Assembly: GCA_027365485.1 (NCBI GenBank)
Contig: DAHXNH010000393.1
Coordinates: 1 to 32,280 of the forward strand
Length of the DNA stretch: 32,280 bases
Source: Clostridiales bacterium
GTDB taxonomy: Bacteria > Bacillota > Sulfobacillia > Sulfobacillales > Sulfobacillaceae
Direction of reading: 5' to 3'
Shown: in pieces, positions 1 through 32,280 of the stretch
Position numbering within the stretch: position 1 is the stretch's first letter
Layout of the letters: every line of letters begins with the position of its first letter
Notes under the pieces: model-generated
The model's database searches: none
Seen by the model: the letters and a program-made list of their open reading frames with translations, nothing else
What the model was told of the DNA's origin: nothing
Translations under genes and position numbers: made by a program

Positions 1-140
1 ATGAGTCAGGTGGGACCCTGCCAATAGAGAACATAGAGTAAAATTGGTGGCTACAGCTCTCCGAAAAGGCCGTAATGCGCCCAAAAGTGGCGAAAAGTGC
101 GGCGCGTTACCTGCTACCTGACTTATCTGGGGATGCATGT
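1..140. repeat. MITE-like repeat, left end cut by the window edge
   Basis: The right end, 110-140, is one copy of a motif of about 31 bp ending in ATGCATGT. The same motif occurs at 27846-27876 (27 of 31 bases identical by eye) and, reversed, at 31386-31416 (25 of 31). Positions 1-13 (ATGAGTCAGGTGG) are the inverse of 114-126 (CTACCTGACTTAT) with two mismatches, so this may be a short element with inverted ends. The outermost part of the left end would lie outside the window. No coding sequence is visible inside. The MITE reading is inference. Confidence 0.4.
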
Positions 141-174
141 CCGACGAACCTAAGCTAACTCCATCATGCCGCTC

Positions 175-500
175 CTAACTCACATGCGATGCCAAGAACC
201 CCAACACCGCCATGACCACGGTCACCCAGATATTCACCCGAAACCCTAACTTCTGTTTGATCTTCCCGATCTCATGCTCGACTCCGCTCAGTCGACGATC
301 GAGCCAACCTATACGATGATCTACTCCCGCAAAGCGTAGATTCATTTCCTCAAACCTTTCGTCGATTCGCTCAAACCGCCGGTCCATTTGGTCCAATCGT
401 CGACCCCTTGGTCTAATCGTCCGTCCAAGTATGTCCTCTGGTCAGCAAATCGCTCGCCGATGATAGTGGCCAATTGCTGAATCTGCTGGCTAACAACCAC
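175..500 (-). pseudogene. Small coiled-coil protein with C-terminal membrane anchor, frameshifted
   Basis: Two minus-strand reading frames join into one plausible protein. The upstream part contains QQIQQLATIIGERFADQRTY and the downstream part contains RRLDQMDRRFERIDERFEEM, followed by more heptad-like charged repeats and a single hydrophobic segment (IWVTVVMAVLGFLASHV) at the C-terminus. The frame changes at a GGGG run near 403-408, where one extra G would restore continuity. The layout is that of short XhlA-like or methyl-accepting-like coiled-coil proteins with a tail anchor, but no family can be named. The 5' end is uncertain: GTG at 500 is a candidate without a clear ribosome binding site. 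A sequencing error in the G run would make this an intact gene. Confidence 0.45.
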
Positions 501-597
501 CCAGCAAACATCCGGCACTGCAACTGCGTCCGCTGCACCGCCTCCATTTTGTGCTTCATCCAGGAACTGGCTTCCCCTCCTGGCCGTCATCACCATC

Positions 598-900
598 TCG
601 TCTCTACAAAATCATCGACCACAGGCGGTTGCTACCCTGCCCCTTGGTCGCCCAAGGCTATATGGTCTTTTTATTTTAGCGGGCTCGAGGGTCGACGAAA
701 ACAACTATCGTACGACTGGTATCGACAACACCACTATCCGGCTGGATTGTATGCAACCAAAGTGTCTGACGTTGCCTCGAGTCTTCACTGGGTTTCGGCG
801 ACCCTCTAGACAGCTACAAGAATTCCCCACAAAATGGCATCAAGGCGTTGATATCTATGGCGTTCTCTGCTCGACTCGCGGGTAAGGTGCAGCGAACGTA
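598..900. other. Non-coding stretch before rmuC
   Basis: I see no recognisable gene, repeat or strong promoter in this stretch. An open frame on the plus strand (474-809) has no ribosome binding site and reads as antisense to the coiled-coil remnant at its start, so I do not treat it as a gene. Confidence 0.4.
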
Positions 901-916
901 GGAAGAGGGATTACAG

Positions 917-2398
917 GTGTTACTTGACGTATTGGTTTCGATATCCTTGCTATGCAATCTGGTGGTGATCGGACTACTGATCACGGGCAGACTCTCCGGC
1001 CAAGTAAAAGAGGCGATCCAGGCCCAACAGACGGCATTGGAGAGAGGGCAGGAACAACTAGCCAGTACGGTGCGAGAATCGCTGGCGGAAGCCCGAAAGG
1101 AATCGATGGCCACCGCACAAATGGCTCGGGAAGAAATGTCCTCAAACTTTAGAGGCTGGTCGGAGGCTGTCGGTCGGTCTATCGAAACACAATTGCAGAG
1201 TCTAAATCAAACTCAAAAGGCAACCGCTGACAACCTGCTTCGTGTCGGCGAAGCACAGGCTCAAAGATTTGCCGCCTTTGCCCAAGAACAAATGAACTCT
1301 CAGGCCGCTCATGACCATCATACCGTGGCTGCAGTGAACGAAGCATCCTTACAGCAAAAGTCAGTCCTCGACTCGTTTCAACAGCAGTTAGCGCAACTGA
1401 CTACGATGAACGAGCAGAAATTGGACAGAGTGCGTCAAACGGTAGAGACTAAACTGGGCGAAATTCGGCAGGACACGACAACCAAACTCGAACAGATGCG
1501 AGCTACCGTCGATGAGAAGTTGCATCAAACATTAGAACAGCGACTGGGTGAGTCATTCAAGATGGTCAGCGAGCGCTTAGAGCAAGTCCAACGGGGCTTG
1601 GGCGAAATGCAGACCCTGGCATCAGGGGTCGGCGACCTCAAAAAGGTGTTAACCAACGTCAAAACGCGAGGCACGTTAGGCGAAATTCAACTCGATAGCC
1701 TCCTCGTCCAGACTTTGAGCCATGACCAATATCAAAAAAACGTGGCGGTTTCCTCTAAATCGCTGGAACGAGTTGATTTCGCCATCCGACTTCCGGGGCA
1801 AAGCCTGAAGGATGAACCCGTATGGCTGCCCATCGATGCCAAATTTCCACTAGAGGACTATCAGCGTCTCCTAGCCGCCGAGGATCAAGGAGACCTCGAA
1901 GATGCGGCCGTCGCCGCCCGTCTTTTAGAACAGCGCATACGCACGGAGGCTAAAAGCATCCGCGACAAGTATATCCATCCTCCCGAAACCACCGATTTTG
2001 CCTTGATGTTTCTCCCCATCGAAAGTCTGTATGCCGAGGTCCTCCGCCGAACGGGTCTATGGGAGGAGTTGCAGCGCGAATACCATATTATCGTCACTGG
2101 GCCAACCACCATTAGTGCCATCTTAAATAGTTTTCAAATGGGGTTTCGCACTCTTGCCATCGAACAGCGGTCCAGTGAGGTCTGGAAATTGTTAGGGGGG
2201 GTGAAGACCGAATTTGGCAAGTTCGGCGATATCCTGGAAAAGACCCAAAAGAAGCTACAGGAAGCCAGCAACACGATTGATAGCGCATCCGTGCGATCGC
2301 GGGCAATTGAACGCCGACTCCGAAACGTCGAGGCCTTACCCCAAGACCACGTTTCACCCGCCATAGAGGAGGATATTCCAGCGGTGTTGGAAGAGTAA
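917..2398 (+). CDS. rmuC: RmuC family DNA recombination protein
   Basis: The 493-residue product matches RmuC in length and order. It has an N-terminal membrane helix (about residues 4-24, LVSISLLCNLVVIGLLI), a long Gln/Glu-rich coiled coil (about 30-240), then the RmuC nuclease-like core with GTLGEIQLDSLLVQTL near 255 and the hallmark LPIDAKFPLEDYQRL near 303, followed by FLPIESLYAEVL. RmuC proteins are predicted endonuclease-fold proteins that limit inversions and recombination between short inverted repeats; the biochemical activity is poorly defined. The start is GTG at 917, chosen because GGAAGAGGG lies 7 nt upstream. It stands alone, with a large non-coding region upstream and the convergent DUF4012 gene downstream. 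Confidence 0.93.
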   Translation: MLLDVLVSISLLCNLVVIGLLITGRLSGQVKEAIQAQQTALERGQEQLASTVRESLAEARKESMATAQMAREEMSSNFRGWSEAVGRSIETQLQSLNQTQKATADNLLRVGEAQAQRFAAFAQEQMNSQAAHDHHTVAAVNEASLQQKSVLDSFQQQLAQLTTMNEQKLDRVRQTVETKLGEIRQDTTTKLEQMRATVDEKLHQTLEQRLGESFKMVSERLEQVQRGLGEMQTLASGVGDLKKVLTNVKTRGTLGEIQLDSLLVQTLSHDQYQKNVAVSSKSLERVDFAIRLPGQSLKDEPVWLPIDAKFPLEDYQRLLAAEDQGDLEDAAVAARLLEQRIRTEAKSIRDKYIHPPETTDFALMFLPIESLYAEVLRRTGLWEELQREYHIIVTGPTTISAILNSFQMGFRTLAIEQRSSEVWKLLGGVKTEFGKFGDILEKTQKKLQEASNTIDSASVRSRAIERRLRNVEALPQDHVSPAIEEDIPAVLEE

Positions 2399-2606
2399 CG
2401 ATCCTGACCTAAATTCCAGTGGATGGCCTCGGGCTTGAAGATCCGACCCCAGCCCAGGCAATTCATGGCGGTTCCTAGCCGAAGTTTCGGGCTTCGCAAG
2501 CCGTGCCGGTTGCCCTCCGTTTCTCTACCCGGGGACGCGCCGATCGCGCCAAGCTCAGTTCGATAACGAAGTCATTATCTCGTTTGAGTCACCCATTGGC
2601 GAACGC

Positions 2607-4439
2607 CTAAGGCAAAGTCAGATGAAGCGTCCGCGTCTGGTAATAGGTGGTGTGCAATGTGCCGTCGTTCACCGTCACCGTCTGACCAAAAACTCCCGGT
2701 TGCTTTTGGATCAAAATCTTCCGCGGGTTCGTGCCTTTGGGCAAGGTATAGACGATGGTTTCGTTTGCGGTGGTTGGAGGCACGCTCAGTGACGTTCGAG
2801 CAGGGATATCTAGACGCATCCCGAACACCGTTTTATTCACGCTTTGGTTCACCCCGACCCGAATCTTGCTTCCTGGCATAACCGTGGCCGAAATCAGATG
2901 AGAGCCCTTGGGAACATAAACGTCATTCCAACCGGTATAGGGCACGACCAGCCATCCATGGGCCACCGCTGGCATCGTCCAATGAATCTTGGTGGTTTCT
3001 TCAATCCTTCCGTTGGCGATGGGCTTGAGCGTGGTAGCAATGCTGGTTTGTAAGAAAAAATTATCCTTATGCGCTCCGAGATTATCATTAACGACGGACA
3101 AATAGTCGCCGTCAACCGTACGCGGCACCTCGCCCGATGCTCCCCAGCGCACTGCCAAACGTTCTTGAGCCGAGTTGTTGAAGTACACCGCCATGTGACT
3201 CTCAGCTACTCCCGCTTCCAAAGTGGACAAGAGGCCGACCAACTTACTCCCAGAAGCGTGCAAAAATCGGACGCGCAGCTCATTGAGCAAAGTCCCTAAA
3301 AACGCCTTACTCTGCGCCTGAGTCGTGCCCAAACGCTCAGCCACATATTCCATCGCCTCATTGGCATGCGCAGCCGTAATCCGTTGATTGCCATACGCGG
3401 TCCCCAAATGAAGGGTTCCGGTCTTTTCAATCAAACTGTCAGCCAGCCAACTGTCCACAAACACTACCCCGTCAATGGGCAGATGGTGAGGTACCGAATC
3501 ATAAAAACGCTCGATCACTCGTGCATTAGTCGGCATATTGGGCAAAATGGCCGCATCGCGTACGCCCCAGTAGGTCAATTTCGGCCAAAAATTATTAATC
3601 GGCCAAGGGGTAGGGGGATGATACTGAATCTTACGCTGAAGGACGGAAATCGCTTGCACGTGGGCGTGTTCGAGCACTCCATCTTTCAAATTTAAATATC
3701 CATAGGCGGTAATGAACCCTCCGCCGGCGCGGAGTTCCCCGCTATTTTCCAAAATTAGAAGATAGCGGGCGGGATGAGGAATGCCCAACATCTGACTCAC
3801 CAACCCACGGTTCTTTACCATGGCGCCTAAAATGCTGGTACCTATGGCAATCTCGGGGCGATAGCGTTCGACCGAAGACATAGCGTCTAAGCGTTTGGGC
3901 AACCTTGCAAAGTTTACTGCCGCAAGCGCCCGATCGGCTGCTCGAACGTTAGGCAAGGCCCGACTGAGCCCAGTCCAAAGACTAGGCAAATGCGCCAACA
4001 CATTTTCCAACCCTGCCGTTTTCGTGTGAGACTCACGCCTGTTTAAAATAGGGCGGAGTTCCGGAGCCACATCATTGGCTGCCAGCACTAAGTCATATCC
4101 CGCATCGGCCAGATGCTTCATGTCACCGAAGCTTGGTCCCACTCCGGGAATCCAGGCTAAATAACTCAAACGATCTAGGGCCCCGTGCGCCCCGACTATC
4201 ATTTTGGTGGTCGCTGGCAACTGCGCCATCAGTTGGGTATATCGCTTATCCGCGAGATCGCCTCGAACCGTATGATCCAAGCTCTCTAAGTGGGGCAACG
4301 CATTCACTAACGTCAACACGGGTCCGAGACCGAAAAAATAGATCACGCCAGCGCCAGCCACCCCGGCCGCCCACCAAGGAGAGACGCGGCCGATTGGCCA
4401 GACTTTTGAAGGTTTTTCGGTTCGTCGTTTCACTGCCAT
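2607..4439 (-). CDS. DUF4012 domain membrane-anchored protein
   Basis: The product of about 610 residues has a basic cytoplasmic N-terminus, one membrane helix (WWAAGVAGAGVIYFFGLGPV, about residues 21-40) and a long outside region. The segment YLLILENSGELRAGGGFITA is the diagnostic core of DUF4012, a family common in Gram-positive bacteria and Chloroflexi, often near cell-envelope or polysaccharide genes, with no assigned reaction. The open frame extends 33 codons further upstream, but ATG at 4439 is preceded by GAAGGA at a 9-nt spacing, so I use that start. The gene ends with TAG. It faces rmuC tail to tail and is not in an operon. A role in surface polymer or cell-wall handling is only a guess from family context. 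Confidence 0.85.
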   Translation of the reverse strand: MAVKRRTEKPSKVWPIGRVSPWWAAGVAGAGVIYFFGLGPVLTLVNALPHLESLDHTVRGDLADKRYTQLMAQLPATTKMIVGAHGALDRLSYLAWIPGVGPSFGDMKHLADAGYDLVLAANDVAPELRPILNRRESHTKTAGLENVLAHLPSLWTGLSRALPNVRAADRALAAVNFARLPKRLDAMSSVERYRPEIAIGTSILGAMVKNRGLVSQMLGIPHPARYLLILENSGELRAGGGFITAYGYLNLKDGVLEHAHVQAISVLQRKIQYHPPTPWPINNFWPKLTYWGVRDAAILPNMPTNARVIERFYDSVPHHLPIDGVVFVDSWLADSLIEKTGTLHLGTAYGNQRITAAHANEAMEYVAERLGTTQAQSKAFLGTLLNELRVRFLHASGSKLVGLLSTLEAGVAESHMAVYFNNSAQERLAVRWGASGEVPRTVDGDYLSVVNDNLGAHKDNFFLQTSIATTLKPIANGRIEETTKIHWTMPAVAHGWLVVPYTGWNDVYVPKGSHLISATVMPGSKIRVGVNQSVNKTVFGMRLDIPARTSLSVPPTTANETIVYTLPKGTNPRKILIQKQPGVFGQTVTVNDGTLHTTYYQTRTLHLTLP

Positions 4440-4758
4440 GGCGATCGGTCCTTCGTATGAGCCAACACTGCGTCGACCAAGCCCCCGCTTGAGCCCAGTA
4501 CTTTCCGGAAAATAAGTCTTCGACAATCGGGCTGCCAATCCCTGCCCCCGAATGCCTGTACTTTCAGGCCGAGGATTAAATCAGGGTCGCCCTTGAGCAC
4601 CCAACATTTCGGGCCTACATTACCGCCGAGCACCACCGGATTGCCCCCATTGAAAAGAAGGGGAGTCTTCTTTCATCGTATTCGATGGCCGCCTTCGCTG
4701 CATTTGCTTTCCTTATTATTCTCTCTCTATTTTCCATCGCAAGCAAATCGAGTAAGCC

Positions 4759-4790
4759 GATGGTTCGATGGTTCGATGGTTCGATGGTTC
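4759..4790. repeat. Tandem repeat, GATGGTTC x4
   Basis: Four exact, uninterrupted copies of the 8-mer GATGGTTC occupy 32 bp, preceded by CC and followed by CATGAATAAC. Such perfect short arrays are prone to slippage. It lies upstream of the divergent DUF4012 gene and is not inside any coding frame. Confidence 0.9.
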
Positions 4791-4802
4791 CATGAATAAC
4801 CC

Positions 4803-4866
4803 GTAGCTCAGACAGGTGGCTAGGGGGCTTTGAATTTCGATTAAGCGTTAACCCACCTGTTGCTAC
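4803..4866. repeat. Interrupted inverted repeat
   Basis: ACAGGTGG (4812-4819) pairs with CCACCTGT (4853-4860), and the flanking GTAGC (4803-4807) pairs with GCTAC (4862-4866). Together they give a bulged stem of about 13 bp over a 33-nt loop. No T-tract follows it, so it is not a standard terminator. Confidence 0.5.
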
Positions 4867-5144
4867 CTTGGATTAAACACTAGGGGAGTTTTCACAAATG
4901 ATCCAGAGAATAGTCCACACCTTTGTGTTGATTCTAATCGGGGGGGCATTGCACACCGCGAATGGGCCATCAACTCTTAGAGGTCCGCTTCTGGCCGCAT
5001 CTCATCGGATCGCCTGGTCCTCCCAATCCAATCTAACGAACCCCTTTTGTCATGGTTGGGGACAAACAACTCCAACAATCTGGCGATCCAAATTCCCCAT
5101 TTCTTGTGGTTTTTTCGTGGAGACCCGGGCATAGAGGATACCAC

Positions 5145-5173
5145 GGGTGTCCAGCGAAGGACTCTGGACACCC
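5145..5173. repeat. Hairpin with 10-bp perfect arms
   Basis: GGGTGTCCAG (5145-5154) and CTGGACACCC (5164-5173) form a perfect stem with a 9-nt loop. There is no U-rich tail on either strand, so a terminator role is not supported. Confidence 0.55.
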
Positions 5174-5681
5174 TCGTGCATCAGGGCGTGTAAGTCCGCC
5201 ACCCGCCGATCTATCACCGGTAACCATGATACCCTATGGTAAAAGGCAATCGCATATTTATTGTAAGCAGTTTAAACCTCCGCTAGCGTATCATTCGGGG
5301 AATGCGTCCCCTTGCTATCGGACCATTGCGTACGAACTAGGGCAGAGATGTTTTAGTTCCGGGTTCGAATCCACCAGCCGGTAGTCCCTTAACGATCGGG
5401 GACTCCTTCTCTAATCGACTGCACAGAATTCAGCGTTGTCCTCGGCACTAAAGATCTGATAAGATCAACATTCCATGAATTCGAGCGCCTTAGCCTTTTT
5501 CAGCTAATGCCGAGTTTCGATTGTTTAGACTCGAATCCATCATCGCGTGACGGACTTTTTCCTTCTAAGACCGATTCTCGAAAGATGCGGTACAATCAAA
5601 CCACAAATCGTTGGTGCCAGAGGTAATGGTGGCTAAGCACACCCCAATCGCGGTCACGGCGACAGAGAGGGGCCAGTCATC

Positions 5682-6284
5682 ATCAGCGAACAATCCGTCT
5701 ACGAAGACGAAACCTTTGACGACTGGGACGGTGAGGAACAGGTTTTTCGTGGAGTCCGTTTTGTTCGTTGCCGCTTGGTCTCCAGTTTTTGGAAAAACAC
5801 CCAGATCCATCACTGCCAGTTTGTTCAATGCGACTTGACCAGTGCCGAATTCCAAGGAGCCGCGGTCCAAGAGTCGGCTTTTCTCAATTGTCGCCTCAGT
5901 CGTTCCTCGTGGTTTGGTGCCGACCTCGAAGCTTGCAAATGGACAGGGTCAGGATTTGAATCCGCTGATCTCCGGGGTGCCCGCATTCGCGGAGGCGATT
6001 GGTCCTACGTCAACCTGCGCCAACAGGATCTTCGTCGCCAAGACTTCTCAGGCGCTCGGATGAAGCTGGTTGATTTATACGGCACCAATCTGGAGTCGGC
6101 CAATTTTCGAAACGCCGACCTCAGTCAAGCCAACTTAGCCCAGGCCAGGTTGAAAGGGACCGACTTTCGCGGCGCTCACATGGAGGGTGTCGACTTCCGC
6201 CAGGCCAACCTCACAGGGGCCCTTTTAACCAGCGACCAAGCCATCTTGGTGGCTCGCGCTTACGGTGCCCGCATCGACACGTGA
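5682..6284 (+). CDS. Pentapeptide-repeat protein, possible ATC start
   Basis: The frame encodes about 200 residues built of A(D/N)LxX-type pentapeptides, for example FESADLRGARIRGG, LESANFRNADLSQANLAQA and FRGAHMEGVDFRQANLTGA. These predict a right-handed quadrilateral beta helix like that of Qnr/MfpA-type proteins. Substrate or partner is unknown. The first conventional start codon in frame is TTG at 5775, but it lies inside repeat-like sequence (EQVFRGVRFVRCRL) that clearly belongs to the protein. The frame is open back to a TAA at 5634-5636 and holds no ATG, GTG or TTG there. AGAGAGGGG (5664-5672) lies 6-9 nt before ATC codons at 5679 and 5682, so a rare ATC start is my best choice. A sequence error in a true ATG is the main alternative. 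The gene converges on pabBC with only 3 bp between stop codons. Confidence 0.75.
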   Translation: MSEQSVYEDETFDDWDGEEQVFRGVRFVRCRLVSSFWKNTQIHHCQFVQCDLTSAEFQGAAVQESAFLNCRLSRSSWFGADLEACKWTGSGFESADLRGARIRGGDWSYVNLRQQDLRRQDFSGARMKLVDLYGTNLESANFRNADLSQANLAQARLKGTDFRGAHMEGVDFRQANLTGALLTSDQAILVARAYGARIDT

Positions 6285-6287
6285 GCC

Positions 6288-8036
6288 TTAGGCTGTCGCA
6301 TCTGTCTGAAGATCCACCGGAATCCACCCCTCTAGGCTGTTAATAAACCAGAGTTGGTCGGCCGCCTCTACCTCAGATCGAGTCAGCCGCGCCACCTTGA
6401 TCCATCCCCCATCCAACAGCCACTGGCGCATGGTTCCTGGCAATAGTCCACACTCAATCGGTGGAGTCCAAAGGGTGCCGTTCACCTCTGCGACCAGATT
6501 GCCGCGAGTAAACTCGGTGGCATAACCCTCATCATTCCACAGCAGATGATCGAAGAAAACGCTTTCGGGGGGATGCCAGTTGACATAGCGGGCCCGATTG
6601 TTGGTTTTATGAAAGAGCATGCGATCTTGGCTTGACACCGGCTCATGAGCCCAAGCGACACGGTGGTTGTCGGCAGGCGTCGGGTGCCAGGGGAATGCCT
6701 CGACGGCCACACCCCCCGCTGCATCCAGCAAAAGCCGGATGCGCCATCTGCCTTCAGTTAAGGCGCCTGCCGTGGCGTGTAACTTGGCCAACACCTGGGA
6801 TTCGGAGCAAGGTCGACCAAAATATTCCGCCGAGGCCTGAAGACGCGCTAAGTGCGCTTCGAGCAAAGCATACCGCCCCTGCTCCAAGCGCATGGTTTCT
6901 AAGAGATCCATCCCGCTGGCAGACCACTGAGCCGAAATAAGGAACTGTGATTTGGTTTGAACTTCCGCATATTCTAAGAACTCGTTCGAGTCGGCGGTAA
7001 TCCCGCCACCGGCAGAAAACTCAGCCCAACCCCGACTGCGGTCTATGGTCAGCGTTCGAATGGCCACATTAAAGACCGCGTTGCCATCAGGACTGACGTA
7101 CCCCAGAGTACCGCAGTAAATTCCGCGCGGACTCCCTTCTATCTCTCGAATGATCCGCATCGTGCTCGCTTTGGGGGCTCCGGTGATCGACCCACAAGGG
7201 AAAAGAGCGGTCATCACGTCGCGCCATGTCCGATCGGAAGGAAGGTCGGCAGTCACCGTCGAGGTCATGGAATAAAGCGTGGGATATCGTTCCATCCGAA
7301 AGAGGTCTTGGGTTGCCACCGAACCGGTAGCCGCCACCTTACCTAGGTCATTGCGAATCAGATCGACGATCATCACGTTTTCCGCGCGATCCTTGGCCGA
7401 CTCTTGAAGGGCCCGCATTTGCGCTTCATCTTCGGCCGAAAAGCGCCCTCGCCCTATCGTCCCCTTCATGGGACGGCATAAAATGCGCCCGTCGTCTACG
7501 CGAAAGAAAAGCTCGGGAGATGCGGAAATGAGCGAAAACTCTTCCCATTCGGCATAGGCCCCATAGCGGCCTTGCTGAGCCGCCTGCAACTGTCGATAAA
7601 GCGCGCGGGCATCCCCCCAAAACTCGGCTTTTATGCGCGTGCTGTAATTTACCTGGTAGGTTTGACCCTGGCTAATCGCATCCTGGATGGCCAAAAATGC
7701 CTGGTGGTATGCCGAACGAGGAGTCAAAATCCGCCAGTCCCCCAAAGCCGAGGGCCCGGGCTCGTCCCCCGGCCAGTCCACCGGCTCTGGGCTAGAAAAC
7801 AAGCCAAACACCACTAGCGGCAACCGTCCCGGCTCGTGGGTCACCAGGCCAGGATCAAAACCGGAAGCGGCCTCATAAGACACGAAGCCCGCCGCCCAAG
7901 CACCGCAAGCGACCGCTTGCTCAACCGCTGCCAGGCAATCTTGGACCTCGCTCGCCTGATTCGCCACCAAGATCCGTTGCGGCCGACGAAAGATTTGCGG
8001 CTGCGCCCCCTCTAAAAAGTCAAAATGGAAAAACAT
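6288..8036 (-). CDS. pabBC: Aminodeoxychorismate synthase I / lyase fusion (PabB-PabC)
   Basis: The 582-residue protein joins two folate-pathway enzymes. The PabB part (about residues 1-365) makes 4-amino-4-deoxychorismate from chorismate and amide nitrogen. It has PMKGT at 189-193, where Lys distinguishes PabB from anthranilate synthase, plus VDLIRNDLG at 224-232, GSITGAPK at 282-289 and GGGITADS at 343-350. The PabC part (about 375-582) is a PLP lyase that releases pyruvate to give 4-aminobenzoate, with the Schiff-base lysine in FHKTNNRARY (Lys477) and EFTRGN downstream. The ATG at 8036 has a weak GAGG 7 nt upstream. It follows the UxaA-like gene by 22 bp on the same strand, so it is probably read as the last gene of the pectin operon even though its job is unrelated. 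No pabA is in the window. Confidence 0.93.
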   Translation of the reverse strand: MFFHFDFLEGAQPQIFRRPQRILVANQASEVQDCLAAVEQAVACGAWAAGFVSYEAASGFDPGLVTHEPGRLPLVVFGLFSSPEPVDWPGDEPGPSALGDWRILTPRSAYHQAFLAIQDAISQGQTYQVNYSTRIKAEFWGDARALYRQLQAAQQGRYGAYAEWEEFSLISASPELFFRVDDGRILCRPMKGTIGRGRFSAEDEAQMRALQESAKDRAENVMIVDLIRNDLGKVAATGSVATQDLFRMERYPTLYSMTSTVTADLPSDRTWRDVMTALFPCGSITGAPKASTMRIIREIEGSPRGIYCGTLGYVSPDGNAVFNVAIRTLTIDRSRGWAEFSAGGGITADSNEFLEYAEVQTKSQFLISAQWSASGMDLLETMRLEQGRYALLEAHLARLQASAEYFGRPCSESQVLAKLHATAGALTEGRWRIRLLLDAAGGVAVEAFPWHPTPADNHRVAWAHEPVSSQDRMLFHKTNNRARYVNWHPPESVFFDHLLWNDEGYATEFTRGNLVAEVNGTLWTPPIECGLLPGTMRQWLLDGGWIKVARLTRSEVEAADQLWFINSLEGWIPVDLQTDATA

Positions 8037-8058
8037 CAGAAGGCCTCACACGCTGCCG

Positions 8059-8955
8059 TCATAATGTGGGGCCCAGCCGTGCGATGGCAAACATATCCCC
8101 ACCAAATTGTTCGGATACCGCCTCGGTCCCATTGCATACGGCCTCCACGTAATCTAACCACTGCTCTGGCCTGCGATCGTCGATCCATCCATCCAAATCA
8201 TCGGTTAAGATCGACCGCAGCGCGGGATCGACGCCCAAGCGGATGACTGGAGCGATCGGATGACCGCCCAGATGCTGCAAGTCGCCCAGGGCTAACAGCA
8301 AATGACAGCCTCCAGCGACTAACCCGGTTAAACTGGCGGCTTCGCCCCCTATGGCCGGCATCCACCCCTCATGGCTCCCCTCATCTAGAGGCTCTGCATA
8401 GGCCAGTGCTTGCCCGGGCCCTTCACGGCCCTCAGGCACTGCCCAAATCAATCGAGCTCCCGCCTGCCGAAGGGCATCCACCAAATGCTGCCCAGGCCCC
8501 CCCATAGCCTCCCAAGACGCCAGTCCGATCACGAGCCGATCCATGCCCACCGTAATCCTTTGTTCGGACTGCTCCGGAGCCTCTAAAGCTTCTCGTACTT
8601 TGGCTTCTGTTTTCTGCATGCCCCCGGTCGCCTGAATCAAAATCGCTTGCGCTGACCGTCCTCGCTGCCGAATGCCTTCGGCGACTTCTTGGGCTGGCCC
8701 ACCTTCGCAGCCCAAGCCCACCACCACCACGCGTTCGACGTTTGGATGCGCTCCAATCCCAATCAACGTATTGCGTGTTTGCTCTTTGTCGCTACCGACT
8801 TGAGCGCATCCCAGGGGATGTTCTACCGTTTTCCCGCGGACGACGGATTCGACCGCTCGTTTGGCCGCCTGGGTCGAACAGACCACCGAAGGCAAGGCCA
8901 ATCGCCAGCGCCGAATGCCCACCTGACCGTTCTCCACCGAATAGGCTTGGATCAT
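8059..8955 (-). CDS. Divergent UxaA-family protein retaining the Cys motifs
   Basis: The 298-residue chain resembles the second domain of altronate/galactarate dehydratases (UxaA/GarD): LPSVVCSTQA at 21-30, HPLGCAQVG at 46-54 with Cys50, and VVVVGLGCEGG at 76-86 with Cys83. The C-terminal half aligns only loosely with the UxaA C-terminal domain and lacks the TECGGSDACSG-type segment. The neighbouring 390-residue chain (10188-11360) shows the reverse pattern, so the two may be complementary subunits of one dehydratase. The ATG at 8955 has AAAGGA 9 nt upstream. It lies 51 bp after the FAH-SAF gene and 22 bp before pabBC. It could also be a degenerate regulatory or scaffolding subunit; the substrate is not shown by sequence. 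Confidence 0.7.
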   Translation of the reverse strand: MIQAYSVENGQVGIRRWRLALPSVVCSTQAAKRAVESVVRGKTVEHPLGCAQVGSDKEQTRNTLIGIGAHPNVERVVVVGLGCEGGPAQEVAEGIRQRGRSAQAILIQATGGMQKTEAKVREALEAPEQSEQRITVGMDRLVIGLASWEAMGGPGQHLVDALRQAGARLIWAVPEGREGPGQALAYAEPLDEGSHEGWMPAIGGEAASLTGLVAGGCHLLLALGDLQHLGGHPIAPVIRLGVDPALRSILTDDLDGWIDDRRPEQWLDYVEAVCNGTEAVSEQFGGDMFAIARLGPTL

Positions 8956-9006
8956 CTTGCACGTTCCTTTCGTTTAACATACCGCACTCGGCGGTCGCAA
9001 TCTCCT

Positions 9007-10191
9007 CTATGAGCGCGCGGCCTCGGCGTGTTTTTCGGCGATCAAGTCGCCTCGCCCCCGTTTGCTGTCAAAGTTATGCACATGCACATGCTCGCCTTGG
9101 CTAATGGCTGGACCGGTGAGTCCAATAACCTCTCCGTATTTAATCACCGGCTGACCGGGACCAATGTCTTTGACGGCGATCTTGTGGCCAAAGGGGATCG
9201 TTTGTTTGGCGATAAAGGACTGCCCCGCCACGTGAATCCGGTCACCCGCCGCCAACGGTGCCAACACAACCGCCACGTTGTCTTTGGGGTGTACTTGGAC
9301 CACGGCTGCTCCCCCCCGCTGCGCAATTGGCGCCCAGTTAGCATCGAGTCGCCGCACCGTGTGGACGATGCTCCCCCACTGGCCACCATCGAGGGTGAGA
9401 AGGTCCCCATCTTCTAGGGCAAACGTTTCATCAAAATCGAACTGGCCCGGCTCCATGATCCCAGTCCAATCTTGGATAGGCCAAAACTGAGCAAGTCGAT
9501 CGGCCTGAACTTTCATCAGCAATGGGGAAAGCGTCCACTCCCACTGTTGGTTAAGGACGACTAGGCCATGGCGTTCGACTTTGAGTGAAACTGCGATCGT
9601 GGGTGCTTCGTCGTCGTTAAGGAGGGTGAAAACAGGGCTAAGCGCCGCACTATGATAAAAGAGCTTAGCGGGTCCAGCCGATGAGGACGCTAAGAAATCC
9701 ATCGCGGTCACATCCAGCCCCAGCCCATAGCCAGCCACCTGGCCATCCGGTGCGATTAGCCCCACCAGCCCTGGCACGGGAACCTGCCAGACCGCATCGC
9801 GACGCATGCCCAAATCTTCCCCCACCTCGGTCACCGCACCGCGAGGCGCTTTAAATACCCAGCCTGAGTTCGACGTGTCTTGGGAAGAAGTCGGCTGACC
9901 CGTAACCGTGCGTTCCCAATCGCTCTCATGCGCCACCCACAGTTCAACTTCGGCAGGCAGCCGTCGCTCCGACTCGATTGGGGTTGCCCCCACGCCTTCG
10001 GACAACCCATGATTCAAGGCTGAAAATAGGCTATCGTGGCGCTCTTGACACCACTGCCACAGTTGGGTTAGCGTTGCCATCGAAACAGCGGTCACGCCCT
10101 CAACCTCAACAAATTTTTCGTCCGAGCTTCTTCGTACGCCAAGGCCACGTTTTTCCCCGTTGCCATAGCCGACAATTTGGATCTGACTCAC
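9007..10191 (-). CDS. FAH-like domain fused to UxaA-type SAF domain
   Basis: The 394-residue protein has two parts. Residues about 80-290 follow the fumarylacetoacetate hydrolase (FAH) fold as in 2-keto-3-deoxy-sugar-acid dehydratases: WVFKAPRGAV (111-120), MRRDAVWQVPVPGLVGLI (129-146) and GYGLGLDVTAMDF (154-166). Where relatives have VPEPEL, with two metal-binding glutamates, this one reads VPVPGL, so metal binding is probably lost. Residues about 297-385 are a SAF domain of the kind found at the N-terminus of UxaA: HPKDNVAVVL, FGHKIAVKDIGPGQPVIKYG and HVHVHN (368-373). The GTG start at 10191 overlaps the stop of the upstream UxaA chain as GTGA, which implies coupled translation. The SAF part likely supplies the domain missing from the 390-residue UxaA chain. 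The fusion order and the damaged FAH site are unusual. Confidence 0.75.
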   Translation of the reverse strand: MSQIQIVGYGNGEKRGLGVRRSSDEKFVEVEGVTAVSMATLTQLWQWCQERHDSLFSALNHGLSEGVGATPIESERRLPAEVELWVAHESDWERTVTGQPTSSQDTSNSGWVFKAPRGAVTEVGEDLGMRRDAVWQVPVPGLVGLIAPDGQVAGYGLGLDVTAMDFLASSSAGPAKLFYHSAALSPVFTLLNDDEAPTIAVSLKVERHGLVVLNQQWEWTLSPLLMKVQADRLAQFWPIQDWTGIMEPGQFDFDETFALEDGDLLTLDGGQWGSIVHTVRRLDANWAPIAQRGGAAVVQVHPKDNVAVVLAPLAAGDRIHVAGQSFIAKQTIPFGHKIAVKDIGPGQPVIKYGEVIGLTGPAISQGEHVHVHNFDSKRGRGDLIAEKHAEAARS

Positions 10192-11360
10192 TGGGCCACC
10201 TCTTTTCCGTCCCAGCCCGGGAAGATACCGAACTCATGATGGTGCCCGCGTTCTGCTGCCACCCGTTCTCCGTTGGCCACCGACACGATCTTGCGCAAAA
10301 GTTGATCCGCCACTTGGTCCACGCTGAGCACCCCTTCAATGATGGGCCCTGCGTCGATATCAATCACATCATCCAGGCTTTGCTTCAACGCCGTGCGTGT
10401 GGACATTTTAATTACCGGAACAATCGCCGACCCCGTGGGCGTCCCCCGACCAGTCGTAAACACGATGACTTGAGCCCCCCCCGCGGCCATGCCGACTAAT
10501 TGCATCACGTCGTGGCCTGGGGTGTCCATCACCGTCAATCCCGGCTTGACGGGGCGCTCGGCATAATCGACCACCGCCTGAAGGGGGCTGTTGCCCCCCT
10601 TATGCACACATCCTAGGGATTTTTCTTCAATGGTACTGATTCCGCCTTCGATGTTCCCTGGAGCCGGTTGGGCTCCGCGAAAATCGACGCCCATGCGCAT
10701 CGATGAGGTTTCGGCATGGGTCACTGTGGCCAAAAGTTGGGCCGCTATCGCCGGCGAGGCCGCACGTTGGGCCAGCAAATGTTCTGCGCCAATCAATTCG
10801 GTGGTCTCCGCCAGAATGGAGCGTCCGCCCATGGCAATTAACCTATCACTGACTCGGCCTAAGGTGGGATTGGCCGACAGTCCCGAACAGGCGTCGGAAC
10901 CCCCACATTCCGTTCCCAGAATCAACTGGCCCAACGGAGCCGGTTGTCGCACCAGACCTTCCCGTTCTCTAATCCAACCAGTCAACAAGCGCCTCGCCGC
11001 ATCCAAGGCACGACGGGTACCATGGGACTCCGAAAGCGTCACCACCTCATAGCGTACATGCTTGGGCAATTGCTCAGTGACGGCTGGGATCAGCCCATCG
11101 TGCGGCTCCACGCCAATCAACAGCGTAGCATACACATTCGGGTGGTCGGTCCAGCCAGCCAAAGTCCGCACCGCCAATCGCCAACCCTCTAGGTCGGGGG
11201 CCCAGTCCTGATGCATCTCCACCACGGCCACCGTCGAAAGCTCATTCGCAATCATCGCCGCTACCCGGTTGCAAGCAGGGTAAAGAGGTAGCACCAAGAG
11301 ATGATTGCGGGTACCGACGCGCCCGTCTTCGCGAAAATATCCATTAAACGTGGACAACAT
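10188..11360 (-). CDS. uxaA: UxaA-family altronate/galactarate dehydratase, C-terminal type chain
   Basis: The 390-residue protein covers the second and C-terminal domains of UxaA/GarD and lacks the N-terminal SAF domain. It begins GYFREDGRVGTRNHLLVLP and carries the C-terminal-domain segments GTECGGSDACSGLSANPTLG (149-168), EEKSLGCVHKGGNSPL, VMDTPGHDVMQLVGMAAGGA and VFTTGRGTPTG. In the second domain the usual H-x-x-GC motif is replaced by HQDWAPD (50-56) and GLGCE by GVEPHD (83-88), so two conserved cysteines are gone; the 298-residue paralogue keeps both. UxaA enzymes dehydrate altronate or galactarate to a 2-keto-3-deoxy acid and need a metal. The stop codon overlaps the FAH-SAF start. It lies 102 bp downstream of the alpha/beta hydrolase gene, the second-largest gap within the gene run after the terminator. 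Confidence 0.8.
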   Translation of the reverse strand: MLSTFNGYFREDGRVGTRNHLLVLPLYPACNRVAAMIANELSTVAVVEMHQDWAPDLEGWRLAVRTLAGWTDHPNVYATLLIGVEPHDGLIPAVTEQLPKHVRYEVVTLSESHGTRRALDAARRLLTGWIREREGLVRQPAPLGQLILGTECGGSDACSGLSANPTLGRVSDRLIAMGGRSILAETTELIGAEHLLAQRAASPAIAAQLLATVTHAETSSMRMGVDFRGAQPAPGNIEGGISTIEEKSLGCVHKGGNSPLQAVVDYAERPVKPGLTVMDTPGHDVMQLVGMAAGGAQVIVFTTGRGTPTGSAIVPVIKMSTRTALKQSLDDVIDIDAGPIIEGVLSVDQVADQLLRKIVSVANGERVAAERGHHHEFGIFPGWDGKEVAQ

Positions 11361-11462
11361 GAAAGTCCCAACCTTTCTCCGCTACGTTTCTTATCGCTCA
11401 ATTCGCAAGCGCGACCTGGCTTTAATCATACGCCCTATCCCCCCGAGATTGCACCCTATATG

Positions 11463-12521
11463 CTAAGACGGTCCTGATGATCGGTTAAACTTTCCGTCTA
11501 CATACGCTTGAGCAAAATCCCACACCGGTTGAGCGAAGAATCGGTGGCCTCCCTGGCCTACGACCAATTGGCAGTTCTCGCCCCGGGAGAATCCGGTATA
11601 GGTACGCTGCAACTCCGAAAACGCCTCCCGGGTGGCCTCGGCAGGATAAATCGGGTCCTGGGCACCATGCACAACCAACAGAGGACGCGGAGCAATAAGC
11701 CCAGCCAGATCCGACATTTCACCCAACCGCAGAATGCCCGGCACGACATTGCAAAGACAGTGAGCCCGGGCCACAATCGAAGCGCGATAAGTACAAAAAG
11801 ACGAAACCAAAACCGCGGCCCCCACCCGAGCGTCCAAACTGGCCAAAAACATGGCCGCGGTGCCTCCCCCAGAGTACCCCACCACCAGAATGCGTTCGAG
11901 ATTGACCTCCGGCAAGGTGCTAGCGTAATCCAACACCTGCATCAGATCCGCCACTCGCTCGCCGATGAGCGTACGGCCCATCAACAAGAGACGTCGGCTT
12001 AGCTCCGCACACGAGTTCTTCTTGTCAGCGGCTCGATCCTGCTCCCAAGCCAGTTCCCCAAAACCCAGGAGCTCTGGAACCAAGACCGCGTAGCCGTGGG
12101 CAACCGCTTGGATACCGACGGCTTCCTCACGCTGCTCGGTTTGGTTTTTTTCTTCAGCACTCAAATAATGCCCGACAAACGGCTCTTTGCCGCGCGGATG
12201 ATGCCCTTGAAGCGCCAACACCACGGGAAATCCTCCCGGAGGGGGAACGGTCTTCGGCTGCAATCGATAGCATGGCAACCGCACCCCCGGGGCAGAAACA
12301 ATTTCCACTCGCTCTTCCCAATACGATCCCCGGTCCTGACGATGGATCTGAAGCGAAGCCGCCGAATCGCGATTGCTCCGCCCCTTTAAAGAGTCCAATC
12401 CCAGGACCTGCGCCAGCTTGTCGCGCAGGCTGACTTGTTGCGCTAAACGGTCGTCCACCCCAAGCCTCTGAGCGGTTGCTCGTTCGTACAGAGCGTTGGT
12501 ATGGGCTTCGATGTCCAGCAT
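11463..12521 (-). CDS. Alpha/beta hydrolase, acetyl-xylan-esterase-like
   Basis: The 352-residue protein shows a full Ser-Asp-His triad: Ser217 in VVGYSGGGTA, Asp289 in HGAQDPIYP and His326 in VGQGGHRFF, with an oxyanion loop around ALQGHHPRG (103-111). This layout fits the acetyl-esterase-like alpha/beta hydrolases (Abhydrolase_7 / AXE1 type). No signal peptide is present, so it should act in the cytoplasm. Given its place between pectin methylesterase and the UxaA genes, removal of acetyl groups from pectin oligomers is a reasonable inference, not shown by sequence. ATG at 12521 is preceded by GAGGAGG at 8 nt, which is better than the longer frame that starts at 12554 inside the upstream gene. 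The gap to the upstream CE8 gene is 16 bp. Confidence 0.8.
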   Translation of the reverse strand: MLDIEAHTNALYERATAQRLGVDDRLAQQVSLRDKLAQVLGLDSLKGRSNRDSAASLQIHRQDRGSYWEERVEIVSAPGVRLPCYRLQPKTVPPPGGFPVVLALQGHHPRGKEPFVGHYLSAEEKNQTEQREEAVGIQAVAHGYAVLVPELLGFGELAWEQDRAADKKNSCAELSRRLLLMGRTLIGERVADLMQVLDYASTLPEVNLERILVVGYSGGGTAAMFLASLDARVGAAVLVSSFCTYRASIVARAHCLCNVVPGILRLGEMSDLAGLIAPRPLLVVHGAQDPIYPAEATREAFSELQRTYTGFSRGENCQLVVGQGGHRFFAQPVWDFAQAYVDGKFNRSSGPS

Positions 12522-12537
12522 CGCTATATCCTCCTCA

Positions 12538-13443
12538 TTAGCTGAACCCGCCAATTCCCCACGAGTCCTTCAAGACTTGCCGCAATTGCCAGCGCTGAGG
12601 CAACTCCGCCAAGGCATAGGCGTGAGCCCAGACCGAGCGCCCGGCGTCGGCTGCTCCCGGGCCAAAGCTGCCAAATTCAAAATAGCGGGCCGTCTCCTGG
12701 TTACGCTCGTCCCGCCAGTTATCCCATCCCTGCGGCAGAATATGATCGCCCATGTCGGTTTCAACGAAGATGACGCTGGCGTATGGACGCCAGGGTCTTC
12801 CCAAGTAGACCGACGCGGGCTCCGCGCCAGTCAGGCAACATTGCCAAAAGAGGTAGCCAATATCCACCTCTTTTGGCGTCGATGCGGCTGTGATATAGCC
12901 TCGACCCAGACTTTTGACCTGACACCGCTCAAAAACTGCCGTAGCCGGTCCAAAAATGAAGTCGACGTCGCCTTCGATATCACAGTCGCGAAAATACTGA
13001 TGACCGCTACCTCCCGTAAATAGGGTGTCTTGGTGTCCAAGCAGGCGCAAGCCGGACCCAAAAAACTGCTGACCGGTCACCGCCAAGGCGATCGCCTGCC
13101 CCACCTGAGAGCGCGGGCCAGCCGTATTGGCGATGGTTAAATCTTGCAAAACGGTGCCATCTGCAGCAATGGTGAACGTCGGCGTACGAAAGGTTCCATA
13201 AGGCGCGCCGTCTCCGTGCAGTTTATTGGCGTAATCATCCCACTCAATTCGCGTCCGAAGCGCTCCTTCGCCCAAAAGGTGAACCGTTTTGCCCACACTC
13301 AGGTTGAGCTTTTCCCGATACACTCCGGCTTCAAGATGAATCGTCGTGGGCTCCGAGTCGCCTGCCGCTACGGCATCGAACGCCGCCTGTAGCGTCGTAA
13401 AATCGGCTCCGGCACTGGCCCCCACCCGCCATTCAGTCGCCAA
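12538..13443 (-). CDS. Pectin methylesterase, CE8, no signal peptide
   Basis: The 301-residue protein is a right-handed beta-helix pectinesterase that removes methyl esters from galacturonan. The catalytic set is visible: Gln116 in GQAIAL, Gln138-Asp139 in LGHQDTLF, Asp161 in GDVDFIFG and Arg216/Trp218 in YLGRPW. The start is TTG at 13443: AGAGAGGG lies 6 nt upstream and the protein then opens directly into the mature CE8 fold (ATEWRVGASAGADFTTLQ). A longer frame upstream sits wholly inside the PL2-like gene. It overlaps the end of that gene by 11 bp, so the two are coupled. Secreted CE8 enzymes carry a leader; this one has none, which points to a cytoplasmic role on imported oligogalacturonides. 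Confidence 0.92.
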   Translation of the reverse strand: MATEWRVGASAGADFTTLQAAFDAVAAGDSEPTTIHLEAGVYREKLNLSVGKTVHLLGEGALRTRIEWDDYANKLHGDGAPYGTFRTPTFTIAADGTVLQDLTIANTAGPRSQVGQAIALAVTGQQFFGSGLRLLGHQDTLFTGGSGHQYFRDCDIEGDVDFIFGPATAVFERCQVKSLGRGYITAASTPKEVDIGYLFWQCCLTGAEPASVYLGRPWRPYASVIFVETDMGDHILPQGWDNWRDERNQETARYFEFGSFGPGAADAGRSVWAHAYALAELPQRWQLRQVLKDSWGIGGFS

Positions 13444-15067
13444 CCCGATCCCTCTCTTTCGCGACCCGGTCATACCACCAGGAATTGTCAATCTTATGCC
13501 CTAAGTCGGCATAAAAAGAGCCAAAAAACGCCGAAGAAGCCCAATACTTCGGCACCTCCTGTGGGCACCTTTGCATATGCGCCACTAAGTGAATTAACGC
13601 TAAGGGTTCTAACGCATCAAACTTCGCCCAACGATGATGCCGACTCGGAAGAAACAGCCCTCGGTGCCAGCGATCGTTTAAGATGTTGTCGCCCACCGCC
13701 TGGGCTTGGTCTAAAAAAGCCTGCTGGTTCGTCGTGGAGTAGAGCGTGAGCAGGCAAAAAATGGCCAATGGATCCGATACTTCGATTCCTGCCGCTAACG
13801 TGGGCCCACTAATGTCTTCAGCGGTCGGGCCAATATCCCCGAGGCCATTGGCTTTGGCCATCTGACGAGCTACCGCCCACAACTGCGGCTGAGGAGAAAA
13901 TTGATAGGCTAAGCAATACGCCCACAACATCAGGAAGTCCGCAGCCATGGGCTTTAACACCATTCCTTGTCGGCCATAGTACCCATCGCGATCTAGGCGC
14001 AGTCCGGTCAGGCGCATGCCATTGGTCATGAGTGGATGAAAGCTGTTGTCCTCAGAATCATAGGCGTAGCGGGCATAAGCCAACAAATCCTCCACCGCAA
14101 TCTGACCCAAGCCATCGCCACTTAGCCCCAAGCGTTCCGCCAACAGCAGTTTATTAATCGCCGCTCTGCCAAGGATGGTGCGGATCTGCCGGGCGACGAC
14201 GACCGTCGCTTCCGTCGGTTGATATGGGGCCAACTGCACTCCAAATTGTGCCTCTGCTCGGTCGCCGCGACCCCGCGGCCCAGGCAGCACCGAACGACTA
14301 AACTGATAGCCCGCGAGCCCAGTCGCAGGGTGACGCGCTTCAACATAACGCTGAGCCAATCGCTCAGCCCAAACAAGGGGCGCCTCCTCGCCTGAGAGCG
14401 CAGTAAGCATCGCCCCGGCGTAAATCAAATCACTGCCCGCATTGATGAAAGTGAGCCCCTGAGCGGTGAAAAACACCGGTAGATGACCGTAGGGTCGGTC
14501 CCAGACCCCATGGCCAAGACTTGGCTCCACCGGCAGGCCATGGCGGGAGAACTCCAAACGGTCCCAATCCTTGACGTGTGCTTCCCACATGGCATCGATA
14601 TATTCTGTCGTGTGCGTTGCACTCACCGACCACATGAATTCGTAGTCGGGATAGTGGCATTTGAGTTCATGGACCGGGCCTTTGTCGGGCGCATACACGG
14701 CGCGCTTGCTCCCCAAATCGAAGGCCATATGTCCACCCAAACTCAGCAAGCGCCCATGGCGAAGATGGCAAAAGGCATAGTCCCACGCCGCTTGGCACGC
14801 CTCCTGATAAGCGCTCTGCCCGCTCAATCGGCTTAACCCCTGCAACGTCCGGAATAAAATCTGTTGACTGCCCAAGTTGCTCATGATCCACTGCTCTCCG
14901 GAGGCCTGCCAAGTCACAGGTTCGCGGGTGTCCACCGCGATGCCATCGACAAAAAGTGGCGTGCTCGACGTTCCCCAGTGATCTCGACCCTCGGTCAACA
15001 CCACATCCCCGAATTGACGCACCGCATCCAGATAGCGGCTACTTTTTTCCTCGTCTGGCGTATGCAT
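13433..15067 (-). CDS. Pectate lyase, PL2-like alpha/alpha-barrel
   Basis: The product of 544 residues looks like the PL2 pectate lyases, which cleave polygalacturonate by beta-elimination, often as exo-enzymes acting inside the cell envelope or cytoplasm. Supporting segments are TPLFVDGIAVDTREPVTW near the N-terminus, SNLGSQQILFRTLQGL, GGHMAFDL, FMWSVSATHTTEYIDAMWEAH and GHKIDNSWWYDR at the C-terminus. The length suits the family. I recognise it by overall pattern and by context rather than by a proven catalytic arginine or metal site, so another alpha/alpha-barrel uronic-acid lyase is possible. ATG at 15067 follows GGGAGAGG. There is no signal peptide. It sits 22 bp after GH105 and overlaps CE8, and its unsaturated products are substrates for GH105. 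Confidence 0.68.
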   Translation of the reverse strand: MHTPDEEKSSRYLDAVRQFGDVVLTEGRDHWGTSSTPLFVDGIAVDTREPVTWQASGEQWIMSNLGSQQILFRTLQGLSRLSGQSAYQEACQAAWDYAFCHLRHGRLLSLGGHMAFDLGSKRAVYAPDKGPVHELKCHYPDYEFMWSVSATHTTEYIDAMWEAHVKDWDRLEFSRHGLPVEPSLGHGVWDRPYGHLPVFFTAQGLTFINAGSDLIYAGAMLTALSGEEAPLVWAERLAQRYVEARHPATGLAGYQFSRSVLPGPRGRGDRAEAQFGVQLAPYQPTEATVVVARQIRTILGRAAINKLLLAERLGLSGDGLGQIAVEDLLAYARYAYDSEDNSFHPLMTNGMRLTGLRLDRDGYYGRQGMVLKPMAADFLMLWAYCLAYQFSPQPQLWAVARQMAKANGLGDIGPTAEDISGPTLAAGIEVSDPLAIFCLLTLYSTTNQQAFLDQAQAVGDNILNDRWHRGLFLPSRHHRWAKFDALEPLALIHLVAHMQRCPQEVPKYWASSAFFGSFYADLGHKIDNSWWYDRVAKERDRVGD

Positions 15068-15089
15068 CCGCCTCTCCCTTGCTGACCGT

Positions 15090-16196
15090 TCACGAGCCAC
15101 CTGTGTTCGCCGCTTTCTGCTGCTCCATCTCGATCCCAGCTAAGATCAAGGCGGCCACTGCTTTGATTTCGTCTTCCACTACGGGCGAGGTCACATAATA
15201 CGTATAGGAACCATCCCGGTAGGGCGACCCCCCCAGTCCCGACACCGCGTTGCATTGGCTCAAGTGCACGATGCCCTCACCGTCCCGCCGACAAAGGCGG
15301 CGTTCAATGCCTCGGTATGCGTTCACGGCAGGCTCGTAAAAGTTGGCCGCTAAGAGGCCTAAACGCATCCCCTTCGCCAAGGCGTACACCACCATCGCCG
15401 AGACCGACGCTTCCCGATAGTTGCCGGGGGCGTGCGGACGATCGAGAACCTGCCACCATAAGCCTGACTCCGGGTCTTGAACCCGGACCACCGCCGTCGC
15501 CAATTGACTCAACAGGCCGCTCAAAACAACCCATCCCGGATACGATTTGGGGATCGACTCCAAGAGATCGACCAAGGCCATGATGAACCAGCCCACACTC
15601 CGACCCCAAAACTGGGAAGAACACCCCGTATCAGGATGAGCCCAAGCTTGTTGCCGGGCTTCGTCCCAGCCATGATACAAAAGCCCGCTTTTAGGATCGC
15701 GGGTGTGGCTATAAAGAAGGGTCACTTGGTTGACCGCTTCATCCACCCAGTCGAATTGATGGTAGTTTTGGCCATACACCAAAACAAAGGGCATGGCCAT
15801 ATAGATGCCGTCTAGCCACATTTGCTGAGGATAGATCTGCTTGTGCCAGAACCCCCCACTTTGAGTGCGGGGCTGATGACGCATTTGCTCCATCAATCGT
15901 TCCACCGCTAACCGATACTTTTCCCCTTGAGGTCCGTTCGTTCGCGGCCAAAGCAACTTGCCCGGATTGATGTTGTCTAAATTGTAATCCTCGGCTCGGT
16001 ATCCAGCGATGGTTCCGTCCGAGTGCACCATCCGATCCAGCCATCGGTCCACCGATTCCAGCATTTCTGCCGACCCCAAGTGACGGCTCGCCTTGTCGAG
16101 GGCTAGCATCATCAACCCGGTTTCATACCGCCACCCCATCTCCAGAAGCGCTGGCCGTTGGTCCACGGCCAACCGCCAGGCAAACTCGGTCCACAT
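15090..16196 (-). CDS. Unsaturated uronyl hydrolase, GH105 (YteR/YesR type)
   Basis: The 368-residue protein has the GH105 layout: WRYETGLMMLAL (22-33), the catalytic aspartate in PQQMWLDGIYMAMPF (Asp129), HGWDEARQQAW, FWGRSVGWFIMALVDLLE and REASVSAMVVYALAKG. GH105 enzymes hydrate the 4,5-unsaturated uronate left by pectate or rhamnogalacturonan lyases and release it from the oligomer; they are normally cytoplasmic. It starts at ATG 16196, directly adjacent to the stop codon of the GH28 gene, with GGAGGGAGGTGG as ribosome binding site inside the end of that gene. The exact linkage (galacturonan or rhamnogalacturonan) cannot be read from sequence, but the neighbours favour galacturonan. Confidence 0.9.
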   Translation of the reverse strand: MWTEFAWRLAVDQRPALLEMGWRYETGLMMLALDKASRHLGSAEMLESVDRWLDRMVHSDGTIAGYRAEDYNLDNINPGKLLWPRTNGPQGEKYRLAVERLMEQMRHQPRTQSGGFWHKQIYPQQMWLDGIYMAMPFVLVYGQNYHQFDWVDEAVNQVTLLYSHTRDPKSGLLYHGWDEARQQAWAHPDTGCSSQFWGRSVGWFIMALVDLLESIPKSYPGWVVLSGLLSQLATAVVRVQDPESGLWWQVLDRPHAPGNYREASVSAMVVYALAKGMRLGLLAANFYEPAVNAYRGIERRLCRRDGEGIVHLSQCNAVSGLGGSPYRDGSYTYYVTSPVVEDEIKAVAALILAGIEMEQQKAANTGGS

Positions 16197-17843
16197 TCAT
16201 CCACCTCCCTCCGAAGCTTCTGAGCGAAGCGCCCTCACCTGCTCCGCATCAGTTTCGGGATCCACCAAGACCGAGTGGGGCCAAGCTTCCAAAATCCGAT
16301 ATTGGATGTTTTTTGTTCCCTCCCCCGAAACCCTAAGGCAGGGCTCATTCCCGACTCGAGCACTTTCGACCACTTCGAGAAAGACGTCTTGGGTTTGATT
16401 GAGGTGAACCCACGGACCTTTTTGAATCGCTAGATGAATCTCAGCCAACCGAACCCCTGCTGCATTTTCAAGCGTCATACCACGTTCGCTCACCGCCGTT
16501 AAGTGAGAGACCGTCAACTGTTCGATGGGCTGTTCAGGCAGCCCCCGAACCCATAGCGCGTGACGGGCTCCCTGAATCGCGGCCCTATCAATGCGAATAT
16601 TCCGAAACCTAGGCGTTTCTTCACCGACCACCGGCACCCCATTCCGATCCACCGTAGCGGCATTGGATTCATAAAACAGGTCAAACGAAATGGCGGCCCC
16701 GGCAATGTCGAGCATCCGCACATCCTCGATGGCAATATTTTCCACCACACCGCCACGACCGCGAGCACTCTTAAAACGAAGGCCAATATCGGTGCCCACC
16801 ATCGTCAGATTACGCACGCGCACGCTATCCACTCCGCCTGACATCTCACTGCCAATGGTCACCCCGCCATGTCCGTGATAGACCGTACAATCCTCGATAG
16901 CCACATCGCGAGTCGGCAGTCCCAGTTCTCGACCCGCCCGATCTTTGCCTGACTTGAGACAAATCGCGTCGTCACCGACATCAAAAGTACTCGATTCGAT
17001 GCGAACGTGCTGGCAGGAATCCACGTCGATTCCATCACCATTTTGCGCATACCAAGGGTTGCGCACGGTAATAAAACGGGCCGTCACCTGCTCGGATGCC
17101 CAGAGATGAAGACACCACGCAGGAGAATTTTGAAACGTCACCCCTTCAAGCAAAACCCGACGACAACGCCTCAAGCTCAAAAGCTGGGGCCGCAAATATT
17201 CGCGATAGGGGGCCCATTCAGCCATGTCCAGCACCCGATGGCGAATCAGGCGAGGAACCACTTCAGCCCCTTCCATGGCCAACCGACTCGGCCACCACAT
17301 CAAGGCGTCGGAACTGAGCACGCCCCCGGCTTCTACCAGATCCCGCCATTGTCGGTCCGTCGTCTTGGATTTCTTGATCGGGCGCCACCCCTCGCCGCCA
17401 CCGTCAAAAAGGCCGCGACCAGTAATGGCCACGTCTTCTAAATTTTCGCCGTCAATCGGCGAACGACAGCGCACGCTAGGGAGGCCCTCAAACTGGGTAG
17501 AAATCAGCTCATAATCTTCATGGTTGCGGCTAAAGCGGACCACGGCCCCCGCCTCAAGATGCAGGTTGATGCGACTCTTCAGACGAATCGGGCCAGTGCA
17601 CCATACTCCTGGGCCTACAATCAGGCGTCCGCCGCCAAGAGAAGAGAGTTGGCCAATAGCCTCAGCAAACGCTCGGCTGTTGTCGGTCCTGCCATTGCCT
17701 TTGGCCCCAAAATCCGCTACATTTAGCGCGTAAGCGGGGATTTGGGGCAAAAGCACATCTTGACTCGCGGCTCCCTGATGATGATCTAAAAATTTCCAAA
17801 AATCGTTCTGGCTTGCCAATCTCCTCACCCCTATGGCTTGCAT
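16197..17843 (-). CDS. Polygalacturonase, GH28, no signal peptide
   Basis: The 548-residue beta-helix protein carries the GH28 catalytic set: NGDGIDVDSC at 268-277 (first acid Asp270), VGDDAICLKSG at 289-299 (Asp291-Asp292), HGHGGVTIGSEMSGG at 323-337 and LRFKSARGRGG (Arg356, Lys358). The opening VADFGAKGNGRTDNSRAF (43-60) is the usual start of the fold. The length and the WW/Trp-rich insert near 150-215 are nearer to bacterial exo-polygalacturonases than to short fungal endo-enzymes. The N-terminus (MQAIGVRRLASQNDFW) is not a signal peptide. ATG at 17843 has GAGGG 5 nt upstream and lies 12 bp after the enolase-family gene. Confidence 0.92.
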   Translation of the reverse strand: MQAIGVRRLASQNDFWKFLDHHQGAASQDVLLPQIPAYALNVADFGAKGNGRTDNSRAFAEAIGQLSSLGGGRLIVGPGVWCTGPIRLKSRINLHLEAGAVVRFSRNHEDYELISTQFEGLPSVRCRSPIDGENLEDVAITGRGLFDGGGEGWRPIKKSKTTDRQWRDLVEAGGVLSSDALMWWPSRLAMEGAEVVPRLIRHRVLDMAEWAPYREYLRPQLLSLRRCRRVLLEGVTFQNSPAWCLHLWASEQVTARFITVRNPWYAQNGDGIDVDSCQHVRIESSTFDVGDDAICLKSGKDRAGRELGLPTRDVAIEDCTVYHGHGGVTIGSEMSGGVDSVRVRNLTMVGTDIGLRFKSARGRGGVVENIAIEDVRMLDIAGAAISFDLFYESNAATVDRNGVPVVGEETPRFRNIRIDRAAIQGARHALWVRGLPEQPIEQLTVSHLTAVSERGMTLENAAGVRLAEIHLAIQKGPWVHLNQTQDVFLEVVESARVGNEPCLRVSGEGTKNIQYRILEAWPHSVLVDPETDAEQVRALRSEASEGGG

Positions 17844-17855
17844 CTAGCCCTCGAT

Positions 17856-18941
17856 TCAACGGTATACGGAGAATTCTCGGGCCAATTGGGCTTCATCCAC
17901 ACTGACGCCAAGCCCCGGAGCATGGCCTACCTCCACGACTCCGTTTTCGATCCGGGCATCAAAGGTCCAGAACTCGGATCGATTCGACTTAGGCTCAATC
18001 GAATACTCATAAAACGTACTGCATTCCGGCGTGCTGGCGGCCAAATGAATGGCGGCAGCAAAGCCAATGCTACGCGTCGTGTTATGCGGCACGTACTCCA
18101 CTCCAAAAGCTCGACACAAGGTGGCGGCACGCTTGGCATTGGCCAAGCCTCCGCACTTTATTGGGTCTGCCCCGTAGTAATGACAGGCGCCACGACTGAC
18201 AAAGTCGCGAAAGGTATAAAGATTCCAGTTCTGTTCTCCGACGTGAATCGGCACCGGAAGACTGCCGGCTAGGCGCACATATGCCTCGATATCATCGTAG
18301 GGACAGGGCTCTTCGAAGTAATGAATGCCTTGGTCGCTCACCCGTTGATACAGTTCAAGCGCTTGGATAGCGGTGTACGAACCGTTGCCGTCAATCATCA
18401 GCTTCACCTTAGGCCCGATGGCTTTACGCACCGTTTTAACCTTCTCTTCGTCAGCGTCCAAGTCCACGCTGAGCCCTTGCCCATAGCGCGGGCCGACTTT
18501 GATCTTCACCGCAGCAAAATTAAACGCAGCCAAGGCCGCCTGGAGTTTCTCGGCTTCTTCCACCGGGGTTAAATTCCTACTCATACTCGATCCGTATAGG
18601 GGAATGTGATCTCGGTAGCGGCCACCCAGCAAATTGTACACCGGCTGGCCCAGCCATCGTCCCTTCAGATCCCACAGCGCAATCTCGACTCCACTAAAGG
18701 CTGCGGCTAACAGTTGCCCTGAAAGTTTGTAGTTCCTGCGCATGACCCGTTCTTCAATCGCTTCCGACTGGAAAGGATCCATGCCCAAGATGGCCGGCTT
18801 AATCACGCTTTGCATAATCGCCAGCAACACCGGGGGGCGCATCGGACTCGACTCTCCGAACCCAAAGGCGCCTTCATCGGTTTCCACTTTGACATAAAAC
18901 TTGTGCGACCCGACGAATGAGACGACATCCGTGACCTTCAT
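17856..18941 (-). CDS. Enolase-superfamily sugar-acid dehydratase (MLE/MR type)
   Basis: The 361-residue protein has the muconate-lactonising/mandelate-racemase subgroup residues: Lys146 and Lys148 in VKIKVG, metal ligands Asp184 (MIDGNG), Glu210 (FEEPCP) and Glu236 (HVGEQNW), Asp259 in YGADPIKCGG and His286 in VPHNTTRSIG. Such enzymes dehydrate hexonates such as galactonate, gluconate or galactarate to 2-keto-3-deoxy acids. The exact acid cannot be read from sequence; the pectin setting suggests a galacturonate-derived acid made by the nearby oxidoreductase. ATG at 18941 has GGAGGAGG 6 nt upstream and is preferred to the overlapping TTG at 18944. It is the first gene after the terminator-like hairpin at 19010-19052. 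Confidence 0.87.
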   Translation of the reverse strand: MKVTDVVSFVGSHKFYVKVETDEGAFGFGESSPMRPPVLLAIMQSVIKPAILGMDPFQSEAIEERVMRRNYKLSGQLLAAAFSGVEIALWDLKGRWLGQPVYNLLGGRYRDHIPLYGSSMSRNLTPVEEAEKLQAALAAFNFAAVKIKVGPRYGQGLSVDLDADEEKVKTVRKAIGPKVKLMIDGNGSYTAIQALELYQRVSDQGIHYFEEPCPYDDIEAYVRLAGSLPVPIHVGEQNWNLYTFRDFVSRGACHYYGADPIKCGGLANAKRAATLCRAFGVEYVPHNTTRSIGFAAAIHLAASTPECSTFYEYSIEPKSNRSEFWTFDARIENGVVEVGHAPGLGVSVDEAQLAREFSVYR

Positions 18942-19009
18942 CAAAAACCTCCTCCCTCAGTCCCAAACAGGGGCAGACGCGAACCTTTTTTAAAATCCCT
19001 GCCCGGCAA

Positions 19010-19052
19010 CAAAAATGGGGGTGATCGCCGAATTCGGTTCACGACCACCCCC
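19010..19052 (-). terminator. Intrinsic terminator / read-through attenuator after the binding protein
   Basis: On the minus strand, GGGGGTGGTCG pairs with CGATCACCCCC (11-bp arms at 19017-19027 and 19042-19052, one mismatch) over a 14-nt loop, and is followed by ATTTTTGTT. It begins 11 bp after the binding-protein stop codon. The next gene on the same strand lies only about 70 bp further on, so partial read-through would give more binding protein than enzymes. Confidence 0.8.
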
Positions 19053-19062
19053 ACTCTTTAGC

Positions 19063-21138
19063 TTATTTCACGTTAAGGTACTGGAGGTCGCCCCACCAAG
19101 TCCATCCAAATGGGTTGGCATCGACATTAGTGATGCCGGGCTTGGCCAAATAGATGTTCTCAGAGTAGAACAGAGGCACTTCCCAACCCTGCTGGAAAAT
19201 CGTGTTGACCATCTTCCCAGTCAATGTGTCACTGACCTGAGCCGACGTCGCCTCTCCCAATTGGTCTTCCTCCATGTTGAGATTGTACAAGACCGTACCT
19301 TCGTGTTCATCGGTATACACTTGGGCGTTTAACCCAATTTCGGCGTTGCCATCGCCTAAGCTGCCGCTGCCGACGAACTTCCACGCCGTGACCCAAGCCG
19401 AGTGCTTGGCCGCCGGAGTCTTTGCCGCTTTCCAGGCATTCACCAGTCCGTTCCACACATCCAGATTGCTCTGTCCCGGGGCCGGCGCCTCCATCTCTTG
19501 ATACCACTTGGGCTGACGCTTGGTGTAGGCATTAAGATAGGCAATGTCCTTCAGCGCCGCTTTTTCAAGTGGGGCCCACTGAGAGAATTTGACCCCCATT
19601 GAGGTATCACTGGGATTGCCGAAGGCCTTCACATCGCGGGCATCATAGGTATCAAAATACCAGTCTTCCGCGTATTGACGGAACGAAAGCGATCCGAGGG
19701 CTCCATTGTAGTGCACCAGTTGGTTAGTCTGCAGCGGCAGGTACGACGCATCGATCCACCCCGCGTTGCCGCCGCCAATGACGTAGCCGGGAGTCACCCC
19801 AGGTTCCAGTCCGTTGTACACGATGTTGTTGACAATATTGGTCGAGGTGGGCTCGATCTTAAAGTTGATGCCAAGCGCACTCTTCAACTCCGAAACGATA
19901 GCCTCCCCCACGTTCACTTGGGAAGGATTGGCCGCCACCGTTTGGGTGTAAAGCGCCAGAGTAGGAATGCCCTTGCCGCCTGGATACCCCGCTTCAGTCA
20001 GAAGCTTTCTCGCTTGGGCCACGTTATACGGCAGAGCGTGCTCATACTTGGTCGGTGCCCAAGAAGAGGGCCCCGCTGCCATCGCTGCTCCCCCCATACC
20101 GTACAAGACATCCTTGACGATAGGCGTGCGGTTCACTGCCATAGCGATAGCTTGACGGACTTTGAGGTTGTCTAGCGGAGAAGCGGTCGGAGACCGGTCC
20201 CACTGCAGGTAGGTCATTTGATAAGCGGGTGCCTTGTGGACTTGGGTTTTCAACGTCGAACTATTTAGAATGTAGCGATAGTCCGAGGGATTGGTAATCC
20301 AAGCCAAGTCTATCGCTTTCGACAAGTAATCCTCAACCGGCACAGTCGGCGCTGGAATAATATTGATCTGTTGAACGTTGCCAACATTGTATTCTCCGGC
20401 CCGGCCTACGTACTTATCGTTGCGAACCAAGCTGACATTCCCGTTGACGACAAACGATGACGGCTTAAAGGGCCCATCGCCGACGAAGTATTGCGGCATC
20501 CACCAATTATTCGGGTGCGCCTTAACCACCGGTGGGTAGACCGGCATCGATCCTGCCTCTGCCAATATTCCGAGGATGTCATGGGGTGCGCTCAAGGTCA
20601 ACTGGATCTTATACGGCCCCAACACCTTTACGCCTACCTCACTTGCAGGAATATCCCCCGCATGGAACTGATATTCTCCTTGGACGTAGGTCATCACGCT
20701 GTTCCAGGTAGCCCCCTGCAAATCCTTTGGGGAGGCAATTCGCAACCAAGCATAGTAAAAGTCCTGGGCGGTCACCGGTTGCCCATTGGACCAGCGGGCA
20801 TTCTTTCGCAAGGTGAATGTCCAAACCTTGCCCCCGTCAGTCACGGTATAGCCTGTAGCAATTTTAGGTTCTAGTTGGTTCTTGAGATTATACCCGTATA
20901 GGCCCTCAAAGATCACCCCTTGATCTAGTAGGGTCGAGACCGCGTTAGCGACTGGATCGAGAGTCGACATATTGGGCAAAGGCACCGTCACCGAACGCAC
21001 CGTGGCGGCATTCGCCGGGCTCATTCCCCCTGCCATCATCATCGTGGTGACGGCTAAACTGGCCCCTACACTCGCCATCCATCGCAGGGTTCGTGAAGTC
21101 TTCGGTGAAGTCTCAGACATCTTAGTTGAAGTCTTCAT
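19063..21138 (-). CDS. ABC transporter substrate-binding protein, family 5 (peptide/oligosaccharide type)
   Basis: The 691-residue protein starts with a Sec signal: basic residues, then WMASVGASLAVTTMMMAGG and a probable cut after SPANA. There is no clear lipobox cysteine. The mature part follows the SBP_bac_5 pattern (NMSTLDPVANAVSTLLDQG, FEGLYGYNLKNQLEPKIATG, WTFTLRKNARWSNGQPVTAQ, VRQAIAMAVNRTPIVKDVLYG, ARKLLTEAGYPGG). It would capture a solute outside the cell and hand it to an ABC permease. The pectin context suggests oligogalacturonides; peptides remain possible. ATG at 21138 has GGAAAGGAAGG upstream. No permease or ATPase gene is present in the window, so the partner must be elsewhere. 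A strong terminator follows. Confidence 0.9.
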   Translation of the reverse strand: MKTSTKMSETSPKTSRTLRWMASVGASLAVTTMMMAGGMSPANAATVRSVTVPLPNMSTLDPVANAVSTLLDQGVIFEGLYGYNLKNQLEPKIATGYTVTDGGKVWTFTLRKNARWSNGQPVTAQDFYYAWLRIASPKDLQGATWNSVMTYVQGEYQFHAGDIPASEVGVKVLGPYKIQLTLSAPHDILGILAEAGSMPVYPPVVKAHPNNWWMPQYFVGDGPFKPSSFVVNGNVSLVRNDKYVGRAGEYNVGNVQQINIIPAPTVPVEDYLSKAIDLAWITNPSDYRYILNSSTLKTQVHKAPAYQMTYLQWDRSPTASPLDNLKVRQAIAMAVNRTPIVKDVLYGMGGAAMAAGPSSWAPTKYEHALPYNVAQARKLLTEAGYPGGKGIPTLALYTQTVAANPSQVNVGEAIVSELKSALGINFKIEPTSTNIVNNIVYNGLEPGVTPGYVIGGGNAGWIDASYLPLQTNQLVHYNGALGSLSFRQYAEDWYFDTYDARDVKAFGNPSDTSMGVKFSQWAPLEKAALKDIAYLNAYTKRQPKWYQEMEAPAPGQSNLDVWNGLVNAWKAAKTPAAKHSAWVTAWKFVGSGSLGDGNAEIGLNAQVYTDEHEGTVLYNLNMEEDQLGEATSAQVSDTLTGKMVNTIFQQGWEVPLFYSENIYLAKPGITNVDANPFGWTWWGDLQYLNVK

Positions 21139-21218
21139 TGAACAACCTTCCTTTCCGTTCATGGCCTGTCATCGAGCCGCATTATGACTCTGACATCCTT
21201 ACCGCTGAGTTCGTCGTT

Positions 21219-21232
21219 AAAAACCGGTTTTT
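21219..21232. promoter_or_regulatory. Candidate operator upstream of the binding-protein gene
   Basis: AAAAACCGGTTTTT is a perfect 14-bp palindrome with a central CCGG, about 80 bp before the binding-protein start codon and within the gap after the oxidoreductase gene. LacI-family operators often have this A-rich, central-CG layout. No regulator gene is in the window, so this is a candidate site only. Confidence 0.4.
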
Positions 21233-21297
21233 CTGTGGTGAGGCGATGCACATAGACTCAGGCAAGAGACCGCTGCCAAGGATAATGGAGACCCTCG

Positions 21298-21331
21298 AAA
21301 AATCGCTGAAAGTCATGGAACTGCGATTTTT
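21298..21331 (-). repeat. Inverted repeat downstream of the oxidoreductase gene
   Basis: AAAAATCGC (21298-21306) and GCGATTTTT (21323-21331) form 9-bp arms over a 16-nt spacer, about 40 bp after the oxidoreductase stop codon. On the minus strand the second arm ends in five Ts, so it could act as a weak terminator, though the stem is AT-rich. Confidence 0.4.
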
Positions 21332-21373
21332 GCTGATGTATCCGACGAATGTAATGGCCATGTCCGTGGAAGC

Positions 21374-22717
21374 CTAAAGTCCCGCTTCTTGAATAATCTT
21401 GTTCTCGCTGTTCTCGTTCAGCAAGTCTTCAATCCGTACCAATCGCCTTTCAGCCATCGATTGATTGGCTGCAACACCTACCAAAATCGACATGGCCCCG
21501 GCCCGACTCCCAGCCGCATGGCCCATGGGGTCGTCTTTCACCCCGCGAAATAAATGGTCCTTGAGTCGGCGATCACCCCCTCCATGGCCTTGACTTTGGT
21601 GGGTCACCTCAAATGTTTTGACGCCACCGAATAAGGGATAAAACTTCACCGCAAGGTTTTGCACATCGGGGGCATCTTCAACCGTTGCTTGGCGCCAATC
21701 GACGGCGCGACGCACCGATGAACGCGAACGCTCCTTAAAATTGCGAGCCTCCGTTTTGGCCACAAAACATTCCGGTTCGAATGCCTCCAGTCGCCCCAAG
21801 CTCCCGTTAAAGGCTACTTGCCAACCCTCAAATGAGGTCGCTGCGGTCAACCCGTAGGTGACTTGAATATTTTTCGGATACCGAATCAAGACGGACATCG
21901 TATCTTCTATATCGATATCTTCGCTGAAAACACATCCATCCCGGTAATACTGGTCGAAATGCTCATTTTCTCGATAGAGCGCCCGCAGTTTTGGGTCGGC
22001 GTCGAGATCCAAATAGAACGCACACGATTGCGTAAGATTGCACTCCGAACAGCGCTTGCCATGGCCTGGCATGCGCGACGGAAGGTAGTATTGGCGTGCA
22101 CCCATCGCCACCACTTCTTGGGGTTCGAGGTCGAGCCACCAATTAATCAGGTCAAAGTGATGAGTGGCCTTATGAACCAAAAGGCCCCCCGAGTTTTTCT
22201 TTTGGCTGTGCCATCGGCGAAAATAATCGGCGCCATGCACGGTGTCTAAAAACCATCGAAATTCTACCGATTGAACGTCACCGACAATGCCTTCTTGCAA
22301 CAGACGCTTGACTTCAGTTTTATAGGGCGCGTAGCGGTAATTAAACGTCACCCGAAGGGTTCTTCCGGTCTCACGTTCTGCCGCCAAAATGCTTCGACAT
22401 TTTGCCGCGTCGGTGGTCATCGGCTTTTCGCTAATCACATCCTTTCCACGGCGCATAGCCTTGACGATGAATTCGTCATGCGTCGCATCTTTTGTAGTCA
22501 CGATTACTACATCACAAGGCGCCGCATCCAACATTTCGTCAAAATTGGTGAATCCCTTGACCCCTGACCCAAGTACCTGCAAGGCATGATTCACTCGACC
22601 TGGGTTAATATCTGCGATTGCGGTGAGACGCGCTACATCCTGATAGTGGCCGACCAAATCTTCGGCAAACATCGAGAGGCCTCGTGACCCCGCCCCCACA
22701 ATGCAATAGTTCGTCAC
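21374..22717 (-). CDS. Gfo/Idh/MocA family NAD(P)-dependent oxidoreductase
   Basis: The 447-residue protein has an N-terminal Rossmann nucleotide site (CIVGAGSRGLS, residues 5-15) and VIVTTKDATHDEFIVKAM, then the family's catalytic-lysine motif VISEKPMT. The second domain includes GGLLVHKATHHFDLINWWL. A short cysteine cluster, RCSECNLTQSC (C-x2-C-x5-C), lies in the middle and occurs in some relatives. Such enzymes oxidise or reduce sugars and inositols; here it probably acts on galacturonate or a derivative. The start is GTG at 22717, with AAGGGAGG 7 nt upstream; the TTG at 22735 lies within the ribosome-binding region. It is the first gene of the cluster and lies directly behind a promoter with two operators. 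Confidence 0.9.
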   Translation of the reverse strand: MTNYCIVGAGSRGLSMFAEDLVGHYQDVARLTAIADINPGRVNHALQVLGSGVKGFTNFDEMLDAAPCDVVIVTTKDATHDEFIVKAMRRGKDVISEKPMTTDAAKCRSILAAERETGRTLRVTFNYRYAPYKTEVKRLLQEGIVGDVQSVEFRWFLDTVHGADYFRRWHSQKKNSGGLLVHKATHHFDLINWWLDLEPQEVVAMGARQYYLPSRMPGHGKRCSECNLTQSCAFYLDLDADPKLRALYRENEHFDQYYRDGCVFSEDIDIEDTMSVLIRYPKNIQVTYGLTAATSFEGWQVAFNGSLGRLEAFEPECFVAKTEARNFKERSRSSVRRAVDWRQATVEDAPDVQNLAVKFYPLFGGVKTFEVTHQSQGHGGGDRRLKDHLFRGVKDDPMGHAAGSRAGAMSILVGVAANQSMAERRLVRIEDLLNENSENKIIQEAGL

Positions 22718-22736
22718 TGAGCCGCCTCCCTTCAAA

Positions 22737-22754
22737 GGTAACTACGTTGTTATT
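22737..22754. promoter_or_regulatory. Operator site 1 (downstream copy)
   Basis: GGTAACTACGTTGTTATT matches operator site 2 at 14 of 18 positions, with one half-site (TGTTATT) fully kept. It sits just before the ribosome binding site of the oxidoreductase gene and downstream of the predicted transcription start. Confidence 0.55.
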
Positions 22755-22787
22755 ACTTTATTGATTGAATTGAGTTCAATTTAAAAG

Positions 22788-22816
22788 ATAGTAGCACGAG
22801 ATTGTCGAGGTTTCAA
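22788..22816 (-). promoter_or_regulatory. Sigma-A-type promoter of the pectin cluster
   Basis: On the minus strand, TTGAAA (22811-22816) and TACTAT (22788-22793) are separated by exactly 17 bp. The start of transcription is expected near 22781, about 65 bp before the GTG start of the oxidoreductase gene. An inverted repeat ATTGAA-N5-TTCAAT lies just downstream. Confidence 0.75.
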
Positions 22817-22832
22817 TAACAACGATGTTATT
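22815..22832. promoter_or_regulatory. Operator site 2 (upstream copy, perfect palindrome)
   Basis: AATAACAACGATGTTATT has perfect 7-bp arms around ACGA. It overlaps the -35 box by 2 bp. Together with site 1, about 60 bp away on the other side of the start point, this is the usual layout for a dimeric or looping repressor such as a LacI- or GntR-family protein. The regulator is not encoded in the window. Confidence 0.6.
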
Positions 22833-22859
22833 TTTTAAAATAATTTTTTGGCTCCAATG

Positions 22860-24382
22860 CCGGCGCATGATGACGGGATCCTCGCGGCCGTTAGCCAGTG
22901 GCTTGCCGTAGTTGCGGGGAGTTAGAGTACCGGGAGGCGAAAGACCTGCTCGTGGCTGACCTATCACCGGAGATAGCGTCCGCATCGGTTCCTCATTGAG
23001 CAGAAGGCGAGCTCCGAACGCCTCTGACCCGCAGTTTGCTTACCCTAGTTGGGCCGGCGCCGCTCGAAATTCTTCCTCTCGAGACAAAGATGCATGCGTA
23101 GCCTCCCTCATCCCGGTCAAGAATTAGCGCTCACCCTGAATCGCGATCTTCTACACTGCGCGCAGGTCATCGTTTCCGTTTTAAGAGAAGGCCATAGGGT
23201 TAGGAAATCATTTATGAAGCAAGGGTTGAGACGCCCACAGCTTGGACCTCAAACCGTCAAATCGGACCCGAATACCATATCAACGCCCTCACAGAAAGTG
23301 CGCAACAACCCAAGCACGCGTAATCCGGCACCACGATCCGGTCTGAATCGTTGCCGTGAGTGCCGTCTTCCTCTTGGCGGTTCTCTTTTGAGTGGACGCC
23401 TGGCGTTTTGTCGATGCCTCGATACATCCCGCCTAGGAATTCCCAAGCCAGTACCCATCAAGACGGCCAAACCGACAACGCACCAGCCCGCATCATCACC
23501 CGCACGGCGAGCGGCCAGCGCACAGGGCAGAGGCAGCCCTGCTCCGGCTATCTCCAATAAACCCACATTTCGCACCCGAGTGCTCAATATTTGGCCGTAG
23601 CATTTCCACACCAAAATCGGTTGATCCACGCCGTTCAAACAACACACCATATTGCGCAGGCAGGTATGCCAACGTTCAATCTACGGGTGAGCGAAGTATG
23701 CGGTGTCACACGGCTCTCATAGTAGCGAACCTCTGGCTTTCTTGCCAATTCAACGTCGCAAGCGAGATCCGGGCTCGGCCTCATCCAACAGGTGATCGTC
23801 AGGGCACTGAAGGCTGAAGCTTCGATGGGAGGCCGCGGACATCAGTGAAATCCTTCATTTGTCAGTACTCTTTGGCCACAGGGCGGCACGACAAGTCGTC
23901 AATCCCTGAGCATCATGCCACTTGCATCTTGGCTAGGGATAGTCGCTAACTCCAGCTACGGCTTTGACGAGCTTTCAGCGTGGATCGAAGGCCGATCCTA
24001 CCCAAGAGTGAAACGGACGAGAGTCAAGCATTCAAAAGTTCCGGGCAACGGCATTAGCACCAGTTATCTCAACCATCGACCCCTATCTGAATGAACCACA
24101 CGCTCATGTTGCCAGCAGGAAGATAGTGCAACGCATTCCTTACGATGACAAAGAGCGTGTCCGGGTTTCAGTAGGCCACCACCGCCACCTGCAAGAAACT
24201 CCCCATCACCGGCGAATGTGGACCCTGACGATTCGTTGAACACCAAAGTGGACTTAGCCATCCGCGTCAGGGTCCCAAGCGTTCACCTGGCCTGCTGCCC
24301 GACCGGACCAACGGACAACATGGCGATCAGTTTCAATTCAATAAAATCCCCAGGGGAACACGCGACCAAAGGTGGCTTCGGC
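22860..24382. other. About 1.5 kb without a recognisable gene
   Basis: Open frames at 23049-23600 (+) and 23249-23650 (-) overlap each other, lack ribosome binding sites and show no known domain; the plus-strand one is Pro/Arg/Ser-rich as expected of shadow frames. The stretch reads like degraded DNA at the edge of the mobile-element region. The only clear structure is the inverted repeat at 24220-24275. Confidence 0.5.
24220..24275. repeat. 11-bp perfect inverted repeat
   Basis: GGACCCTGACG (24220-24230) and CGTCAGGGTCC (24265-24275) are exact inverse copies separated by 34 bp. No T-tract follows on either strand. It could be a stem of an RNA or ends of a small eroded element. Confidence 0.5.
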
Positions 24383-24619
24383 CTAAGTTTGGTTTGGCGT
24401 GCGGCCTTTCAGGGTCGAGATTCCCAGTATGGCCCACATGGGACAATATTGTGAAATCACCGTGCTAAGCAAGATGCCTCCGATGGCTGCCATAACGACG
24501 GTGGCCAGCGTGCCCAGATGCGCCGTCAAAGCCCACATCCACAGAAACGCAATAAGCACGCCGCGCACCGCACGATCGGCTGAGCCTACATTTTTCTCAA
24601 GCCATAGCTTTCGATCCAT
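24383..24619 (-). CDS. DUF2892 (YgaP-type) small inner-membrane protein
   Basis: The 78-residue product matches the DUF2892 layout: EKNVGSADRAVRGVLIAFLW at the start, two membrane helices (about residues 18-32 and 38-56) and the closing YCPMWAILGIST, where relatives have FCPLYALLGI. The family is found free-standing or fused to rhodanese (YgaP) and has no firmly known function; a link to sulfur handling is often proposed. ATG at 24619 has AAAGGGCGGG about 7 nt upstream. The longer open frame upstream runs through the antisense of the IS607 remnant and is not real. Its own upstream region has been replaced by that remnant, so its promoter may be lost. Confidence 0.82.
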   Translation of the reverse strand: MDRKLWLEKNVGSADRAVRGVLIAFLWMWALTAHLGTLATVVMAAIGGILLSTVISQYCPMWAILGISTLKGRTPNQT

Positions 24620-24683
24620 AAGACATCCCGCCCTTTCCGAAAGCGTACAATTCTCCACTCGCCATAGCGTCTCCATTTTGTGC

Positions 24684-24837
24684 AAGCCTATCGCTGGGGC
24701 CGCTAAGAATTTGCTGACGATCGTGACGGTGTTTTCGGCACACTTATACGGAAAACCATCCCCAGAGTTTCGGCAAAAGACCAAACAGCTCATCGACGAG
24801 ATGGAAGGGGGTGAGGCCCGGGTAACGGTGGTGAAAA
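24684..24837 (+). pseudogene. IS607-type serine recombinase (TnpA), C-terminal fragment
   Basis: Only the C-terminal end is left: NLLTIVTVFSAHLYGK and SPEFRQKTKQLIDEMEGG. This is the typical end of IS607-family TnpA, a serine recombinase that catalyses transposition through a circular intermediate. The catalytic N-terminal domain and the DNA-binding region are missing upstream, where the sequence runs into the DUF2892 gene region. It is followed immediately, in the same frame, by the TnpB remnant, which is the normal gene order for IS607. Confidence 0.6.
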
Positions 24838-25736
24838 CGGTAAAGATCGGCATTCATAAAGAACTGCACGCCGTTAAACGGCAAGCGATCTTAGCAGCGC
24901 GAGCCTTGTATAACCGAACAATTATGTTTTACCTGGAGTTTTTCGTCGGGCATTTGGCCGTGCTGGATGCGAAGAAGAAGGATCCCCGCAGGGACGGCAC
25001 CCCTGATGAACGACCCTGGACGAATCAAGAATGGCTCACGTTCGCAGAAACGCATACACTCGACACCAAGACGCATCCTTACCCTTTGCATCCTTTGATT
25101 GAAACTTTGCCGAGTGCGCGAACGATACCGGTCAGTCTTCGCCGTGCGGCTATTAATCATGCCACTAGAAAAGTAAAATCGTGGTAGAGCTGGCTCAAAT
25201 CGTGGGAAGCCATCGACCGCAAGGAACGACCGCCGCAACTTGGTCAGCCAAACGAACCGATCACACTCTATGCCGATATGGTGGAATACCCGGATGTTGA
25301 TCTGGTGGCTGAACGTCAGGTTCGTCATGATTTTGTGGCGGTAAAATTGTTCTACGAAGGCCACTGGCAGCGAGTGCCGTTGCCATGGATCCTACATCAC
25401 CAAGCCCAAATCACGTCAGCTGAATCACAAGCGGAGTCGGCACGCATCGCCGAAGCAACCGGCCAGATCACAGCGCGTAAAGCACCCAAAGAAACATGGA
25501 CCGCCGAAGAAAGAGCCACCGTTCGGCCTCAAGCGTGGTGTGCCCTATCCCCTTTCTCTTTACGCCAAACGAGACCAACGAACCCCTGGGGGAGTGCGGT
25601 TTTCGTTGCATGTGCCGTTTGAAAAGTGGGTGGATGCCCCACCAAAAGCCGGTTCTTCGCTGTTTAGTGTGGATAAACTTATCGAAAGGAATTCGGCCGA
25701 CCGGCGTCTAAGAAGAATCGGCCACCGAACGACCCC

Positions 25737-25775
25737 GGCAAGGTTGCCCTTCGGCCCACTTCGTGGGACCTTGCC
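25737..25775. repeat. Subterminal double hairpin in the ISL3 leader
   Basis: GGCAAGGT (25737-25744) pairs with ACCTTGCC (25768-25775), and inside it CCCAC (25755-25759) pairs with GTGGG (25763-25767). It lies between the left terminal repeat and the transposase ribosome binding site. Such structures in IS leaders often block expression from outside transcripts. Confidence 0.55.
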
Positions 25776-25831
25776 CGCGTCGCCCCGTGGCCCAATACCA
25801 GGCCAACTGGCCGGCCGAAGGAGTGTACACA

Positions 25832-27067
25832 ATGGGTATTTCATATTCCACGCCGCAGCTCTTTGCCGCCGCTTTAGGGCTGCAATCCCCCTGGGAAGTG
25901 GTTGAGACGCGGTTGGACCGCACGGCGAACCACTTGCGACTCACGCTGGACTTTGCCCGCGGCGCACGCTTTGCCTGTCCCGCCTGTAGCACCGAGAACT
26001 GTCCCGTCCATGATACCGAAGCCCGCCGGTGGCGCCATCTGAACTTCTTTCAGTATGCGTGCTATATCGAGGCCCGTCAGCCTCGTGTCCGGTGCCCGAA
26101 CTGTGGGGTGAAAACCGTCCCGGTGCCCTGGGCCCGACCTGGTAGTGGATTCACCCTCCTATTTGAAGCGTTTACGCTGACCTTGATGCAGGACATGCCG
26201 ATTCGGGCGGTCAGTGATCTCGTCGGTGAGTGGGACACCCGCCTCTGGCGGGTGCTCGACCATTACGTGACCGAGGCCCGCGACCAGCGCTCCTTAGCCC
26301 CCGTCACGGCGTTTGGGGTCGACGAGACGGCCGCCCGACGAGGCCACCATTAGGTCACGATCGTCGTCGATCCGGCCGAATCGGCCGTGATCTTTGCCAC
26401 ACCAGGCAAAGACGCGACCACGGTGACCCGGTTCGCTGAAGATTTTCAAGCCCACCACGGCGATCCGGCCACCGTGACCGACGTCACGATGGATATGTCG
26501 CCCGCCTTCATCAAAGGGGTCACCACCCACTTTCCCGAGGCCGCGATCACGTTCGACAAGTTCCATGTCATGAAGCTCCTTGGGGACGCCGTCGACCAGG
26601 TGCGCCGAGAGGAGCGCAAAGTCCGCCCCGAACTCGCAGGTACGCGCTATTTGTGGCTCAAAAATCCGCAAGATCTCAAAGTGTCGGCCGCTGATCGACT
26701 CGTGGACTTGCGCCAAGCCCACCTCAAAACCGGTCGGGCCTATGCCATCAAAGAAACGCTTAAGGCCTTGTGGGACCAGCCGCCGGAAGCCGCGGAGGCC
26801 TTTCCGCGGCACTGGTACTTCTGGGCCACCCATAGCCGCCTCGATCCCATCCGTCAGGCCGCCAAAACCATCAAGGCCCACTGGGCCGGGGTCCTCCGGT
26901 ATACCCACAGTCACCGCACCAATGCCGTGTTGGAGGGCATTAACAGCTTGGTGCAAGCCGCCAAAGCCCGAGCCCGCGGCTATCGGAATATTCATCATTT
27001 CATTACCGTCATCTATCTGGTGGCAGGCAAGCTATCCCTGCCACGTTTAACCTTAGAATCGGGCTAA
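25832..27067 (+). pseudogene. ISL3-family transposase with a single in-frame TAG
   Basis: The reading frame of 411 codons is continuous apart from TAG at 26351 (codon 174). Features are the N-terminal zinc site FACPACSTENC followed by VRCPNCGVKTV, then the DDE core with FGVDETAARRGHH, a second acidic segment ITFDKFHVMKLL, and SHRTNAVLEGINSLVQAAK near the C-terminus. Relatives usually read GHQYVT or a similar sequence where this one reads GHH-stop-VT, so a tyrosine codon probably mutated to TAG. ATG at 25832 has AAGGAG about 9 nt upstream. The rest of the gene shows no erosion, so the mutation is probably young or a sequencing error. Confidence 0.88.
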
Positions 27068-27372
27068 CCCACACTAAATAGCGAGGAGCCCAAAAGCCAA
27101 AGCGCAATCGGCAGCCAATCCCGGAATGCCTGTCGTGACGGTGGATTTGGGCGACAATCGTTTGGCAGTCATGGGTGCGTTCCTCAACGACCAACTGATG
27201 GCGACCCAATTCATTCCTGGCGGCACACTGAATCATTAGCGCCATCAATTGTTGAGCGGATGCAGATTTTGTCGGTGTGATGAACCTGGGCCGGAAGTGG
27301 AATGGCACGTTCGTCTATCCGCGAAAGAAAAAACGTGTAGATGAACCCAATCCTACGCAGGCGATGGCCTAA

Positions 27373-28174
27373 TACGGCGTAGGTCAGTCAAACAGCCGGC
27401 GGCTGTCTGCTAGTACTCGTGTGGTACGGTGGAGTCTGAACATTTCTCTTGGAATGACGGTTTACCGAAATGGGAGAAGTACACGCCGATATGGGGTCCC
27501 GTTCTCAAGCCCCTCCGCGCACTTGCATGAGAAAAAGGTCAGCCCAACAACAGCCGATCATCATATTTGAATACATACATCTTAAGATGAGTCAAGTTCG
27601 ATTCTCCAAGTGGAGGCGATGGCCTAAAATGATCCCAGAGTTCCTACTTCAACCCACGTTTCGCACCCCCAGATATTGGGGATAATCATTTGTTTTAAAC
27701 CCAACATGTTGCGCTTCACAAATATTCACGATCAATATGTAGTCTGATGATCATGGTAGGATACAATATCTAGGGATAAGGGTGAGAAACGTGGATTCAA
27801 GTGGAGAAACAAAGGGGTATTTTCCTCACAGAGTTGGGATGTCGCCCTGCCACCTGACTTATCTTAGAATGCATGTTTTACAATCGGGATCTGGCCCACA
27901 AAGACTCGCGTAGGATGAGAGCCCCGCCCTTCCCACGGATAACGATCAGATTAAACGAAGCCTTGACGACAGGATTCCGGTAACTGGTGTTCTTGGCATT
28001 CATGATCCGAAAGTTTGAACGTTAGGGCAAGTTACGGCGGGTCGGTGCGATTCTCTATCGCTGTCTGTGGCTCATCCGTGTTCATCCTTCGTTGTCCGAA
28101 TCCCATAACCCTTCGGTAGAATGGAACCCTCTGGTAAAAATGCTATCGCGCAAAAAGCTTCAGAGAGGTTTTTA
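27373..28174. other. Non-coding stretch between the tnpB remnant and the protease cassette
   Basis: No gene is supported. The first part (27373-27480) may hold the 3' end of the IS607 element, where the guide RNA of TnpB elements is normally encoded; it has the hairpin ACAGCC-GGC-GGCTGT (27392-27406). The middle part is the MITE-like repeat 27574-27876. From there to the promoter at 28175 I see nothing definite. Confidence 0.45.
27574..27876. repeat. MITE-like element with inverted ends
   Basis: The left end (27574-27597, starting ACATACATCTTAAGATGAG) is inverse to the right end (27846-27876, finishing CTTAGAATGCATGT), with about 19 of 24 positions matching. The right end is also a close copy of 110-140. 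There is no coding frame inside. The 303-bp length and inverted ends suit a non-autonomous element, perhaps moved by an IS630-type transposase. This reading is inference from the repeats. Confidence 0.45.
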
Positions 28175-28203
28175 TTGACAGTCCCGCGATAGGGGCCTAA
28201 AAT
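28175..28203 (+). promoter_or_regulatory. Strong sigma-A-type promoter of the protease cassette
   Basis: TTGACA (28175-28180) is a consensus -35 box, followed after exactly 17 bp by TAAAAT (28198-28203). Transcription would start near 28210, just before the first gene of the cassette. Confidence 0.82.
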
Positions 28204-28241
28204 ATTTATGCATGAACGCTCAAGCATTGGGAGGGAAATAT

Positions 28242-28433
28242 TTGACGAGAACACGAGAGGGAACGGAGGAGCACGATCCAAAAACCCCAAAGAATCCCGC
28301 CGCCGTAGCCCTCGGGCGCCTTGGCGGCAAAAAAGGAGGCCTGGCGCGAGCGCAAATTTTATCTGCCAATCAACGGCGTGAAATTGCTCAAAAGGCGGCA
28401 AACGCCCGATGGAAAAAGGAGCGTGAGCGATAA
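28242..28433 (+). CDS. Small basic GGKKGG-motif protein, first gene of the cassette
   Basis: The 63-residue protein is rich in Lys, Arg, Ala and Gly: KNPAAVALGRLGGKKGGLAR (positions 17-36), then ILSANQRREIAQKAANARWK. Similar small proteins with an AALGRxGGxKGG segment followed by an REIAxKAAxARW segment are widespread in bacteria, but I know of no established function; DNA or RNA binding is possible. I prefer TTG at 28242, which has GGGAGGG 6 nt upstream. An ATG at 28212 lies almost on the predicted transcription start and has no binding site. The stop codon overlaps the start region of the protease gene, so translation is probably coupled. Confidence 0.72.
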   Translation: MTRTREGTEEHDPKTPKNPAAVALGRLGGKKGGLARAQILSANQRREIAQKAANARWKKERER

Positions 28434-28434
28434 C

Positions 28435-29379
28435 GTGAAAGACGCCGGGACTTTAAGCTTGGAGGAGGAGTTAACCGAGTCATGCAATGCGCTGGTTCAT
28501 ATCCGAAATCGGCCCTTGGTCGCTCTCTATTATCCGGAAGAGATGGGGAGTATGGAGGCTCTGGATGCAGACGATTGCTATAAGATTCTCCGCCAGTTTG
28601 GCCTACATCCAGATTCAAAGCAATCACAGCTAGATGTTCTGGTTCATACATTAGGAGGCGATCCTAAAGCGGCTTATCGGTTAGCCAAGTGTTTGCGATA
28701 TTTTACAGACACGGTTACTTTTTTAGTACCTGAATTCGCATATAGTGCAGGCACACTGTTGTGTCTTTCGGGGAATGAAATCCGATTTGGGCACAATGCG
28801 GGAATTTCCCCAATCGACATCTCGTTGCAAAGCGGGTCAGAGTCTATCGAATTGACGGCTATCGATTATTTTATGGAGTTTGTTAAGGACAGTCAAAAGG
28901 AAATTCAACATATTTTAAGGAAGGAAGGGATAAAATCTCCGAGTCGGGTGGGATCCGACTTACTTGGAAGGCTCTTAGACCAAGTTCAAGCCATTAAGGT
29001 TGGTAGTTACTATCGCGAACGGATGCTCACTCGGCATTACGCTGAAGAATTGCTCAGCCGGTTTATGTTAGTGGATCTGCCGAATATCGAAGGACGCCAG
29101 AATAAGATTTTAGATCACCTGTTATTCAAGGCCCCGGCCCATGAATTTCAGGTGGACTATGAGCAAAGTGTTAGTTACGGATTGGTAGCACAAGAGATGA
29201 CCACAGATGAATCGTCCGCAGCCAAACAAATAATCGATAAGCTGCGGACGATGGATGCCCAAGGAATTATTTGCCCGGAGATTTACGACTGGCATCGGAT
29301 GCCGTTCTTTTTCTATTGCGATGGAACCGCTCCGAACCTAGAGGACTCCGAATCGTATACGATCGACCAAAACGGTTAA
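28435..29379 (+). CDS. SDH-type (SDH_sah) ClpP/SppA-fold serine protease
   Basis: The product of about 314 residues has the crotonase/Clp fold seen in SDH-type serine proteases: DVLVHTLGGDPKAAYRLAKC (67-86), where HTLGGD forms the oxyanion part, VTFLVPEFAYSAGTLLC with the likely nucleophile Ser104, and GNEIRFGHNAGISPID. There is no signal peptide or membrane helix, so it is cytoplasmic. The substrate is unknown. GTG at 28435 lies just past the stop of the small upstream gene; GTG at 28423 is an alternative, but the AAGGAG at 28416-28421 is too close to it and rather far from 28435, so the start is uncertain by four codons. The cassette is intact while every mobile element around it is broken, which suggests that it is under selection. 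Confidence 0.83.
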   Translation: MKDAGTLSLEEELTESCNALVHIRNRPLVALYYPEEMGSMEALDADDCYKILRQFGLHPDSKQSQLDVLVHTLGGDPKAAYRLAKCLRYFTDTVTFLVPEFAYSAGTLLCLSGNEIRFGHNAGISPIDISLQSGSESIELTAIDYFMEFVKDSQKEIQHILRKEGIKSPSRVGSDLLGRLLDQVQAIKVGSYYRERMLTRHYAEELLSRFMLVDLPNIEGRQNKILDHLLFKAPAHEFQVDYEQSVSYGLVAQEMTTDESSAAKQIIDKLRTMDAQGIICPEIYDWHRMPFFFYCDGTAPNLEDSESYTIDQNG

Positions 29380-29410
29380 GCTGTGGATGTTGGGAAGGAG
29401 GGCGATAACG

Positions 29411-29605
29411 ATGGAAGACTCAAACCTAAGGTTAGCGCTGAAGCTCCATCACGAGCAGGCGAATCATCGTCGAGAGCGTGCGGCGCGCCAACAGGGAATG
29501 TCTCCGCAAGACGTGTTTGATCGGGTGAATGCGGTGCCTATGCGCGGGCCCCTGACGGCCAACGGGGGAAAGGCGCGCCGACCCACACCGAGGCGAAAAG
29601 GGTAG
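29411..29605 (+). CDS. Small basic protein, third gene of the cassette
   Basis: The 64-residue protein is not one I recognise. The N-terminal half is a charged helix (LRLALKLHHEQANHRRERAA), followed by MSPQDVFDRVNAVP and a basic tail (GGKARRPTPRRKG). ATG at 29411 is preceded by GGAAGGAGGG about 8-10 nt upstream, a strong site that supports it as a real gene; a longer frame from 29387 is less likely. It lies 31 bp after the protease stop codon on the same strand. It may be a substrate, adaptor or nucleic-acid-binding partner of the protease; that is inference from position and charge. Confidence 0.62.
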   Translation: MEDSNLRLALKLHHEQANHRRERAARQQGMSPQDVFDRVNAVPMRGPLTANGGKARRPTPRRKG

Positions 29606-30387
29606 CCTAAACGGGAAGTCGGTTGCGGCCGTGGTCTCAGTCCATGGGTTTGGCAAGAGCTGACATCCCGCAACGCATGGTGGGATACTCAGAGTATTCG
29701 AGAGCCTGGCGCGATTTCACGGAATAATGATCTGCGGAGATATTGCGGAGGCGTGGTATGTACGCCTCCGTGTGTTTGTTGATGCCGTGGGATGCATTGC
29801 TTACTGAGGCGATACTGCGATGGCAGAGGAGCGATGACATTAAGTGGTACAGTCCTGTACCCCCGCCCGAGGCAATCTGGCCGAAAATAAGGATAAGGAG
29901 AATATTACGACTATTGAAAATTAGGTCGGTGGTTTACCGTGCGATTGACCGATGCCTCACAAGGGGAAATTTTACCCATGCGGAGTATGCTGCCGCAAGA
30001 TTACCTCAATCCGGCCTGGCGACCTGACCAAATACTGTCTTGGACCAAAGACTCTGGGATTTGCAAAGATCGAGAGGCCCCTCGATGGGTGACGATGAGC
30101 GACCCGTAAGAGGATCAAACTATATACCCGGTCGTAAAGATCTGAAAGATCCGGGAGTTGCAGACCAACTGATCGGTTGGTCGGAAAATCGCTCCTTGGA
30201 TTGAGAGGCTGAGCCGGAATTTTTGGTAGGTTGCGGGGCTGAAGGACGGATGCATCCGGCTCGGATCCGAAGGGACACGACGTGGTCGTCTGAGGGTCGA
30301 ACTGGATCAGCACTTTGAGGCACGCCTGTTGCCCCTGACGAATGCGACTCGCAGGAGAGAAATGGGAATGAGAGAGGACAGGACGGA
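29606..30387. other. Non-coding stretch after the protease cassette
   Basis: Apart from the terminator-like hairpin at 29746-29780 I see no supported gene. GACCAAC (30163-30169) and GTTGGTC (30176-30182) form a second hairpin without a T-tract. An open frame at 29758-30027 has GGAGG before its ATG, but that sequence is the arm of the hairpin and the protein has no recognisable features. Confidence 0.45.
29746..29780 (+). terminator. Likely intrinsic terminator of the protease cassette
   Basis: CGGAGGCGT (29746-29754) and ACGCCTCCG (29762-29770) form a perfect 9-bp GC-rich stem with a 7-nt loop, followed by TGTGTTTGTT. It lies 140 bp after the last gene of the cassette. Confidence 0.6.
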
Positions 30388-31393
30388 TTAGAGTCGCACA
30401 CAAAAACCGTCGACGGTCTCCATCATATTGTCATTAATGTGCTCCAAAAAGGCGGTCACTGCAGCAATGATTTCTTTAACGGAGCAAAAGAAGACGTTGT
30501 CAATCACGGAAGGCTTCAGCCAGCCCCAAACGCCTTCAATGAGGTTCAATTGCCGAGCTATACCGCGAGTACTGGTGGGACTATAAGGCGGTAAAAACAT
30601 CAAAGTCAGGTGATCCCGATGTTCTTCGAGAACGGGCTGAATCTGTTTGATATGGTGGATACGCGCATTATCCAGCACTATCACCAGCTTTTCGCCCGCC
30701 TAGCGGGCGACCACGGTGTTGAGGAAGCGCAAAAACTCGACGGCCGCATATTGCTCTTCATGTTCGCAATACACTTCGCCCGTTTCAGAGTCCAAGATGC
30801 CTAAGAGCGTATCGCCCCAAGGTTTACCGTAGGTTGGAATTTATGTTTGTTGGCCCTTGGGAACCCAAGTGCGATAAGTGGCCTGATAATCGCGAATCAT
30901 CGATTCATCTTCAAACAGAATGCGGTCAATCTGGCCGTCTATCCGTGGCTGTTTGACGACCTCAAACTCGGCCCGAAACGCCGCTTGTTTAGCGGGATCC
31001 GCCTTGGCGAGAGTGTAGGTGGGACGCCTGCCACGGAAGCCTAAGCGATTGAGCAGACCGCGGGTTCCGCGGTCGGACCATGTGCCCGTCAGGGTAATAG
31101 GTGACCTCAAAGGTGTCTTTAATGTAGTCTCGGACCCGCGGCGAGGTCCAATTCATGTTCGCCGGAAAGCCGACATCTTGAGGAGTCTTGCACGTCACGA
31201 CGGAGGCCACCTGCTGTTCTTGTTCCTCGGTTAAACGGTGGGGCCGCCCTGGGGAATGCTGGAGATCCAACGCCGGCAGTCCGCCAGCAAGAAAGCCCTG
31301 GCCGAAGTCCCAGGGTACGTCTGAATGTATTTGCAGACGGGCGTGACCGACCGCCGGATAATGCCGCCAATTTCGGCATAGTGGTACATGCAT
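30388..31393 (-). pseudogene. IS630-family transposase, decayed
   Basis: Pieces of one DDE transposase are spread over two frames. The N-terminal half has SPGRPHRLTEEQEQQVASVV and MNWTSPRVRDYIKDTFEVTY. After a frameshift near 31100 come LLNRLGFRGRRPTYTLAKAD and RILFEDESMIRDYQATYRTW with the first acid. A TAA follows KGQQT near 30840. Then ILDSETGEVYCEHEEQYAAV, a TAG at 30700-30702 where relatives have Tyr, and VIVLDNARIHH with the second acid. In LMFLPPYSP...LNLIEGVWGWLK about nine extra residues (TSTRGIARQ) are inserted just before the third acid. With at least one frameshift, two stops and an insertion the gene is dead. The proposed start overlaps the repeat at 31386-31416. I could not find matching terminal repeats. 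Confidence 0.8.
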
Positions 31394-31416
31394 CCCAAGA
31401 TAGGTCAGGGTCTAGG
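31386..31416 (-). repeat. Third copy of the ATGCATGT-ended repeat
   Basis: On the minus strand this 31-bp stretch matches 110-140 at about 25 positions and ends in the same ATGCATGT. It has the orientation of a left end, so an element would extend to the right from here, but no matching right end is visible before the window stops. It overlaps the first codons of the IS630-type pseudogene. Confidence 0.5.
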
Positions 31417-31525
31417 GGACAGCCTCCACCGCGCTTACTAAAGAGAAGCTTGCTATTAAGGAGGTAACTGCCATCACGGTTGCGATGGTGACCGTGGGTG
31501 CTGGCAGACGAGCAGACGCCGACGA

Positions 31526-32030
31526 TTACCGGGTCTTGATCCGTTCCACGACCTCGCTTGCCGGGGCCATCCTCGGACTACGCCCAGGACTTTGACTGAC
31601 GCCTCCACAATAGGCATCATCGAGCTCCAACAAGCCTCCTAACCGATACCGACTGTTACGTTCCGTCATCGCCTGCTGGATTTTGTGATGCAGCAACCCC
31701 GCCGTTACATAGGGCAACCCTAATTCGCGGCTTAGATAGAACAAGGGCTGATTATCCTCCTTGCTCTACCGCAATCATATAAATCGCCCAAAACCACATC
31801 CGCAAGGCCACCTTGGTGCGCTGAAAGATCGTCCCCGCGGTCACCGACGCTTGATGACCACACGCCGCACATTCGTACACCGGGGCGGTCCGCCCCGATC
31901 TTTGCACGGTCCAATACTTCGTGCCATTGCACTTCGGGCACACAAATCCTTCGGGCCAGCGTTGGTCAAACAGTTACTGCCGACAGGCTTTCTCATCCGA
32001 AAATTTATCTTGCCACTGGAGCAATGTCAT
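31526..32030 (-). pseudogene. IS1595-family (ISXO2-like) transposase, truncated and decayed
   Basis: The N-terminus reads MTLLQWQDKFSDEKACRQ, then a TAA where relatives usually have a sense codon, then LFDQRWPEGF and the zinc ribbon VCPKCNGTKYW with YECAACGHQASVTAGTIFQR. This is the standard opening of IS1595 transposases. After RMWFWAIYMIAVEQGG a frameshift near 31752 leads to LFYLSRELGLPYVTAGLL and LGGLLELDDAYCGG, which carries the first acidic residues of the catalytic domain. The frame then loses similarity and stops at 31526, so most of the catalytic core is missing. ATG at 32030 is chosen from family pattern. Confidence 0.8.
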
Positions 32031-32143
32031 CTAGGAGCTTGTCCATTTATTGGGCAGTCTGGAATCATCTGCTACACACCCGACCAGACACCGATTCTTC
32101 TCTGAGGTACTTTGCTCTCGTGAGGCAATCTATTGGAGGAGTT

Positions 32144-32269
32144 ATGGCTGGATTTCGTTGGGAAACGGTGAACTGGGCAGACTCCGGCCTTCCCAGCGAT
32201 TACGCAGAGAAGGCCGCGACGGCTTTCTGCCCTCGTGTTCGCACTTTTCGCCAAATCTTTCGGATGTCA
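32144..32269 (+). CDS. Possible small protein, 41 residues
   Basis: A short frame, beginning MAGFRWETVNWADSGLPSDY, is preceded by GGAGGAG 3-4 nt before its ATG and ends in TAG. I do not recognise it. It lies at the window edge between mobile-element remnants, so it may equally be a chance frame or the start of a broken gene. Confidence 0.25.
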
Positions 32270-32280
32270 TAGGCCATCGC

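Follow-up and report, generated by a model that had tools for sequence, protein, structure and literature searches.

A UxaA/GarD-type dehydratase predicted to be divided between two paralogous large chains in a Sulfobacillaceae genome

The UxaA/GarD family and its closest relatives

Members of the UxaA/GarD superfamily (COG2721), which include D-altronate, D-galactarate, and D-arabinonate dehydratases, hold a SAF domain, a second domain, and a C-terminal domain. In the structure of GarD, the second domain reportedly builds the dimer interface and the metal is said to be located in the C-terminal domain, iron being needed. The gene set described here shares these three domains, and all near-invariant residues of the family are present across its two large chains, A and B. 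However, one chain carries both motif sets in the 57 canonical members compared in this work, while two paralogous chains divide them at this locus.

A D-arabinonate dehydratase of the superfamily is an iron protein, and the only cysteines conserved superfamily-wide, with the exception of sulfolactate sulfo-lyase, are Cys134, Cys173, Cys208, and Cys276, which were proposed in the same paper as iron ligands (Watanabe et al., PMC6336799). From their spacing of 39, 35, and 68 residues, these would correspond to C132, C166, C199, and C264 of UxaA. A Cys-less group of the family holds none of the three second-domain cysteines and is nevertheless retained, so these residues are not needed by every family member.

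Two further systems are close to this one. SuyAB and a predicted L-fuconate dehydratase have been listed as heteromeric (PMC6336799). In SuyAB and other pairs of a SAF protein and a large chain (as in loci L038–L042), a separate SAF protein is found beside the large chain, as it is here, but these pairs hold a single large chain, whereas the present set holds two complementary ones and has its SAF domain fused to a fumarylacetoacetate hydrolase (FAH)-fold domain. On the other hand, the D-arabinonate pathway of Herbaspirillum combines a COG2721 dehydratase with a COG3970 FAH-type KDP dehydratase and a short-chain dehydrogenase (PMC6336799). The same kinds of enzymes of this non-phosphorylative sugar-acid route are encoded side by side at the loci described here. 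In Herbaspirillum, however, they are separate proteins with a single-chain dehydratase, while here the FAH and SAF parts share a polypeptide and the large chain is divided in two. No published description of such a split was found in a literature search.

The B-S-A locus and its three proteins

The window, that is, the whole stretch of DNA analysed, is the 32,280-nt contig DAHXNH010000393.1 of assembly GCA_027365485.1 (Clostridiales bacterium, Sulfobacillaceae). Genes B, S, and A are adjacent on its minus strand (8059–11360) and are preceded by a run of genes on the same strand:

11463..18944, minus strand: upstream gene run, the likely context of use
10188..11360, minus strand: gene B, 390 aa, paralogue of the UxaA/GarD large chain; C-terminal domain intact, second domain degenerate
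9007..10191, minus strand: gene S, 394 aa, fusion of an FAH-fold domain with a C-terminal SAF domain
8059..8955, minus strand: gene A, 298 aa, paralogue of the UxaA/GarD large chain; second domain intact, C-terminal domain reduced

B and S share 4 nt (GTGA, 10188–10191), with the start of S inside the stop codon of B, bearing out the GTGA-type overlap that the first-pass annotation had described for the gene of the SAF protein. A gap of 51 nt lies between S and A.

Chain B matches PF20629 (2.5e-92, 309 bits; cut-off 26.8) and, more weakly, PF04295 (2.4e-17, 63.7 bits; cut-off 27.3), and finds E. coli GarD (6u7l) among solved structures at 4e-50. Its 200 bits against the galactarate dehydratase of NCBIfam are low compared to the cut-off of 731. 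NCBIfam returned no equivalog for either large chain, and A has no match there at all. Four segments of B are relevant for its comparison with the family:

11193..11213, minus strand: HQDWAPD, residues 50–56, where relatives have H-x-x-G-C
11097..11114, minus strand: GVEPHD, residues 83–88, where relatives have GLGCE
10881..10913, minus strand: TECGGSDACSG, residues 150–160, invariant in the 57 canonical members and all B proteins, missing in A
10608..10628, minus strand: EEKSLGC, residues 245–251, with K247 and G250 invariant in canonical members and B, deleted in A

The fourth family cysteine is C152 of B, within TECGGSDACSG (UxaA C264). In the B protein of the window, residue 30 is also a Cys, which misses the family site by one position; the B protein of one other locus (L025) shares it, but the remaining ones do not.

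Chain A shows the opposite pattern, matching PF04295 (3.2e-24, 86 bits; cut-off 27.3) and remaining below the threshold for PF20629 (20.9 bits; cut-off 26.8). The following elements are held by this chain:

8878..8880, minus strand: Cys26 (UxaA C132), in PSVVC
8794..8820, minus strand: HPLGCAQVG, residues 46–54, containing Cys50 (UxaA C166)
8704..8718, minus strand: GLGCE, residues 80–84, containing Cys83 (UxaA C199)
8062..8073, minus strand: GPTL tail, residues 295–298, common in canonical members and replaced in B

A C-terminal end of the form GPT(L/V/I) is frequent among canonical members, being retained by A and substituted in B. A also has a conserved GGHPI segment of its own. The motif readings of the first-pass annotation hold for both chains: the 390-residue chain keeps TECGGSDACSG and carries HQDWAPD and GVEPHD in place of H-x-x-GC and GLGCE, and the 298-residue chain keeps HPLGCAQVG and GLGCE and lacks TECGGSDACSG.

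A phmmer search of A against solved structures returned weak, chance-like matches, and a structure search was needed to find GarD. In that search, no solved structure other than GarD (6u7l; Z 23.9 over 268 residues) was matched significantly, and the next best had a Z of 9.0; the matches other than GarD (Z ≤9) fall on the Rossmann-like part and are uninformative. The model of A (pLDDT 91) has its lowest confidence at the HPLGC loop, the GLGCE loop, and the C-terminal tail, a distribution that would fit parts becoming ordered only in a complex.

Protein S had been read as a detached SAF domain. A SAF domain is indeed located on this third protein (PF08666, 3e-6, 28.1 bits; cut-off 21), but not by itself, since S is a fusion of two domains:

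9337..10191, minus strand: FAH-fold domain, approximately residues 1–285, predicted to be catalytically dead in the window
9076..9312, minus strand: SAF domain, approximately residues 294–372, with 17 of 17 near-invariant SAF positions kept

The C-terminal portion of approximately 80 residues matches the SAF domains of UxaA (3k3s, 1.8e-15) and of GarD, and its near-invariant positions are kept at 89% or more across S orthologues. Residues 112–278 match KdaD, the 2-keto-3-deoxy-D-arabinonate dehydratase (2q18, 1.4e-6), and KdaD entries are also the best solved-structure matches in a fold search with the AlphaFold2 model of S (2q1a, 1.5e-14, TM 0.70 by target), which has a pLDDT of 82 and a low-confidence linker (residues 286–293) between the FAH and SAF parts. 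The FAH part of S thus has the fold of KdaD (2q18/2q1a), although KdaD lacks the SAF fusion partner that S carries. Glu143, Glu145, and Asp164 of KdaD, which we take to be its metal ligands, are all kept in 12 of the 18 S orthologues; the Asp164 equivalent is present in all 18, while the two Glu positions are occupied by V and G in the S protein of the window, which therefore holds V, G, D instead of the Glu-Glu-Asp set, and the equivalents of both Glu are also lost in L025, L026, L034, L117, and L120. In Sulfobacillus harzensis (L117), where these residues of the fused FAH domain are lost, a separate FAH gene with intact residues is found close by.

Partition of the invariant residues and its distribution

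An alignment of the 57 canonical single-chain members (including UxaA and GarD from E. coli) with 17 A and 16 B proteins gave 66 columns with a conservation of at least 93% among the canonical members, which were taken as the family-invariant set. Nine of these columns are kept on A only, 45 on B only, and 12 on both, and none is lost from both chains, so that the alignment to UxaA and GarD that had been proposed for locating the residues reveals a complete partition. As had been anticipated, the 390-residue chain does not hold the full catalytic set by itself. The nine A-only columns are C132, G165, C166, G196, L197, G198, C199, E200, and Q225 (UxaA numbering). Their three cysteines are invariant in the 17 A proteins and are found in none of the 16 B proteins at those positions. 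With C152 of B as the fourth, the family cysteines are divided three to one between A and B. A single polypeptide with the four cysteines and both catalytic domains is represented neither by A nor by B, but the pair has them all, and a SAF domain is provided within the operon by the C-terminal part of S.

The absence of any double loss would be expected by chance with a probability of 8e-6 if positions were independent. When the block structure is preserved by circular shifting, 2 of the 66 shifts are as good, one of them being the real arrangement, and a looser conservation cut (86 columns) yields one double loss. Mean identity among A proteins is 57% in the second domain and 48% in the C-terminal domain, and among B proteins it is 53% and 78%, respectively, a flip that would follow if constraint on each chain fell chiefly on its own part. 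Pairwise identities of A and B are correlated (r 0.87), to which shared species history contributes. As judged from these alignments, the second-domain motifs with three cysteines come from A, as does the GPTL tail, while B provides most of the C-terminal domain. The proposal that each paralogue contributes a different part of the active site is strongly supported, but not the division into halves.

Orthologues of A turned up in a search of 41 related genomes, with B and S as neighbours in the order B-S-A, which is kept in loci L024–L037 and L117–L119. In the order-wide census, where B was called above 500 bits, 18 of 42 genomes hold B, 18 hold A, and 17 hold both, with A or B present in 19, among them that of S. 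harzensis. In the two genomes with an unpaired chain, the locus lies at a contig end: the contig of G004 stops after S and that of G003 starts inside S. Co-occurrence of A and B, which had been suggested as a check, is therefore borne out, since among the 42 genomes they are never apart except at contig ends. One genome (G008) has two copies of the set, and in another (G048), B and A are neighbours while S lies on a different contig, indicating that all three genes persist even when unlinked. When 84,980 species genomes were scanned by pattern, 18 short A loci were retrieved, labelled as Bacillota or Sulfobacillus with the exception of one Actinomycetes, which is the same locus as that of G032 from the Sulfobacillus order. 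Among them, S. harzensis DSM 109850 (L055) is the named cultured strain. No further short full-length A was found among 398 genomes across the phylum.

The same split recurs in a distant relative from another family of the class, where locus L104 encodes B, a free SAF protein of 98 aa, and A. Its 66 columns are partitioned into eight on A only, 38 on B only, 17 on both, and three on neither. The separate SAF protein suggests that the split is older than the SAF-FAH fusion. In the maximum-likelihood tree, A forms one clade (99/98) and B another (100/99), both apart from the Cys-less branch, with L104A beside A and L104B beside B. L104A also joins the A clade in the second-domain tree (98/97), while L104B has no resolved position in the C-terminal-domain tree. 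A single origin of the split is likely, although the long branch of L104A and the position of L104B in the C-terminal-domain tree leave it short of proven.

These data bear on three other explanations of the pair. According to the first, B and the SAF domain of S would form a complete, Cys-independent enzyme resembling SuyB, with A having only a regulatory or structural, non-catalytic role. The Cys-less branch likewise has no equivalents of UxaA C132, C166, and C199, yet many genomes retain it, the one studied here among them (G000:C410), and B keeps 57 of the 66 invariant positions. Against this, B has lost more than the Cys-less branch, namely G165 and E200, which are mostly or always kept there; it does not group with that branch in the tree; and A is invariant in 17 proteins at exactly the positions lost by B, the three cysteines included, which a purely structural partner would not need. 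We consider this explanation unlikely. The set also differs from SuyAB-type enzymes, with their single Cys-less large subunit: B is accompanied by an A chain with three cysteines and falls outside the Cys-less branch.

A slightly less probable proposal is that A has a separate activity on its three-Cys second domain, such as the delivery of iron or a cluster to B, and stays outside the active site. The shortness of A and its GGHPI segment would be compatible with this, but A keeps the ancestral second-domain residues together with the ancestral C-terminal tail, and the strict linkage of A and B, their correlated divergence, and their complementary losses fit one site better. Finally, decay or an assembly artefact, with A or B as a pseudogene of a normal UxaA, is favoured by nothing more than motif losses in single sequences and is scarcely credible for open frames that are highly conserved in at least 16 species-level genomes, with the partition retained down to 40–45% identity of A.

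The predicted enzyme and its pathway

The comparative evidence makes it likely that one heteromeric sugar-acid dehydratase of the UxaA/GarD type is built from B, A, and the SAF domain of S as its subunits. An ancestral single large chain would have been duplicated, after which copy A would have kept the second-domain motifs, the three cysteines, and the GPTL tail, losing approximately 100 residues of the C-terminal domain, while copy B would have kept the C-terminal domain, the fourth cysteine, and the rest of the catalytic block, losing the second-domain motifs. The A-B pair would hold one composite site, to which A contributes the second domain and B the C-terminal domain, with the reciprocal site being dead, and the SAF domain of S would complete it, as in ordinary family members. 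The arrangement reported for GarD would fit such a pair. Two observations weigh against this reading, namely the retention of Cys-less family members that have none of the second-domain cysteines, and the Cys at residue 30 in the B protein of the window. The reaction is expected to be the iron-dependent α,β-dehydration of the family, converting an aldonate into a 2-keto-3-deoxy acid. The observations cover the sequence partition and its conservation, co-occurrence, the modelled folds of A and S, and the gene context, while the complex, its composite site, iron ligation, the reaction, and the substrate class are all predicted features of the set. Of the split three-protein enzyme envisaged by the first-pass annotation, the division of one enzyme between paralogues is strongly supported by complementarity, gene order, co-occurrence, and locus L104, and from co-occurrence we infer its obligate three-protein character.

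S would originally have added the next step of the pathway. In most orthologues, the FAH part has the residues for the next dehydration and, where intact, would take the 2-keto-3-deoxy acid onward, while in the window, where these residues are lost, S would serve only as a carrier or scaffold. A more specific model, in which the iron centre itself is split (three cysteines from A and the fourth from B) and S tethers the next enzyme, having decayed to a scaffold in the lineage of the window, is tentative, and we would put it at somewhat below an even chance.

The genes around the set point to sugar acids. The upstream run of the window encodes an alpha/beta hydrolase, a pectinesterase-like protein, a pectate lyase (PF06917), a GH88-type hydrolase, a polygalacturonase-like protein, and an enolase-superfamily sugar-acid dehydratase. 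Near the set in other genomes are found an aldehyde dehydrogenase resembling alpha-ketoglutaric semialdehyde dehydrogenase (653 bits; curated cut-off 770), short-chain dehydrogenases, enolase-superfamily sugar-acid dehydratases, and separate FAH proteins, and the set of S. harzensis also lies beside genes for PdxA, a DUF1537-type kinase, a GntR regulator, and a protein containing an AIR-carboxylase (LarB-like) domain. The assembly of the window has no UxaC but two relatives of KduI, which gives no support to the classic altronate route. The initial assignment as an altronate/galactarate dehydratase is not established, the neighbours suggesting sugar acids generally. The substrate would be a sugar acid, possibly derived from pectin here.

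Within the UxaA/GarD family, little is understood of the metal site, of what the conserved cysteines do, and of the intersubunit geometry. With the second-domain and C-terminal-domain motifs on separate chains, each set can be mutated, labelled, or omitted alone, and a split enzyme predicts that the active site of the family can form between chains. The pair also represents a clean subfunctionalisation after duplication, where no invariant residue has been lost from both copies. For annotation, this means that neither A nor B alone should be called a functional altronate dehydratase.

Layout and neighbours of the trio

L114 6784-9112 and L115 3877-5079: B, A and S genes of genome G048, on two contigs
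L117 362-14114: trio and sugar-acid gene cluster of Sulfobacillus harzensis

In G048, A adjoins B on one contig, and S lies on a different contig, adjoined by an enolase-superfamily gene. The L117 locus is a dense sugar-acid cluster from a cultured strain, and the neighbours of its trio include a semialdehyde-dehydrogenase-like gene, an intact separate FAH, an SDR, PdxA, a DUF1537-type kinase, a LarB-like gene and an HpcH/HpaI aldolase. The B gene of genome G024 is split into two overlapping frames (L031 6667-7837), a break that is a frameshift or an assembly error.

Other genes of the window

Window 6288-8036: aminodeoxychorismate synthase-like gene of PabB type, C-terminal lyase part
Window 5775-6284: pentapeptide-repeat-like protein
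Window 25763-27067: two adjacent transposase-like ORFs

The PabB-like gene starts 22 nt past A, and a relative also follows A at loci L024 and L025. The pentapeptide-repeat-like protein, close to the operon, is also present in L024. The adjacent transposase-like ORFs, whose likeness to the ISL3 type was judged by eye, apparently represent one broken gene.

Related UxaA-family arrangements

L042 9789-11236 (own genome, G000:C410): SAF and large chain, second UxaA-family pair
L104 1025-3290 (G101 contig 17): B, 98-aa SAF protein and A

The large chain at L042 lacks the three second-domain cysteines and clusters with a Cys-less branch. The complementary B/A split recurs at L104, in a different family of the same class, with the 98-residue SAF protein free-standing and encoded between B and A. 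This arrangement looks like a pre-fusion state, apparently earlier than the joining of SAF and FAH.
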